Positions 1-63,754 of a stretch of DNA of 63,754 nt are shown piece by piece. The stretch's first letter is position 1, and each line of letters begins with the position of its first letter. The notes beneath the pieces are model-generated. The model worked only from the letters and a program-made list of their open reading frames with translations, did no database searches and was not told the DNA's origin. Origin of the DNA: Alphaproteobacteria bacterium (GTDB lineage: Bacteria; Pseudomonadota; Alphaproteobacteria; TMED109); the NCBI GenBank assembly GCA_022824395.1, contig JAJDZX010000107.1:1-63754 (forward strand). The letters run 5' to 3'. The position numbers and the translations under genes are program-made.

Positions 1-141
1 TGTAAGGCTTTGTTTGGAGCATGTCAAGGTCTTCTTATGTAAGCACCCGTACAGGCAATAACGCCCCGCCGGCTGCAAGAAGCCATTGCTGTTCAGGGAG
101 TTGGGCGCGGGAACGGGCCTATTGCCAGCTTGAAGTTCCGA

Positions 142-984
142 TTAGCGGCCTGCCAGCTGCAGCCACGTCCAGAGCAGGCCCATCATGACGGGCTGGTGCA
201 GCAGGTAGTAGACGAGGCTGTTGCGGCCGAGGAAGCGGACCAGTCGCCCGGCGCGACCCTCCAGTCTGGGAATCGCCAGTACGCGCAGTGCGCCCGCCTC
301 GTGCGCCCATTTCGCGGCGCCGATCCCGAAGAGAACCGCGGCCAGCCAGGGGAACACCGGGAAGTAGTCGCCGGAGACCGGGGTGACGGCGGACAGGCCC
401 GTCCAATGCCAAATGGGCGCGTCCAGCAGCTCGGTCCGCACCGTTTCGTTGAGGACCAGGATTGCCGTGGCGGCGGCGGCCGCTAGCCACCAGGGAGCCC
501 GCACGAAGACCAGGCCGGCGATCCCCGCAAACGCGATCAGGTGCAGGATCCCGAAGAAGATGAACGCCTGCGGCGTCGCGAACCAGGTGACGACGGTGAT
601 GGCCAGCGCCGCCAGGGTGATCCAGGCGAGACGCCTCGCCCAGCGCTTCCAGTGGAACCCGCCCGCGTGCGCGAGATACAGGCTCGCCCCGGTCGCGAAC
701 AGGAAGGTGATGGCCACTGCCTTGGCCAGGGCCCACCAGTGGAATTGCGTCGTGTAGCCGGGCTCCCGAAGGCCGAAGAACATGAGGTCGTAGGCGAAAT
801 GGAACACGGTCATCCCGATCAGCGCGCCGCCCCGCAATACGTCCAGCAGCGGAACCCGTGGGATACTCGGGGCCCCGGCCGGCTGTGTGTCGGCGAGGGG
901 GCGCCGCGCTGCGGCCCGGTGCGCCGAACGCCCGGGTTTTCGCGATTTCCACTTCGAGGCCCGCGATGCGCGTCTTCGAGCCAT
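142..984 (-). CDS. DUF1624-type membrane acyltransferase (heparan-alpha-glucosaminide N-acetyltransferase-like)
   Basis: A 280-residue polytopic membrane protein. After a basic, proline-rich N-terminal tail of about 40 residues comes the family signature: Arg, then LLDVLRGGALIGM, then FHFAYDL with the conserved His. Several hydrophobic segments follow, and there is a late FLGRNSLVYYLLHQPV motif typical of this superfamily. Relatives transfer acyl groups across the inner membrane to sugars; the substrate here is unknown. The poorly conserved tail suggests the true start may lie further in. It is transcribed leftward with no obvious partner gene. Confidence 0.72.
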   Translation of the reverse strand: MARRRASRASKWKSRKPGRSAHRAAARRPLADTQPAGAPSIPRVPLLDVLRGGALIGMTVFHFAYDLMFFGLREPGYTTQFHWWALAKAVAITFLFATGASLYLAHAGGFHWKRWARRLAWITLAALAITVVTWFATPQAFIFFGILHLIAFAGIAGLVFVRAPWWLAAAAATAILVLNETVRTELLDAPIWHWTGLSAVTPVSGDYFPVFPWLAAVLFGIGAAKWAHEAGALRVLAIPRLEGRAGRLVRFLGRNSLVYYLLHQPVMMGLLWTWLQLAGR

Positions 985-1309
985 GCGGCTTCGCCCCCGG
1001 CAGGATCGCCCGTCTCACCGTCAAGCCGGCTTGCCCGTGCCTCGCGCAGCCAGAGGACACGTCGTCGCCTGACGAGCAGCAGACGACCTTGATGCCAATC
1101 CCCCGATCCATCTTAGCGTCACGATCGTACGGCCCGGCACCCGTCGTGCCGCGAGATGTCCGTCACCGGGTGGCGGCGGGCTGTCCGTGTCCGCTCGGTG
1201 CGATTCCCGTCCCGGGTCTTGCGACGCTTGCCGGCATCCCCGGGACTTCGCGGATATCATCGGCGCCCCCGGAGGTAGGCAGCCAGCGTTTACTGGGTTG
1301 GAGGGCAGC

Positions 1310-2293
1310 GTGAAGTATCGCCGATTGGGCCGCACCGGTCTCGAGGTATCGGAAATCGTCTTCGGCGCCGGGTGGGTCGGCGGCGTCCTGATCCATCACG
1401 ACGCGGATGTCGGGCGCGAGGCGCTGCGTCGGGCCCGGGCTGCGGGGATCAACTGGATCGACACCGCCCCGTCCTACGGCGACGGCGTTTCTGAGCGCGC
1501 CCTGGGCACGCTGCTGCCGGAGCTGGAATGGGATCCCTACCTCTCGACCAAGTTCCATGTCGATCCGGCGAGCGATCTCCCGGTCGACGAACAGATCGAG
1601 CGCAGTGTCGCCGCCAGCCTTGCGCGGCTGGGCCGGACGTCCGTGGATCTCCTGCAGCTGCACAACCCCCTCGGGGCGGAGAGCGGCTCGCGCCGCCTTG
1701 CCGTTGACCGGGTGCTGGAACCGGGTGGCGTGGCGGACGCGCTGGACGGCCTGAAGCACCGCGGCGTGACCCGGCATGTGGGTTTCACCGCCAATGGCGA
1801 TGCGGCGAGCCTCGGGCGAATGGTGGCGAGCGGGCGCTTCGACACCGCGCAGGTGTACTACAACCTGATCAACCCGAGTGCCGGGCGGGTGGTGCCGGCC
1901 GGATGGTCGGCCTTGGATTTCGGTGACGTCCTTGCCCGTTGCGCGGAACACGACGTCGGGGTGTTCGTGATCCGCGTGATGGCGGCGGGCGTGCTGGCGA
2001 CCGCGACCCGGACGGGCCGGGAGATTCCCATGTACGAGAATGCCGACATGGCTTCCGAGGAAACCCGGGCCCGCGCCGTCTGGGCGGTGATCGAGGATGA
2101 ACCGGGCAGCCGGGCCCAGGCCGCCATCCGGTTCGTGCTGGGCGATCCGCGGGTGGGCGGCGTGCTCGTGGGCCCGCACCTCCCCGAGCACGTGAGCGAA
2201 GCGGCGGCGGCCGTCGACATGGACCCCTTCGCGCCCGACACCGAGACGGCGCTCGCGCGGCTGTACGCGAACGATTACGGTCGCCTTTCCTGA
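1310..2293 (+). CDS. aldo/keto reductase family protein
   Basis: A 327-residue NADPH-dependent oxidoreductase of the AKR TIM-barrel superfamily. It begins VKYRRLGRTGLEVSEI and carries the catalytic set: DTAPSYG (Asp and Tyr), STKFHVD (Lys) and LLQLHNPLG (His). The substrate cannot be read from sequence. I chose the GTG at 1310 because GGAGG at 1300-1304 precedes it and the AKR homology begins exactly there; the frame is open further upstream to 1187 but that part is low-quality sequence. It stands alone, with no operon partner. Confidence 0.85.
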   Translation: MKYRRLGRTGLEVSEIVFGAGWVGGVLIHHDADVGREALRRARAAGINWIDTAPSYGDGVSERALGTLLPELEWDPYLSTKFHVDPASDLPVDEQIERSVAASLARLGRTSVDLLQLHNPLGAESGSRRLAVDRVLEPGGVADALDGLKHRGVTRHVGFTANGDAASLGRMVASGRFDTAQVYYNLINPSAGRVVPAGWSALDFGDVLARCAEHDVGVFVIRVMAAGVLATATRTGREIPMYENADMASEETRARAVWAVIEDEPGSRAQAAIRFVLGDPRVGGVLVGPHLPEHVSEAAAAVDMDPFAPDTETALARLYANDYGRLS

Positions 2294-2706
2294 CCTGGCG
2301 CCGGGACGTGTCGGTCCCGCGTTGCACATCGTACTCGAGCTTCCTGTGGGGGTCCCGCGCCACCGCCATGCGATGCCTGTCCTGGAATCGGGCAGAGAGG
2401 GGCAAGCGGATGCCCGGTGCGACTGGCCGGGCCGGCGCTCGTCGATCACGGCCGGTGCGCGCGCATCGCTGGGCTGACCGCCGGTTGGCAATCCGCGTCC
2501 TGAGCTCAGCGGGCGGCGTGATCGAACATCCCGGGGCACCCCTTAACCACTTGGTCCCAGCCGCGACCGCATCCGCGTCACGGGCCGCACGAAGTTCTGC
2601 GACAACCTGGTCAAAATCGGTCCCGAATAGCGTGGCGCCGGGTCGGAGCGCCACGTCATCATCAGTGATCGCCGGGTCGTCATGCTTGCCGGAATTGATC
2701 AGCCGC
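2294..2706. other. intergenic stretch, no gene recognised
   Basis: About 410 bases between the aldo/keto reductase and the Fic promoter. Several frames are open by base composition, including a minus-strand frame beginning near 2654 whose first 50 residues look protein-like (MALRPGATLFGTDF) but match no family I know. I do not call a gene here; it may hold relics. Confidence 0.4.
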
Positions 2707-2840
2707 TTTTCGACCTTCGATAAGATAGTGAATGCTTTTTCGATTTTGATGAATGATTTTCGGCGAAATCGTTGTATGGTATATTTCGACAGAATATGAA
2801 CAGGTCGTATTGTTTTCGACTAACGTGAAGGTATTTCGAC
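2707..2840 (+). promoter_or_regulatory. six-copy TTTTCGAC-type repeat array upstream of fic
   Basis: An AT-rich island in GC-rich DNA with six near-identical octamers, all on the plus strand, at 2707, 2737, 2757, 2783, 2813 and 2833: TTTTCGAC, TTTTCGAT, TTTTCGGC, ATTTCGAC, TTTTCGAC, ATTTCGAC. The spacings are 30, 20, 26, 30 and 20, so the array is two copies of a 30-20 triad, close to multiples of a helical turn. A TATATT at 2780-2785 could be a -10 box. The last copy ends three bases before the fic ATG. This looks like an operator or iteron-like array; the binding protein is unknown. Confidence 0.6.
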
Positions 2841-2842
2841 CG

Positions 2843-4378
2843 ATGGAGCTGAATTGCGAAACGCCTCCGACATTCCAGGATCGCCTGGTCCCGAAAGAGA
2901 GAAGGCTGGCAGGTTGGGCCGCGCTGGTTCATGGCCTCGGGATCGCGGCCCCGGTCCGGGCCGCGAGCACCGTTGCCGACGGCTACATCAAGGGCAGCAA
3001 GCGCGGAGAAGGCGGCTGGACCGTTTTCGACAAGCGGTACTGGCCGGGCCACCACGTCATGGATCATGTCAGTTTCGCCCTTCGCCACGAGTGGTTCGAC
3101 CCCCTCGTGCTCAAACGTGTGTTCGACGCCGTGGACCCGGACACGATTTCGGCCTTCGTGCGCGATGCGCCGACCGGGACGGTCACCCGCCGGGTCTGGT
3201 TCTTCTACGAAACGATGACTGGCCGGCGACTGCCAATCGAGGACGCGCCGACCGTGACGGCCATCGACGCTCTCGCCCCCGAGAGTTATGTGACCAGCCA
3301 TGCAGCGCTATCGAAACGCCACCGTGTGCGGGACAACCTGCTTGGCACGGGCGGCTATTGCCCGGTCATTCGCCGCACCGAGGCCCTCGAAGACCATCGA
3401 AAACGCCGCCTCGCTGACAAAGCTGCAGAAACCGTAGGCGGATCCAGCCGACAACTGGTCTCCCGGGCCGCGAGCTTTCTGTTGCTGGCAGACAGCCGTG
3501 CCAGCTTCGCGATCGAAGGCGAGCGCCCGCTGCGCAGCCGGCTTGAGCGCTGGGGTCGCGCGGTCCGCCAGGCCGGCAAAAATCGACTGACACTCGATGA
3601 GCTCAACCGCCTGCACGGTGTCTTGATCGAGGATTCCCGCTTTGTCCGGGCTGGCCTGCGTCCTGACGGGGTGTTCGTCGGTGAGCGCGATCACAACGGC
3701 GATCCCCTGCCGGAATTCATCGGCGCACGGCCGGAAGATCTGCCTGCCCTGCTGGATGGCCTGTTCGCGGCCAATATGCGGATGACCGCGAGCGCGATCG
3801 ATCCGGTGCTTCAGGCAACGGCCACAGCGTTCGGCTTCGTCTACATCCACCCGTATCAGGATGGAAACGGCCGCCTGCACCGCTGCCTGATCCATCATGT
3901 GTTGGCGGAACGCGACTTCACGCCGCCGGGCATGGTCTTTCCCGTTTCCACGGTGATACAGGACCGGATCGATGAGTACCGCCGCACGCTGCAAGGTCAT
4001 TCCGGACCGCTCACGCCTTTCATCAACTGGCGGCCGACGATGAACCGGAACGTCGAGATCCTCGATGACACATCCGATCTATACCGGTACTTCGACTGTA
4101 CGGCTGAAGCCGAGTTTCTGTATGCCTGTGTCGCCCGCACCGTCGAACACGACCTGCCGGAAGAGATCGATTACTTGCGCCGACACGACGAAGCGCAGCG
4201 CCGCATCATGGAGACGGTGGAAATGCCCGACCGACTGGCGCAGGACCTGATCATGTTTATCCGGCAGAACAGCGGGAAGCTGCCGAAAAGGCGCCGCACG
4301 AGGGAGTTCGCGGCTCTGACCGATGAAGAGGCGGCCCAGATCGAGGCCATTTGCGGAGAGGTCTTCGGCAATGGCTGA
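2843..4378 (+). CDS. Fic family protein (class II, N-terminal inhibitory motif)
   Basis: A 511-residue Fic-domain protein, expected to transfer AMP or another nucleotide-type group to a protein hydroxyl. The Fic loop HPYQDGNGRLHR begins at about residue 336 with the catalytic His. The self-inhibitory motif S-x-x-x-E-G (SFAIEG) lies at about residue 221, ahead of the Fic core, which makes it class II. The C-terminal third is charged and helical and may bind target or DNA. The ATG at 2843 is chosen because homology starts after it and the repeat array fills the space upstream. No separate antitoxin gene is adjacent. The AT-rich promoter suggests horizontal acquisition. Confidence 0.88.
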   Translation: MELNCETPPTFQDRLVPKERRLAGWAALVHGLGIAAPVRAASTVADGYIKGSKRGEGGWTVFDKRYWPGHHVMDHVSFALRHEWFDPLVLKRVFDAVDPDTISAFVRDAPTGTVTRRVWFFYETMTGRRLPIEDAPTVTAIDALAPESYVTSHAALSKRHRVRDNLLGTGGYCPVIRRTEALEDHRKRRLADKAAETVGGSSRQLVSRAASFLLLADSRASFAIEGERPLRSRLERWGRAVRQAGKNRLTLDELNRLHGVLIEDSRFVRAGLRPDGVFVGERDHNGDPLPEFIGARPEDLPALLDGLFAANMRMTASAIDPVLQATATAFGFVYIHPYQDGNGRLHRCLIHHVLAERDFTPPGMVFPVSTVIQDRIDEYRRTLQGHSGPLTPFINWRPTMNRNVEILDDTSDLYRYFDCTAEAEFLYACVARTVEHDLPEEIDYLRRHDEAQRRIMETVEMPDRLAQDLIMFIRQNSGKLPKRRRTREFAALTDEEAAQIEAICGEVFGNG

Positions 4379-4738
4379 CGCATATGGCTCGCTACCGATT
4401 GTGCGGCCTGGACCGATTGCCTGAAAAAAGTGGGGCTTGATCCGCCGGGAATGCAGGACAGCAGCGCCAATCGACCGATAGCCTCGAGCCGTTCAGACAC
4501 CTGAAGCTGACGATCGTCGACGTCGCGGCGGGAGCTGTCACGAGGCGTCTCGAGGCGCCGAAGCACGGGCGTGCCGGTTGCTGGCCGGGACCAGCCGACG
4601 CGCATCACGCGGTGACGTGCGCCGGTTTGATCGAAGCAGTTCCTCCGCGTTACCTTGCCGGGCCGCCAGTCATGGGATGGCCGCCAGCGGCGCCTGCCCA
4701 GCCGGCGGCGCCTACAATGCAGCGGTCGAGACCGACCG
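4379..4738. other. intergenic stretch, nothing recognised
   Basis: About 360 bases between fic and the small membrane protein. No convincing coding frame, RNA gene or strong hairpin was seen. Confidence 0.4.
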
Positions 4739-5098
4739 ATGGTGATTTGGCTTCATTTGGCGACGGCTACCCTGGCACTCGGACTGGGGACCGCGAACTT
4801 GGCGCTCGCCAAGGGCACGCCACGTCATCGCGTCGTCGGCTGGATATGGATCGCGGCCATGGCGTTCGTGACGCTGTCCTCGTTCTCGATCCGGGAACTC
4901 AATGCGGGCCGGTTCAGCTGGATCCACGGGCTCACGGTGTGGACGCTGATATCCATGGCGGTCGCGCTCTTCTCCATCCGTAGGGGCTGGGTGCGAATGC
5001 ATGCGGGCTTCATGGTCGGCACGATGGCAGGACTCCTGGCTGCGGGCGCGTTCGCGCTCATGCCCGGACGCTTTATCAGTCGTCTTTTCGGCGCCTGA
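4739..5098 (+). CDS. DUF2306-like small membrane protein
   Basis: A 119-residue protein with about four hydrophobic segments, starting MVIWLHLATATLALGLG and containing the family-like pattern KGTPRHRVVGWIWIAAM, SFSIRELNAGRFSWIH and MHAGFMVG. The conserved His and Arg residues at the membrane edges match DUF2306 proteins, whose function is not established. The ATG at 4739 begins the first membrane segment; upstream codons in this frame are not protein-like. Confidence 0.7.
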   Translation: MVIWLHLATATLALGLGTANLALAKGTPRHRVVGWIWIAAMAFVTLSSFSIRELNAGRFSWIHGLTVWTLISMAVALFSIRRGWVRMHAGFMVGTMAGLLAAGAFALMPGRFISRLFGA

Positions 5099-5404
5099 AG
5101 CTGCCCGGGTCCCCCGCCGGCCGTCGGTCGCATCGGTGCCGTGCCGAACGTCCGGCACCGGCCAGCCGCCACCGCGCCGGTGCACCTCCCGATTCTGCCG
5201 TTTCGACCCGTGGTCAGCCCGCCGGCTGAGCACGCCACGTGGGGCCTGTTCGCACTGGCCGCCCGAGGCGCTCGGGCGCGCGCGGACTCGACGGTCCCCG
5301 CAAGATGCCGAGACCGGGACGACGGGCAGGGCGGCAGCACGCATTAGCCTGTGGGCTGCTATGCAGGCCCGGAACGGACTGTCCATCGTCAGGAGAGCGA
5401 GCCC
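5099..5404. other. intergenic stretch, only a ribosome-binding site seen
   Basis: About 300 bases. The last part carries AGGAG at 5391-5395 for the next gene. No other feature is recognised. Confidence 0.4.
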
Positions 5405-6370
5405 ATGAACCTGCCTGAACCGTCAGCGATCCGTCGCGTGAGCATCATCGGCGCCGGGACGATAGGGGCCTCCTGGGCCGCCTATTTCCTGGGGCGCGGG
5501 ATGGAGGTCCGGGCGTGGGACCCGGCCACCGGCGCGGAGCAATCCCTCCGAGCAACCGTCAGCGGGGCCTGGCCGGTTCTCGAGGAGCTTGGCCTGGTTG
5601 TCGCCGACGCCGACCCGGGACGTCTGCAGTTCCATGCCGACCCCGCCGGAGCGCTGGCCGACGCCGAGTTCGTGCAGGAGAGCGCCCCGGAAGAGCTCGA
5701 GCTGAAGCAATCGCTGTACGGGGAGATCGACGCCGCCCTGCCGGCGAATGCCGTGCTCGCGAGCTCCACCTCCGGTCTGCTCATGTCGAAATTGCAGGCC
5801 GGCTGCGCGAACGCTGCCCGGTTCGTGGTGGGGCACCCGTTCAATCCGCCCCACCTGATCCCGCTCGTGGAAGTGCTCGGCGGTGCCGAAACGGACCCGA
5901 GCGTGGTGAACTGGGCGGTCGACTTCTACAACGCGCAAGGAAAGAAGGCGATCCGGCTCAACCACGAGGTTCCCGGCCACCTGGTCAACCGGCTGCAGGC
6001 CGCGCTGCGGCGCGAATGCGCTGCAGCCGTGCTCTCGGGGCTGGCAAGCGTGGAAGACGTCGACATCGCCGTGAAGTATGGGCCCGGGCTCCGGCTCGGT
6101 GTGATGGGGCCCTTCGAGATCTGCCACCTGGCCGGAGGGGTCGGCGGTTACGCGCATTTTCTTGATCACCTGGGCGATGCCCTGCAGCACTGGATGAACG
6201 ATCTCGAGCCCGTGGATTTCTCCCCGGCGGTCCGGGCCCGTCTCAAGGTGCTGGTCGATACCGCGATGGAAGGCCGCGACCCGGCCGCGCTCGCCGGCGA
6301 ACGCGATGCGCTGCTGCTGGCTACGCTCAGCACGCTTGCACGCGTCCGACGGGACAAGGGACTGAACTGA
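5405..6370 (+). CDS. 3-hydroxyacyl-CoA dehydrogenase / carnitine 3-dehydrogenase-like
   Basis: A 321-residue NAD-dependent dehydrogenase. The N-terminal Rossmann fold shows IIGAGTIGASWAAYFL (GxGxxG) and the acidic turn VRAWDP. The substrate part has ESAPEELELKQSLY, the LASSTSG loop and the catalytic GHPFNPPHLIPLVEV. The C-terminal helical domain has the VNRLQAALRRE pattern. It could oxidise a beta-hydroxyacyl-CoA or carnitine. AGGAG at 5391-5395 fixes the ATG. The SDR gene follows 12 bases after the stop, so the two are probably one operon. Confidence 0.83.
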   Translation: MNLPEPSAIRRVSIIGAGTIGASWAAYFLGRGMEVRAWDPATGAEQSLRATVSGAWPVLEELGLVVADADPGRLQFHADPAGALADAEFVQESAPEELELKQSLYGEIDAALPANAVLASSTSGLLMSKLQAGCANAARFVVGHPFNPPHLIPLVEVLGGAETDPSVVNWAVDFYNAQGKKAIRLNHEVPGHLVNRLQAALRRECAAAVLSGLASVEDVDIAVKYGPGLRLGVMGPFEICHLAGGVGGYAHFLDHLGDALQHWMNDLEPVDFSPAVRARLKVLVDTAMEGRDPAALAGERDALLLATLSTLARVRRDKGLN

Positions 6371-6382
6371 GAGGGCCGACCA

Positions 6383-7249
6383 ATGGCAGATCCTGAACGA
6401 GGCCGGCTTGCCGGCAAGACCGCTGCGATCACGGGAGCGGCGGGAGGATTCGGCCGGGAACTGGTGTTCGCGTTGCTCCGGGAAGGGGCGGCGGTGACGG
6501 CGTTGGATATCGACGATCGCCGCCTCGAGTCCCTGAAAGACGAATGCTCGGAACGGGGTCTGGCCGCCCGGTTGGCAACGTTCCGCACGGACATCTCGCG
6601 GTACGAAGACTGTGCAGAAGCGATTTCCCGCACCCGGGCGCGGCTCGGTGGTCCAGACATCCTGATCAACAACGGCGCAATGGGGATGAGCGTGATCCGG
6701 CGCGACCACATGGCCAGGCTGATCGACATTCAGGAAATTTCCCCAGAGATGTGGGACCGGTTCACCGCCACGAACTACTCGGGGGCGTGGTACATGACCC
6801 GGGCGGCGATCGACGGGATGCTGGCGGCGGGCTGGGGCCGGATCGTGAACGTCACCACCAGCTTCTTCACGATGCTGCGCACGAGGTTCCATCCCTACGG
6901 CCCCGCCAAGGCCGGAATGGAAGCCATGTCGGCGGGCCACGCGGAGGAATTCGCCGGCACCGGGGTCACAGTGAATGTCGTGGTGCCCGGCGGGCCGGCG
7001 GACACGCCGATGGTGCCCGAGGAATCGGGCTTCGATCGGCAGACGCTGATCGCCCCGTCGGCGATGGTGCCGCCGATCGTCTGGCTGTGCGCGCAGGCGG
7101 GCGACGATGCGACCGGCCATCGCTACATCGCTGCCGACTGGGATTCGTCCTTGGAGCCGGATGCAGCGGCAGCGTCCTGCCGGGCGCCGATCGCGTGGCC
7201 GGACTTGGCCCGCAATCCGGTCTGGCCTGGGGGCAGGCCGGCGGAGTGA
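6383..7249 (+). CDS. SDR family oxidoreductase
   Basis: A 288-residue short-chain dehydrogenase. The cofactor motif is TGAAGGFGRE, the ALDIDDR turn suggests NAD(H), and the NNGA motif is ILINNGAMG. The catalytic Tyr and Lys are in YGPAK. The residue 13 positions before that Tyr reads Thr in NVTTSF rather than the usual Ser, which is worth noting. An insert follows NNGA, and the C-terminal tail is longer than usual. It probably works with the upstream hydroxyacyl-CoA dehydrogenase-like gene, since only 12 bases separate them. Confidence 0.8.
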   Translation: MADPERGRLAGKTAAITGAAGGFGRELVFALLREGAAVTALDIDDRRLESLKDECSERGLAARLATFRTDISRYEDCAEAISRTRARLGGPDILINNGAMGMSVIRRDHMARLIDIQEISPEMWDRFTATNYSGAWYMTRAAIDGMLAAGWGRIVNVTTSFFTMLRTRFHPYGPAKAGMEAMSAGHAEEFAGTGVTVNVVVPGGPADTPMVPEESGFDRQTLIAPSAMVPPIVWLCAQAGDDATGHRYIAADWDSSLEPDAAAASCRAPIAWPDLARNPVWPGGRPAE

Positions 7250-7451
7250 GCGGGCTCGACGGTGAGACCCGGATCGGCGTACACGTCTGCTTCCGGCATC
7301 TCCGGGATCATCCCTGCAGTGTTTCTCGCAACTTACCGGCGGTCTTGGGACGATGGCTGACGGACGGACTGGACCGACCTGCTTCCGGTGAAATCCTGCC
7401 GGATTGTGAACGCTCCAGTTCGCGGCCGCGCTTCCACCATGGCCCGTCGAC

Positions 7452-7961
7452 TTACAGGCCGAGCCTCTCGAAGATTCGGAGCGGCAGGAACAGGCGCCGG
7501 GCCGTGGACGGAAAGGACTTGAACCCGTAGCGCTCACAGAAGGCGAGAACGTGGTCGTTCTTCGCATCGACGATGACCGCGTAAACACCGACCGCGTCAC
7601 TCGCCCTGACGATTCGACGGATCGCGTCCAGCAGCAGGGTTTCGCCAAGCCCGCGCCCCTGGTGCCCCTGGTCGACTGCCAGACGCCCGATTACGACCGC
7701 TGGCACCGGATAGTGCGGGAGGCGCCGCGCCAGCTCCGTCGGCAATCGGTCCTTCTCGAAGCTAGCCGCGCTGAGCGTGTAGTAGCCGATGATCTCTCCA
7801 GGAACGTCCCCTGCCGCAACGAAGACCTGAGCGATCCGCCGCCGGGCGTCCCGAGAGGCCTGCTGACGGATGTAGTTGTCCAGTGCAGGTTCTCCACACG
7901 AGAACGACGCACGGTCGTGACGAGGGCCGAGCGGCTCGACGGTAATCTGTGGTTCATCCAC
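7452..7961 (-). CDS. GNAT-family toxin (TacT-like N-acetyltransferase)
   Basis: A 169-residue GNAT protein of the toxin type that acetylates charged tRNA. It has FSCGEPALDNYIRQQASRD near the start (the classic SG-x-LD-x-Y/FL segment), a core beta strand GYYTLSA, and the acetyl-CoA loop GRLAVDQGHQGRGLGETLL (Q-G-x-G-x-G). The C-terminal part has the active-site Tyr in CERYGFKSF. I place the start at GTG 7961, which overlaps the antitoxin stop by 8 bases; an ATG at 8033 would add 24 low-complexity residues. It is the second gene of a TacAT-type pair. Confidence 0.85.
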   Translation of the reverse strand: MDEPQITVEPLGPRHDRASFSCGEPALDNYIRQQASRDARRRIAQVFVAAGDVPGEIIGYYTLSAASFEKDRLPTELARRLPHYPVPAVVIGRLAVDQGHQGRGLGETLLLDAIRRIVRASDAVGVYAVIVDAKNDHVLAFCERYGFKSFPSTARRLFLPLRIFERLGL

Positions 7962-8238
7962 GGATGCGATCGCGGTAGCGACGGGCTGCTCTCCGCAGCG
8001 CCGTGTTCGGCTCGGGCGGGCGGAGCAAGGCATCGTGGAACGCGTCCCAGTCGGTCGCCGGAAGGACGACCCTCTCGTGCGCCTCGATCACCCGCTCCGC
8101 CGCCGCGACGGCGTTGCGTACCACGAACCGGCTGACCGTGGTGTCCTCATAGGCCGCCGCCCGCTCCAGCGTGCGCTTGCTCCTGGCGTCAACGCGCAGA
8201 TGAACGCGCGCGCGCCTTGATTCTGCTGCTTCAGCCAT
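7954..8238 (-). CDS. DUF1778-family antitoxin (TacA-like)
   Basis: A 94-residue antitoxin. The N-terminal ribbon-helix-helix region contains RVHLRVDARSKRTLERAA, and the C-terminal toxin-neutralising arm contains LPATDWDAFHDALLRPP. It should bind the GNAT toxin encoded immediately downstream and repress the promoter. GGGAG precedes the ATG at 8238; an in-frame ATG at 8259 would add seven residues. The operator candidate lies about 40 bases upstream. Confidence 0.87.
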   Translation of the reverse strand: MAEAAESRRARVHLRVDARSKRTLERAAAYEDTTVSRFVVRNAVAAAERVIEAHERVVLPATDWDAFHDALLRPPEPNTALRRAARRYRDRIRG

Positions 8239-8267
8239 TCGCCGATCTCCCGCGTTCATGGGTAACC

Positions 8268-8294
8268 ATTCTATGCGCCATTATGGCGTACAAT
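8268..8294 (-). promoter_or_regulatory. promoter with palindromic operator for the TacAT-type pair
   Basis: On the minus strand TTGTAC (8294-8289) and TAGAAT (8273-8268), 15 bases apart, resemble -35 and -10 boxes. Between them lies a perfect palindrome CGCCAT-T-ATGGCG (8276-8288). A ribbon-helix-helix antitoxin binding there would block the promoter. Confidence 0.5.
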
Positions 8295-8681
8295 AAAACG
8301 GTGGCCGTGAGGTCGCATCGCACGCCTGCCGACCCTGCCGGCGCCAGCACCCGCGTTGCGTAGACAGGTGCTGAATCGGTTTACACAACTACGCATTGGA
8401 AACGTGTGACACCGCCCAATCCTTGGCCTACTCCTGCCATCGGAACACTGGGACTCCAGGGGGCCGTGTCGGCGAGGAAAAATCAAGGCAGCCGCGAGTG
8501 TGCAGATACCGGGGCGTGTCGAGCAGTTGCCCACAATACTGGCGGGGCGGAGGACTGCGAGCAGTCCGCCTTCCTATTGCCTGGACGGGCACGCAGTGTC
8601 ATTTGACCGCCTGCTGGGCCCCGATCAAACGACAGCTGACATGCACATGGTCACATCCGGCGAGCTCGGCCGGGGGCGCCC
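8295..8681. other. intergenic stretch with one inverted repeat
   Basis: About 390 bases without a convincing gene. An inverted repeat GGACTGC / GCAGTCC sits around 8550-8570, flanked by GGC and GCC. It has no T-run and I assign no function. Confidence 0.35.
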
Positions 8682-9470
8682 CTACCGCTGGTAGTCGATT
8701 CCCTCCTGATCGAGCTGGCGAAGCAGTCCCGGCCATTCGCGCTCGCCGCATCCCTGATTCCCGTACTGCTGGACCGTCCGTTCGCAGACCTCCTCTGACG
8801 GGTGTCGGATCGCACCGCCGGCCGCCGTCGCCGCCTGCAGGGCGAGCTGCGTCGAGCACACCTTCTCGAGATAGAACATCTGAACCCACGCGTCGGCGAC
8901 CGATACGCCCGTGGTCAGCAGTCCGTGGTTGCGGAGGACCATGACCTTCTTGTCGCCCAAGTCGTTGACCAGCCGTTCGCGTTCCGACAGGTCGAAGGCG
9001 AGGCCCTCGAAGTCGTGGTACGCGACGCGACCGTAGAACATCATCGAATCCTGGTTGGTGAAGGTGACGCCGTCCTCCAGTGCGGAAACCGCCATGCCCG
9101 ACTCGGTGTGGGTGTGCAGGACGCACATCGCGTCCTCGCGCGCGGCATGAATCGCGCTGTGGATGGTGTATCCGGCGCTGTTAATTTCGTGCGGGGTGTC
9201 GTCGAGAATGGTGCCGTCGAGATCGATCTTCACGAGATTGGACGCCGTGATCTCGTCCCATCGCAGGCCGAAGGGATTCAGCAGGAAATGATGGTCAGCA
9301 CCCGGGATCCGGGCCGAGATGTGGTTGTAGATCAACGAGGTCGCCCAGCCGTAGAGATGGGCGAGCCGATAGCCCGCGGCCAGGTCAACGCGGGTCTGCC
9401 ATTCGGCCTCGCTGACGCGGTCGCGCAATGAAGCCCCACGAAATTCGCGAACAGCCGTTACCGTCATCAT
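8682..9470 (-). CDS. class II aldolase/adducin family protein (copy 1)
   Basis: A 262-residue protein of the class II aldolase/adducin fold. The metal-binding histidines are in VLHTHTES and LRNHGLL, and the family segments LLNPFGLRWDEITASNLVKID and ALEDGV are present. GGGGAG just upstream of the tandem ATGs at 9470/9467 supports this start, although the frame stays open further upstream. A clear paralogue lies at 30601-31377. The substrate is unknown; many such genes are not true aldolases. Confidence 0.85.
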   Translation of the reverse strand: MMTVTAVREFRGASLRDRVSEAEWQTRVDLAAGYRLAHLYGWATSLIYNHISARIPGADHHFLLNPFGLRWDEITASNLVKIDLDGTILDDTPHEINSAGYTIHSAIHAAREDAMCVLHTHTESGMAVSALEDGVTFTNQDSMMFYGRVAYHDFEGLAFDLSERERLVNDLGDKKVMVLRNHGLLTTGVSVADAWVQMFYLEKVCSTQLALQAATAAGGAIRHPSEEVCERTVQQYGNQGCGEREWPGLLRQLDQEGIDYQR

Positions 9471-9899
9471 CTGTCTCCCCGGTCGGACGTCATCGAAAAT
9501 TGTAAGCGATTTCTTGCCGGGCAGACATAGTGGAAGCTGTCGGCCCCCGACCGTGCGGCGCTGGGCCTCCTTGATCACGCGAAACCCGGCAGACGGTTCC
9601 GTGGCCATGGTCGCGCCGACCGGCGACGCTGGGCCGATTTCCCTTAGCCGGTCTGGCCGCTGCGGAGTCGTGACGGAGCCTACTGCGCACACGGTCACGC
9701 GATGGTCTGGCCGGGCGGGGCCCCCGGGCTGGCAGTTGCGGGGACGGCTCATTGTCCCGTCAGCCGCGTAGCGTGCCCATGGGAGGCACGTGTCCAACAT
9801 GCTGGCTGGGTGTCGCTTGGCGTCGAGACCACGGGCCCGGGCTCCGGCAGGTAGGATTGCGCGCCGCGGCAGTAGCCGTCGTCACGGGGGCGCAGAGGC
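9471..9899. other. divergent intergenic region
   Basis: About 430 bases between the leftward aldolase-like gene and rightward cinA. It must hold both promoters, but I cannot point to clear boxes. No coding frame is convincing. Confidence 0.35.
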
Positions 9900-11156
9900 A
9901 TGCGTTGCGAAATCGTCGCAGTCGGGACCGAGCTGCTGCTCGGACAGATCGTCGACACGAACTCGTCGTGGATGGGTGAGCAGCTTGCCCTGGCCGGGAT
10001 TGATTCCCACTTCCAGGTAAAGGTCGGGGACAACCGGGCACGGATCGTGGACACGATCCGGCGCGCGCTCGCGCGGAGCGACGCCGTCATCCTGTGCGGC
10101 GGGCTGGGGCCGACCCAGGACGACATCACGCGCGAGGCCGTCGCCGAAGTGATGGGCGTGGCGCTGGAACGCGACCAGGCGATGGGGGAGAAGATCCGTC
10201 GCGGGTTCGAGGCCCGCGGACGCCGTTTCACCGAGAACAATCTCCGGCAGGCGGACTGTCCCGTTGGCGCCGCGTTCATTCCCCAGATGCCGGGTACCGC
10301 CCCGGGGCTCGTCTGCCCGCTCGGGAAGCAGGTGATCTACGCGGTGCCCGGGGTGCCGTTCGAGATGCGCGAGATGATGGAGGGGACGATTCTCCCGGAT
10401 CTCCAGCAGCGGGCAGGCGTGACGGCGGTGATCAAGAGCCGGGTGCTCAAGAGCTGGGGCGAGACCGAATCACGCCTTGCCGAGCTGCTGGCGGAGCGGA
10501 TCGACGTGCTCGACCGGGACGGCAATCCCACGATCGCCTTCCAGGCCAGCGGTATCGAAGGCCTCAAGATCCGCATTACCGCCAAAGCGAAGGACCGGGC
10601 AGCCGCAGAAGCGCTCATCGCCGCCGAGGAAACGAACGTCCGCGCCATCGTCGGCGAAGCGATCTTCGCCATCGACGAACAAACCATGGAGTCGGTGGTC
10701 CTCGACCTTCTCCGCGAGCGCGGGCTCACCCTCGCAGTCGCCGAATCGGTCACGGGCGGCCTGGTCGGGGCGCGGCTCACGGCGGTACCCGGGGCGAGCG
10801 ATGTCTTCCGCGGCGCAGTGGTGTCCTATGCAAGTGACGTGAAGTTCAATGTCCTCGGCGTGCCCAACGGACCCGTGGTCACGGCCGATGCGGCAAAGGC
10901 GATGGCAACCGGGGTTAGGGAGCATCTCAGCGCGGACGTCGGGATCGCGACGACCGGCGTTGCCGGGCCGGCCGAGCAGGAGGGCCATCCCCCCGGCACC
11001 GTGTTTCTCGGGCTTGCGCACGGTGAGACCGCCGAGGCGATGTGGGTGCGCCTGCCCGGCGACCGTCGCCGTGTCCGCGAATACGCGGTGATCAGCGTGC
11101 TCAACCTGCTGCGGCTTCGGGTCTCGGGTTCATCCAGGAGTCCCGTGCTTCAGTAG
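9900..11156 (+). CDS. cinA: CinA family protein (NMN deamidase / ADP-ribose pyrophosphatase type)
   Basis: A 418-residue two-domain protein of the usual length. The N-terminal MoaB/MogA-like domain (about 1-170) starts with EIVAVGTELLLGQIVDTNS and has CGGLGPTQDD and VYAVPGVPFEM-type motifs. The C-terminal CinA amidase domain (about 255-415) has LAVAESVTGGLVG with the catalytic Ser, the FRGAVVSYASDVK segment, and GVAGPAEQEG. The likely role is recycling of pyridine nucleotides. Confidence 0.92.
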   Translation: MRCEIVAVGTELLLGQIVDTNSSWMGEQLALAGIDSHFQVKVGDNRARIVDTIRRALARSDAVILCGGLGPTQDDITREAVAEVMGVALERDQAMGEKIRRGFEARGRRFTENNLRQADCPVGAAFIPQMPGTAPGLVCPLGKQVIYAVPGVPFEMREMMEGTILPDLQQRAGVTAVIKSRVLKSWGETESRLAELLAERIDVLDRDGNPTIAFQASGIEGLKIRITAKAKDRAAAEALIAAEETNVRAIVGEAIFAIDEQTMESVVLDLLRERGLTLAVAESVTGGLVGARLTAVPGASDVFRGAVVSYASDVKFNVLGVPNGPVVTADAAKAMATGVREHLSADVGIATTGVAGPAEQEGHPPGTVFLGLAHGETAEAMWVRLPGDRRRVREYAVISVLNLLRLRVSGSSRSPVLQ

Positions 11157-11386
11157 GGGATTTCCGGGAAGGCCCTCGCGGGTTCGCGTTGGCTCGCATG
11201 TTGCGGGCCGCGCAATGGTCCGGGGCTCCCCCGTGCCCATCGCTGGTCTCCCTGGCGACGAATTGGAGGACGCGGACGTCAGGCGGATGCCGCTTGGCAA
11301 TTGCCGGCATAATCCTCGGGGATTCGTCATGCTTTTCGACAGGGCGGTCCGATAGCCTAGGCTTCATCCAACCTGGCTAAATCGAC

Positions 11387-11653
11387 ATGGAGAGACTGGT
11401 GAAGGTCGACCTGCACGAGGCGCAATCGCAGCTCACGAGGCTTGGCCGGCTGGCGTGGGAAGGCGAGGAAATTGTCATCGCCAAGGCCGGCGAGCCATGG
11501 CTGCGGCTCGAGCCGTATCGCCCGGGGCCGACACGGCGCCGGCTCGGGACCATGCGGGGGAAAATCCGGATCGCCCCGGACTTCGACGAGACACCGTCGG
11601 CGGTGACCGAGCAGTTCGAGGGTTCCGTCGTCTTCCCCGAACAAGAGAACTGA
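11387..11653 (+). CDS. Phd/YefM-type antitoxin, partner of a broken PIN toxin
   Basis: An 88-residue antitoxin with the Phd signature VKVDLHEAQSQLTRL, EGEEIVIAKAGEPWLRL and a C-terminal arm that would wrap a toxin (KIRIAPDFDETP, then VVFPEQEN). The start could be ATG 11387 or, more likely by homology and by GGAGAG just upstream, GTG 11399. It should neutralise a VapC-like PIN toxin, but that gene immediately downstream is disrupted, so this antitoxin is now without a partner. Confidence 0.83.
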   Translation: MERLVKVDLHEAQSQLTRLGRLAWEGEEIVIAKAGEPWLRLEPYRPGPTRRRLGTMRGKIRIAPDFDETPSAVTEQFEGSVVFPEQEN

Positions 11654-12011
11654 CGGCCCGCCCGCTCCTGGACACCCACGTCCTGCTTCGGGTTCTTTCC
11701 GAGCCCGAACGCTTGAATCCAACTGCTCGCACGGCCGTGGAAGCCCCACGCGAGGAAATGTCTGGAAGCGCGGCGAGCGGCTGGGAATTCGCCCTCTAGC
11801 CGACACATGGGAAGCTCGAGGCTCCGCCCATGCCGGACTCCGAGTTGCTGCCATCACCTTCGGGCACGCCGAGCGTGCGAATGAACTTCCCCTGCACCAT
11901 TGAGACCCGTTCGATCGGGTGCTTATCGAGCAGGTCCAATGTGAGGGTTTGATTCTCGTCACTCGTGACGCGCGCATCCCGATCTACGACGTCGCGACCT
12001 TGGCGGCCTGA
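11650..12011 (+). pseudogene. VapC-like PIN-domain toxin pseudogene
   Basis: The remains of a PIN RNase toxin. It would start as CTG at 11650, overlapping the antitoxin stop, and reads LLDTHVLLRVLSEPERL with the first catalytic Asp, then a degraded SAASGWEFAL. A TAG stop at 11797-11799 interrupts it. The frame shifts around 11835, and the second part reads AAITFGHAERANELPLHH, hits TGA at 11901-11903, and then continues DPFDRVLIEQ, LILVTRDARIPIYDV to a natural stop at 12009-12011. Two nonsense mutations, a frameshift and the CTG start show it is dead. Confidence 0.85.
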
Positions 12012-12123
12012 CGGTATCTGCCCCGGTTCAGGGCCCTCACCAAGTCTGGTTGTGCGGCGACCTCTCGCGATCCGTGCGCGCCGGGGACGCCGCCACTGAC
12101 CGCATGGACTCAGTGCGCCGAAA

Positions 12124-12142
12124 TGAGCTACATTGTAGCTCA
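12124..12142 (+). promoter_or_regulatory. perfect palindromic operator of the relB-like gene
   Basis: A 9-bp perfect inverted repeat, TGAGCTACA (12124-12132), one base, TGTAGCTCA (12134-12142), directly upstream of the ribosome-binding site AAAGGGG (12145-12151). This geometry is typical of autoregulatory operators of RelB/DinJ ribbon-helix-helix antitoxins. Confidence 0.7.
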
Positions 12143-12159
12143 CTAAAGGGGATTGGCGC

Positions 12160-12417
12160 ATGCGCACCGTTGTTCGAGCCCGCATTGACGAAAAGACCAA
12201 GAATGAGGCTGCCGATGTTCTGAGCGCGATCGGCCTCACCGTGTCTGATGCCTTCCGCCTGATGATGGTGCGGATTGCGGCCGAGAAGCGCTTGCCCTTC
12301 GAGCCGCTGGTGCCAAACGAGGAGACCATCGCAGCGATGGAGGCCGCCCGCCGCGGCGACCTGGTCACGGTCGGCGGCGTCGACAGGCTGACGGCCGACC
12401 TCAATGCGGACGATTAG
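12160..12417 (+). CDS. orphan RelB/DinJ-family antitoxin
   Basis: An 85-residue antitoxin. The ribbon-helix-helix part reads VVRARIDEKTKNEAADVL and GLTVSDAFRLMMVRIAAEK, followed by PFEPLVPNEETIAAMEAARRG, all characteristic of RelB/DinJ. AAAGGGG lies eight bases before the ATG. Normally a RelE/YafQ toxin follows directly, but no toxin frame is visible downstream to 12700. It is therefore an orphan, either counter-acting toxins in trans or a remnant. Confidence 0.85.
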   Translation: MRTVVRARIDEKTKNEAADVLSAIGLTVSDAFRLMMVRIAAEKRLPFEPLVPNEETIAAMEAARRGDLVTVGGVDRLTADLNADD

Positions 12418-12702
12418 GCGGCCCAATGTTGGTATCGCCAATTGGAGGCTGGGCACGCACCCATCACGTGGCCGAAGGCCGCCCCGACGGGTTCGCATCA
12501 GGGTGCCTTTAGCGCTGGCTTCAGGCTGTATTTGGATTTGAACTGGCCAGTGCCGCAGACCTAGGCGCACTGCGCGACCATTGCCGCCATGCGGGGTCGG
12601 TCACCTTTGGCTTTGTCCCGCAGGCGCGGCTTCAGCGGTAGCGCTTCAGGCGCCAGCGGCATCTTGTCAAGCGGCTTATCGCTGCAGGCTTCGATGTCGG
12701 CG
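12418..12702. other. stretch where a RelE toxin would be expected
   Basis: About 285 bases after the relB-like gene. I looked for RelE/YafQ/ParE motifs in all frames and see none. No other feature is recognised. Confidence 0.4.
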
Positions 12703-13209
12703 TCACGGCCGGTTGGCCGGCAGGGCACCGAGTGGTTTTCGCTGGCTGTGGTGCCGGCGCAGGTAGTCCCGGAACGCGATGAGCCTGGGCAAGGTTTCGC
12801 GATCTTTCACGCGGTTCGCGGCCTGCTTGCTTGCGATGATGTCGTCGAGGGAACAGACGGCGATGCCGTCGACGTCGATGCCGCGTGTCCAGGCATCCTC
12901 GAAGCGCTCGATGCCGTCAGGGGCGTACACCAGGTCGATATCAAACGGCCCGTTTTTCAGTTGGACGAAATCCTTGCCCTGTTCGATCTCTTTCGCTTCC
13001 TGATCGCTCAATCGGAACTGCAGTTCGCGTAGCGCTCGCACCAGCGCGCGGCCGTTGTCCGGAGTCTTGCGGATGAACAGGTCCGCATCCTGGGTGGTGT
13101 CCGGGAACCCGTGCAGGAGCGCTCCGCTCTTGCCAATGACCAGGTACGCGACGCCGTGGCGCGCACAGGCGTCTCGCAACTCTTCGAGCTGCCGGTAGTC
13201 AACGGCCAT
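12703..13209 (-). CDS. nucleotidyltransferase-fold protein
   Basis: A 168-residue protein with a minimal nucleotidyltransferase core. It shows VIGKSGALLHGF, then TTQDADLFI (the D-x-D metal ligands), and later FDIDLVYAPDG with a further acidic pair. The C-terminal CSLDDIIASKQAANRVKDRE is the usual helix after the core. The ATG at 13209 overlaps the upstream gene by 11 bases, so the two are translationally coupled. The fold resembles AbiEii-like and DUF6036-like proteins, but the reaction is unknown. Confidence 0.75.
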   Translation of the reverse strand: MAVDYRQLEELRDACARHGVAYLVIGKSGALLHGFPDTTQDADLFIRKTPDNGRALVRALRELQFRLSDQEAKEIEQGKDFVQLKNGPFDIDLVYAPDGIERFEDAWTRGIDVDGIAVCSLDDIIASKQAANRVKDRETLPRLIAFRDYLRRHHSQRKPLGALPANRP

Positions 13210-13441
13210 AGCCCAGCCATGCCGGCAGGTGCGCTTCACACCATGCCCGGTAAGCCTCCATTGTGTCGAAGGCCCGGTACGAAGCATCGTCGAGGACCGG
13301 TTTGTAGGTCTTCACGAACCCGTACCGCAGATGCTGTTCCAACGGCCGCGCGGCGGCCGCGTCGAACTCCGCGCGCCATTCGGGGTCGATGTCGATCGGG
13401 TTCTCGGGATTTTCCCGGGGTTGTTCTGCTGGTGACGGCAT
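13199..13441 (-). CDS. small acidic protein paired with the nucleotidyltransferase
   Basis: An 80-residue protein with a proline-rich N-terminus, an acidic middle (EWRAEFDAAAARPLEQ) and a conserved-looking C-terminus (LRYGFVKTYKPVLDD, then FDTMEAYRAWCEAHLP, WLGYG). I have no named domain for it. It overlaps the nucleotidyltransferase start by 11 bases and always reads as its partner by context. It could be an antitoxin or a substrate-binding subunit; this is inference from position only. Confidence 0.7.
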   Translation of the reverse strand: MPSPAEQPRENPENPIDIDPEWRAEFDAAAARPLEQHLRYGFVKTYKPVLDDASYRAFDTMEAYRAWCEAHLPAWLGYGR

Positions 13442-13589
13442 GTTGCAAGTCTACCCAGTGGGCGGAGTCAATGGAGCCTGCAGGATCCGCGATCGTAAGA
13501 TTTCCGAGGCGCGACATCGAAGAGCCGTACGGCACCGGCTCCCGGCGGCACCGGCCCCCCTGGGGCCACATTGCCCGCCAAGCGGTACG

Positions 13590-13865
13590 CGCCTATCTTG
13601 TGGGTGCTGGCTTCGGCTGGCTATGGCGATAAACGTCTCATGCAATAGGCGTGTTGGACCCGGGGGCAGTGCCCGGCGCCTCCACCAGTTTTCCGACCGG
13701 TCACGCGGTCGGCCACGGGGGCGATCCAGGATCGACAACCGCTGAAAGATGGGGGCCTTCGCCCGGCATGGTACCGCCGTGACGGACCGAACTTAAAACT
13801 GCCAACGACAACAGTCGTGAGGTTGCTCTCGCTGCCTAACCAGTGAGAGGAACGACAGTTCCAAG
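13590..13865 (+). ncRNA. ssrA: circularly permuted two-piece tmRNA
   Basis: The acceptor piece comes first. T-stem CCGGG (13660-13664), 7-nt loop GGCAGTG and CCCGG (13672-13676) lead into acceptor strand CGCCTCC (13677-13683), discriminator A and encoded CCA ending at 13687. A short spacer holding hairpin CCGACCG/CGGTCGG follows. The coding piece begins GGGGGCG (13717-13723), which pairs with the acceptor strand with one G-U. CAACCGC (13736-13742) pairs with GCGTGTTG (13649-13656) with one bulged base, making P2. TAAAACT precedes the tag, GCC at 13801 to TAA at 13837-13839, which encodes ANDNSREVALAA. Together this is the alphaproteobacterial two-piece form. The outer ends are estimates. It rescues stalled ribosomes and marks products for ClpXP. 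Confidence 0.88.
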
Positions 13866-13969
13866 TCCCTTCCGCTTCACACGGTAGGGCGGGGTTCGGG
13901 GGCACCCGGCAACAGAAGCCCCCATCGAAGCCCTCCCCCGTGACGCAGCCGTGTAGCCCGTGTGCGCCT

Positions 13970-14521
13970 GTGACCGATCGCCCCCCGCAGATTTCCCGGC
14001 TCATCGACTACGAATCGCTCACCCTGCAGGCGATGCGGGGGGTTGCGCGCAGTGCCCTGGAACGTGTCGCGGAAGAAGGCTTGCCGGGTGACCATCACTT
14101 CTACATCGAGTTCGACACCACCGCCCATGGCGTGGCGATTCCGGACTTCCTGCGGAACCGGTATCCCGAACGGATGACCATCGTCCTCCAGCACCAGTTC
14201 TCCGGCCTGGAGGTCGAGGCGGAGCAGTTCCGGGTCGGTCTCGCGTTCGACGGCGTGCCGGCGAACCTGACCGTGCCGTTCGTCGCGATGACCGCGTTCA
14301 TGGATCCCGCGGCCCGGTTCGCGGTCCGGTTCGCGCCGGAAGCGCCGAAGCCGGAAGCACCTGCCGACCCGGCGACCGGACACGATGACGCGGGGGCGCC
14401 GGCCGGTGACGCCGCCGCGGCACCGTCGACCGGCCATGCGGACGGCGTCGTCTCGCTCGAGGCGTTCCGGACGCGCCGGGGCATGCCGCCGTCGCGAAGA
14501 GAGGACAGGGATCCGGCGTGA
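13970..14521 (+). CDS. sspB: SspB family ClpXP adaptor (alpha type)
   Basis: A 183-residue adaptor that delivers ssrA-tagged proteins to ClpXP. The core (about 8-115) reads [44 protein letters not shown] and [16 protein letters not shown], matching alphaproteobacterial SspB. A disordered Ala/Pro-rich linker leads to a C-terminal [12 protein letters not shown] segment, likely the ClpX-binding tail. The GTG at 13970 is the most likely start; ATG 13940 would add ten residues. It lies about 100 bases after the tmRNA tag, and its stop overlaps the next start (GTGA). Confidence 0.9.
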
Positions 14522-16137
14522 CCGACTTCCGTTACTCGGCGGTGTTCCCGCGCGCCGCCGATACGACCGCATACCGCAAGCTGACAGGTGACCACGTGGA
14601 GGCGTCGACGCTCCGCGGGCGGCCTGCCCTCGCGGTCGACCCGGCCGCCCTGGAGCTCCTCGCGTTCACGGCGTTTCAGGACATCTCGCACTATCTCCGC
14701 CCGTCCCATCTCGCGCAGCTCCGCGCCATCCTCGATGACCCGTCCGCATCGGCGAACGACCGCTACGTCGCGCTGACGCTCCTCAAGAACGCGAACACCG
14801 CGGCAGGCGGCGTCCTGCCCATGTGCCAGGACACCGGCACCGCGATCGTGGTCGGCCACAAGGGCGAGCAGGTCTGGACCGGGGGCGAGGACCGGGAGGC
14901 GCTGTCCCGCGGCATCTACCGGGCCTACACGGAGACCAGCCTGCGCTACAGCCAGCTGGCGCCGCTCACGATGCACGAGGAGGTGAACACCCGCACCAAC
15001 CTGCCCGCGCAGATCGATCTGTACGCCGACGCCGGCGATGCGTTCGAGTTCCTGTTCATCGCCAAGGGCGGGGGCTCCGCGAACAAGTCGTTCTTCTACC
15101 AGGCCTTGCCGTCCGTCCTGCGGACCGGCCGGCTGCTCGAGTTCCTGGAGGAGCCGATCCGCTCGATCGGGACCGCGGCCTGCCCGCCGTACCACCTGGC
15201 CGTGGTCATCGGCGGGCTGTCGGCGGAAATGACCATGAAGACCCTCAAGCTGGCAAGCTGCCGGGAGCTCGACGACCTGCCGGCCGACGGCAGCCCGGAG
15301 GGCCGCGCGTTCCGGGACCGCGACATGGAGCAGGCGGTGCTCGAGATGACCCGGTCCTTCGGCATCGGCGCCCAGTTCGGCGGCCGGTATTTCTGCCACG
15401 ATGTCCGGGTCATCCGGCTTCCGCGCCACGGTGCCAGCCTGCCCATCGGCGTCGGGGTGAGCTGCGGCGCGGACCGCCAGGCGCGCGCCAGGATCACGGC
15501 GGAAGGCGTGTTCCTGGAGGAGCTGGAACGGAATCCCGCGCGGTTCCTTCCCGAAGTCGGGAGCGAGGAGCTCGAAGGCGAGGCGGTCGAGATCGACCTC
15601 AACCGGCCGATGCGCGAGATCCGGGCCGAGCTCTCCAGGCACCCGGTGCGGACCCGGCTGTCGCTGTCCGGTCCGATGGTGGTCGCGCGCGACCTCGCGC
15701 ACGGGATGCTGAAGGAACACCTGGAGCAAGAGGGGGCGCTGCCCGACTACATCCGGGACCACCCGGTCTACTACGCCGGACCCGCCAAGACGCCGGCCGG
15801 CCTTCCGACCGGGTCGTTCGGTCCGACGACGGCCGGGCGGATGGACAGCTACGTCGACCAGTTCCAGGCCGCGGGGGGCAGCCTGATCATGCTCGCCAAG
15901 GGCAACCGCTCACGCGCGGTCGTCGACGCGTGCCGCACCCACGGCGGTTTCTACCTGGGCTCGATCGGGGGGCCCGGCGCGGAGCTGGCCGCACGGAACA
16001 TCAAGCAGGTCGAATGCCTCGCCTACGAGGAGCTCGGCATGGAAGCCGTGTGGCGCATCCAGGTGGAGGATTTCCCCGCGTTCGTGGTGATCGACGACAA
16101 GGGCAACGACTTCTTCGAGGAGTTCGGCCTGTCCTGA
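14518..16137 (+). CDS. fumA: fumarate hydratase, class I (iron-sulfur)
   Basis: A 539-residue class I fumarase converting fumarate and malate in the citric acid cycle. The N-terminal alpha part carries the Fe-S cysteines in [12 protein letters not shown], with further ones in GTAACPPY and GVSCGADR-type motifs. The C-terminal beta-domain contains [22 protein letters not shown] and IGGPGA. The length is typical of a fused alpha-beta enzyme. It starts with GTG overlapping the sspB stop by four bases, implying translational coupling of a metabolic enzyme to a proteolysis adaptor. Confidence 0.94.
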
Positions 16138-16235
16138 CCGCCCTTCGGCTGTCTTGAGCGCAGACGGCGGCCCCGGAACTCCCGCGAATCCCAGCGCCGT
16201 GTCGTGACCGGTGCCCCGACCGCGGCCCGGGGCCG

Positions 16236-18563
16236 TCAGGGAGTCTTCGTCTTGCCCGGCCTGACCAGCCAGGCGCCCAGGGCCGGCAGCAGGACGACCG
16301 CCCCGATCATGTTGACCAGGAACATGAACGTCAGCACCGTGCCCACATCGGCCTGGAACTTCAGCGGCGCGACGATCCACGTCGCGACCCCGACGGCCAG
16401 GGTGAGGGCGGTGAGCACGACCCCCGCGCCGGTGGTCGCCAGCGTCCGCTCGTAGGCCGTGGCGAAGTCGAGGCCCTCCGCGAGCAGGGTGCGGAGCCGC
16501 CCGTAGATGTAGATGCCGTAGTCCACCCCGATCCCCGCCCCGAGCGCCACGACCGGCAGGGTGGACACCTTGAGTCCGATCTCGAGCAGCCCCATGAGGG
16601 CGTAGGCGAGCAGGGAGACCACCGCGAGCGGCGCAATGATGCACACGGTCGCCGACGCCGAGCGGAAGGAAAGCAGGCACAGGACGATGACTGCGGCGTA
16701 CACGTAGGCGAGGATCGGGAACTGCGACGCTGCCACCTCTTCGTTGGTCGCCGCCATCACCCCGACGTTGCCGGAAGCGAGCCGGAACGCGATGCGGTCG
16801 TCCGGAATCGCGGCGTCGAATGCCTTCACCGCGTCGACCACGCGCTCGATGGTCTCGGCCTTGTGGTCGGTCGTGTAGATCGACACCGGCATGACGCTGC
16901 AGTCGAGGTTCAGCAGCCCGCTGCTCGTCGGCACCGGGGAGACGGACTGCACGATCATGTAACGATTGCGGGGGAGGGTGCGCCACTTGAGGCTGCCCTC
17001 GTTCCACATCGCGTTGATGCTGCTCATGGTGCCGGCGAGCCCGCGCACCGACTGAACGCCCTCCACGTTGCGGACGTGCCATTCGAAGGCGTCGATGGCG
17101 CGCATCACGTCGTAGTCGATGCAGCCCTCCGCCACCGTCTCCACGATCACCGTCAGGACATCCACACCGATGTCGAAGCGTTCCGTGATCACGGCCGAAT
17201 CGAGGTTGTAGACGGACTCGGCCCGCAGCTCCGGTACGCCCTGGTGCTCGTCGCCAATCCGTACCTCGGGTGCCACGTACGCGCCGGCGGCCAGGAGCAT
17301 CAGGGCCACGCCAATGACGGCGGCGGCGGGGCCCCGGTGTGCGAGACGCGCCATCCGCGACCATACCGGCTGCAGCAGGTCGTCGCGCTCGCGGGTCGCA
17401 CGGCGCTGCGCGTCGCTCGCCTCGAAGTACGAGAGCAGCACCGGCAGCAGCGCCAAGTTGGTGAGGATGATCGCCGCCACGCCGAGGCTCGCCGTCATGG
17501 CGATCTCCTTCATGACCTGGACCTCGATGAACGAGATGGTGATGAAGCCCACCGAATCCGAGGCCAGCGCGACCGCGCCCGGCAGCAGGAGGCGGCGGAC
17601 GCTCGCCCGCGCGGCCGCGAGAGCGGTGGCGCCGCCCGCTTCCTCCGCGCGCATCGCGCTCACCATCTGGACCCCGTGGCTCACGCCGATCGCGAACACG
17701 AGGAACGGCACCAGGATGGACATCGGATCGACGCCGAAACCCAGCGCCGTGACGCCGCCGAGCTGCCAGACCACCGCGACCAGGGAACAGGCGAGCGGCG
17801 GTATCGTCAGTCGGAGCGACCGGGTGTAGGCGTAGACGAACAGCGCGGTGATCAGGACCGCGATCCCGAAGAACGCGACCACCCGGGTGGCACCCGCCGC
17901 GATGTCGCCCACCACCTTGGCGAACCCGATGACGTGCAGGTCGACGTGCACGTCCACCTCCCCGTCCGCAGTGACCGTCTGGCGGATGCGTTCCAGCTCG
18001 CCCGCGACCTCGATGTAGTCGAGCCGCTCGCCGGTGTTGGGGTGGAACTCCTGCAGCTTGGCGGCCACGATCGCGCCGGTGAAGTCGTTGGCCACCAGGC
18101 GTCCGACGAGGCCGGCCTTGATGATGTTCTCCCGCACCCGGGCGAAGCCCGCGTCGGTGGGCTCGAAGTCCACCGGCAGCACGTTCCCGGCCGCGACGCC
18201 ATCCTCCACCACCTCGATGAACCGCACGTTCGGCGTGAGGATCGAGAACACCTGGGTCCGGTCGACGCCTGGCAGGAAGAACGTCGCATCGGTCACCTGC
18301 CGGAGCGCCTCGAAGAACCCGGGCGTGAACATGTCGCCGTCGCGCGCCATCACCGCGATCAGGACGCGGTCGGCGCCGCCGAACTCCTCCCGGTACTCGA
18401 GGAAGGTCTGCATGTACTCGTGCTCGACGGGCACCAGCTTGGTGAAGCCGGCATCCACGCGGAGCCCCGTCGCGGACCATCCCATCGCGATGGTGACGAG
18501 CGCGAACGCCGCGAGCACAAGCGGGCGGCGGGCGAACAGGAGCCGTTCGATGCGCTCCGTCAC
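16236..18563 (-). CDS. MMPL/RND-family membrane transporter
   Basis: A 775-residue inner-membrane protein with the RND/MMPL layout: one membrane helix, a large periplasmic loop (FTKLVPVEHEYMQTFLEYRE onwards), a five-helix bundle, then the same pattern again. A conserved PFLVFAIGVSHGVQM segment and the second copy VVALGAGIGVDYGIYIYG carry the Asp/Gly residues of the proton path. GTG 18563 is preferred as AGGG lies nine bases upstream. It is the last gene of a four-gene operon and probably exports a lipid or hydrophobic compound; the cargo is unknown. Confidence 0.88.
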   Translation of the reverse strand: MTERIERLLFARRPLVLAAFALVTIAMGWSATGLRVDAGFTKLVPVEHEYMQTFLEYREEFGGADRVLIAVMARDGDMFTPGFFEALRQVTDATFFLPGVDRTQVFSILTPNVRFIEVVEDGVAAGNVLPVDFEPTDAGFARVRENIIKAGLVGRLVANDFTGAIVAAKLQEFHPNTGERLDYIEVAGELERIRQTVTADGEVDVHVDLHVIGFAKVVGDIAAGATRVVAFFGIAVLITALFVYAYTRSLRLTIPPLACSLVAVVWQLGGVTALGFGVDPMSILVPFLVFAIGVSHGVQMVSAMRAEEAGGATALAAARASVRRLLLPGAVALASDSVGFITISFIEVQVMKEIAMTASLGVAAIILTNLALLPVLLSYFEASDAQRRATRERDDLLQPVWSRMARLAHRGPAAAVIGVALMLLAAGAYVAPEVRIGDEHQGVPELRAESVYNLDSAVITERFDIGVDVLTVIVETVAEGCIDYDVMRAIDAFEWHVRNVEGVQSVRGLAGTMSSINAMWNEGSLKWRTLPRNRYMIVQSVSPVPTSSGLLNLDCSVMPVSIYTTDHKAETIERVVDAVKAFDAAIPDDRIAFRLASGNVGVMAATNEEVAASQFPILAYVYAAVIVLCLLSFRSASATVCIIAPLAVVSLLAYALMGLLEIGLKVSTLPVVALGAGIGVDYGIYIYGRLRTLLAEGLDFATAYERTLATTGAGVVLTALTLAVGVATWIVAPLKFQADVGTVLTFMFLVNMIGAVVLLPALGAWLVRPGKTKTP

Positions 18564-18671
18564 GGGCTCGCCCTGCCGGCGGTGCCCGTCGTCATCCCGG
18601 CGCACGCGCGGCGCGTCCGGCGGTGCCTTCGCCCATGCGGCGAGCGGACGGACATGGCCTCCACCGGGGCG

Positions 18672-19769
18672 CTAGTCGGCGCCCGGCCAGCGCCGGACGC
18701 CGAATTCTCCGACCAGCAGCACGCCGCCGTCGGCGAGCGGCAGGGCTGCCGAGATCCCGGCACGCGACGCCAGCCTGTGGCCGGCCACGCTCAGTCCGCC
18801 GTCGTCGCTGGTGAGCACGCTCCCTTCCAGGCCGGTCACGACGATCCGGCCGGACGGGAGCCGGACGGCTCCGGTCAGGGTTGCCCGGGTGTGGGTGGTC
18901 ACCTCCGTCCAGGTTTCGCCGCCGTCCGCCGAGCGGAACAGATGGCCCCTGAGCCCCGCCAGCAGCACCTGGTCCTCGTCGAGCGCCAGCCCGCCGAACC
19001 ACGAGCCGGTATAGGGCGAGGACAGTTCGCGCCAGGTCGCGCCGCCGTCGTCGGAGCGGTAGGCGACCCCGGCTTCCGCGGCGATGAACAGGCGTTGCGA
19101 CGGCGGCCGCGACGAATCAGTCGCCGGTCCCGCCGCGGGCACCAGCGCGTTCAGGTGGAAGTCGTTCGCGCTGATGGTCCGCGGGGTCCAGGTCTCGCCG
19201 CCATCCTCGGTCGCTAGGAAGTAGCCGTAGGCCCCGACCGCGAAGCCGGTGTCCGCATCGCGAAACCAGACGTCGAGCAGGGGGAGTTCCTCCTCCGGCG
19301 CCTGGTGCACCATCGACCAGGTCGCGCCGCCGTCGCCGGTCCGGAGGATCACCGCGTCGTGTCCCACGGCCCAGCCCGTGCGCGCGTCGTGCATGTGGAC
19401 CGCCGTGAGCAGGACGCGGGTGGGCACCTCGGCCTGCGTCCAGCTGGCGCCGTCGTCGGTGGATACCAGCACGTGGCCACGTGCCCCCACCACCACCAGC
19501 CGCGAGCCGACCGCGGCGCCGTCGAGCAGCAGGGATTCGATCGCGAGCGGCGCCTGTACGGCCGTCTCGGCTCCCGCGCTCCCCGGCGCGAGGAAGGCCA
19601 GCAGGCCGGCGATCGCGAGGTGCGCCGCCCGCCGCCGCGAACGAGCGCGGGCCGGGGCGCCCCGGACCGGAAGTGGGGGTCCCGTCCGCGGCGCTACGCA
19701 CGGGGGCGTCACGACCCCGGCGTAAACGCCGCGCGCTTCACGCGTCCAGGTGGACCGGAATGGACTCAC
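18672..19769 (-). CDS. YCF48/BNR-repeat beta-propeller protein, exported
   Basis: A 365-residue secreted protein. A basic stretch and hydrophobic AAHLAIAGLLAFLAPGSAGA form a signal peptide ending near residue 67. The mature part is a repeat protein with several Asp-box/BNR motifs: STDDGASWTQ, RTGDGGATWSM, ATEDGGETWTP, RSDDGGATWRE, RSADGGETWTE, and TSDDGG. Such YCF48-like propellers sit next to MMPL transporters in many proteobacteria. The start at GTG 19769 is uncertain; GTG 19712 would give a shorter leader. Confidence 0.85.
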   Translation of the reverse strand: MSPFRSTWTREARGVYAGVVTPPCVAPRTGPPLPVRGAPARARSRRRAAHLAIAGLLAFLAPGSAGAETAVQAPLAIESLLLDGAAVGSRLVVVGARGHVLVSTDDGASWTQAEVPTRVLLTAVHMHDARTGWAVGHDAVILRTGDGGATWSMVHQAPEEELPLLDVWFRDADTGFAVGAYGYFLATEDGGETWTPRTISANDFHLNALVPAAGPATDSSRPPSQRLFIAAEAGVAYRSDDGGATWRELSSPYTGSWFGGLALDEDQVLLAGLRGHLFRSADGGETWTEVTTHTRATLTGAVRLPSGRIVVTGLEGSVLTSDDGGLSVAGHRLASRAGISAALPLADGGVLLVGEFGVRRWPGAD

Positions 19770-19819
19770 CTCGGGGTGGCAGCCGAGGCAGCCGTCGTTT
19801 CAGCCGTGGAGTGCCGCGT

Positions 19820-21199
19820 TCACCGCCGACCTGCGCGGCGCAGCGCCGCGGGCGTGAAGTCGCGTGATGTCAGGCCCGAGTCCCACGTGCACATCGGGAA
19901 CTCATTGTCGAGGCCGAAGGCGAGGTAGCGGCCGGCCTGAAGATCCGTATGCACCTCGAGCGTCGACCACATCAGCGGCTTCTCGTAGTAGTTGACGACG
20001 TGGGCTTCCGACACCCGCCAGAGCTGGTCCCGGTTGTCGTAAATGTCTCCGACCAGGATCTGCCACGAATCCTCGTCGACGTACAGGGTGCGCCGCTTGT
20101 AGATGTGGGTCGCGCCCTCCTTGAGCGTGGCTTCCACCACCCAGACCCGGTGCAGCTCGTAGCGCAGCAGTTCCGGGTTGACGTGCAAGGGGTGGAGGAT
20201 GTCGGTGAAGGCGAGGTCGCCGCCGTGCAGCCGGTACGAGTTGTACGGGACGTACAGTTCGCGCTTGCCGACAAGCTCCCAGTCGTAGCGGTCCACGGCC
20301 CCGTTGAACATGTCGAACTGGTCCGCGGTCCGCAGGCCGTCGGCCGACGTGCCCGGGTTGTCGTAGGCGATGTTCGGCGCCCGCCGTACCCGGCGCTGAC
20401 CGGGGTTGTAGGTCCAGGCGTTCCGCGGCTCGCGGAACTGGTTCATGGTCTCGTGCACCAGGACGATATCGCCCGCGAGCCGGGCCGGCGCGAGCGTTTC
20501 CTGCTTGAACAGGATCATCGTGTTGCCGAGTTCGTCCAGCGTCATGTCCGGGAGCGAGTAGCGCAGCTCGATCTCGAGGCTCTGCTTCACCAGCGTGAAG
20601 TCGCCGCCGCGGGTGACGGCGGCCTGCCCGATGACGCACGCTACCGACTCGCCCCGGTAGCGCAGCAGGTGGTTCCAGATCACCTCCAGGCCGTTGGCGG
20701 GAATCGGGAACGGGATGCCGATCACCGCATCACCCACGCCATTGCCATCGTCGATCAGCTTGGCAGTGGCGGCGACGTTCCGGGTGGCGTCGTAGATCCG
20801 TTGGGGAACCGAGGCGCTCCGCCGGGTGGGATAGACCTGCATGTTGAAACTCGGATACGTCTCCAGCAGGCGCTGGTGTCCGATCGAGAGCAAGTCGCGG
20901 TGCTCATCCAGGTTGCCGGCGTCGATGACGAACAGCGGCGCATCGGCAGCGTACGGATCGCGGTGATGCTCGCCGACGCTGTAGCCGGCCGGCGGCTCCG
21001 TGATGCCGCCGGTCCACTCCGGGATGGTGCCCGCGGCGTTGCCGGCCCGCTCGCCGCCCAGCGGCGTGAGGTCGGCGCCGAGCCGCGCAATCTCTTCCGC
21101 CGGAATCTCGGCGGCGGCGGGGGCGGCGAGGACGCAGCCGAGGACGAGGGCAGCGCCCAGACGAATCGTGGTCGAACTCGTGTCATTCATGGCGTTCAT
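19820..21199 (-). CDS. DUF1329 family lipoprotein-sorting-like protein
   Basis: A 459-residue exported protein with signal peptide IRLGAALVLGCVLAAPAAA. The DUF1329 body includes LTPLGGERAGNAAGTIPEWTG, PFPIPANGLEVIWNHLLRYRG, AWTYNPGQRRVRRAPNIAYDN and FNGAVDRYDWELVGKRELY, a LolA/LolB-like fold. It likely carries a hydrophobic molecule across the periplasm. It starts 12 bases after the DUF1302 gene, so the two are cotranscribed. Confidence 0.9.
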   Translation of the reverse strand: MNAMNDTSSTTIRLGAALVLGCVLAAPAAAEIPAEEIARLGADLTPLGGERAGNAAGTIPEWTGGITEPPAGYSVGEHHRDPYAADAPLFVIDAGNLDEHRDLLSIGHQRLLETYPSFNMQVYPTRRSASVPQRIYDATRNVAATAKLIDDGNGVGDAVIGIPFPIPANGLEVIWNHLLRYRGESVACVIGQAAVTRGGDFTLVKQSLEIELRYSLPDMTLDELGNTMILFKQETLAPARLAGDIVLVHETMNQFREPRNAWTYNPGQRRVRRAPNIAYDNPGTSADGLRTADQFDMFNGAVDRYDWELVGKRELYVPYNSYRLHGGDLAFTDILHPLHVNPELLRYELHRVWVVEATLKEGATHIYKRRTLYVDEDSWQILVGDIYDNRDQLWRVSEAHVVNYYEKPLMWSTLEVHTDLQAGRYLAFGLDNEFPMCTWDSGLTSRDFTPAALRRAGRR

Positions 21200-21211
21200 G
21201 GCCTCGGATTC

Positions 21212-23443
21212 TCAGAACGAGTACTTGACGGAGGCGGAGATGAAGTCGCGATCGAGCAGCTCGTTGCCGTCGCCCGCGTACCGCGTGAAGCCGACGTTGG
21301 CCTGCCAGCGGCTGAGATAGTCGGCGCGTATCCCGATCGTAAGCGCAGTCCGCCCCTCCACGAAGGGGCCGCTAGGTGCGGGGCTGTTGCCGCCGACATC
21401 GTGCAGGAACTGCATGTAGGGGAAGAGATTGACCGATCCGATCGCGTTGTTGTAGTCGAGACGCGCTGCGATTCGGTACCCCCACGAGGTGGCGTCCGCG
21501 TCGGCTTCATGGGGCGTGTCGTCGGGAGCGGTCGGGGGCGGGGCCGGCAGGATGCCGCCCGCCGGACTCTCGATTGGGGTCATGCGCCGGTCCGGCATGT
21601 CGTGGACATGCATCAGCGCGGCTTCCATGACGAACGCGAGGCTGTCCGCTCCCATGGTGGGTCCGAAGACCTTGGTTGCGGTGGCCTGGACCTGGCTCAC
21701 GTCGCGCCTGACGTAGCCCTCCACCTGCGTCGGCTGGTAGGCCGCGAGATAGCCGGGGAGACGCTCCGGGGCGCCGGAAGCCAGTCCCAGCGCCGTGATG
21801 ATCGGCCGGAGACCGTCCTCGAGGACTTTCCGCTCGGCCCGCTGCAGCGGCGCGTCGGCACGCAGGGAGTACTCCCCCTGCAATGCCCAGCCGGAAGCGC
21901 CGAGCACCGTGTTGAAGCTCACGCCGACGAGGCGGATGTCCTCGGGGTACTCGAGGAAGTACCGGCCGCCCTTCCCGTACCGGTCGATTGCCAGGGCAGC
22001 AGCGATTCCGCCGACCTGCGCACCTACTTGCGCTTCGACTTCAGCTGCGACGGCTCGTCTGACCTCGTTGATGCCCGTTTGGATGGTGCTTGCCGCATCC
22101 TCCGGCGGTAGCAATCCGGCCTGAACCGCCTGCTGGACGTTTTCCGTGATCTCTGCGGCGTGCCGGGCGATCTCGGTCCCGGCGGCCGCGCTTGCGGTAG
22201 CGCCCACGGTGGCTGCGGTTGTGGAAGTCGGCCTGCCGATGGCGTCGGCCGCGAAGAGCCCCGCCTGCACGCTGCTGACATCCGCGGTCTGCGCGCCGAC
22301 CGTGGGCAGCCGGCTGTGGTAGTTGATGAGGTAGAAGCCGAACTCGGTATCGTTCAGTTCCTCGGCAAGGTACCGCACCGCCATGCCCCACTGGCCGGAG
22401 GCGTCGGGCGAGCGGTCCGGGCCGCGCAGCACGCTCGCGAAGTCCTCATCGAATGCCGCCTGCGGGCGTTGCGGCGCGGGGATCAACTCCCCGGTCAGCG
22501 GGTTCGGCACCGTGTAGGCGGCCAGGTCCGCATTGATCGCCGCCGTCAGCGGGCCGAATCCAAACCCCCGGTCCCAGAGTTGCTGCTGGCCGGGCAGGAG
22601 GGCTTCATAAATGTTGGTAATGACGGCCTTTCTCGCACCCGGTCCCGCGTAGTCGGTGCTCGAGAAGTAGCTCCCGACCGGATCGATCCGGGTCTCGTCC
22701 CAGTCAAACTGGTAGAAGCCTTCGACCGACAGGGTGTCGGTCGGCGCGACCGCCACCGAGGCCAGCCCCGCGGGCAGCAGCGCTTCCCGGAGCTCCGAAC
22801 CCGGCAGCCTGAGCTTGCTCACGTCGAAGGGGTTGACGGCGTTGATGCCGTTCGGGATGAAGGTGCTCTCCCCCCAGTTCAGCACGTGCCGGCCCAGCCG
22901 GACGTCGATGGGCATGTCGCCGGCGTCGAATGCGGCGGTGACGTACGCGTCGAGGATCTCGACATCGCTGCCCACGCGCTCCTTCGCCTCCTCGCTCAGC
23001 GGGGTGCGCTCGCGATCGCCGTTCTCATTTTCGAAGTCGAGGAAACCTGTGGCCCGGACGAACGCGCCGAAGTCGCCGGTCCGGATGTCGAGATCCGAGG
23101 TCACCTTCGAGGCGTTGCTGACGACGCCGCGATCGTAGTTGAGATCGCCGTCGTTGCCGTTGACGTCGTCGGCCAGAACGCCGTCGCGTTCCTCGACCCG
23201 AATGGTCAGGCCGTGGGAGAGGATAGTGTCGAGGCTCCCCCGGTACCCGTTCTCATTGAACTCGACGGCCGTCGCGGGCCCGGCTCGGAGTAGGCCGCTG
23301 CCGAGTGCGACGATCGTGGCCAGGGCGATCGGTCCGACGCCGCACCTCCGGGCCCAGCCGGGGCGTCGCGTCGCGCCTCCAGGCGGCTGGCCGCACGCAG
23401 GATGAAGCGATCCGGTAGCGTCAGATTCACGAGTGTTCCGCAT
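21212..23443 (-). CDS. DUF1302 family outer-membrane protein
   Basis: A 743-residue exported beta-barrel protein. Positive residues and IALATIVALGSGLL give a signal peptide, followed by VEFNENGYRGSLDTILSHG at the mature start. RLGRHVLNWGESTFIPNGIN is the family's hallmark, and the chain ends in Tyr-Ser-Phe, the C-terminal aromatic of outer-membrane proteins. AGGAGGG precedes the ATG at 23443. It is the first gene of the operon with DUF1329, YCF48-like and MMPL genes. It may form the outer-membrane exit of that system. Confidence 0.9.
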   Translation of the reverse strand: MRNTRESDATGSLHPACGQPPGGATRRPGWARRCGVGPIALATIVALGSGLLRAGPATAVEFNENGYRGSLDTILSHGLTIRVEERDGVLADDVNGNDGDLNYDRGVVSNASKVTSDLDIRTGDFGAFVRATGFLDFENENGDRERTPLSEEAKERVGSDVEILDAYVTAAFDAGDMPIDVRLGRHVLNWGESTFIPNGINAVNPFDVSKLRLPGSELREALLPAGLASVAVAPTDTLSVEGFYQFDWDETRIDPVGSYFSSTDYAGPGARKAVITNIYEALLPGQQQLWDRGFGFGPLTAAINADLAAYTVPNPLTGELIPAPQRPQAAFDEDFASVLRGPDRSPDASGQWGMAVRYLAEELNDTEFGFYLINYHSRLPTVGAQTADVSSVQAGLFAADAIGRPTSTTAATVGATASAAAGTEIARHAAEITENVQQAVQAGLLPPEDAASTIQTGINEVRRAVAAEVEAQVGAQVGGIAAALAIDRYGKGGRYFLEYPEDIRLVGVSFNTVLGASGWALQGEYSLRADAPLQRAERKVLEDGLRPIITALGLASGAPERLPGYLAAYQPTQVEGYVRRDVSQVQATATKVFGPTMGADSLAFVMEAALMHVHDMPDRRMTPIESPAGGILPAPPPTAPDDTPHEADADATSWGYRIAARLDYNNAIGSVNLFPYMQFLHDVGGNSPAPSGPFVEGRTALTIGIRADYLSRWQANVGFTRYAGDGNELLDRDFISASVKYSF

Positions 23444-23941
23444 GGAGCCCTCCTGGCTGGACCAACGGCGACGGCTTCGTTCGCCCGCCCGGTCACAGGT
23501 CCACGAAGACCCCTTGATTGGGTGCGGAAACCTGCGAGTTCCGGGGCAGCGGAACGCAACGGCACTGCCGTATACTTACTTTCCTACCACGTTGACGCAC
23601 CAGCGTCTATCGTACGTGTTCATATGGCTATGCCTTTTCGGGCAAATTGGGTCTGTGGTAGGCGCGGTTTGATATCGCGCGTGTCGTCGGGTGGACCGCA
23701 GAATCCAGTGAGCCACTGGGTTGCGAACTTCCCGATAGCAACGGCTGGACGATCAGGCGACGACCGCGGGCCGGCCACGGTCCGCAGACGCTACGAGCCC
23801 CAAAGGTTCGGACCGGGCGAGGACAGTTGACACGCTGCCGGTGCCGCCCGCGGATGGCCTGCCGAGCCTACAGGCCCCGGCAGGCGGTCAAGGCTCCGCG
23901 ATCGACGCGGAGGCGCACCGGGGCAGTTACTGCGGCGGGTC
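23444..23941. other. intergenic region with two inverted repeats
   Basis: About 500 bases between the thiolase and the DUF1302 operon. The stretch 23565-23650 is relatively AT-rich and probably holds the operon promoter. An inverted repeat GACGC-ACCA-GCGTC lies at 23594-23607, a possible operator. A second, GC-rich hairpin at 23857-23885 is listed separately. Confidence 0.45.
23857..23885 (-). terminator. GC-rich nested hairpin after the thiolase gene
   Basis: GCCTGCCG (23857-23864) pairs with CGGCAGGC (23878-23885), and inside it GCCT pairs with AGGC. It lies about 60 bases after the thiolase stop. There is no T-run on either side, so it would be an atypical terminator or an mRNA-stabilising hairpin. 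Confidence 0.35.
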
Positions 23942-25147
23942 TCAGGCGCGCTCGAGCAGCAGTGCGATCCCCTGGCCGACGCCGATACACATGGTGCACA
24001 GGGCGTACCGGTCGCCCCGCGCCGCGAGTTCGCGCGCCGCCGTCATGGCGAGGCGCGCGCCCGACATCCCGAGCGGGTGGCCGTACGCGATGGCGCCGCC
24101 GTTCGGATTGACATGCTCGGCATCGTCCGGGAGCCCGAGCTGGCGGAGGCACGCGAGGGCCTGGCTGGCGAATGCCTCGTTCAGCTCGATGACATCGACG
24201 TCGCCGAGGCCGATGCCGGCCCGGTGGAGCAGCTTCGGCACGGCGGTGGCCGGCCCCATGCCCATGACCCGCGGCGGCACGCCGGCAACGGCGGCGCCGA
24301 CGACCCGTGCCAGCGGCGTGAGCCCGTGCGTTTCGATCGCCGCGCCGGATGCGAGGACGAGGGCGCACGCGCCGTCGTTCACCCCGGACGCGTTGCCGGC
24401 CGTGACCGTGCCGCCGTCCCGGAACGGCGCCGGGAGCTTCGCGAGCCCCTCCAGGCTGGTGCCGGGCCGCGGGTGCTCGTCCTCGGCGACGCTGACCGGC
24501 GCGCCGCGCCGCTGGGGGACCTCAACCGGGGCGATTTCCGACGCCATGCGCCGTTCCGCCATCGCGCGGGCAGCCCGCTGCTGCGACCGGAGCGCGAAGG
24601 CGTCTTGGTCGGCCCGGCTCACCTGGTAGTCGGTGGCGACGTTTTCCGCGGTCTCCGGCATCGAATCCGTGCCGTAGAGCTTCTCCATCTGGGGATTCAC
24701 GAACCGCCATCCGATCGTCGAGTCCTCGATCCGGGCGGACCGCGAGAAGGCGTGCTCGGCCTTCGGCATGACGAAGGGCGCGCGCGACATGCTCTCGACG
24801 CCGCCCGCGAGGACGAGGTCGTGCTCGCCCGTGCGGATCGACCGGGCGGCCTGCGCCGTCGCGTCGAGCCCCGACCCGCAGAGGCGGTTGACCGTCGCTC
24901 CCGGCACCGAATCCGGGAGCCCTGCCAGCAGCAGCGCCATCCGGGCCACGTTCCGGTTGTCCTCGCCGGCCTGGTTCACGCAGCCGAGCACCACGTCGTC
25001 GAGGGCTTCCCAGTCGAGTTGCGGGTGGCGGTCCACGAGCACGCGGATGACGTGCGCGGCCAGGTCGTCGGGACGAACGCTGGCGAGCGCGCCCCCGAAT
25101 CGGCCGATGGGGGTGCGGACGGAGTCGCAGACAAAGGCTTCGGGCAC
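23942..25147 (-). CDS. thiolase family protein (acetyl-CoA acetyltransferase / 3-oxoadipyl-CoA thiolase-like)
   Basis: A 401-residue thiolase of normal length. It begins VPEAFVCDSVRTPIGRFGG. The nucleophilic Cys is in VNRLCGSGLDA, GGVESMSRAP is the signature after it, and the C-terminal His and Cys are in NGGAIAYGHPLGMSGAR and CTMCIGVGQG. It could act in beta-oxidation, beta-ketoadipate or polyhydroxyalkanoate metabolism. The GTG at 25147 is chosen by homology; the frame runs further upstream but is not protein-like. Confidence 0.9.
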   Translation of the reverse strand: MPEAFVCDSVRTPIGRFGGALASVRPDDLAAHVIRVLVDRHPQLDWEALDDVVLGCVNQAGEDNRNVARMALLLAGLPDSVPGATVNRLCGSGLDATAQAARSIRTGEHDLVLAGGVESMSRAPFVMPKAEHAFSRSARIEDSTIGWRFVNPQMEKLYGTDSMPETAENVATDYQVSRADQDAFALRSQQRAARAMAERRMASEIAPVEVPQRRGAPVSVAEDEHPRPGTSLEGLAKLPAPFRDGGTVTAGNASGVNDGACALVLASGAAIETHGLTPLARVVGAAVAGVPPRVMGMGPATAVPKLLHRAGIGLGDVDVIELNEAFASQALACLRQLGLPDDAEHVNPNGGAIAYGHPLGMSGARLAMTAARELAARGDRYALCTMCIGVGQGIALLLERA

Positions 25148-25370
25148 GACAGGTTCCGGCAGGGGCTCCGAGGGGCGGGCCCATCCTAGCGGAACCGCCA
25201 GGGCCGGATCACCGGGACCGCCCCGGGTCCGGGCCCCTCCCTCCCGGTGGCCGGCTCTTTCCTGTTGCAGGTGATTCGGCCCTGTGCTACGAAAAGTCCC
25301 TAGCCGGAGGCTGTCCGAAACCGTTGCGCACGGTGCGCACCCTCCGGACGCCGATAGTTCCATTCCACCC

Positions 25371-25949
25371 ATGCGTCCGGACTCGGTCTTGGCTGAATCA
25401 TCCGAGGGGCTCGCGAGCCTTGCAGCCCCCTACGCGTCTGCGCTGTTTGCCATCGCGGCGGAACGCGATGCGCTCGATCGGACCGAGCAGGGTCTGGGCG
25501 CGGTCCTGGCCCTGACGGCCGGCAGCCCCGACCTCGGCCGCCTGATCCGCAGCCCCGTGGTGGCGCGGGCGGATCAGGCGCGCGCCATGGCGGCCGTTCT
25601 CGAGGCGATGGGGGCGGAGCCGCTGGTGCGGAACTTCATCGGCGTCCTGGCCCGCAACCGCCGGCTGGGCGCCCTGCCGGCCATCGTCCGCAGGTTCCGG
25701 GCGCTGGTGGCCGAGCGCCGGGGCGAGGTCGAGGCGGTGGCCGAGGCCGCGATCGATCTCGATGACGCCACCACGGACCGCATCCGGGATGCCCTGGCAG
25801 CCGCGCTGGGGCGCCGGGCGGCGCTCCGCACCGAGGTCGTCCCGGATCTGCTGGGCGGCCTGGTCGTCCGGGTGGGCTCAATCCGCGTCGACGGCTCGCT
25901 TCGCACCCAACTCCAGTCGCTTGCCCATGCCATGAAGGGAGCCGCGTAG
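25371..25949 (+). CDS. atpH: ATP synthase F1 subunit delta
   Basis: A 192-residue delta (OSCP-like) subunit that ties F1 to the peripheral stalk. It contains the family features APYASALFAIAAERDALD and a C-terminal GGLVVRVGSIRVDGSLRTQL. The ATG at 25371 gives a normal length; the frame is open to 25284 upstream without family homology. It is the first gene of the operon atpHAGDC, with atpA starting at the base after its stop. Confidence 0.93.
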   Translation: MRPDSVLAESSEGLASLAAPYASALFAIAAERDALDRTEQGLGAVLALTAGSPDLGRLIRSPVVARADQARAMAAVLEAMGAEPLVRNFIGVLARNRRLGALPAIVRRFRALVAERRGEVEAVAEAAIDLDDATTDRIRDALAAALGRRAALRTEVVPDLLGGLVVRVGSIRVDGSLRTQLQSLAHAMKGAA

Positions 25950-27479
25950 ATGGATCTTCGCGCATCCGAGATCTCCTCGATCCTCAAGCAGCAGATCGAG
26001 GACTTCGAGACCGGCGCCGAAGTCGCCGAAGTCGGTGAGGTGATCGCGGTCGGAGACGGCATTGCCCGCATCTACGGCCTGGACGAGGTGATGGCCGGCG
26101 AGCTCGTCGAATTCCCCGGCAGCATCGTGGGGATGGCGCTCAACCTCGAGGCCGACAACGTCGGCGTGGTGATCTTCGGCGACGACCGCTCGATCCGCGA
26201 GGGCGACACCGTCAAGCGCACCGGGCGCATCGTCGATGCGCCGGTCGGTCCGAGCATGCTCGGCCGGGTGGTCGACGCCCTCGGCAACCCGATCGACGGC
26301 GGCTCCGACATCGAGGTCACGGAACGGCGCCCGGTCGACGTCCGGGCGCCGGGCATCATTGCCCGGCAGTCGGTCTTCGAGCCGATGCAGACCGGCCTCA
26401 AGGCCATCGATTCGCTGGTCCCGATCGGCCGCGGCCAGCGCGAGCTCATCATCGGGGACCGCCAGACCGGGAAGACCGCGCTCGCGGTCGACACCATCAT
26501 CAACCAGAAGGACATCAACGCCCACGGCCCCGTCGAGAAGCGCCTCCAGTGCATCTACGTCGCGATCGGCCAGAAGCGGTCCACGGTCGCCCAGGTCGTG
26601 CGCACCCTGCAGGACGCGGGCGCCATGGACTACACCTGCGTCGTGGCCGCGACGGCGTCGGAGCCCGCCCCGCTCCAGTACCTTGCCCCCTATACCGGCT
26701 GCACCATCGGCGAATGGTTCCGCGACAACGGGCAGCACGCCCTCATCATCTACGACGATCTCTCCAAGCAGGCGGTGGCCTATCGCCAGATGTCGCTGCT
26801 CCTGCGCCGCCCGCCGGGCCGGGAGGCCTACCCGGGCGACGTGTTCTACCTGCATTCGCGGCTGCTGGAACGGGCCGCCAAGCTGTCCGACGAGGAGGGC
26901 GGGGGCTCGCTGACCGCGCTCCCGATCATCGAGACCCAGGCGAACGACGTGTCCGCCTACATTCCCACCAACGTGATCTCGATCACCGACGGCCAGATCT
27001 TTCTCGAGACCGATCTCTTCTATCAGGGCATCCGGCCGGCCATCAACGTCGGCATCTCCGTGAGCCGGGTCGGCTCCGCCGCCCAGGTCAAGGCGATGAA
27101 GAAGGTGGCGGGGACCATCAAGCTCGAACTCGCCCAGTACCGCGAGATGGCGGCGTTTGCCCAGTTCGGCTCCGACCTCGACGCCTCGACCCAGCGCCTC
27201 CTCAAGCGGGGCGCCCGTCTTACCGAGCTGCTCAAGCAGGGGCAGTACGCGCCACTGTCCGTCGAGGAGCAGGTCTGCGTGATCTTCGCGGGCGTGAACG
27301 GCTACTGCGACGCGATCGAGACCGGCCAGATCCAGCGGTTCGAGGAAGGGTTCCTGGCCCTGCTGCGGGCCGAGCACGGCGACCTCCTGGCGGAGATCCG
27401 CGACAGCGGCGAGCTCTCGGAGGACACTGACGCCAAGCTCCGCGCCGCGCTCGACTCCTTCGTCGCGAGCTTCGGCTAG
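25950..27479 (+). CDS. atpA: ATP synthase F1 subunit alpha
   Basis: A 509-residue regulatory alpha subunit. The Walker A motif is GDRQTGKTA, the Walker B is in [13 protein letters not shown], and the signature [14 protein letters not shown] is present, as are the N-terminal barrel motifs [17 protein letters not shown]. It starts directly at the atpH stop. Typical length for the family. Confidence 0.98.
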
Positions 27480-27500
27480 GACCCCGAGAAGCCGCCGGCC

Positions 27501-28394
27501 ATGTCGAGCCTCAAGGAACTCCGGACGCGGATCAGCAGCGTCCGTTCGACGCGGAAGATCACGCAGGCCATGAAGATGGTGGCCGCCTCGAAGCTGCGCC
27601 GGTCCCAGGAGCGCGCCGAACGCGCCCGCCCGTACGCCGCCGGGATGGAGGCGATGGTGGCGCGGCTCGCCGGCACGGTCGCGCCCGAGGATGCCCCGCC
27701 GCTGCTGGTCGGCACCGGCAGCCGGAAGGTGGCCCTGCTGCTGGTCATCACGGCGGACCGCGGGCTTTGCGGCGCCTTCAACACAGGGGTGGTCCGGGCG
27801 GTGCGGCGCAAGCTCGTGGCGCTCGCCGAGGATTCGGTCGAGGCGAAGATCTACTGCGTCGGGCGCAAGGGCTACGACATGCTGCGCCGCACGCACGGCG
27901 AGCGGATTGTGGGCAGCCGGCTCCTGCCGCCCGGGCGCGACCTGCCCTTCGCCGAGGCGGCGGCGGTCGCCGAGGAGATCCTGGGCCTGTTCGCCGACGG
28001 CGGCTTCGACCTGTGCACCATGCATTACAACCGGTTCCGCTCGGCGATGTCGCAAGTGGTCACGGAGACCGGGATCATTCCGCGCACCGCGCCGGAATCG
28101 GAAGCGCCGGACGAGCCGGCCGCGGCGCCGGCCGTCGGCGCGCTGCACGAGTTCGAACCCGGCGAGGACGAGCTCCTCGCCGAGCTCCTCCCGCGCAACC
28201 TCGCCGTGCAGATCCATGGCGCGTTCCTCGAGAGCGCGGCCGGCGAGCACGGCGCGCGCATGACGGCGATGGAGAATGCCACCCGGAACGCGGGCGACAT
28301 GATCGGCCGCCTGGAGCTGTCGTACAACCGCCAGCGCCAGGCGGCCATCACCAAGGAGCTCATCGAGATCATCTCGGGCTCGGAAGCACTGTAG
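27501..28394 (+). CDS. atpG: ATP synthase F1 subunit gamma
   Basis: A 297-residue central-stalk subunit. The N-terminal helix SLKELRTRISSVRSTRKITQ AMKMVAASKLRR and the C-terminal helix MTAMENATRNAGDMIGRLELS YNRQRQAAITKELIEI form the rotor coiled coil. ADRGLCGAFNTGV is the conserved core. An alphaproteobacterial-type insert around 215-235 is rich in Pro, Ala and Glu. Confidence 0.97.
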   Translation: MSSLKELRTRISSVRSTRKITQAMKMVAASKLRRSQERAERARPYAAGMEAMVARLAGTVAPEDAPPLLVGTGSRKVALLLVITADRGLCGAFNTGVVRAVRRKLVALAEDSVEAKIYCVGRKGYDMLRRTHGERIVGSRLLPPGRDLPFAEAAAVAEEILGLFADGGFDLCTMHYNRFRSAMSQVVTETGIIPRTAPESEAPDEPAAAPAVGALHEFEPGEDELLAELLPRNLAVQIHGAFLESAAGEHGARMTAMENATRNAGDMIGRLELSYNRQRQAAITKELIEIISGSEAL

Positions 28395-29849
<1,455 letters not shown>

Positions 29850-29850
29850 C

Positions 29851-30270
29851 ATGGCGGACGCGCCGCTGATCGACCTCGAGCTGATCACGCCCGAGGCAAC
29901 GGTGCTCGCGGCCACGCCCGAGATGGTGGTCGTGCCCGGGTCCGAGGGGGAATTCGGCGTGCTCCGGGACCATGCGCCGGTCCTGTCGTCGCTGCGGCCC
30001 GGCGTCGTGCAGGTGCACGCGACGTTCGACGCCGAGCCCGAGTGCTACTTCGTGACCGGCGGATTCACCGAGGCGGGGCCCGAACATTGCCTCATCCTCG
30101 CGGACGCGGCGGTGCCGGTCTCGGAGATCGACACGGAGGCGGCGGACCGGGCGGTGGCCGAGGCCGAGGAGGCCGTTCGCGAGGCGGGCACGGGAACCGA
30201 CGAGGCGGCGCGCGAGCGCGCCGCCCGTGCGCTCGAGGTCGCGGCGGCGAGGCGCGCCGCAGCGGGCTGA
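29851..30270 (+). CDS. atpC: ATP synthase F1 subunit epsilon
   Basis: A 139-residue subunit. The N-terminal beta sandwich shows LELITPEATVLAATPEMVVVPGSEGEFGVL RDHAPVL-type motifs, and FVTGGFTEAGPEHCLILAD closes it. A C-terminal helical part is rich in Ala, Glu and Arg. It starts one base after the atpD stop and is the last gene of the operon. The F0 genes are not in this window, as is usual for alphaproteobacteria. Confidence 0.95.
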   Translation: MADAPLIDLELITPEATVLAATPEMVVVPGSEGEFGVLRDHAPVLSSLRPGVVQVHATFDAEPECYFVTGGFTEAGPEHCLILADAAVPVSEIDTEAADRAVAEAEEAVREAGTGTDEAARERAARALEVAAARRAAAG

Positions 30271-30600
30271 ACACGGCCAGCAGCCCGCGGAGGCCGGACG
30301 ACGGCTGCACGGCGCCCCCGGAACCCACGGGCAATGAGACCACGCTGAAGGACAGGCGTGCGCATGTGAGCGCGTAGGCGCAACTCTGCTCGTCGCGGCC
30401 GCCCCGGCCGCTTCCTGCCGGAGACGACTGAAGCCGGGCGGGGATCGCCCTCACCCGCGAGACGCCGCGCCCGGGACGATCCGGCGCCGGGGCCCCTGAC
30501 CGCCTTCGCCGGGACAACCCGCCGGGCGGCGGTTCACTACAATCGATCCATCGCGATCCCGGCGCCCGGTGCGCCGCACCCAGGCCAGTGGAGGCCCCCC
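30271..30600. other. intergenic stretch after atpC
   Basis: About 330 GC-rich bases. I see no convincing gene or T-tailed hairpin; the terminator of the atp operon could be Rho-dependent. Confidence 0.35.
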
Positions 30601-31377
30601 ATGAGCGCCGTCCTCTCCGCCGCGCAGGCCGGCTCCGTGGATTCCGAAGCCGTCGAGCGCGAGCTTCGGGTCCAGCTCGCCGCCGCGTACCGGCTCGTCG
30701 AGCACTTCGGGTGGTCCGAGCTCATCTACGGACACCTCACGGTGCGCATCCCCGGCGAGGTCCCGACCTTCCTCATCAATCCCTACGGCTTCAACTACGA
30801 GGAGATCACGGCCTCCAGCCTCGTGCGGATCGATGTCGACGGGAACGTGGTCGGCGAGTCGAACCATCCGGTGAACCGCGCCGGTTTCGTCATCCACTCC
30901 GCCGTCCACATGGCGAACTCGGTCAACAAGTGCGTCATGCACACCCACACCCGCGCCGGCATGGCTGTCGCCGCGCTCGAGGACGGCCTCCTCCAGGTGC
31001 ACATGTACTCGACCGGGTTCCACGGCCGGACCGCCTATCACGAGTACGAGGGGCCGAGCCTCGATCTCGACGAACGCGAACGCCTGCTCGCCGACCTCGG
31101 TGACAGCAAGGCGATGATCCTGCGCAACCACGGCATCCTCACGGTCGGCCGCACCATCCCCGAGGCGTTCATCCTGCTCTACCGCCTGGAACGCGCCTGC
31201 CAGGTCCAGCTCGACGCCATGGCGGCGGGCCGGCTGCACGCCATCGACCCGAAGGTGGTGGCGCACTCGGCGAGGCAGACCACGCGCTTTCTGGAATCCG
31301 AGGCCGAGGCGGGCGAACTCGAGTTCCAGGCGCTGATGCGCAAGCTCGACCGGATCGACGCGTCGTACCGGGACTGA
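30601..31377 (+). CDS. class II aldolase/adducin family protein (copy 2)
   Basis: A 258-residue paralogue of the protein at 8682-9470. It shares YRLVEHFGWSELIYGHL, LINPYGFNYEEITASSLVRID, the metal site VMHTHTRAGMAVAALEDG and LRNHGILT. The pattern of the two copies is closely similar across the whole length. It lies between the atp operon and rppH, where many alphaproteobacteria have no such gene, so it may be an insertion. The substrate is unknown. Confidence 0.88.
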   Translation: MSAVLSAAQAGSVDSEAVERELRVQLAAAYRLVEHFGWSELIYGHLTVRIPGEVPTFLINPYGFNYEEITASSLVRIDVDGNVVGESNHPVNRAGFVIHSAVHMANSVNKCVMHTHTRAGMAVAALEDGLLQVHMYSTGFHGRTAYHEYEGPSLDLDERERLLADLGDSKAMILRNHGILTVGRTIPEAFILLYRLERACQVQLDAMAAGRLHAIDPKVVAHSARQTTRFLESEAEAGELEFQALMRKLDRIDASYRD

Positions 31378-31575
31378 CGTTCGCGCCGTTGCTGCGCCTC
31401 GGCCCGGACCTTGCCGGGCGCATCGGCAGTGCGGTGCGGCGAGCGTCCGGATCGCCGCCCGCGCGGCAGAACCCGAGGTAGCGGCGCTCGGAGTGAGGGC
31501 GCCAGGGGTTCAGCGCCCAAAAAAGGCAAAGATCCGGATGTGGCCGCGGCTGGGACGGCGAGCGCGGGTGTCCGG

Positions 31576-32049
31576 TCAGTTTTCGGCAGGCCGATCCAGG
31601 AGCTCTGCGAACTCGGCGAGCAGTTCCACGTACATCGCCCGCTTGAAGGGCACGATCAGGTGCGGCAGCTCGTGCGGGGACACCCAGCGCCACGCCGAGA
31701 ATTCACCGCCCGGGCCGATGTCGATTTCCGATTCCGGACCCGTGTGCCGCATCGCGAACCACTTCTGCCGCTGCCCCCGGTAGCGCCCCTTCCACAGGTT
31801 GCCGGTCAGCGCGTCCGGGAGGTCGTAGCGGAGCCAGCCGCGCGAACTGGCGAGGACTTCCGCCTGCGCGACCCCCGTTTCCTCGCGGAGCTCGCGGAAC
31901 GCGGCGGCCTCCGGGTCCTCGCCCGCGTCGATCCCGCCCTGCGGCAGCTGCCAGGCGTCGGCCGTGTCGATGCGCTGGCCGACGAACGCCTTGCCGAGCG
32001 GGTTGAGCAGCAGGATTCCGACCGCCGGACGATAGAGATCGCCGGGCAT
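31576..32049 (-). CDS. rppH: RNA pyrophosphohydrolase
   Basis: A 157-residue NUDIX enzyme that removes pyrophosphate from mRNA 5' ends to start decay. Its start YRPAVGILLLNPLGKAFVGQR and WQLPQGGIDAGEDPEAAAFRE LREETGV (the NUDIX box) are typical, and KRYRGQ-type motif GRYRGQRQKWFAMR is conserved. It is 14 bases downstream of ctpA and probably cotranscribed. Confidence 0.94.
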   Translation of the reverse strand: MPGDLYRPAVGILLLNPLGKAFVGQRIDTADAWQLPQGGIDAGEDPEAAAFRELREETGVAQAEVLASSRGWLRYDLPDALTGNLWKGRYRGQRQKWFAMRHTGPESEIDIGPGGEFSAWRWVSPHELPHLIVPFKRAMYVELLAEFAELLDRPAEN

Positions 32050-32063
32050 GGGTGGGGGCGGGT

Positions 32064-33401
32064 TCAGGCCGCCTTCGGCCGGAAGAGCTCCAGCCCGCGG
32101 AGCAGGTCGAGCGCCCGCTGCAGCTGGTAGTCCTCGAGCGAGGGATCGGCCTCCTCGACGGCCGCGACCTCCGGATCGTTGGCCGGATCCTCGGCGGAAT
32201 CCGTTTCCTCGCTCTCGCTCTCGAGGGCATTCCGCAGCGTGGCCTCGCTCCGGCCGGCGCCGGTTTCCAGGACCTCGATGCGCGCGAGCGGCACCTCGAT
32301 GTCCGGCGTGACGCCGGTCGACTGGATCGAGCGCCCTTCGGGCGTGTAGTAGCGCGCCGTCGTCAGGCGCATGGCCCCGTGCTCACCGAGCGGCAGGACG
32401 GTCTGGACGGATCCCTTGCCGAAGGTCTTGGTCCCCATCAGGATTGCGCGGCCGTGGTCCTGGAGCGCGCCGGACACGATTTCGGACGCGCTCGCCGAGC
32501 CGCCGTTCACCAGGACGACGATCGGGAGGCCGCCGGAGATGTCTCCGCTGCTCGCGTTGAACTGTTGCTGGGTCTGGTTGGTGCGGCCCCGGGTGGAGAC
32601 GATGACCCCCCGCTCCAGGAAGAAATCAGCCACCGCCACGGCCTGCGTCAGCAGGCCGCCCGGGTTGTTCCGCAGATCCAGCACGATTCCCTGGATGTTC
32701 TCCGGCCCGATTTCCGCATGGAGTTCCTCGAAGCTCTTCTTGACGCCGTTGGTCGTCTGTTCGGTGAAGGAACTGATCCGGATGTAGCCCACGTTCCCTT
32801 CGGCCCGCGCGCGCACCGACTGGACGTGGATGATTTCGCGGATGATCGTGACATCGAAGGGTTCAATGCCGGGCCGGCTCACGCGGATGATGATCTCCGT
32901 GTTGGGCTCGCCCCGCATGCGGTCGACGGCCTCGGACAGGGTCAGCCCCAGCACGGCCTCGTCGTCGATGTGGGTGATCAGGTCGCCCGCCAGGACGCCG
33001 GCCCGGTACGCAGGGGTGTCGTCGATGGGCGAGACAACCTTGACGAAGCCGTTTTCCATGGTCACTTCGATCCCGAGTCCGCCGAAGCGGCCGCTCGTCT
33101 GCACCTGCATTTCTTCGAACTGGTCGGCACTCATGTAGCTGGAATGGGGGTCGAGGGCCTGCAGCATCCCGTTGAGCGCGGCGTGGATCAGGGTCTGGTC
33201 GTCGACCGTTTCCACGTAGTCCTCGCGGACGCGCTGAAAGACCTGACCGAACAGATCGAGCTGGCGATAGGTCTCGCTGTTGGGCGTGCCAGCGCTGCTT
33301 TGCTGGTTGGGCGAGCAGGTACCGATCAGCACCACGAGGAGTGCGGCCAGGGCGCCTGCACCAAAGTGGAGGCCCGTGCGGGTCATGCGGGTCACGGTCA
33401 T
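32064..33401 (-). CDS. ctpA: S41 carboxy-terminal processing peptidase
   Basis: A 445-residue periplasmic serine protease. The N-terminal hydrophobic segment AGALAALLVVLIGTCS may be a lipoprotein-type signal. The PDZ domain (about 90-170) precedes the catalytic core with GSASASEIVSGAL (Ser) and GKGSVQTVLPL (Lys). The C-terminal acidic tail is of low complexity. It is the first of the ctpA-rppH pair, next to the atp operon as in other alphaproteobacteria. Confidence 0.93.
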   Translation of the reverse strand: MTVTRMTRTGLHFGAGALAALLVVLIGTCSPNQQSSAGTPNSETYRQLDLFGQVFQRVREDYVETVDDQTLIHAALNGMLQALDPHSSYMSADQFEEMQVQTSGRFGGLGIEVTMENGFVKVVSPIDDTPAYRAGVLAGDLITHIDDEAVLGLTLSEAVDRMRGEPNTEIIIRVSRPGIEPFDVTIIREIIHVQSVRARAEGNVGYIRISSFTEQTTNGVKKSFEELHAEIGPENIQGIVLDLRNNPGGLLTQAVAVADFFLERGVIVSTRGRTNQTQQQFNASSGDISGGLPIVVLVNGGSASASEIVSGALQDHGRAILMGTKTFGKGSVQTVLPLGEHGAMRLTTARYYTPEGRSIQSTGVTPDIEVPLARIEVLETGAGRSEATLRNALESESEETDSAEDPANDPEVAAVEEADPSLEDYQLQRALDLLRGLELFRPKAA

Positions 33402-33567
33402 CTCAGTGCTAAGGCGCGGGCAGCCGCCCGGCCTCTCCGAAAAGGCAGTCTTGATTTTCTAATCTAGTCGGTCGGAACGCGGCGGGCTAGGGCCGCAAGG
33501 GCTTGCGGCGGGTTCCTGCCACGACTAGCGTCGGGGCGCCCAGGAGGGTTGGAGCTCGGAAAATCCA

Positions 33568-33882
33568 ATGTCGACGATTCACGTAGTGGCCGTGATCAAG
33601 GCCAAGCCAGGCAAGCGCGCGGAACTTCTCCAAGCGTTTCAGGCCAATGTACCCGCTGTCCACGCAGAAGACGGCTGCATCGAGTACGTCGCCACCGTCG
33701 ACGCCGACGATGTTGGCGGGTTCCAGGCCCGCTTCGGCGACGACTCCTTCGTCGTGGTCGAGAAGTGGGCGAGTCTCGACGCCCTGAAGGCGCACGCGGT
33801 GTCGCCGCACATGCGCGAGTATGCGGCCCGCGCGAAAGACCTGATCGCCGAACGGGCGGTGCACGTCCTGACCGCAGCCTGA
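33568..33882 (+). CDS. antibiotic biosynthesis monooxygenase (ABM) domain protein
   Basis: A 104-residue dimeric alpha-beta barrel protein of the YgiN/ABM family. It shows VVAVIKAKPGKRAELLQAF, then EDGCIEYVA and FVVVEKWASLDALKAHAVSPHM, the usual pattern. Such proteins act as quinol monooxygenases or heme-associated proteins. The exact substrate is unknown. Confidence 0.85.
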   Translation: MSTIHVVAVIKAKPGKRAELLQAFQANVPAVHAEDGCIEYVATVDADDVGGFQARFGDDSFVVVEKWASLDALKAHAVSPHMREYAARAKDLIAERAVHVLTAA

Positions 33883-34061
33883 CGGCCCCGGCCGGCCATC
33901 ATCGGCCGGACCCGCGACCGACGACGCAGCCGGCGGGTGCCCGGACGCCCGTACCGACTCGCGGCCGGTTCCGGGGTGAAGCCCGGCCCGGGCCCGCCGG
34001 TTGGCACGCGGGCCCCGCGCCCCTATGTATGCAGACCCGCCTCCCCGCCGGCTCGACTGAC

Positions 34062-34922
34062 ATGACCATCGCGTTTGCAAAGATGCACGGGCTCGGCAAC
34101 GACTTCGTCATCGTCGATGCGCGGCGGCGCTCGCTTGAGCCCGCGCCCGATCGGATCGTGCGCCTGGCGGAGCGTCGCACGGGCATCGGCTTCGATCAGC
34201 TGATCCTGCTCGAGCCCGATGCCGGGGCGGCGGACGTGGCCATGCGAATCTTCAACCGCGACGGGAGCTCGGCCGAAGCCTGCGGCAACGCGGCCCGGTG
34301 CATCGGGCGCCTGCTGGCCGACGAGCATCGCCCCGGCCGCCCGGTCGCGATCAGCACGCCCGCCGGCGTGATCACGGCGCTTCCCCGGGCGGACGGACAG
34401 GTGACGGTGGAACTGGTTCCGCCCGCGTTCGACTGGGAGCGGATTCCCCTCGCGGAGCCCAGGGATACGCTCGATCTTGGCCTTGTGGCCGGCCCGCTGT
34501 GCGGCGGCGTCGCGGTCAACGTGGGCAATCCGCACGTGGTCTTCGTCGCGGACCGTCTCCGGGACGTCGATCTGGCAAGGTGGGGCCCGGAGCTGGAGCA
34601 CAATCCGCTGTTCCCCGAGCAGACGAACGTCGAGGTCATCTGCATGGACCGGGACGCGGCAACCGCACGGCCGGCCCGTGACCGGATCACCATGCGGGTG
34701 TGGGAGCGCGGCGCCGGGCTCACGCGGGCCTGCGGAACCGGGGCCTGCGCCGCCCTGGCGGCGGCCCATCGGCTCGGTATCGGCGACCGGGCGGCTGCGG
34801 TACGCTTTCTCGACGGGGGCACCCTCGACATCGAATGGCGCGAGCAAGACGGACGGATCTGCATGACCGGTGATGCGGAACTGAGCTTCCGCGGCGAAGT
34901 GCCCGAGGAGGCGCTGCTGTGA
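34062..34922 (+). CDS. dapF: diaminopimelate epimerase
   Basis: A 286-residue epimerase for LL- to meso-diaminopimelate in lysine and peptidoglycan synthesis. The two catalytic cysteines are in EACGNAARCIG and RACGTGACAAL. The N-terminus AFAKMHGLGNDFVIVDA and NVGNPHVVFVAD are diagnostic. The ATG at 34062 begins the homology. Its stop overlaps the mtaB start. Confidence 0.96.
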   Translation: MTIAFAKMHGLGNDFVIVDARRRSLEPAPDRIVRLAERRTGIGFDQLILLEPDAGAADVAMRIFNRDGSSAEACGNAARCIGRLLADEHRPGRPVAISTPAGVITALPRADGQVTVELVPPAFDWERIPLAEPRDTLDLGLVAGPLCGGVAVNVGNPHVVFVADRLRDVDLARWGPELEHNPLFPEQTNVEVICMDRDAATARPARDRITMRVWERGAGLTRACGTGACAALAAAHRLGIGDRAAAVRFLDGGTLDIEWREQDGRICMTGDAELSFRGEVPEEALL

Positions 34923-36151
34923 CCGCGCCGCGGGTTGTCACCTTCGGCTGCCGGCTGAACCGCCACGAGTCGGAGGTCATCGAGCGCCACGCGGCCGCGG
35001 CCGGCCTCCGCGACACCATCGTCGTGAACACGTGCGCCGTGACGGCGAAGGCCGTCCGCGAAGCCCGCCGCACGGCCCGCCGGATTCGCCGGGAACAGCC
35101 GCATGCCCGGATCGTGGTCACCGGCTGCGCCGCCCAGACCGACCCGGAAACCTTCGCCGCGATGGCCGAGGTCGACGCCGTCGTCGGGAACGACGAGAAG
35201 CTGCGCCCGGCCACCTGGAGCGCGGAGCGGCTAACGGGCTCGCGGGTGGCCGCGGCGACGGAGATGGCGGCGGTGGCCGGGAGCGTGGCCACCCTGCGCG
35301 GCCGGACCCGCAGTTTCGTGCCCATCCAGAACGGCTGCGATCACCGCTGCACGTTCTGCATCATTCCGTACGGCCGCGGACCCAGCCGGAGCGTGGCCCC
35401 CGAGGCGGTCATCGCGGAAATTCGCGAAGCGGTGCGGCGCGGGGTCCCCGAGGTGGTTCTGACGGGCGTGGACCTCACCGACTACGGCGCCGGGCTTGCC
35501 AGCCCGGTGACGTTCGGCGAACTGGTCCGCCGCATTCTCCGAGCGGTGCCCGAGCTTCCGCGGCTCCGGTTGTCCTCGATCGATGCCGCCGAGCTGGACG
35601 ATGCGCTGATCGACTGCTTCGGCAAAGAGCGGCGCCTGATGCCGCACCTGCATCTCAGCCTGCAGTCGCACGATCCCATGATCCTCAAGCGGATGCGCCG
35701 GCGGCACACGCCGGAACAGGCCGAACGACTGCTGGAACGGGTCCGGGCGGCGCGGCCGGACATTGCATTCGGGGCCGACTTCATTGCGGGCTTCCCGACA
35801 GAATCCGACGCCATGTTCGGGAACACGCTGGCCGCCGTGGAGCGGCTCGGGCTCATCCACCTCCACGTGTTCCCGTACTCGGAGCGTCCGGGCACGCCGG
35901 CGGCGCGCATGCCGCAAGTGGCGCCGACGGTCCGCCATGCGCGGGCCCAGGCTCTCCGGACCGCCGGGGAGCGGATGTTCCGGCGGCGCCTGCGTGACCG
36001 TGCGGGCACCGTCGCCGCCATCCTCGTGGAGGACGAGGGGGGACTTGGGCGGACCGAGGACTACCTTCCAGCCGCCGCCCCCGGCGCCGTGCCGGGGTCG
36101 ATCGTGCGGCGGCGGGTCGAGGCGGTCGGCCGCCGGCTGTGTGCTGCATGA
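34919..36151 (+). CDS. mtaB: tRNA t6A37 methylthiotransferase MtaB
   Basis: A 410-residue radical SAM enzyme that thiomethylates t6A at tRNA position 37. The N-terminal UPF0004 domain supplies three cysteines (TFGCRLNRHE, NTCAVTAKA, TGCAAQ). The SAM cluster is NGCDHRCTFCIIPYGRGPSR (C-x3-C-x2-C). A C-terminal TRAM domain follows. Starts with GTG overlapping the dapF stop (GTGA) and ends overlapping yciB (ATGA), so dapF-mtaB-yciB are one coupled operon. Confidence 0.95.
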   Translation: MTAPRVVTFGCRLNRHESEVIERHAAAAGLRDTIVVNTCAVTAKAVREARRTARRIRREQPHARIVVTGCAAQTDPETFAAMAEVDAVVGNDEKLRPATWSAERLTGSRVAAATEMAAVAGSVATLRGRTRSFVPIQNGCDHRCTFCIIPYGRGPSRSVAPEAVIAEIREAVRRGVPEVVLTGVDLTDYGAGLASPVTFGELVRRILRAVPELPRLRLSSIDAAELDDALIDCFGKERRLMPHLHLSLQSHDPMILKRMRRRHTPEQAERLLERVRAARPDIAFGADFIAGFPTESDAMFGNTLAAVERLGLIHLHVFPYSERPGTPAARMPQVAPTVRHARAQALRTAGERMFRRRLRDRAGTVAAILVEDEGGLGRTEDYLPAAAPGAVPGSIVRRRVEAVGRRLCAA

Positions 36152-36741
36152 CGGCGCCGGAGCAGGGCCGGGCATTGCCGTCGCATGTGCGGACGGCGAT
36201 CGATTTCGTGCCGCTGCTCGTGTTCTTCGGCGCCAATTACGTCTGGGGGATCCTGCCCGCCACAGCGGTCCTCGTCGTCGCGACGACCATCGCCACCCTG
36301 GTGCTGTGGCTGGCCGAACGCCGCATTCCGCCCATTCCGGTGGCGACGGCGGTCCTGGTTGGGTTCTTTGGCGCCCTGACGCTCGTGTTCGACGATGCGT
36401 TCTTCATCAAGATCAAGCCGACCGTCGTCTCGCTGCTGTTTGCGGTGGTGCTCGCCGGCGGGCTCGCGCGCGGCAAGCTATTGGTGAAGTACCTGTTCGG
36501 GGCCGCGGGGATCCAGCTCAGGGATGCCGCGTGGCGGGTGCTGACGTGGCGGTGGATCGGGTTTTTCGTCCTGCTGGCTGTCCTCAACGAAGTGGTCTGG
36601 CGGTCGTTTTCGACCGACACCTGGGTGAGTTACAAGGTGTTCGGGATCCTGCCGCTCACCCTGCTGTTCGCGGGCCTGCAGATGCCGCTGATCCTGCGCG
36701 AGCAGAAGGCGCTGTCGGCATCGGGCGACTCACTGAACTGA
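36148..36741 (+). CDS. yciB: septation protein A / inner membrane protein YciB
   Basis: A 197-residue membrane protein (also named IspZ) with about five segments. It has the signatures IDFVPLLVFFGANYVWGI, DDAFFIKIKPTVVSLLFAVVL and a late NEVVWRSFSTDTWVSYKVFG, all typical of the family. It affects cell-envelope synthesis and septation. The ATG at 36148 overlaps the mtaB stop. Confidence 0.93.
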   Translation: MTAPEQGRALPSHVRTAIDFVPLLVFFGANYVWGILPATAVLVVATTIATLVLWLAERRIPPIPVATAVLVGFFGALTLVFDDAFFIKIKPTVVSLLFAVVLAGGLARGKLLVKYLFGAAGIQLRDAAWRVLTWRWIGFFVLLAVLNEVVWRSFSTDTWVSYKVFGILPLTLLFAGLQMPLILREQKALSASGDSLN

Positions 36742-36933
36742 CGCTTCCTTTCCTGCCGGCTCGCCCTTCTGGTCGCGCGATAGCCGATGGTTCGTGAAGC
36801 GACCAAGATCGAACGCCGACCGTCATTCAGGGCGGTAGATTCTGCATCCAGTTCGGTGCAAACTTGCCCAATCAGCGGAGGCTGCCCGAGGTCGAGAAGC
36901 ATGCGCAAGGGCAGCATGACGGAGTAATTTCGA

Positions 36934-37218
36934 ATGACTGATTCGAAAGATCCGATACGGTCTCGCTTCGGGACCGCTCCCGCGGATATCGCAAGGAGCC
37001 TGCGGGAGTTTTCGAAGTCCGCGGAAATGCTCGCCAATGATCGACCGCGTCTCATCGATGAGCACCCGTTGCAGTGGATTGGAGTGTATCGAGGCGAAGT
37101 GTCGGCGAAGGCCAATGATCTGCCATCGCTCATGGAGGAGCTGGAGAGGCGAGGCATTCCGCTGGGCGACACGATCGTTCGCTTCATCGAGAAGAACCAG
37201 CGCACGCTGATCCTCTAG
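36934..37218 (+). CDS. small DUF5678-like protein
   Basis: A 94-residue protein whose second half reads LQWIGVYRGEVSAKANDLPS and LEERG-type IPLGDTIVRFIE, resembling DUF5678. The N-terminal half is helical and basic. It is followed one base later by the aspartyl-protease-like gene, so they are a pair. The function is unknown. Confidence 0.65.
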   Translation: MTDSKDPIRSRFGTAPADIARSLREFSKSAEMLANDRPRLIDEHPLQWIGVYRGEVSAKANDLPSLMEELERRGIPLGDTIVRFIEKNQRTLIL

Positions 37219-37219
37219 A

Positions 37220-37657
37220 ATGTTGCGAGGAAGGTTCGGCGATTCTTCCGGCCGACCTTACATGGAGGGTTTTGTCCAGCTCCCACGTCTGGGTTGGAGC
37301 GGGAATGTCTCGTTCATATTCGATACTGGCGCAGACACTTCCCTACTGATGCCCCTTGATGCACAGCGGATGGGGATCGACTACGGGCTGTTCGAGAACG
37401 AGATGTCGACGCTGGGAATTGGTGGGGCTTCGGAGAATTTCGTCGAGTCGGCGTATCTGGCCTTCGTCGGCGATGAAGCGCTGTACGGGTACGAAATCGA
37501 CTTGCATATCTGTAAGCCGGCGGAAGAACTGATGACCATTCCTTCGTTGCTGGGCCGCGATGTCATCGACCAGTGGCGCGTCACCTATAACAAATCGGAA
37601 TTGGAACTTCTGGCAGAGGTGATCAGGTGGGACGCCCGGGAGCCGCTTGAGGATTGA
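37220..37657 (+). CDS. retropepsin-like aspartyl protease domain protein
   Basis: A 145-residue single-domain aspartyl protease of the retroviral type. It has FIFDTGADTSLLMP with the active-site DTGA, and near the C-terminus LLGRDVIDQWRV, the matching psi-loop of the fold. A single domain implies it must dimerise to be active. It is paired with the small DUF5678-like protein; target unknown. Confidence 0.8.
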   Translation: MLRGRFGDSSGRPYMEGFVQLPRLGWSGNVSFIFDTGADTSLLMPLDAQRMGIDYGLFENEMSTLGIGGASENFVESAYLAFVGDEALYGYEIDLHICKPAEELMTIPSLLGRDVIDQWRVTYNKSELELLAEVIRWDAREPLED

Positions 37658-38146
37658 CGGGGATCGATTCTCGGTATGGAGCAGGGGCTTTAGATTGTCT
37701 TGCGGCTGTGTCGGTGAGCGACTGGGCCTTTGCCTGTCTGCCCGCGCGTCCAGAAGAGCGCGGCATTCAGCACCGCGGAGTGTGCCTGCGAAGCGCTGAA
37801 GGGCGTTTCCATTCCGATCAGCGATTAGGCGACAGGACGCTTCATCGGGGGTAGCGCGTCGGGATATTTCCGGAGTTCGCCAGGCAAGCGAGCGCCAAGA
37901 GGTCCTACTCCGCCAACTGGCCCAGACCGCATTGCGTGCGGTCTTCGCTCAACGGTTAGCCAGAGGTGCGCCGACAGCGAAACTACGGCACCCACGAGGC
38001 GCGCCGTGCACGGGATGCCCGGTTACCGGAGAAGCGCCGAGAATCAGATCGGCAAGATTAGACTCGCCTCCCGTTGCTGTGGATTGACCGGCGCGGCGGA
38101 GCGGAATTCACGCAAAGACAACCGGCTGGAGGAAGGAACCCATCGC
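37658..38146. other. intergenic stretch, no gene recognised
   Basis: About 490 bases. One plus-strand stretch near 37770-37830 reads like a short protein fragment but with no family I know. GGAGGAAGG at 38128-38136 belongs to the next gene. Confidence 0.4.
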
Positions 38147-38908
38147 ATGAGGATGCACGTGTTTTCCGGAGGCCGGCTTCGGATGTCGAAGCACATCTAT
38201 TTGCCTGACGCGGCGCCCGAGGAAACCATCGACCTTCCTGTTTCCTGTTTTCTGTTTCGGCATCCACAAGGGAATGTGCTGTTCGATACCGGCTGCCACC
38301 CAAAGGTCGCCGAAAAACCGGAAAGGAGATGGGGGAAACTTGCCCGGTCAGTCGTTCCGGTTATGGGAAGCGACGAGAATATTGTGAGTGAGCTTCGCCG
38401 GATAAATCTGACGCCCGCTGACATCGATGTTGTCGTGAACTCCCATCTGCATTGCGATCATTGTGGCTGCAACGAATTCTTCTCCAAGGCGACAATCTAC
38501 GTCCATGAGCATGAGCTCGAACGGGCGCGCCGGCCGGATGTGGAGAAACTGGGATACTTCAGGGCCGACTGGGAACATCCGATGCCAATGGTCGGGGTCA
38601 CCGGTGAGGTCGACATCTTCAACGATGGACGCATGGTGCTTCTTCCTCTCCCTGGGCATGCACCAGGCCTCATCGGCATGCTTGCCAGCCTGCCCCGCAG
38701 CGGCGCCTATCTGCTGGCTTCGGACGCGGTAGCTCTCAGAAAGCATCTGGATCTGGAGATCATTCCGAAGAACACCTGGAGCCGAGACTTACATGCGAAG
38801 TCCCGCGCCGAGATCAAACACATCGAAAAGTCCGGAGCTTTGATCGTGTGTGGCCACGATCTTGCCCAGTGGTCGGCTTTTCGAAAGGCGGAAGAATTCT
38901 ACGACTAG
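38147..38908 (+). CDS. N-acyl homoserine lactonase-like metallo-beta-lactamase fold hydrolase
   Basis: A 253-residue MBL-fold hydrolase. The zinc motif is NSHLHCDHCG (HxHxDH), with further ligands in PLPGHAPGLIG and LASDAV. N-terminal LPVSCFLFRHPQGNVLFDTG is typical of the AttM/AiiB lactonase group, which opens acyl-homoserine-lactone signal rings. A strong GGAGGAAGG lies ten bases ahead of the ATG. It stands alone in an accessory patch. Confidence 0.8.
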   Translation: MRMHVFSGGRLRMSKHIYLPDAAPEETIDLPVSCFLFRHPQGNVLFDTGCHPKVAEKPERRWGKLARSVVPVMGSDENIVSELRRINLTPADIDVVVNSHLHCDHCGCNEFFSKATIYVHEHELERARRPDVEKLGYFRADWEHPMPMVGVTGEVDIFNDGRMVLLPLPGHAPGLIGMLASLPRSGAYLLASDAVALRKHLDLEIIPKNTWSRDLHAKSRAEIKHIEKSGALIVCGHDLAQWSAFRKAEEFYD

Positions 38909-39435
38909 CGATCAGGACGACGCGCGACGACAGGAAATTCCTGTGTTCGGCCCCGATCATTCCCCGAAACCACTGATGTCCCCGAGAATTAGTCTCGCGG
39001 GCGTGGATGCGTATGGACATGCCCCCGTCGATGGTTGTCACGGGCGGAGGCCGTCCTGAGGGAACAAGGCAGGTGCTCGGGACAGAGAACGTGGCCCGCA
39101 TGAGCCGTGCGACAGCCGGCCGGAGCGGCTGAACCCAAGGCGCTTTCGAGGAAAAACTCAGTAATAGGCGGATCGTCAGGTCTCGCTTTGCTTGTGGCAC
39201 CATCGGCGCGTGGGATGTGCCCGCCTACGTGCCGAACGGCGTCTCCATGCCGCTTCCTGGACGCTCAAACCATCTGGAAAAGCGAGGCGTCATCTTTCCT
39301 ACTGTCAGCCCGAGCGGAGATTGAGCGTCCGCGTCCGCCGCGCATTTGGAGGGATGTTTCCGGAATCGTCGCGCGGTATCCGGGCCGGAGGGTGTGAAGC
39401 GCGAGGTCTGACTCGCTGCGGAAAGATGCGCACAC
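38909..39435. other. intergenic stretch, probable relics
   Basis: About 530 bases with no intact gene. It should have held the upstream part of the higB gene whose end remains at 39436-39516, but I cannot recognise it here. Confidence 0.4.
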
Positions 39436-39516
39436 TGGCGCATCTGTTTCCGCCGGACCCACAAAGGGCCATGCGACGTGGAGATCGTGACCTACCGCCG
39501 AGGGAGTTTGACATGA
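39436..39516 (+). pseudogene. HigB toxin remnant (C-terminal fragment)
   Basis: A 26-codon remnant. It reads WRICFRRTHKGPCDVEIVTY, the end of a HigB-type RNase toxin, then four more codons to a TGA at 39514-39516. That stop overlaps the higA ATG (ATGA), exactly as in an intact higBA operon. Upstream the frame has a stop near 39406 and no HigB homology, so the toxin is gone. Confidence 0.75.
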
Positions 39517-39827
39517 ATGCAGGGAACGGAGGGAACGGAATGAGGCCGGTGCATCCGGGCGAAGTCCTGCGTGATGAGCTTGACGAACTCGGACTGTCGG
39601 CCAGTGCGCTGGCGAAGGCGCTGGGCGTACCAGTGAACCGGGTGACGATGATCCTGAACGGTCAGCGGGGTGTGACGGCGGACACGGCGCTGCGGCTAGC
39701 GCGCTATTTCGGGACGACGCCGCAACTGTGGCTGAACCTGCAAAAGACGTGGGAGCTTCGCCGGGCGGAGATCGATGCGGGCCGCAAGATCGCTGAGCCT
39801 TTTACACCTATGCAAACAGTAGCTTGA
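39513..39827 (+). CDS. higA: HigA-family antitoxin (XRE HTH)
   Basis: A 104-residue antitoxin. After a short Gly/Asn-rich start it reads MRPVHPGEVLRDELDELGL, then the helix-turn-helix SASALAKALGVPVNRVTMIL, and TADTALRLARYFGTTPQLWLN, diagnostic of HigA. Normally it represses its operon together with HigB. The start at 39513 overlaps the higB remnant stop; ATG 39540 is an alternative. Its toxin is only a fragment. Confidence 0.87.
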   Translation: MNAGNGGNGMRPVHPGEVLRDELDELGLSASALAKALGVPVNRVTMILNGQRGVTADTALRLARYFGTTPQLWLNLQKTWELRRAEIDAGRKIAEPFTPMQTVA

Positions 39828-39836
39828 GGGACGGGA

Positions 39837-40116
39837 TCAGGACGATAACGCGCGCCTGACGGCTTCAGGTTCCTTCTGGATCACGCGCAACGGCGTCGCG
39901 GCGGGCCCGCTGACCCTGCGCGTTCCCTGTTCCTATTTCCTGTCGCCGGACCGGCCCATGCCCATTAGGGGGGCCCATCTGCGCCTGGGTCAGCCTCGCC
40001 CGCTTGCGAACCTCGCGCGGTGTCACGGGCACATGCACGATGGCGGGGCCTTTGCCCTTGGTGTGAGCAAGGGCCTCGTTGAGGGACTGGATCAGGTCTT
40101 CTCCAAATGTGCTCAT
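39837..40116 (-). pseudogene. HTH antitoxin/regulator pseudogene
   Basis: It begins MSTFGEDLIQSLNEALAHTK then AIVHVPVTPREVRKRARLTQ, the start of an XRE-type antitoxin (NadS/HigA2-like). A single extra base in the G/C run near 39967-39973 shifts the frame. In the other frame the rest continues LMGMGRSGDRK, then a TAG where Trp is expected, then RVSGPAAT and EPEAVRRAL to the natural stop at 39837. A frameshift plus a nonsense codon mark it as a pseudogene. No toxin is adjacent. Confidence 0.75.
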
Positions 40117-40234
40117 CATCTCTCCTTTTCGGAGCGCTTGATAGCAGGGTCGATACCGGCCACCGCGCGCAGCCTCGCAATCGATGCGTGGCGTGCGAGG
40201 AAACGGTGGGCAGCGCGGAGCGGGCGCCCGGGTG

Positions 40235-40996
40235 TCAGTAGGTGGCCCGCCCGCCGCTGACATCGAAGCATGCGCCGGTGGTGAAGCTGCAGCGGGGACT
40301 GGCCACCCAGGCGACCATGTCGGCGACCTCCTCGACCGTACACAGCCGCCCCATCGGAATCCGCGACCACCGGTCAGCGATGTAGTCCCCGTCCAGACCG
40401 TCGAGGATGGCCGTCTCCGTCAGCGCCGGCGTCACGCAGTTGACGGTCACGCCCGCATCGCAGAGTTCCCGGGCGAGGCCCTTCGTCAGGCCGAGCACGC
40501 CCGCCTTGGCCGCGCCGTAGGGGCTGGCGCCCGGGTTGCCTTCCTTGCCGGCAATCGAGGCGACATTGATGATCCGCCCGTAGTTGCGTTCGCGCATGTG
40601 CGGGATGACCGCCCGGCACCCGAGGAACACGCCCGTGAGGTCGACGGCGAGGACGCGCTCCCACTCGGGGAGCGTGTAGTCGACCAGTGGCTTGGTCGGA
40701 CCGTTGACGCCGGCGTTGTTGACCAGGATGTCGACCCGGCCGAGGGCGTCGAGCGTGGCCGTGAAGGCCGCTGCGACAGCCCGTTCGTCGGCCACATCCA
40801 CCTGCCGGCACTCGGCGAACGGCGCCCTGTCCTCCACGTCGGGGCGGAGGTCCCATCCCGAGACGGCGACGCCGAGCTCGTGCAGGCGCCTCGCGATGGC
40901 GAGGCCGATCCCTCGCGCGGCGCCCGTCACGATGGCCGTGCCGCCCGCGAGTCCGAAGCCCGCATCCGCTACGCGCGGGCGTATCGATTCCGGCAC
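40235..40996 (-). CDS. SDR family oxidoreductase (3-oxoacyl-ACP reductase-like)
   Basis: A 253-residue classical SDR. The cofactor motif is TGAARGIG, NNAG is present, the Ser lies in INVASIAG, and YGAAK has the catalytic Tyr and Lys. The C-terminal SFTTGACFDVSGG is typical. The GTG at 40996 starts the homology, about 50 bases after the M23 peptidase stop, so it may be in the xseA operon. Confidence 0.85.
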   Translation of the reverse strand: MPESIRPRVADAGFGLAGGTAIVTGAARGIGLAIARRLHELGVAVSGWDLRPDVEDRAPFAECRQVDVADERAVAAAFTATLDALGRVDILVNNAGVNGPTKPLVDYTLPEWERVLAVDLTGVFLGCRAVIPHMRERNYGRIINVASIAGKEGNPGASPYGAAKAGVLGLTKGLARELCDAGVTVNCVTPALTETAILDGLDGDYIADRWSRIPMGRLCTVEEVADMVAWVASPRCSFTTGACFDVSGGRATY

Positions 40997-41045
40997 CGAC
41001 GTTTCGCCTACCGCCGCCGGAGGCCGTGCGCCGAGGTCGCGCCCG

Positions 41046-41873
41046 TCAGTCGCATCGCCGCTGGTCCGGCCCGGCGGGAACCACCAGTTCCGGATCGATG
41101 CGCGCATCCTGCCAGTTGAATCGCCAGTCCAGGTGCGGCCCGGTGCTCCGGCCGGTCGAACCCACCGTCGCCACGGGGTCGCCCTTGCGGACCCGGTCGC
41201 CGCGGCCGACCGAGATCGAGGACAGGTGCAGGTAGGTCGAGGTCAGGCCCTGTCCGTGCGCGATGATCAGCGTGCCTCCGCTGTAGTAGAGGTCGCGCTC
41301 GGCCATGACCACGACGCCGTCTCCGGCGGCCCGCACCTCCGTGCCGCGGGGTGCGGCGAGGTCGATCCCGTAGTGGGGCTGCCGCGGCTCGCCATTGAGA
41401 ATGCGACGCGTGCCGTACACGCCGGTGATGCACCCTTCGGCCGGCCACTCGAAGCCGTTCAGGTAATGCGGTGTCGTGACCGGTGCCGCGCGGGCCTCGC
41501 GCACGCGCCCCGCTTCGTCCCGGATCCGCTGCAGCACTTCCGTGGGCGGGGTCACCAGGTTGGACGGCAGGCCATCGATCCGCTGTTCGGCGTACTCGCG
41601 CTGGTCGACCTGGAGTTCCATCCGCAGTTCCTCCACGCCCGGCTCGCGAATGCGAAGGACCACGGTGCCAGGCGAATCGCGGTGGAAGCCGATCACGAAC
41701 GAGCCGTCCTGCGCGACCGGAACCGGCTTGCCGTCGAGCGTCGCCGTGGTGCCGGGCGCACTCGCGACGAACAGCAGCCCGCCTTCGACGGGGACGCCGG
41801 TCACGGTGGCCGACCGCACCGGCATGGCGGCCAGCAGGAGGACCAGGGCGGGGACCGCGGCGCGGTACGTCAT
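41046..41873 (-). CDS. M23 family metallopeptidase
   Basis: A 275-residue exported peptidase. The signal peptide is YRAAVPALVLLLAAMPVRS. The LytM/M23 domain at about 165-265 has HYGIDLAAPRGTEVRAAGDG, ending in GRSTGPHLDWRF, with metal ligands His and Asp in HYGID and the HLHLD-type pair in STYLHLSS and GPHLDW. It probably cuts peptidoglycan cross-bridges. The ATG overlaps the xseA stop (ATGA). Confidence 0.9.
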   Translation of the reverse strand: MTYRAAVPALVLLLAAMPVRSATVTGVPVEGGLLFVASAPGTTATLDGKPVPVAQDGSFVIGFHRDSPGTVVLRIREPGVEELRMELQVDQREYAEQRIDGLPSNLVTPPTEVLQRIRDEAGRVREARAAPVTTPHYLNGFEWPAEGCITGVYGTRRILNGEPRQPHYGIDLAAPRGTEVRAAGDGVVVMAERDLYYSGGTLIIAHGQGLTSTYLHLSSISVGRGDRVRKGDPVATVGSTGRSTGPHLDWRFNWQDARIDPELVVPAGPDQRRCD

Positions 41874-43318
41874 GGCTGGCCGTCGGGCGCGGTGTCGAGG
41901 ATCCGCGCGGGTGTCGGCTGCCCGGGCGGGGAATCCTGGAACAGGAGCGTGACCGCCTGTCCGGCGGCGAGGTCCCGTGCCCGCCGGACCAGCGTGTCCT
42001 CCCCGGTCTGCACGATCGCGAACCCGCGCTCCAGGATCCGCTTGTGGCTGGAAGCCTCCAGCAGCCGGGCCTGCGCGGTCCAGCGGCGGCGCGCCTGCTC
42101 GAGCCGCTGCTCCGTGAGGTCCCCGAGCCGCGGCCGGTCGGCGCTCAGCCGCAGGCGGAGCGCGGCCTGGTCGTACCGCGCGCCGATCCCGCGGTCCGCG
42201 GCGCTCAGCGCCGCGCCGGTGCGGCGGCGCATCGCGCTGACCTGGTCCACGGGGGTCCGCAGGCGCCCGGACGCGTGCGCGAGTGCCGCCCGGACCTGGG
42301 CCACGCGCTGGGCTCCGTCCGACACGACCCGGTTCCAGGCGAGATCGACGCGCTGGGTCAGCCGCTCGATGCGCGTGGACGGGCGGGCCAGCCGCTGGCG
42401 GACCGTCTCGAGGCGGGCCAGCCGGGTCTCGGCCGCGCGCTGCAGGCCGGCGGCGAGCCGGGCCGCGGTCGTCATCAGGCCGGCCCTGAGCTCGGACCGG
42501 ACCGGCACCGCCATCTCGGCGGCCGCGGTCGGGGTGGGCGCGCGGAGATCGGCGGCAAAGTCGGCGATCGTGGTGTCGGTCTCGTGGCCGACGGCGGAGA
42601 TGACGGGGATCCGGGACGCCGCGATGGCCCGCGCGACGACCTCCTCGTTGAACGCCATGAGGTCCTCGACGCTGCCGCCGCCGCGGCCCACGATCAGGAC
42701 GTCGGGGCGGGGGACCGGCCCGTCCGGCTCGAGTTCGTTGAGGAACGCGATGCCCGCCGCGATCTGCTCGGCCGCGCCCTCGCCCTGGACGAGCGCCGGC
42801 CACAGGACCACCTCGCGCGGGAACCGTTCCCGGAGGCGGTGCAGGATGTCGTGGATGACGGCCCCCTGTTCGGACGTCACCACGCCGATCACCGACGGCA
42901 GGTAGGGAATGGGACGCTTGCGTTGCTCGTCGAACAGGCCCTCCGCGGCGAGGCGCTCGCGCCGGTCGTTGATCATCTTCAACAGGGCGCCTTCGCCCGC
43001 GACCTCGACCGCGTCGACGATCAGCTGGTACTCGGAACGCTGCCCGTACGTGCTGACGCGCCCGGTCACGACCACCTCCAGCCCGTCCTCGGGGCGGACG
43101 GCGAGGCGCTGGGCGGCCGAGCGGAAGCAGGCGCACTTCAGGCCACTGCGGTCGTCCTTCAGCGTCCAGTAGAGATGGCCGGCGCCGGACCGGAAGAAAC
43201 TGGAGATCTCGCCGCGCACCCGGGCGCGGCTGAAAGCCTCCTCCAACGTGCCCTTGATCTCTTCCGCGAGCTGACTGACCGAGTACTCGGGTAGGTTGGA
43301 GCCGGTGCGCAAGTCCAT
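41870..43318 (-). CDS. xseA: exodeoxyribonuclease VII large subunit
   Basis: A 482-residue subunit. The N-terminal OB fold reads YSVSQLAEEIKGTLEEAF, then GEISSFFRSGAGHLYWTLKD. The catalytic core has GRGGGSVEDLMAFN and PVISAVGHETDTTIADFAAD. The coiled-coil C-terminus is followed by LERGFAIVQ. It degrades single-stranded DNA with the small subunit XseB, which is not in this window. The start lies about 45 bases from the divergent purD. Confidence 0.95.
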   Translation of the reverse strand: MDLRTGSNLPEYSVSQLAEEIKGTLEEAFSRARVRGEISSFFRSGAGHLYWTLKDDRSGLKCACFRSAAQRLAVRPEDGLEVVVTGRVSTYGQRSEYQLIVDAVEVAGEGALLKMINDRRERLAAEGLFDEQRKRPIPYLPSVIGVVTSEQGAVIHDILHRLRERFPREVVLWPALVQGEGAAEQIAAGIAFLNELEPDGPVPRPDVLIVGRGGGSVEDLMAFNEEVVARAIAASRIPVISAVGHETDTTIADFAADLRAPTPTAAAEMAVPVRSELRAGLMTTAARLAAGLQRAAETRLARLETVRQRLARPSTRIERLTQRVDLAWNRVVSDGAQRVAQVRAALAHASGRLRTPVDQVSAMRRRTGAALSAADRGIGARYDQAALRLRLSADRPRLGDLTEQRLEQARRRWTAQARLLEASSHKRILERGFAIVQTGEDTLVRRARDLAAGQAVTLLFQDSPPGQPTPARILDTAPDGQP

Positions 43319-43365
43319 GCGCCGGATACTACTGATCCGGCGCCGGCATAGGGGGAGGGACAGCG

Positions 43366-44625
43366 ATGCACATCCTGCTGCTCGGTAGCGGGGGCCGCGA
43401 GCACGCGCTGGCCTGGACGCTGGCGGCCTCGCCGCTGGTTGACCGGCTGTCGTGCGCGCCGGGCAACCCCGGGATCCTCGAGCTGGGCGAGGCGGCGGAC
43501 TGCGATCCGGCCGACCTCGATTCGGTCGTGGCGTTCGCCCGGACGGCGGCGGTGGACCTGGTGGTGCCGGGCCCGGAGGCGCCGCTGGTGGACGGCGTCG
43601 TCGACCGCCTGGAGGAGGCCGGGATCCGGGCCTTCGGCCCCACGGCCGCCGCGGCCCGACTCGAGGGATCGAAATCGTTTACGCGCGCACTCTGCAGCGA
43701 GGCCGGGATCCCGTGTGCGGCGGGCCAGTCCTTCGATGACGTCGACGCCGCCGTCGCCTACATCCGCACCCAGCCTGCGCCGCCGGTGATCAAGGCGGAC
43801 GGGCTGGCCGCGGGCAAGGGCGTCACGGTGGCGGCGACCTTCGAGGCGGCGGTCGACGCGACCGAGGCAGCCTTCGGCGGGCGCTTCGGCGCGGCCGGCC
43901 GCCGCGTCGTGGTGGAAGAGCGCATGACCGGCACGGAGGCCAGCCTGTTCGCGATCGCCGACGGGGCCAGCGTGCGGATGCTGGCCGACGCACAGGACTA
44001 CAAGCGCATCGGCGACGGCGACCGGGGCCCGAACACCGGCGGCATGGGCGCCGTATCGCCGGCACCGGCGATGACTGATGCGCTGCGGGACGAGGCGATG
44101 GAGCGGATCCTCCGGCCCGCCGTCACCGCGATGGCCCGCCGCGGCACCCCGTTCCGGGGCATCCTGTACGCGGGCCTGATGCTCACCGACGACGGGCCGA
44201 AACTGGTCGAGTTCAACGTCCGGTTCGGCGACCCGGAATGCCAGGCGCTGCTGGTCCGGCTCCGCTCCGACCTGGTGCCGGCGCTGGTCGCGGCGGTCGA
44301 GGGGGAACTCGAGAATTTCGATCTCCGGTTCCGGGCGGATCCGTCGGTCTGCGTGGTCATGGCGGCGCCCGGGTATCCCGAGGCCCCGGTCACGGGGAGC
44401 GCGATCCGCGGCCTCGGCGCGGCCGCGGAGTCGGGGCCCGACGTGCAGGTCTTCCAGGCATCCACGGCCCGCCGCGGCGAGCGCCTCGTGGCCGCGGGCG
44501 GGCGGGTCCTCGGGGTGACCGCTGCCGGGCCGGACGTGGCGGCGGCCCGCCGCGCGGCCTATGCCGCCGTGGCCGCCATCGACTGGCCCGAGGCCGTGTG
44601 GCGGCGGGACATCGCGGCCGCGTGA
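43366..44625 (+). CDS. purD: phosphoribosylamine-glycine ligase
   Basis: A 419-residue ATP-grasp enzyme of purine synthesis. It starts MHILLLGSGGREHALAW and has the signatures PPVIKADGLAAGKGV, the EERMTGTEASLF loop, RIGDGDRGPNTGGMGA, and FNVRFGDPECQ. Typical length. Divergent from xseA. Confidence 0.97.
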   Translation: MHILLLGSGGREHALAWTLAASPLVDRLSCAPGNPGILELGEAADCDPADLDSVVAFARTAAVDLVVPGPEAPLVDGVVDRLEEAGIRAFGPTAAAARLEGSKSFTRALCSEAGIPCAAGQSFDDVDAAVAYIRTQPAPPVIKADGLAAGKGVTVAATFEAAVDATEAAFGGRFGAAGRRVVVEERMTGTEASLFAIADGASVRMLADAQDYKRIGDGDRGPNTGGMGAVSPAPAMTDALRDEAMERILRPAVTAMARRGTPFRGILYAGLMLTDDGPKLVEFNVRFGDPECQALLVRLRSDLVPALVAAVEGELENFDLRFRADPSVCVVMAAPGYPEAPVTGSAIRGLGAAAESGPDVQVFQASTARRGERLVAAGGRVLGVTAAGPDVAAARRAAYAAVAAIDWPEAVWRRDIAAA

Positions 44626-44656
44626 CCGCCGGCCGCCGCGTTCCGCGCGGTGCGCA

Positions 44657-45112
44657 TCACGGGCGGAGCGTCCGGAAGAAGTCCCGGAGCAGGGCGGACG
44701 CCGCCCGCTCGCCGACACCCCCGTACACTTCCGGCCGGTGGTGGGCGCTCGCGCTCTCGAAGATCCTGGGGCCATGCTCGACCCCGCCGCCCTTCGGATC
44801 CGGGGCGCCGTAATAGAGGCGCCGGATCCGGGCCAGCACGATCGCGTGGGCGCACATCGGGCAGGGCTCGAGGGTGACGAAGAGGTCGCAGCCGCTCAGG
44901 CCGTGCCGGCCGAGGGCGCCGGCGCCGCGCCGCAGCACCAGCAGTTCCGCGTGCGCCGTCGGGTCGCCGGTGACCTCCACGCGGTTCCCGTCCCTGGCGA
45001 CGATCGTGCCGTCGCGGGCGAGGACCGCGCCCACCGGGACCTCGCCCCGATCGGCCGCGGACCGGGCTTCGGCCAGCGCCGCGTCCATCAGCGGATGGTC
45101 CAGGAGGGTCAT
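44657..45112 (-). CDS. tadA: tRNA-specific adenosine deaminase
   Basis: A 151-residue deaminase that makes inosine-34 in tRNA-Arg. Zinc site: DPTAHAELLVLR (His and catalytic Glu) and LEPCPMCAHAIVLARI (Cys pair). The C-terminal RASALLRDFFRTLR-like segment matches TadA. Convergent with purD, 31 bases apart. Confidence 0.94.
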   Translation of the reverse strand: MTLLDHPLMDAALAEARSAADRGEVPVGAVLARDGTIVARDGNRVEVTGDPTAHAELLVLRRGAGALGRHGLSGCDLFVTLEPCPMCAHAIVLARIRRLYYGAPDPKGGGVEHGPRIFESASAHHRPEVYGGVGERAASALLRDFFRTLRP

Positions 45113-45189
45113 CGGCCACCGGTCCCGCCGGCGTCGGTATGGTGTGCCCTGGCGCGGAGGCTGACAGCGGGTCCTCCGGGGAGACAGGC

Positions 45190-45873
45190 ATGCCCGAAGT
45201 GACCCCGCGCGACGCGGCCACCCTCATCCTGGTCCGCAACGCGTCCCGCCAGCCCGAGGTGCTGCTCGGCCGGCGGCAGACGTCGGCGCGGTTCATGCCC
45301 GGGTTCTACGTGTTTCCTGGCGGCGGGATCGAGCGGGACGACTACCAGGCCGGTTCGGCCAGCGAACTGGCACCCGAGCTCGTCGAACGGGCCGTGCGGG
45401 TCCCCGAGATCGGGGTCGACCGCGACTACTTCCGGGCCATGGCGTGCGCCGCGGTGCGCGAGACGGTGGAAGAGACCGGCCTCATGCTCAGTGCACCGGG
45501 GGCGGTCGGGGGCGGTCTCGAGGGCGGCTGGACGACGATGCACGCGGCCGGCCTGGCGCCGGCCCTCGAACCCCTGCGCTACGTCGGGCGGGCGATCACC
45601 CCGGCCGACAGCCCGATCCGGTTTCACGCCCGGTTCTTCGCCGCCTCCGCGGACGCGCTCCAGGGCGACCTGCAGCCGACCGCCGAACTCGATGACGTGC
45701 TCTGGGTGCCACTCTCCGCGACCCTGGACCTCGCCCTCGCTTCCCCGACCCGCTTCATGCTGAAACTGATGATGGAGCGGGGATCCGATCCGGCCCGGTT
45801 CGAGCATCGCCACCCGACCCCGCTTTTCACGAAGACTGACGGGCGCCGGCAGGTGATCTGGGATCCGGCGTAA
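45190..45873 (+). CDS. NUDIX hydrolase
   Basis: A 227-residue NUDIX protein. It has RPEVLLGRRQ-like start, VFPGGGIERDD, and the helix ACAAVRETVEETGLML as the core REx2EExG-like box. The long insert between these parts resembles eukaryote-type NUDT19-like enzymes, which act on coenzyme A derivatives. GGGGAG precedes the ATG at 45190. Its 3' end overlaps the convergent Rieske gene by 47 bases. Confidence 0.82.
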   Translation: MPEVTPRDAATLILVRNASRQPEVLLGRRQTSARFMPGFYVFPGGGIERDDYQAGSASELAPELVERAVRVPEIGVDRDYFRAMACAAVRETVEETGLMLSAPGAVGGGLEGGWTTMHAAGLAPALEPLRYVGRAITPADSPIRFHARFFAASADALQGDLQPTAELDDVLWVPLSATLDLALASPTRFMLKLMMERGSDPARFEHRHPTPLFTKTDGRRQVIWDPA

Positions 45874-46192
45874 TCCGCGCGAGGCCGTCGGCGACCGCGA
45901 CGCCGAGCCGGGTGAGCCGCCGTCCGCGGCATGGGCCCCGCACGCACAGTCCGTCGGTGGTGCGGAACAGCGCCCCGTGGTTGGCGCACAGCAGGTGCCG
46001 CCCGTCCCGCGCCATTACCCGCCCGGGGATCAGATCGAGCGGGAGGTGCGCGTGCGGGCAATCGTTGCGGAAGGCGGTGACGCGGCTACCCGTGCGCGTC
46101 ACGATCGTGCCGGGATCGGCAGGGTCCGGTCCGTCGAGCACGCGGGCCCCGCCGTCGGGGATGTCGGCGACCGGGATCGCGTGTTCCGTCAC
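45827..46192 (-). CDS. Rieske [2Fe-2S] domain protein
   Basis: A 121-residue single-domain Rieske protein. The cluster ligands are C-P-H in NDCPHAHLPLD and C-A-N-H in LLCANHGALF. It may be a ferredoxin-type electron carrier. The GTG start at 46192 overlaps the EVE stop by four bases (GTGA), so they are translationally coupled. It overlaps the convergent NUDIX gene at its 3' end. Confidence 0.87.
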   Translation of the reverse strand: MTEHAIPVADIPDGGARVLDGPDPADPGTIVTRTGSRVTAFRNDCPHAHLPLDLIPGRVMARDGRHLLCANHGALFRTTDGLCVRGPCRGRRLTRLGVAVADGLARITPDPRSPAGARQSS

Positions 46193-46614
46193 GGGTCCGG
46201 GCTGAGACCCGCCATCCCGGCCAGCAGATTCCAGTGGGCCGGGGCCACGGGAACCACGGAGAGGCGGGACTGGCGGACCAGGGCGAGATCGGCCAGCCGC
46301 GGCTCCGCCTTGATGGCGGCGAGGGTGACCGGATTCGGGACCGCGGTGACGGCGCGCACGTCCACCATGCCGAAGCGGCCCGAGGCGTCCGTCGGGTCGG
46401 GGTAGTAGGTCCGGATCACCTCGACCACGCCGACGATGCGCTTCTCGTTGACCGAGTGGTAGAAGAAGCCGCGGTCGCCCACCTGCATCGCCTTCATGTT
46501 GTTGCACGCCTGGTGGTTGCGGACGCCGTCCCATTCGCACCCCTTGTCCCCGCACTGCACCTGGTCGTCCCATGACCAGGCACCGGGTTCCGACTTGAAG
46601 AGCCAGTAGGCCAT
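46189..46614 (-). CDS. EVE domain protein
   Basis: A 141-residue PUA-like protein. AYWLFKSEPGAWSWDDQVQ, WDGVRNHQACNNM, VGDRGFFYHSVNEKRIVGV and EVIRTYYPDPTD are the full family pattern. EVE domains bind modified bases in nucleic acids. It lies between ubiE and the Rieske gene on the same strand. Confidence 0.93.
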   Translation of the reverse strand: MAYWLFKSEPGAWSWDDQVQCGDKGCEWDGVRNHQACNNMKAMQVGDRGFFYHSVNEKRIVGVVEVIRTYYPDPTDASGRFGMVDVRAVTAVPNPVTLAAIKAEPRLADLALVRQSRLSVVPVAPAHWNLLAGMAGLSPDP

Positions 46615-46636
46615 CGTGGTGTTCTCCAGTCCGGGT

Positions 46637-47371
46637 TCAGGTACGCCGGGCGCTGTAGAGGCAGGCGATCCCGGCGGCGTAGCGATGCAGGCGGACGGTG
46701 CCGAGCCCGGCGTCGCCGAGCTCGGCCGACATCGCCTCGGGCGGCAGGAACCGGCGGATGCTCTCCGCCAGGTAGCTGTATGCGTCCCGCCGGCCGGTCA
46801 CGGCGTCCCCGAGCCACGGGACCACCTCGAAGAGGTAACGTTCGTAGAGGGAGTCCAGGCACTCAGGCTGCGGTGCGAACTCGAGCGCGAGGAACCGTCC
46901 GCCGGGGCGCAGCACGCGCCGGACCTCCCGGAGCGAGCGCCCCAGTTCGGCGAAGTTCCGGAGCCCGAACGCGCAGACGACCTGCGAGAAACTCCGGTCG
47001 GCGAACGGCAGCGCCGCGGCGTCGGCACAGATCCAGCCCGGCTCGTGGACGAGACCCCGGTCGAGGGCGCGCCGGCGGCCGACCTCGAGCATCTCGGCGG
47101 AGGCGTCGGCCACGATCACGGCCGCGCCGGCGAACCGCCGCCGGATCCGGAACGCCATGTCGCCGGTGCCGCCCGCCAGATCGAGGGTCCGGTGCGCGTC
47201 CCGCCGCGTCATGCGGAGCATCAGGTCCCGCCGCCAGGCCCGGTGCAGGCCGGCGGACATCAGATCGTTCATCAGGTCGTAGCGGGTGGCGACGCCGGCG
47301 AACACGTCCCCCACCAGCGCGCGCTTGTCCGCGCGCTCGACCTCGCGAAACCCGAACGGCACCGTCTGCAT
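46637..47371 (-). CDS. ubiE: class I SAM methyltransferase UbiE (ubiquinone/menaquinone)
   Basis: A 244-residue methyltransferase of quinone synthesis. FGFREVERADKRALVGDVFA, VATRYDLMNDLMSAGLHR, LDLAGGTGDMAFRI and VVCAFGLRNF are diagnostic. It acts on the aromatic ring of demethylated ubiquinone or menaquinone precursors. It is divergent from mutM, as in many alphaproteobacteria. Confidence 0.95.
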   Translation of the reverse strand: MQTVPFGFREVERADKRALVGDVFAGVATRYDLMNDLMSAGLHRAWRRDLMLRMTRRDAHRTLDLAGGTGDMAFRIRRRFAGAAVIVADASAEMLEVGRRRALDRGLVHEPGWICADAAALPFADRSFSQVVCAFGLRNFAELGRSLREVRRVLRPGGRFLALEFAPQPECLDSLYERYLFEVVPWLGDAVTGRRDAYSYLAESIRRFLPPEAMSAELGDAGLGTVRLHRYAAGIACLYSARRT

Positions 47372-47459
47372 GGCCCGACCATAGGGCATTCGCGGGCGGC
47401 ACGGCAGCCGGTTGCGGGGCTCGCCTATGGTGCCGGGAGCGAGCGCCCTGGAGGACCGC

Positions 47460-48290
47460 ATGCCGGAGCTGCCTGAAGTCGAGACCGTCTGCCAGGGCCT
47501 TCGGGCCCGGGTGCGCGGCTTCGCCGTGGAGCACGTCACGGCCCGCCGGCCGGGGCTGCGGTTCCCGTTCCCGGCGGATTTCGCCGAGCGGGTCGCCGGA
47601 GCCAGGATCACCGCCGTCCGTCGGCGCGCCAAGTACGGGATCATCGTTCTGGCGGACGCGCCCGCGGTCCTGTTCCACCTCGGGATGTCGGGGCGGATCC
47701 TGCTGGAGGCGCCGCCGTACCCGCCGCCGGGGCCGCACGACCACCTGGCGCTCGAGCTCGTCTCGGCATCGGGCGCGCGGCTACGGCTGACATTCCGCGA
47801 TCCGCGGCGGTTCGGTCTCGTCGACCTGCTCCCCGGTGGCGCGGACGCGGCGCATCCGCGGCTGCGGGAGCTGGGGCCTGAGCCGCTCGACATCACCGGC
47901 CCCGAACTGCGCACGGTCCTCCGCGGGCGCGCGGCTCCGATCAAGGCGGCGCTGCTCGATCAGCGGGTCGTCGCGGGGGTCGGGAACATCTACGCCTGCG
48001 AAGCCCTGTTCCGGGCCCGGATCAGTCCGCGCCGGCGCGCCGGCACCGTCGGTCCCCGCCGCGCCGAGGCACTGGCGGCGGGGCTCCGCTCGGTCCTGGC
48101 CGACGCCATCCGGGCCGGCGGCTCCACCCTCCGGGATCATGTGCAGATCGGCGGCGAGGCGGGCTGGTTCCAGCGCGAGCTCCTGGTCTACGGGCGCGCC
48201 GGCGAGGCGTGCGTCGCCTGCGCGCGCCCGATCCGCCAATTCCGCCAGGGCGGCCGGTCCACGTTCCATTGTCCGGCCTGCCAGCGCTGA
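47460..48290 (+). CDS. mutM: formamidopyrimidine-DNA glycosylase
   Basis: A 276-residue base-excision repair enzyme removing 8-oxoguanine. The mature N-terminus PELPEVETV carries the catalytic Pro and Glu. KYGIIVL and HLGMSGR are conserved, then QRVVAGVGNIYACEALF and the zinc finger CVACARPI with the distal CPAC. ATG 47460 is chosen because Pro follows it. Confidence 0.96.
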   Translation: MPELPEVETVCQGLRARVRGFAVEHVTARRPGLRFPFPADFAERVAGARITAVRRRAKYGIIVLADAPAVLFHLGMSGRILLEAPPYPPPGPHDHLALELVSASGARLRLTFRDPRRFGLVDLLPGGADAAHPRLRELGPEPLDITGPELRTVLRGRAAPIKAALLDQRVVAGVGNIYACEALFRARISPRRRAGTVGPRRAEALAAGLRSVLADAIRAGGSTLRDHVQIGGEAGWFQRELLVYGRAGEACVACARPIRQFRQGGRSTFHCPACQR

Positions 48291-48454
48291 CGCCGGGCAA
48301 TGCCGAGCCCGCGACCACGTCGCCGCCGCTGCGGTCGAGCCCGGCGCCGTCCCGGGCCTGGTGCACGCCTCGGTCGATGAGGCCGTATCCTCCGGACCCG
48401 AGGGCGAGGCCTGCCGGACTCCCGATGCGGTCCGGCGCACAGGAGGTGAGGCAC

Positions 48455-48829
48455 GTGTGGCGATCGCTGTGGACGGGCATCGTGGTCCTGGGACTGGCAG
48501 GGATGGTCGGCCCGGCCCGGGCCGAGGGGTTTCTCTCCTGCGTCGATCACCTGCCGCTGGCCCCGGGGCTCGTGGAAGTGGCGGATGGCTGCCTCAACTT
48601 CGACACCGCGGCGGGCCGCGTGGCGCAGGCGGAGGCGCGCGGGACGGTGCCCGTCGCCGCGGTCCGGCGGTTCTACCGCTCGGCACTGCCGGCGTTCGGA
48701 TGGAACCTGCTGGACGCCGAGGCGCTCGATGCAACCCGGTCGGGCGAGCGGCTCAAGATCTCGGTCGAGGTGACCGACGGCAACGAGGTGCGGGTCCACT
48801 ATGCTCTCGCGCCGTCGCCCGGCACCTAG
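48455..48829 (+). CDS. small exported protein of unknown function
   Basis: A 124-residue protein with signal peptide VWRSLWTGIVVLGLAGMVG, cleaved near GPARA. The mature part carries two cysteines (FLSCVDHLP, DGCLNF) that could form a disulfide, and a YRSALPAFGWNLLDAE segment. AGGAGGTGAG lies eight bases before the GTG at 48455, a strong start site. I cannot name the family. It lies between mutM and the enoyl-CoA hydratase. Confidence 0.75.
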   Translation: MWRSLWTGIVVLGLAGMVGPARAEGFLSCVDHLPLAPGLVEVADGCLNFDTAAGRVAQAEARGTVPVAAVRRFYRSALPAFGWNLLDAEALDATRSGERLKISVEVTDGNEVRVHYALAPSPGT

Positions 48830-48846
48830 ACAGGAGGACATCCGGC

Positions 48847-49620
48847 ATGCCGTACAACTGCATCCAGACCGAGACCCGGGGGCGCGTCGCGTTGATCACG
48901 CTGGACCGCCCCGAGGCGCTCAATGCCATCAACGCCGAGCTCGTCCGGGAACTGGCTGACGCCCTCGACGGTTTCGAGCGCGACGACGGCATCGGGGCCA
49001 TCGTGCTGACCGGGTCCGAGAAGGCGTTTGCGGCGGGTGCGGACATCAAGGAGATGCTGGCCAAGGAATTTGCCGACGTGGTGCGGCACGATTTCATCGA
49101 GCCTTGGGAATGCCTGTCACGCGGCCGCAAGCCGATCGTGGCCGCGGTCTCGGGCTATGCCCTGGGAGGTGGCTGCGAGATCGCCATGATGTGCGACATC
49201 CTGCTGGCCGCCGACACGGCCCGGTTCGGCCAGCCCGAGATCCTGCTGGGCACCTTCCCCGGTGCGGGCGGCACCCAGCGTCTCCCGCGCGCGGTCGGCA
49301 AGGCGAAGGCGATGGAGATGGTGCTGACCGGGCGCATGATGGATGCCGAGGAGGCCGAGCGCGCCGGCCTGGTCAGCCGGGTCGTCCCGGCGGCGCAGCT
49401 GCTGGACGAGGCCATGCAGGTGGCCGCCAAGATCGCGGAGCAGTCCCTGCCGTCAGTGCTGATGGCCAAGGAGTCGGTGAACCGGGCCTACCAGTTGACG
49501 CTCGACGAGGGCATCCGGTTCGAGCGGCGCCTGTTCCAGTCGACGTTCGCGATCGAGGACCGGCGCGAGGGCATGCAGGCATTCGCCGACAAGCGCAAGC
49601 CCGACTTCAAGCACCGTTGA
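48847..49620 (+). CDS. enoyl-CoA hydratase
   Basis: A 257-residue crotonase-fold enzyme of beta-oxidation. FAAGADIKEM, GYALGGGCEIAMMCD and the catalytic Glu pair in PEILLGTFPGAGGTQRLPR are diagnostic. It sits just before rpsT, as in other alphaproteobacteria near dnaA. The ATG at 48847 follows the previous stop by 17 bases. Confidence 0.95.
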   Translation: MPYNCIQTETRGRVALITLDRPEALNAINAELVRELADALDGFERDDGIGAIVLTGSEKAFAAGADIKEMLAKEFADVVRHDFIEPWECLSRGRKPIVAAVSGYALGGGCEIAMMCDILLAADTARFGQPEILLGTFPGAGGTQRLPRAVGKAKAMEMVLTGRMMDAEEAERAGLVSRVVPAAQLLDEAMQVAAKIAEQSLPSVLMAKESVNRAYQLTLDEGIRFERRLFQSTFAIEDRREGMQAFADKRKPDFKHR

Positions 49621-49680
49621 CCCCGCGCGGAAAGCACGCTAGGAACGCGTCGCCCCCCGCATCATTCCCGGAGAAACCCA

Positions 49681-49943
49681 TGGCGCATCACGCGTCCGCA
49701 AAGAAGCGCATTCGCACGAATGCCCGGCGCCGGAAGATCAACCGCATCCGCATGAGCCGGGTCCGCACGTTCGTGCGCCGGGTCGAGGAGGCCCTGGCGA
49801 CCGGCAATCACGAGACCGCGCGCGAGGCGCTGCGCGTCGCCGAGGCGGAGCTGCGGCGGGGCGTGAACAAGGGCGTCCTGCAGCTGGGCACCGTGTCACG
49901 CAAGGTTTCGCGCCTGAATACCCGGGTCCGCGCACTCGCATGA
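49681..49943 (+). CDS. rpsT: 30S ribosomal protein S20
   Basis: An 87-residue basic protein. AHHASAKKRIRTNARRRKINR and a late GVLQLGTVSRKVSRLNTRV match S20. It binds 16S rRNA. The origin-proximal location upstream of dnaA is conserved in alphaproteobacteria. Confidence 0.97.
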
Positions 49944-50017
49944 ACCGGCGGCCGGTCCGCCGCGGCAGGACGCGGTCCGGGCCGGCCGGCGGCGCCGCGC
50001 GGACCGCGGACCGGACC

Positions 50018-50065
50018 GCCCGAACATTTGTTCGGGGGCCGGAACGGGGTGATTCGGGCATTTTT
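50018..50065 (+). terminator. competing hairpins after rpsT (terminator/attenuator candidate)
   Basis: Two mutually exclusive stems share one strand. The short one pairs CCCGAAC (50019-50025) with GTTCGGG (50030-50036), loop ATTT. The long one pairs GCCCGAA (50018-50024) with TTCGGGC (50053-50059), followed by ATTTTT (50060-50065), like an intrinsic terminator. Forming the first stem prevents the second, so the arrangement could be an attenuator or a simple terminator with a decoy. Confidence 0.5.
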
Positions 50066-50159
50066 CAGTAGGACCCAACGAATAGCTTGTGGGACCGGAG
50101 CAGGGGTCCGATCGATGCGTCCTTGGTGCGAGATTTACTTCTTCGAGCATCGTGCAGAT

Positions 50160-50190
50160 TTGACAAACAGTTTGCGTTTCAGTGACAGAA
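50160..50190 (+). promoter_or_regulatory. candidate promoter of dnaA
   Basis: TTGACA at 50160-50165 is a consensus -35 box; a -10 box about 17 bases later is weak (TGACAG). A small palindrome CAAAC-A-GTTTG (50164-50174) overlaps the -35 and might be an operator. Confidence 0.4.
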
Positions 50191-50258
50191 ATGGGTCAGG
50201 TTGCTGAAATGCCCCGCTTGTGCAACGTCGCGGCCCGGTCCTATTCTGACCCGGCGTT

Positions 50259-50337
50259 GCAGGAGCACAGCACTTCCCTTCGGGTCTTCTAACAAACGGC
50301 TTTATAAGCGTTTGTAGGGCTTGGCCTGTGCTCCTGC
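50259..50337 (+). other. nested-hairpin structured element upstream of dnaA
   Basis: A perfect 12-bp inverted repeat GCAGGAGCACAG (50259-50270) / CTGTGCTCCTGC (50326-50337) encloses 55 bases. Inside lies a strong stem ACAAACG (50292-50298) / CGTTTGT (50309-50315) extended by CTT/AAG with a TAT loop and one bulged G, and before it a small CCC-TTC-GGG hairpin. The structure ends 55 bases before the dnaA ATG. Either a leader RNA or a DNA element of the origin; not a standard terminator because no T-run follows. Confidence 0.6.
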
Positions 50338-50392
50338 CGAAATGGGCGCAGCGTCGGCCGCCGGTGCCGCGCCGGGGAAGGAGGACCGCCGG

Positions 50393-51706
50393 ATGGACCG
50401 ACACTGCTGGCACGCGGCGCAGTCCCGACTTCGCGACGAGATCAGTCCGGCAGCCTTCGAGAACTGGCTCCTGCCGCTGCAGCCGGTGGGGCCCGGCCTC
50501 GACCCGGTGGTGCTCGCGGCCCCGTCGGAGTTCCACCGGCAGTGGGTGCGGAGCCAGTACCTCGGGCAGATCCTCTCCAGCTGCACGGCAGCGGACCCGT
50601 CGGTGCGCCGAGTCGAGATCGTCGTGCAGGAGGATGCGGCCGTGCCGGCGGCGCAGCCGCCGCGGGCGGTGGCGCCCTCGCACCTCGGCAGCACGCTCGA
50701 TCGCCAGCGGACGTTCGACTCGTTTGTGGTCGGCGCCAGCAACCAGGTGGCCTATGCCGCGGCCCGGCGCGTGGCGGAGGGGCGGACCAGCGGGAATCGG
50801 AACCTGCTGTTCTTCTCCGGCGGCGTGGGTCTCGGCAAGACCCACCTGATGCACGCGATCGCCTGGGAGATCATGCGCCGCAGGGACCGCAACGTCGCCT
50901 ATCTCTCCTCCGAGAAATTCACGTCGGAGTTCGTCGCGGCGCTGCGCGCCAAGGACACTGACGCGTTCAAGCGTCGCTTCCGCACGGTCGACGTCTTCAT
51001 GGTCGACGACGTGCAGTTCCTGGCCAGCAGGGTGCAGACGCAGGAGGAGTTCTTCCACACGTTCGACGCGCTCTCGAACGAGGGGAAGCAGATCGTGGTG
51101 TCGGGCGACCGGGCGCCGGTCGACATGGAGGATGTGGACCGGCGGCTGCGTTCACGGCTCGGCGGCGGTCTCCTGGTCGAGCTGCGGGCGACCACCTACG
51201 AACTGCGCCTCAGCATTCTCCAGCGGCACCGCGGCCGCTACGACGAGGTCGACGTGCCGGATTCGGTGCTGGAGTTCCTGGCCAACAAGATCACCAACGA
51301 CATCCGCGAGCTCACGGGGGGGCTGGCGCGGGTCGTGGCGCACGCGGAATACACCAAGCAGCCGGTCACGCTCGGCCTCGTGCGCGACGCGCTGCCCGAC
51401 CTGCTGCGCGCGAACGAACGCCGGCTGACCGTGGAGATGATCCAGAAGGCGGTCACCGAGTATTACGGCCTCCGCCGCAACGACCTCGTCTCCCCCCGCC
51501 GCGAGCGCCGCATCGTGGGGCCGCGCCAGGTCGCGATGTGGCTCTGCAAGCAGCTCACGCCGATGAGCCTTCCCGACATCGGAAGCCGGTTCAACCGGGA
51601 TCACTCCACCGTGGTGCATTCCACCCGCCGGGTGGACGAACGGCTGGCGAACGAGCCCGTCCTGGTCGAGGATGTCGAGAAGCTGAAACACTGGATTCTC
51701 GACTGA
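50393..51706 (+). CDS. dnaA: chromosomal replication initiator DnaA
   Basis: A 437-residue initiator. Domain I starts ISPAAFENWLLPL; the AAA+ core has SGGVGLGKTHLMHAIA (Walker A) and VDVFMVDDVQFLA (Walker B). The C-terminal helix-turn-helix contains RQVAMWLCKQLTPMSLPDIG and FNRDHSTVVHSTRRV (the DnaA signature). AAGGAGG lies eight bases before the ATG at 50393. It is slightly short because domain II is reduced. Confidence 0.97.
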   Translation: MDRHCWHAAQSRLRDEISPAAFENWLLPLQPVGPGLDPVVLAAPSEFHRQWVRSQYLGQILSSCTAADPSVRRVEIVVQEDAAVPAAQPPRAVAPSHLGSTLDRQRTFDSFVVGASNQVAYAAARRVAEGRTSGNRNLLFFSGGVGLGKTHLMHAIAWEIMRRRDRNVAYLSSEKFTSEFVAALRAKDTDAFKRRFRTVDVFMVDDVQFLASRVQTQEEFFHTFDALSNEGKQIVVSGDRAPVDMEDVDRRLRSRLGGGLLVELRATTYELRLSILQRHRGRYDEVDVPDSVLEFLANKITNDIRELTGGLARVVAHAEYTKQPVTLGLVRDALPDLLRANERRLTVEMIQKAVTEYYGLRRNDLVSPRRERRIVGPRQVAMWLCKQLTPMSLPDIGSRFNRDHSTVVHSTRRVDERLANEPVLVEDVEKLKHWILD

Positions 51707-51816
51707 TTCTAGGTGCGCGGAGGGCCGCATCCTGCTAGGATGACGCTCCTGACGACTCAACGCGCAATGACGTGCGGTTGTACCGGCCGCTACGCCGGTT
51801 CCAAACACGTGGATCC

Positions 51817-54252
51817 ATGAAATTTACGCTTGATCAAAAGGATCTGCTGGCGCCTTTGAAGCACGTGTACGGGGTGGCGGAACGCCGCGATCGCACCCGT
51901 GCGCCGATCCTCGCCCACACGCTGATCCGGGCCCGGCGCGGGGCCGAGGGAGAGGACGGCACGATCGCGTTCGACGCGTGCGACGACGAGGTTCTCTACG
52001 AGTCCGAAGAGCTCGCCGGCACCGTCGAGGAGGAGGGCGACGCCACCGTCGAGGCGCATCTCCTGCACGACCTGGTCAACCGGTTTCCGCGCAACACGGC
52101 GATCCGGGTGCGGATCACACCGACCGCGGAAGCGGGGGCCGGGGACGCCGCGGTCGAGGAAGCCACCGGGGCGTTGACCGAGCTCCCGGACTCCCTGGGC
52201 GGGGAGCCCGAGAAGCGGGTGATCATCGAAGCCGGCGGCAGCACGTTCGCCCTGCCCTCGCTGGCGCCGGACGACTTCCAGCGCTTCGCCGACCCGCCCG
52301 GCGAGGCGCCGCTGCAGCTGCCCGCGGCGGAGCTCCGGCGGCTGATCGATTCGTGCCGGGTCTCGATGTCGGACGACGACGCGCGGCTGCACCTCAACGG
52401 GATCTTCCTCCATACGGCGGACGAGGACGGGAAGACGCTGCTGCGGGCGGCGGCGACGGACGGACACCGGCTGGCGTGTTCGGCGCACGCGCTCACAGGC
52501 GGCGGCGGCGCGATCAAGGACGGCATCACGCTGCCCAAGAAGGCGGTCGAGCAGGTGGACGGGCTGCTGCGCAATGCGGATGGCGACGTCGCGCTCTGGT
52601 CGGGCGACAACCTGCTGCGGCTGAACGTCGGGTCGGTGTCGATGACGGCGCGTCTCAACCAGGGCGGCTTCCCCGACTACCGGCGCGTAATCCCCGAGGG
52701 GCTCGAGAACCGGCTGCGGGTCAGCCGGCAGGCACTGCTGCAGGCCATCGACCGGCTGTCGGCCGTGATCGACCCCAAGAGCCGGGGCATCACGTTCCAG
52801 ATCGGCGGTGACACCCTCGTCCTGAGCGCCGGCAATCCGGCCACCGGCCTCGGCCGCGAGGCGGTCGTCGCCGAGTACGCGGGCAAGGGGCTGGCCATCG
52901 GCTTCAACAGCGACTACGTGACCGCCTGCTGCCGCGTGATTCCGGATCAGGACCTCGTCCTCGAGTTCGACAGCCCGAAGCACGCGGCCGTCATTCGCGG
53001 GGCCACGAGCGACGAGACCGTGCACGTGGTCATGCCGCTCAACGTCTCCGCCCAGAGCCATGCGGCGCTTCTGGAGGAGGTCGGCGCCGGTTCCGACGTC
53101 GGCATGCGGTTCACGCAGGGGCGGAACACGCTGCTGGCGCCGCTGGCCCACATGCACGGCGTCGTGGAGCGCGTCGGCACCCGTCCGATCCTCTCGCACG
53201 TCCTGATCCGGGCGGAGGCGGGCAGCGTCGTGTTCGACGCCGGCGACAACCAGGTTCTGTACGAGTCCGAACGCCTGGCCGCCGAGGTCGACGTCGCCGG
53301 TGCGGCCACCGTCGAGGCGCCGCTCTTCTACAGCGTGGTCGGCAAGCTGGCGGAGGGGGACGACGTCCGGGTGTCCCTGGCCCCGGGTGGCGGCGCGGAC
53401 GCGACCGGAGACGGGGCCTGGCTGGTGGTCGAGGCCGGGCCGAGCAAGTTCATCCTGCCCTCGCTCTCAACCGATGATTTCCCCACGCTGCACGATCTGG
53501 AGTGGGAGCAGGGCTTCGAGCTCCCCGTCTCGGATCTCCGGGGACTGCTCAACTGGTGCCGGATCTCGATGTCGAACGATCCCGCCCGCATGCACCTGAA
53601 CGGCGTGTTCCTGCACGCCGTGGAGGAGAGTGGGCAGCACTTGCTCCGGGCCGGGGCCACCGACGGCCATCGCCTGTCACAGGCGGAATGCCAGTGCCCC
53701 GACGGGGCCGAATCGCTGGCGGCCGGGGTGACGCTGCCGCGCAAGGCCGTCGAGCAGGTCGAGCGGCTGCTGGCGGACGCCGACGGCGCCGTGCGGGTGG
53801 GCATGGGGAACGGCTGGATGCGGCTCGAGGTCGCGGACGTGGTGGTCGTCACCCGGCTCCACGAGAGCAAGTTCCCGGACTATCAGCGGGTGATCCCGAC
53901 GATCTGCAACAGCACGCTTCGGGTCAACTGCGCGATCCTGCAGCGGGCCCTTGAGCGCCTGGCGCTCGTGGCGGACCGGAAGAGCCGCGCGATCCGCTTC
54001 GAGTTGGGCGAGGAGAGTCTCACGGCCAGCGCCGGCGACCACCAGCACGGCGTGGGGCGCGAGGTTTTCGAAGGCACGTTCCGCGGGAACCCGGTCGTGA
54101 TCGGGTTCCGGTCCGAGTACCTCATGGAGTTCTGCCAGACCGCGCGGGGCGACGAGATGATCATGGAGTTTCAGGCGTCCGGCCAGCCGGCGGTGATCCG
54201 TGACACCGGAGAGGTCGGCAGGCTGCACGTCATCATGCCGATAAGGGTCTGA
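51817..54252 (+). CDS. dnaN: DNA polymerase III beta clamp, tandem fused double copy
   Basis: An 811-residue chain, twice the normal ~370. It holds two complete clamps: copy A (about 1-410), a linker of about 19 residues, and copy B (about 430-811). Both start alike (MKFTLDQKDLLAPLKHV; MRFTQGRNTLLAPLAHM) and both hold TDGHRL, FPDY-x-RVIP, and a C-terminal MPxxV. By eye they are about 40-50 percent identical, so the fusion is old, not a recent assembly join. Copy A ends MPLNV, lacking the usual Arg of the peptide pocket; copy B ends MPIRV. Copy A has an extra Ala/Glu-rich insert near 105-140. One chain could close into a ring by itself. Start ATG 51817 fits the canonical clamp N-terminus. Confidence 0.95.
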   Translation: MKFTLDQKDLLAPLKHVYGVAERRDRTRAPILAHTLIRARRGAEGEDGTIAFDACDDEVLYESEELAGTVEEEGDATVEAHLLHDLVNRFPRNTAIRVRITPTAEAGAGDAAVEEATGALTELPDSLGGEPEKRVIIEAGGSTFALPSLAPDDFQRFADPPGEAPLQLPAAELRRLIDSCRVSMSDDDARLHLNGIFLHTADEDGKTLLRAAATDGHRLACSAHALTGGGGAIKDGITLPKKAVEQVDGLLRNADGDVALWSGDNLLRLNVGSVSMTARLNQGGFPDYRRVIPEGLENRLRVSRQALLQAIDRLSAVIDPKSRGITFQIGGDTLVLSAGNPATGLGREAVVAEYAGKGLAIGFNSDYVTACCRVIPDQDLVLEFDSPKHAAVIRGATSDETVHVVMPLNVSAQSHAALLEEVGAGSDVGMRFTQGRNTLLAPLAHMHGVVERVGTRPILSHVLIRAEAGSVVFDAGDNQVLYESERLAAEVDVAGAATVEAPLFYSVVGKLAEGDDVRVSLAPGGGADATGDGAWLVVEAGPSKFILPSLSTDDFPTLHDLEWEQGFELPVSDLRGLLNWCRISMSNDPARMHLNGVFLHAVEESGQHLLRAGATDGHRLSQAECQCPDGAESLAAGVTLPRKAVEQVERLLADADGAVRVGMGNGWMRLEVADVVVVTRLHESKFPDYQRVIPTICNSTLRVNCAILQRALERLALVADRKSRAIRFELGEESLTASAGDHQHGVGREVFEGTFRGNPVVIGFRSEYLMEFCQTARGDEMIMEFQASGQPAVIRDTGEVGRLHVIMPIRV

Positions 54253-54263
54253 TCAGGGCCCGA

Positions 54264-57922
<3,659 letters not shown>

Positions 57923-57943
57923 CCGGAGTCGGGGCTGGGCCCG

Positions 57944-59821
57944 ATGGTGATGCGCCGATCGCGACGGACTTCCCGCCCGCCAAGGGACGCCCGCGCCCGG
58001 GCGACGGCGGCAAAGGCGCCGCGCAAGGGGGCCGGGCGGCGGCGTTCGACCGCCGCGCCCGAGCGGTCATGGGGGGCGGTCATCGGCCGCTTCGTGGCGC
58101 GCCTGGTGGCGCGCGTGGCCGGGCTGGCGCTGGTGGGGGTCTTCGGCTTCGTCGCCTGGTGCGCGCTCGGCCTGCCCGACATTTCCGACATGGGTGGCGG
58201 GGATCGGGCCGGGAGCGTGTCCGTGTTCGCCGCCGACGGGACGTTCACGGCGGCCTACGGCGACGTCTACGGCGGGTATGTCACCCTGGACGGCATCTCC
58301 CCGGTGCTCGTCGATGCAGTGATCGCGATCGAAGACCGGCGGTTCTTCCGGCACTGGGGCTTCGACCCGCTGGCGCTGGCGCGGGCCGCGCGGGCGAACT
58401 GGCGCGCCGGCCGGGTGGTGCAGGGCGGCTCCACGATCACGCAGCAGCTCGCGAAGCTGGCGTTCCTCACGCCGGCGCGCACGCTGGAACGCAAGGTCCA
58501 GGAGATGCTCCTCGCGTTCTGGCTGGAGCTCCGCTTCGAGAAGCCGGAGATTCTCGCGAGCTACCTGAACCGCGCCTACTTCGGCGCCGGCGCCTACGGC
58601 ATTGCGACGGCTGCCCGCCGCTACTTCGGGACCACCCCGGCGCGGCTCACCCTGGCGCAGTCGGCCATGCTGGCGGGTCTGCTGCGGGCGCCGTCGCGCC
58701 TCGCCCCGACCCGGCACCCGGACCGCGCCCGCGCCCGGGCGGACGTGGTGCTGCGGGCCATGGTGGCGTCCGGCCGGATCGAGGCGGCGGACGCGGCGGC
58801 GGCCCGCGAGCGACCGGCGCGGGTGACGGGCGGCGATGGAACCGCCTGGGGCGGGCGCTTCTTCGCCGACTGGGTCGTCAGCCAGACCGGGCCGGCGCGC
58901 GACCGCACCGAGGACGTCGAGATCGCGGCGACGCTGGTGCCCGCACTCCAGCTGGCCGCCGAACGGGCGGTGCGGTCGGGTCTCGCCGATCACCCCGGGG
59001 TGGAAGGCGCGCTCGTGGCCATGGGACCGGATGGCGCCGTGCTGGCGATGGCCGGTGGCCGGAGCTATGCGCGCTCGCAGTTCAACCGGGCGACCCAGGC
59101 GGCGCGACAGCCTGGATCGGCGTTCAAGGTCTTCGTCTACCTCGCAGCGCTCGAGGCCGGCTGGCGCCCCGATGACCGCGTGCGGGACGCGCCCGTGACG
59201 GTGGGGAACTGGAGCCCGCGGAACTACAACGACGTCTACCGGGGCGACATCACGCTCCGCGAGGCGTTCGCGCGCTCCTCGAATTCGGTGGCGGTCCGCC
59301 TGATGCAGGACGTCGGGCGGGATCGCGTGATCCGCGTGGCGGAGCGCCTCGGGATCACCGCGGAACTCGACGACGCCCCGAGTCTGGCGCTGGGAGTCTC
59401 GGAGGTGTCCCTCGTCGACATGACCGCTGCCCTGGTGGCCGTCGCGAACGGCGGATCCCCGGTCCTGCCGTACGGATTGGTTGAGGTCCGCACGCGCTCC
59501 GAGGGCACGCTGTGGGAGCGGTCGCCGGCGCCGCGCCGCGCCGGCCTGCCTGCCGCGACGGTAGAGGCCATGCGCAGCCTGCTGCGGAGCGTGGTCCGGC
59601 ACGGGACCGGCCGCAGGGCCCGCCTGGACGGTGCCGAGGCGTTCGGGAAGACCGGGACCACCCAGGATCACCGGGATGCCTGGTTCGTCGGGTACGCCGG
59701 CGACGTGGTATGCGGCGTGTGGATCGGGCGGGACGATTCCGGCCCGATGCCGGGCGTGGTCGGCGGCGGCCCCCCGGCGGAGATCTGGAAGGCGTTCATG
59801 CAGGAGGCGCTGGCCCTGTAG
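57944..59821 (+). CDS. class A penicillin-binding protein (transglycosylase/transpeptidase)
   Basis: A 625-residue bifunctional cell-wall synthase. An Arg/Lys-rich cytoplasmic N-terminus (about 45 residues) precedes one membrane segment [15 protein letters not shown]. The GT51 domain has [26 protein letters not shown] and [14 protein letters not shown]. The transpeptidase shows the Ser-x-x-Lys motif in [14 protein letters not shown], and [13 protein letters not shown]. The start could be ATG 57944 or 57950. Follows gyrB closely. Confidence 0.92.
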
Positions 59822-59887
59822 GCCCGCCGCGTCGATGTGTGGCGGTCGGGTCGCCTAGACTTGGCGGATCGTGGCGAGGACCTGTCG

Positions 59888-60796
59888 ATGCCCACCGTTC
59901 CCGCACTGGAAGACCTCCTCGTCCGCGAGGACGACGTCACCTACGGCGCGCCGGAACGCCTGTCGCCGCTCGTGCGGCGGGTGGTTGCGGACAACCCCGG
60001 CCCGTACACGCTCTACGGGACGGCGACCTTCGTGGTGGGAGCGCGCGACGGCCTGGCGGTGATCGATCCTGGCCCGCTGATCCCGGAACACGTGGACCGC
60101 CTGCTCGAGGCCACCGCGGGGACCACGATCTCGCACATCCTCGTGACCCACACACACCTCGACCATTCGCCGGCGGCCGCGTTGCTCAAGGAGCGCGCTG
60201 GTGCACCGGTGTACGGCTTCGGCCCGCATGCCGGCGGGGCCGGGTCCGGTCTCGACGACGAGGGCGCGGACACCGTATTCGCGCCGGATCGGGTAATGCG
60301 GGACGGGGACACCGTGGCCGGCGACGGCTGGACCCTGCAGGCGGTCCACACGCCCGGCCACACGTCCAACCATCTTTGTTTCCGTCTGCCCGAAGAGGGC
60401 ACGTTGTTCTCGGGCGACCACGTCATGGGCTGGTCGAGCACGGTGATTTCGCCGCCGGACGGCGACCTCACCGCGTATCTCGCCAGTGTTGACCGCCTGC
60501 TGGCGGGAGGCGACCGGCTGCTGCGCCCGACGCACGGCCGCGCGATCACGGATCCGGCACGTTTCCTGAACGCTCTCAAGGCGCACCGGCTGCGCCGTTG
60601 CGACGGGGTGCTGGCGAGCCTGCGCGCCCGGCCGCGCCCGATCCCGGAGATCGTTGCCGAGAATTACGTCGGACTGGACCCGGTGTTGTTTGGGGCGGCG
60701 TGCCGTTCCGTCTACGCCACCCTCCTGCATCTGCAGGCGGAAGGATCGGTGCGTGCCGAAGGAGCGGGCGAGGAGGCCACCTGGCACCCCACCTGA
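59888..60796 (+). CDS. MBL-fold metallo-hydrolase (LACTB2/hydroxyacylglutathione hydrolase-like)
   Basis: A 302-residue MBL-fold protein. VTHTHLDHSP is the zinc motif; later HTPGHTSNHLCF and LFSGDHVMGWS complete it. A C-terminal helical domain (from RLRRCDGVLASLRA) resembles the LACTB2 type. The ATG at 59888 follows GAGGA. Confidence 0.88.
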   Translation: MPTVPALEDLLVREDDVTYGAPERLSPLVRRVVADNPGPYTLYGTATFVVGARDGLAVIDPGPLIPEHVDRLLEATAGTTISHILVTHTHLDHSPAAALLKERAGAPVYGFGPHAGGAGSGLDDEGADTVFAPDRVMRDGDTVAGDGWTLQAVHTPGHTSNHLCFRLPEEGTLFSGDHVMGWSSTVISPPDGDLTAYLASVDRLLAGGDRLLRPTHGRAITDPARFLNALKAHRLRRCDGVLASLRARPRPIPEIVAENYVGLDPVLFGAACRSVYATLLHLQAEGSVRAEGAGEEATWHPT

Positions 60797-60814
60797 ACCG
60801 TGGAAGAGAAAAGG

Positions 60815-60843
60815 GGGCGGGCGGCGGGTTCCGCCGCCCGCCC
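60815..60843 (-). terminator. intrinsic terminator of the SMP-30-like gene
   Basis: A perfect 13-bp stem GGGCGGGCGGCGG (60815-60827) / CCGCCGCCCGCCC (60831-60843), loop GTT. On the minus strand it is followed by CCCCTTTTCTCTTCC, a T-rich tail, so it terminates the leftward gene that ends at 60852. It also lies just after the MBL gene and may act both ways. Confidence 0.7.
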
Positions 60844-60851
60844 GTGAACCG

Positions 60852-61964
60852 CTACGGAAGCTCGTAGCCGTCCTTGCCCAACTTGATCTTGTAGAGGCTC
60901 TTGCCGGACGTCACGTAGAGCACATCCCGCTCGACACCGCGGCCGAAGCCGACGTTGGTCGGCAGCTCTTCGCCGGTCGAGATGAACGCAACTTCGTTGC
61001 CGTCCGCGTCGCGCACGGCGATGCCGGGCCGGTGCTCGCAGCGCTCGGCCATGTAGACGTTGCCGTCGACATCGGCGACGAGGCCGTCGGGGCCGCTACA
61101 CGGCTGACCGGGGTAGAGCTCCGAATAGTCGATCAGCACGCGGCGGTTGCTCACCGTACCGTCGGCGTTCAGGTCGTAGGCCTGGAGCAGGTGCCGGCTG
61201 ACCGTGGGTGCCTGGTCGGTCTCGTCAAGCTGCATGAAGCCGAGCCAGCCGTTGTCGTTGCTCACGACATAGAGCGTCGACTGGTCAGGCGAAACCAGCA
61301 CGCCGTTGGTCTTGCCGCCGTTCGTAATGATGCGGTCGACGGTGCCGTCAGGGTCGAGTCGATAGACCGCGAAACCCGGCTGGAAGACCGGCTCATGGCC
61401 TAGGTAGCGCGGGTCCGAGAAATAGATCCGGCCCTGCTCGTCGATCGTGATGTCGTTGAGCGCGTTGTAGGACTTGCCGTTGTAGGTGCCGGACAGGATG
61501 TAGGTCTTGCCGCTCGCCATGTCGGTCTTGACCAGCATGCGGCCGCCGAAGTCCGCGCCGAGCGCCGCCAGCATGTTGCCGTCGCGGTCGAACTTGATGC
61601 CGTTCGACATCCCGCTCGGGCTGCGGAAGATGGTGGCTTCGCCCGAGGCCGGGTCGTAGCGCCAGATGTTGCCGGCCTGCATGTAGAGGCCTGACGGGTC
61701 CTTGCAGAACTTCGTGAAGGTGATGTCACTGAAGTACATGTAGCCGTCGTGGCCGGCTGCTACGCCCTCGGTGAGGATGCAGCCGCCGTCGAACAGGCGC
61801 ATGAGCTTCGAGCCCTCCGGCACGATGTCGCTGGCACCCGTGGGTGCCGGGAAGCCGGCATCCTCGCCCTGGAACCAGGTGGCGTGTTCATGGGCCGACG
61901 CGGTCGCGGACCACGTCAGCGTGGCGGCCGCGATGGCCGCTGCGGCCAGTCTGTAGATGTGCAT
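60852..61964 (-). CDS. SMP-30/gluconolactonase-type beta-propeller protein, exported
   Basis: A 370-residue periplasmic or secreted protein. Signal peptide: IYRLAAAAIAAATLTWSATA, cut near ASA. The six-bladed propeller shows SNGIKFDRDGNMLAALGADF, NALNDITIDEQGRIYFSDPRY and GPDGLVADVDGNVYMAE, typical of SMP-30/LRE lactonases. GGAGGG precedes the ATG at 61964. Substrate unknown. Confidence 0.87.
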   Translation of the reverse strand: MHIYRLAAAAIAAATLTWSATASAHEHATWFQGEDAGFPAPTGASDIVPEGSKLMRLFDGGCILTEGVAAGHDGYMYFSDITFTKFCKDPSGLYMQAGNIWRYDPASGEATIFRSPSGMSNGIKFDRDGNMLAALGADFGGRMLVKTDMASGKTYILSGTYNGKSYNALNDITIDEQGRIYFSDPRYLGHEPVFQPGFAVYRLDPDGTVDRIITNGGKTNGVLVSPDQSTLYVVSNDNGWLGFMQLDETDQAPTVSRHLLQAYDLNADGTVSNRRVLIDYSELYPGQPCSGPDGLVADVDGNVYMAERCEHRPGIAVRDADGNEVAFISTGEELPTNVGFGRGVERDVLYVTSGKSLYKIKLGKDGYELP

Positions 61965-62512
61965 GTTGATGTGTTCCCTCCTGCCGCAGGAGCGCCGGCC
62001 GACAGACGAACCGTGCGACTTCCCGAGGCTTGACATGACGGACCCGGCCCGTTGCGTTGACCGCCGTTCCGCGCCCGCGCCTATAGGCTACTAAGTTCGT
62101 CAACAATTTGGCTAGCTGTGGGGGGACCGGTGCCCGCCATCGCCTCCGGTGGCGCGTGCGGCGGCTGATCACTGCATCCCGCTGCGGGTTCCGACGCGCG
62201 GGCTGGCCAGCCGAAGAGGGCGCCCTCGGGGCCGGTGTCCCGGGCACGTGGACGATGACCGCTCGGTGGCCGGCAGAGCCGGCGGGAAACCGCCGTTCCC
62301 CGGGCGCTGGCGGCTGTCGGGGCGGCGTGGTCATTTCGCGTTGATTCAGGCTACCGGTGGGGCGGACTGGTCGGGGACATGTCCTGAGCGCGCGCTCCTC
62401 GTTGAGTGATCCTCGCCGCCGGACTACGCTCCGCCGATCCCTTGCACCGGACTCGGATCTCTCGCGGCGCCTCTTGGTCGCGCCGCCCCGCACCCGCTAC
62501 GGAACGTGAACG
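61965..62512. other. divergent intergenic region
   Basis: About 550 bases. Near 62080-62106 on the minus strand, TTGTTG and TATAGG 15 bases apart could be a weak promoter for the SMP-30-like gene. No coding frame or RNA gene is convincing. Confidence 0.35.
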
Positions 62513-63313
62513 ATGCGACTGGAAGGCAAAACGGCGGTCATCATGGGTGCCGGCCAGAGTCCCGGCGAGGGCATGGGCAACGGTCGCGCAACGGCGCTGC
62601 TCTTCGCGCGCGAGGGCGCGCGGGTGTTGTGCGTCGACCGCGACCCGGCATCGGCCGATGAGACGGCGACGATGATTGCCGGGGAGGGCGGCGAAGCGGC
62701 GGTCTTCGAGGCGGACGTCACCCGTGAGGCGCAGGTTGCCGCGGCGGTGGAGAGTTGCCGGACCCGGTGGGGGCGCCTCGACATCCTGCACAACAATGTC
62801 GGGATCAGCGTGGCGGGTGGGGATGCCGATGTGACCGAGATCTCCGAGGAGGCATTTGACCGCGTGATGACGGTGAACCTCCGGGGCACGGTCATGGCTT
62901 GCAAACACGTGATTCCCATCATGCGCGAGCAGCGCTCGGGCGCGATCGTCAGCATTTCCTCGGTTGCAGCGGTCGAGTCCTACCCCTGGGTCGCCTACAA
63001 GGCGAGCAAGATGGGCATGGTGGCGTTCACCAAGCAGATCGCCATCCAGAACGCGGAGTACGGAATCCGCGCCAATGTCATCCTGCCCGGATTGATGGAT
63101 ACGCCGATGGCCGTCGATTCCCGAGCCCGCGCCTGGGGCCGCTCCCGGGAAGACGTCGCCGCCGAACGCGACGCGCGGATCCCCCTCGGCGGCAAGATGG
63201 GCACGGCATGGGACGTCGCGTACGCGGCCCTCTATCTCGCCTCGGACGAGGCCCGTTTCGTCACGGGTGTTGCGCTCCCCGTCGACGGCGGAACGGGCTG
63301 TCGGGTCGGTTAA
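62513..63313 (+). CDS. SDR family oxidoreductase
   Basis: A 266-residue SDR. The glycine loop is unusually long (MGAGQSPGEGMGNGRATA), suggesting a particular cofactor pocket. NNVG replaces NNAG; the Ser is in ISSVAAVESY and Tyr/Lys in YKASK. The C-terminus ends TGVALPVDGGTG. Substrate unknown. Confidence 0.87.
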   Translation: MRLEGKTAVIMGAGQSPGEGMGNGRATALLFAREGARVLCVDRDPASADETATMIAGEGGEAAVFEADVTREAQVAAAVESCRTRWGRLDILHNNVGISVAGGDADVTEISEEAFDRVMTVNLRGTVMACKHVIPIMREQRSGAIVSISSVAAVESYPWVAYKASKMGMVAFTKQIAIQNAEYGIRANVILPGLMDTPMAVDSRARAWGRSREDVAAERDARIPLGGKMGTAWDVAYAALYLASDEARFVTGVALPVDGGTGCRVG

Positions 63314-63426
63314 CCCGAAGTTCTGTGTGGCTTTCAGGGGTCCAATCGCCGTACGTTGCTGAACGTTCAGGGCGTGGTCTCGCCGGGGGCGGTACGGGGC
63401 GCGTACATCTGTAGTCACTAAATGTA

Positions 63427-63455
63427 TTGACACGCAGTCATGTATGCGTTACCTT
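63427..63455 (+). promoter_or_regulatory. candidate promoter of the transposase
   Basis: TTGACA (63427-63432), 17 bases, TACCTT (63450-63455) resembles a -35/-10 pair, eight bases before the transposase ATG at 63463. The short leader implies weak or leaderless translation. Confidence 0.5.
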
Positions 63456-63462
63456 TGCTCGC

Positions 63463-63754
63463 ATGCCGACCCGCAAGCCCGCCGTCCACGTCGTCACGAC
63501 CCGCCGCCGGTACAAGGACCGGGTCTACACCACCCACCTGCTCCGCCGCTCATATCGCGAGGACGGCAAGGTCCGGAACACCACCGTCGGCAACCTCTCC
63601 CACCTGCCGGAGCCGGTCATCGACCTGGTCCGCCGCGCGCTCCGCGGCGAGACCCTGGTCCCGGCCGAGGCGGCGCTGCAGGTGCTGCGCTCGCGCCCGC
63701 ACGGGCACGTGGCCGCGGTGCTGGGGACGCTCCGCGCGCTCGGTCTCGAGCGTC
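63463..63754 (+). CDS. IS1634-family transposase, N-terminal part
   Basis: The first 97 codons of a transposase. MPTRKPAVHVVTTRRRYKD, TTHLLRRSYREDGKVRNTTV, GNLSHLPEPVIDLVRRAL and a helix ending near RALGLER match the N-terminus of IS1634-type transposases. The catalytic DDE part is beyond the window. The frame is open to the last base. Confidence 0.78.
   Translation, partial: MPTRKPAVHVVTTRRRYKDRVYTTHLLRRSYREDGKVRNTTVGNLSHLPEPVIDLVRRALRGETLVPAEAALQVLRSRPHGHVAAVLGTLRALGLER

Follow-up and report, generated by a model that had tools for sequence, protein, structure and literature searches.

A tandem dnaN fusion in an alphaproteobacterial genus, a likely natural single-chain beta clamp with one openable seam

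As a rule, sliding clamps are portrayed as rings assembled from two or three separate subunits. In bacteria the ordinary clamp, DnaN, is a homodimer of one-unit chains, as stated in excerpts of a review (PMC11139829). Covalently joined versions have been made by engineering. In excerpts of one study, an 11-residue linker joins the E. coli beta units into a single chain, a design selected for the one openable seam that it leaves, and loader ATPase activity was equal to that with wild type (PMC3763527). A second source, likewise excerpted, relates as an unpublished observation that, in vivo, proteolysis cut the linker in the product of a tandem E. coli dnaN, after which the work switched to a workaround (PMC3022782). 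Single-chain yeast PCNA has been crystallised as a closed ring (PMC2824762, in excerpt). The sections available of two reviews (PMC11139829, PMC9690074) contain no natural clamp fusion, and the open-access literature searched yielded no natural single-chain double DnaN. The preliminary description of the present locus knew of no covalently joined double DnaN at all; that is too broad, given the engineered forms in the excerpts of PMC3763527 and PMC3022782, and holds for natural ones: within the open-access literature searched, only a natural double DnaN seems to be undescribed.

The gene reported here shares with bacterial DnaN its descent, its three-domain units, most cleft residues and its place between dnaA and recF, and differs in that each chain holds two unlike units with one seam sealed by a linker. 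With the engineered single-chain E. coli beta and tandem dnaN it has in common two beta units joined head to tail, domain III to domain I, by a short linker and – as proposed here – a single openable seam; those constructs, however, are man-made and use the same subunit twice with an 11-residue or His6 linker (PMC3763527, PMC3022782, in excerpt), whereas the halves here occur naturally, share 42% identity and are linked through 19 residues. Engineered yeast PCNA offers the likeness of an entire clamp ring from one chain (again as proposed here), but it is man-made, has three PCNA units and belongs to another clamp family (excerpts of PMC2824762). The heteromeric 9-1-1 and Sulfolobus PCNA1-2-3 clamps resemble it in having non-identical units, which allows division of labour, but consist of three subunits on separate chains and are not DnaN (PMC9690074, the part available).

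The window (the whole stretch of 63,754 nucleotides that was analysed) carries the classical DnaN locus in the order dnaA-dnaN-recF-gyrB, with homologous frames at the same loci of five relatives. Its features are as follows.

50321..51706, plus strand: dnaA (frame from the first TTG, the true start probably lying further in; named by reading of the translation)
51817..54252, plus strand: fused dnaN (open frame; Pfam and NCBIfam matches twice)
51817..52302, plus strand: N-half domain I, residues 1-162, one face of the presumed free seam (alignment to E. coli DnaN)
52123..52215, plus strand: extra loop in N-half domain I, residues ~103-133 (alignments)
52303..52695, plus strand: N-half domain II, residues 163-293 (alignment to E. 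coli DnaN; dN/dS)
52696..53046, plus strand: N-half domain III, residues 294-410, one face of the sealed seam (alignment to E. coli DnaN)
53047..53103, plus strand: linker, residues 411-429 (alignment; dN/dS; frame check in contigs)
53104..53505, plus strand: C-half domain I, residues 430-563, second face of the sealed seam (alignment to E. coli DnaN)
53506..53898, plus strand: C-half domain II, residues 564-694 (alignment to E. coli DnaN)
53899..54249, plus strand: C-half domain III, residues 695-811, second face of the presumed free seam (alignment to E. coli DnaN)
54264..55418, plus strand: recF (named by reading of the translation; homologous frames in relatives)
55418..57922, plus strand: gyrB (named by reading of the translation; homologous frames in relatives)

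Elsewhere the window holds a tmRNA gene (13595-13930, flagged with an asterisk by ARAGORN, tag peptide ANDNSREVALAA), a frame with a Fic/DOC domain at 2753-4378 (PF02661, 50.9 bits) and, at 18672-23443, three successive minus-strand frames: YCF48-like/BNR, DUF1329 and DUF1302.

Translation of the dnaN frame gives 811 codons and a stop, with no internal stop. Domains I, II and III are each matched twice in the product (PF00712, PF02767, PF02768), and the dnaN model TIGR00663, for which the cut-off is 137.65, scores 190.1 bits on the N-half (residues 1-409) and 212.8 bits on the C-half. The domain order expected of DnaN is found twice in one chain, each half matching I-II-III when aligned to DnaN families, and in place of the one unit per chain of DnaN there are two diverged units, identical at 171 of 410 aligned columns (42%). 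The linker, 19 residues long (411-429, SAQSHAALLEEVGAGSDVG), separates an N-half that runs to residue 410 from a C-half that begins with residue 430. These results agree with the preliminary description, which had read from the sequence an 811-codon open frame with two full clamps joined by about 19 residues and had put their identity at 40–50%. An ATG start and the opening MKFTLDQ are common to all six species that bear the gene. An internal restart freeing the C-half was considered and, as judged at residue 430, rejected: the codon there is ATG in three of the six and CTG in the other three, with no conserved ATG. The length of the loop in N-half domain I varies between species (forms of 811 and 804 aa); it directly precedes the strand facing the presumed free seam, and its C-half counterpart is shorter.

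By homology the chain is shown to fold, as far as sequence can tell, into two DnaN units, and the protein is DnaN by descent and probably by function, though not an ordinary homodimer. It is the sole clamp found in the lineage, and we consider it likely that it forms a natural single-chain, asymmetric beta clamp ring with one sealed and one openable seam. N-half domain III is predicted to pack on C-half domain I as in a dimer seam, with the 19-residue linker sealing it; C-half domain III would meet N-half domain I at the other seam and so close the chain into a six-domain ring round DNA. Such a ring would be a fixed pseudo-dimer of two unlike halves with one openable seam.

The fusion is present in six of the seven genomes of this genus of uncultured bacteria (G000 to G005), 88–96% identical to that of the window over 811 positions. 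Each of the six gives one match to the fused query and exactly two domain III matches, and no second clamp gene was found in them. The seventh bin, G006, has no dnaN match; clamp loss was rejected as the reading of this bin, which lacks a DnaA match as well (in a search run without a positive control; DnaA is 88–95% identical among the other six), and the dnaA-dnaN region is therefore probably missing from it. The frame is open through the linker in all eight contigs examined (the window, L035 and L049-L054), and the contig names are of differing styles (k141_, NODE_, scaffold_), which we take to reflect different assemblers. Scanned with two short peptides of this genus, queries that could miss distant fusions, named genomes yielded six fusions of full length (L049-L054) and, remotely related, one single clamp (L055). 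Two of the six, L050 (JAJEFC010000077.1) and L051 (JAJDZH010000184.1), are filed as Vicinamibacteria and Thermoanaerobaculia, respectively. These contigs align to the window at 93–95% and 85.5% over nearly their whole length, and their dnaN genes are 98.9% (L050 vs L049) and 99.6% (L051 vs L054) identical to others of the set: both are probably misbinned contigs of this alphaproteobacterial genus. Collapse of identical copies, named beforehand as one of the findings that would overturn the fusion, is excluded because the halves, at 42% identity, are far from identical. With this and its recurrence in six of the seven genomes, the original statement that the gene is not an assembly join of identical copies stands, and the fusion is confirmed as real and not an assembly accident.

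Beyond the genus the arrangement was not encountered in the genomes of the family, class and phylum that were scanned. The order comprises 28 genomes in one family, seven of the genus and 21 others: 20 of these 21 have a single clamp (frames of 371-410 aa) and one has no match. A domain III match is present in 273 of the 289 Alphaproteobacteria examined and absent from 16; five outside the genus have at least two, and when these five and two genomes with long frames were rechecked, none had two clamps in one frame. A scan of the phylum with the fused profile matched 387 of 398 genomes and left 11 without a match. The window's own genome, the sole representative of the genus in that sample, matches over 1-811 with 1843 bits; the next best among the matches listed reaches 276 bits with one half covered. 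Neither the 289 Alphaproteobacteria nor the 398 genomes of the phylum gave a second fused case. One alphaproteobacterial genome, 6% contaminated, carries a second single clamp, divergent and in a frame of 364 aa, on a separate contig (G077:C67:3315-3674). Carriage of the fusion by phages or plasmids was rejected. When viral sequences were scanned with the fused alignment, the outcome was 25 pattern matches without a relative. Phage DnaN loci, examined as the best 80 of 579 relatives, show one listed match per locus and a longest open frame of 692 aa; the plasmid records listed (15 of 334) and the phage records listed (15 of 71) are all single clamps by span. Names of isolates, SB0662 for instance, would on our assumption point to sponge-associated bacteria.

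The origin of the two halves can be read from a tree of 49 proteins. The six N-halves form one group and the six C-halves another (100/99 each), and the two are jointly one group (100/100) on a long stem – the sister placement being one of the two that the preliminary description had named as support – which does not fall with the 20 single clamps of the same family. Both halves are long branches in this tree, and the letter make-up of all six C-halves was flagged by the tree program. Mean identity between N- and C-halves is 43.6%, as against 31–35% between the halves and the family and class clamps, and the position of E. coli Tyr154 is His in both halves versus Tyr in all 35 family and class clamps. 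The sister grouping, the higher mutual identity and the common His point to a single duplication in the lineage before the species split: as gene and tree show it, both halves stem from one tandem dnaN duplication in the ancestor of the genus, fused in frame.

The DnaN halves are 30–35% identical to five relatives, which are 46–67% identical among themselves; the corresponding values are 57–61% and 55–74% for GyrB, 36–46% and 34–73% for DnaA, and 29–45% and 32–51% for RecF. By these identities the clamp has diverged fast, and more so than GyrB. Ratios of dN/dS, computed over five of the fifteen species pairs, are 0.106-0.197 for the N-half and 0.110-0.150 for the C-half, from which both halves are judged to be maintained under purifying selection. 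N-half domain III has the highest values of the six domains (0.170-0.331). An old and functional fusion had been suggested at the outset; its presence in all six clamp-bearing genomes of the genus, the sister relationship of the halves and the low dN/dS all speak for it.

If the chain were cut in the linker, the gene would encode a polyprotein and the working clamp would be a two-chain heterodimer with two openable seams; cutting at the linker did occur in vivo with the engineered tandem E. coli clamp (PMC3022782, in excerpt). The linker is indeed among the less constrained stretches (dN/dS 0.163-0.395, from few sites). We nevertheless hold such processing to be unlikely: the linker is 19 residues long in all six species with its sequence largely kept, and a fused gene has no obvious benefit when its product is always cut.

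For the residues of the clefts and of the DNA-facing surface we used lists of positions that we presume to be correct, as with the clamp-binding motif below. Of 26 positions of the partner-binding cleft, 15 match E. coli in all 12 half sequences and 11 are not kept across all halves. On the DNA-facing list, both halves retain Arg152, Lys198, Arg246 and Pro249, and both have other residues in place of Tyr153 and Tyr154; Arg24 is kept in the N-half and lost in the C-half. Further differences between the halves at cleft and DNA-facing positions are Arg in the C-half at the Asn320 position and Asn in the N-half at the Arg365 position. These one-sided changes, the divergence to 42% identity and a constraint on domain II that is far stronger in the N-half (dN/dS 0.015-0.074, the most constrained part of the protein) than in the C-half (0.095-0.186) would suit a division in which the clamp function stays with one half and the other serves mainly to complete or regulate the ring. 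The core cleft residues are present in both halves, however, and purifying selection acts on both, so that a mere scaffold half appears decidedly improbable. At the position of E. coli Ile272 the C-half, on the free seam, has Leu and the N-half, on the sealed seam, has Ala; this pattern, of one residue, fits a free seam that would be held by side chains.

For the ring itself, structure prediction gave a divided answer. AlphaFold2 applied to the full chain with six fused sequences returned a model of low confidence (pLDDT 53.8, pTM 0.35), which was set aside as evidence for a ring. The junction alone (window 52312-53511, 400 residues: N-half domains II and III, the linker and C-half domain I) was modelled with confidence (pLDDT 85.0, pTM 0.86) by a program whose training includes clamp structures. 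The alignment used (A5) has 41 rows – seven fused stretches, 14 half pieces and 20 of 70 phage fragments – picked so that fragments mostly lie on their own domain; two earlier alignments (A3, A4) had misplaced them. Among the 50 PDB matches listed for this model, 44 align over 243-258 columns at 27–33% identity, the ordinary II-III register, and one spans 331 columns with an rmsd of 16.9. The remaining five span 400-415 columns at 10–16% identity, with TM scores of 0.72-0.77 by query and 0.76-0.84 by target. Because clamp domains share one fold and follow each other in pseudo-sixfold order, we interpret these five as II-III-I' laid on I-II-III of one subunit; judged from match lengths, the sealed seam (N-half III against C-half I) thus seems to pack like consecutive ring domains. 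The preliminary description had set the linker at the domain III–domain I seam, where residues 411-429 indeed lie in the confident, seemingly ring-like junction model; it had named as support one chain predicted as a closed six-domain ring, and confident prediction extended to the junction (pTM 0.86), not to the full chain (pTM 0.35).

Two fused chains might conceivably assemble in trans, as swapped dimers or larger rings, but this is most improbable given the ring-like packing predicted within one chain and the engineered single-chain E. coli beta, which has a shorter linker and acted as one functional clamp (excerpts of PMC3763527). The chance of an assembly or frame artefact joining two separate genes is negligible: every sequence does derive from metagenome assemblies, but the join and the linker length are identical in all eight contigs, six of them distinct species-level genomes, and the linker varies by codon substitutions only, without stops or frame changes.

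A single-chain ring would also have to be loaded and used. In ordinary clamps the loader subunit delta acts at the seam adjoining the half to which it is bound, so that productive opening of the ring proposed here would need delta on the C-half. The N-half cleft would thereby be left for the polymerase or other partners, and the remainder of the loading cycle could be ordinary. Were the C-half domain III to N-half domain I seam the sole one to open, the loader would have to act on the C-half, and the two clefts may have divided their labour – the loader on the C-half, the N-half with its highly constrained domain II reserved for the replicative polymerase, the ring of a fixed functional polarity not found in homodimeric clamps – a reading that we put forward tentatively, as a possibility somewhat short of an even chance.

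The replicative DnaE of three genus sequences carries the motif QSSLFGDE (G000, G002) or QASLFGGE (G004), compared with QESMFGD, QTSLFGG or QENIFDN in relatives; on this sequence evidence, and with the cleft mostly kept in both halves, partners would bind the clamp by the usual QxxLF-type motif. All seven genus genomes also have a second, lower-scoring DnaE (470-523 bits; L083-L088, L090); two other members of the family, G007 and G010, have only one DnaE each. HolA was found above the cut-off, once, in each of the seven genus genomes with TIGR01128; an empty result with PF06144 was discarded, the Caulobacter control HolA having been missed too. In the clamp-binding loop, the residue at E. coli delta position 74 is Asp in all seven genus HolA, and in 31 other alphaproteobacterial HolA it varies, with Thr in 9, Met in 7, Leu in 5, Phe in 3, Gly in 3, Ile in 2 and Asp in 1 among them. 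A co-adapted loader was rejected on these counts: the position is variable, and Asp occurs in one of the 31 as well. In the comparison of the seven with the 31 there was no sign of a matching special change in HolA.

If the single-chain ring is true, it would mean that one openable seam suffices for both loading and unloading of a clamp in a living cell. It would, further, be a naturally occurring system whose clefts and seams could be altered one at a time, which is hard to do in homodimers.
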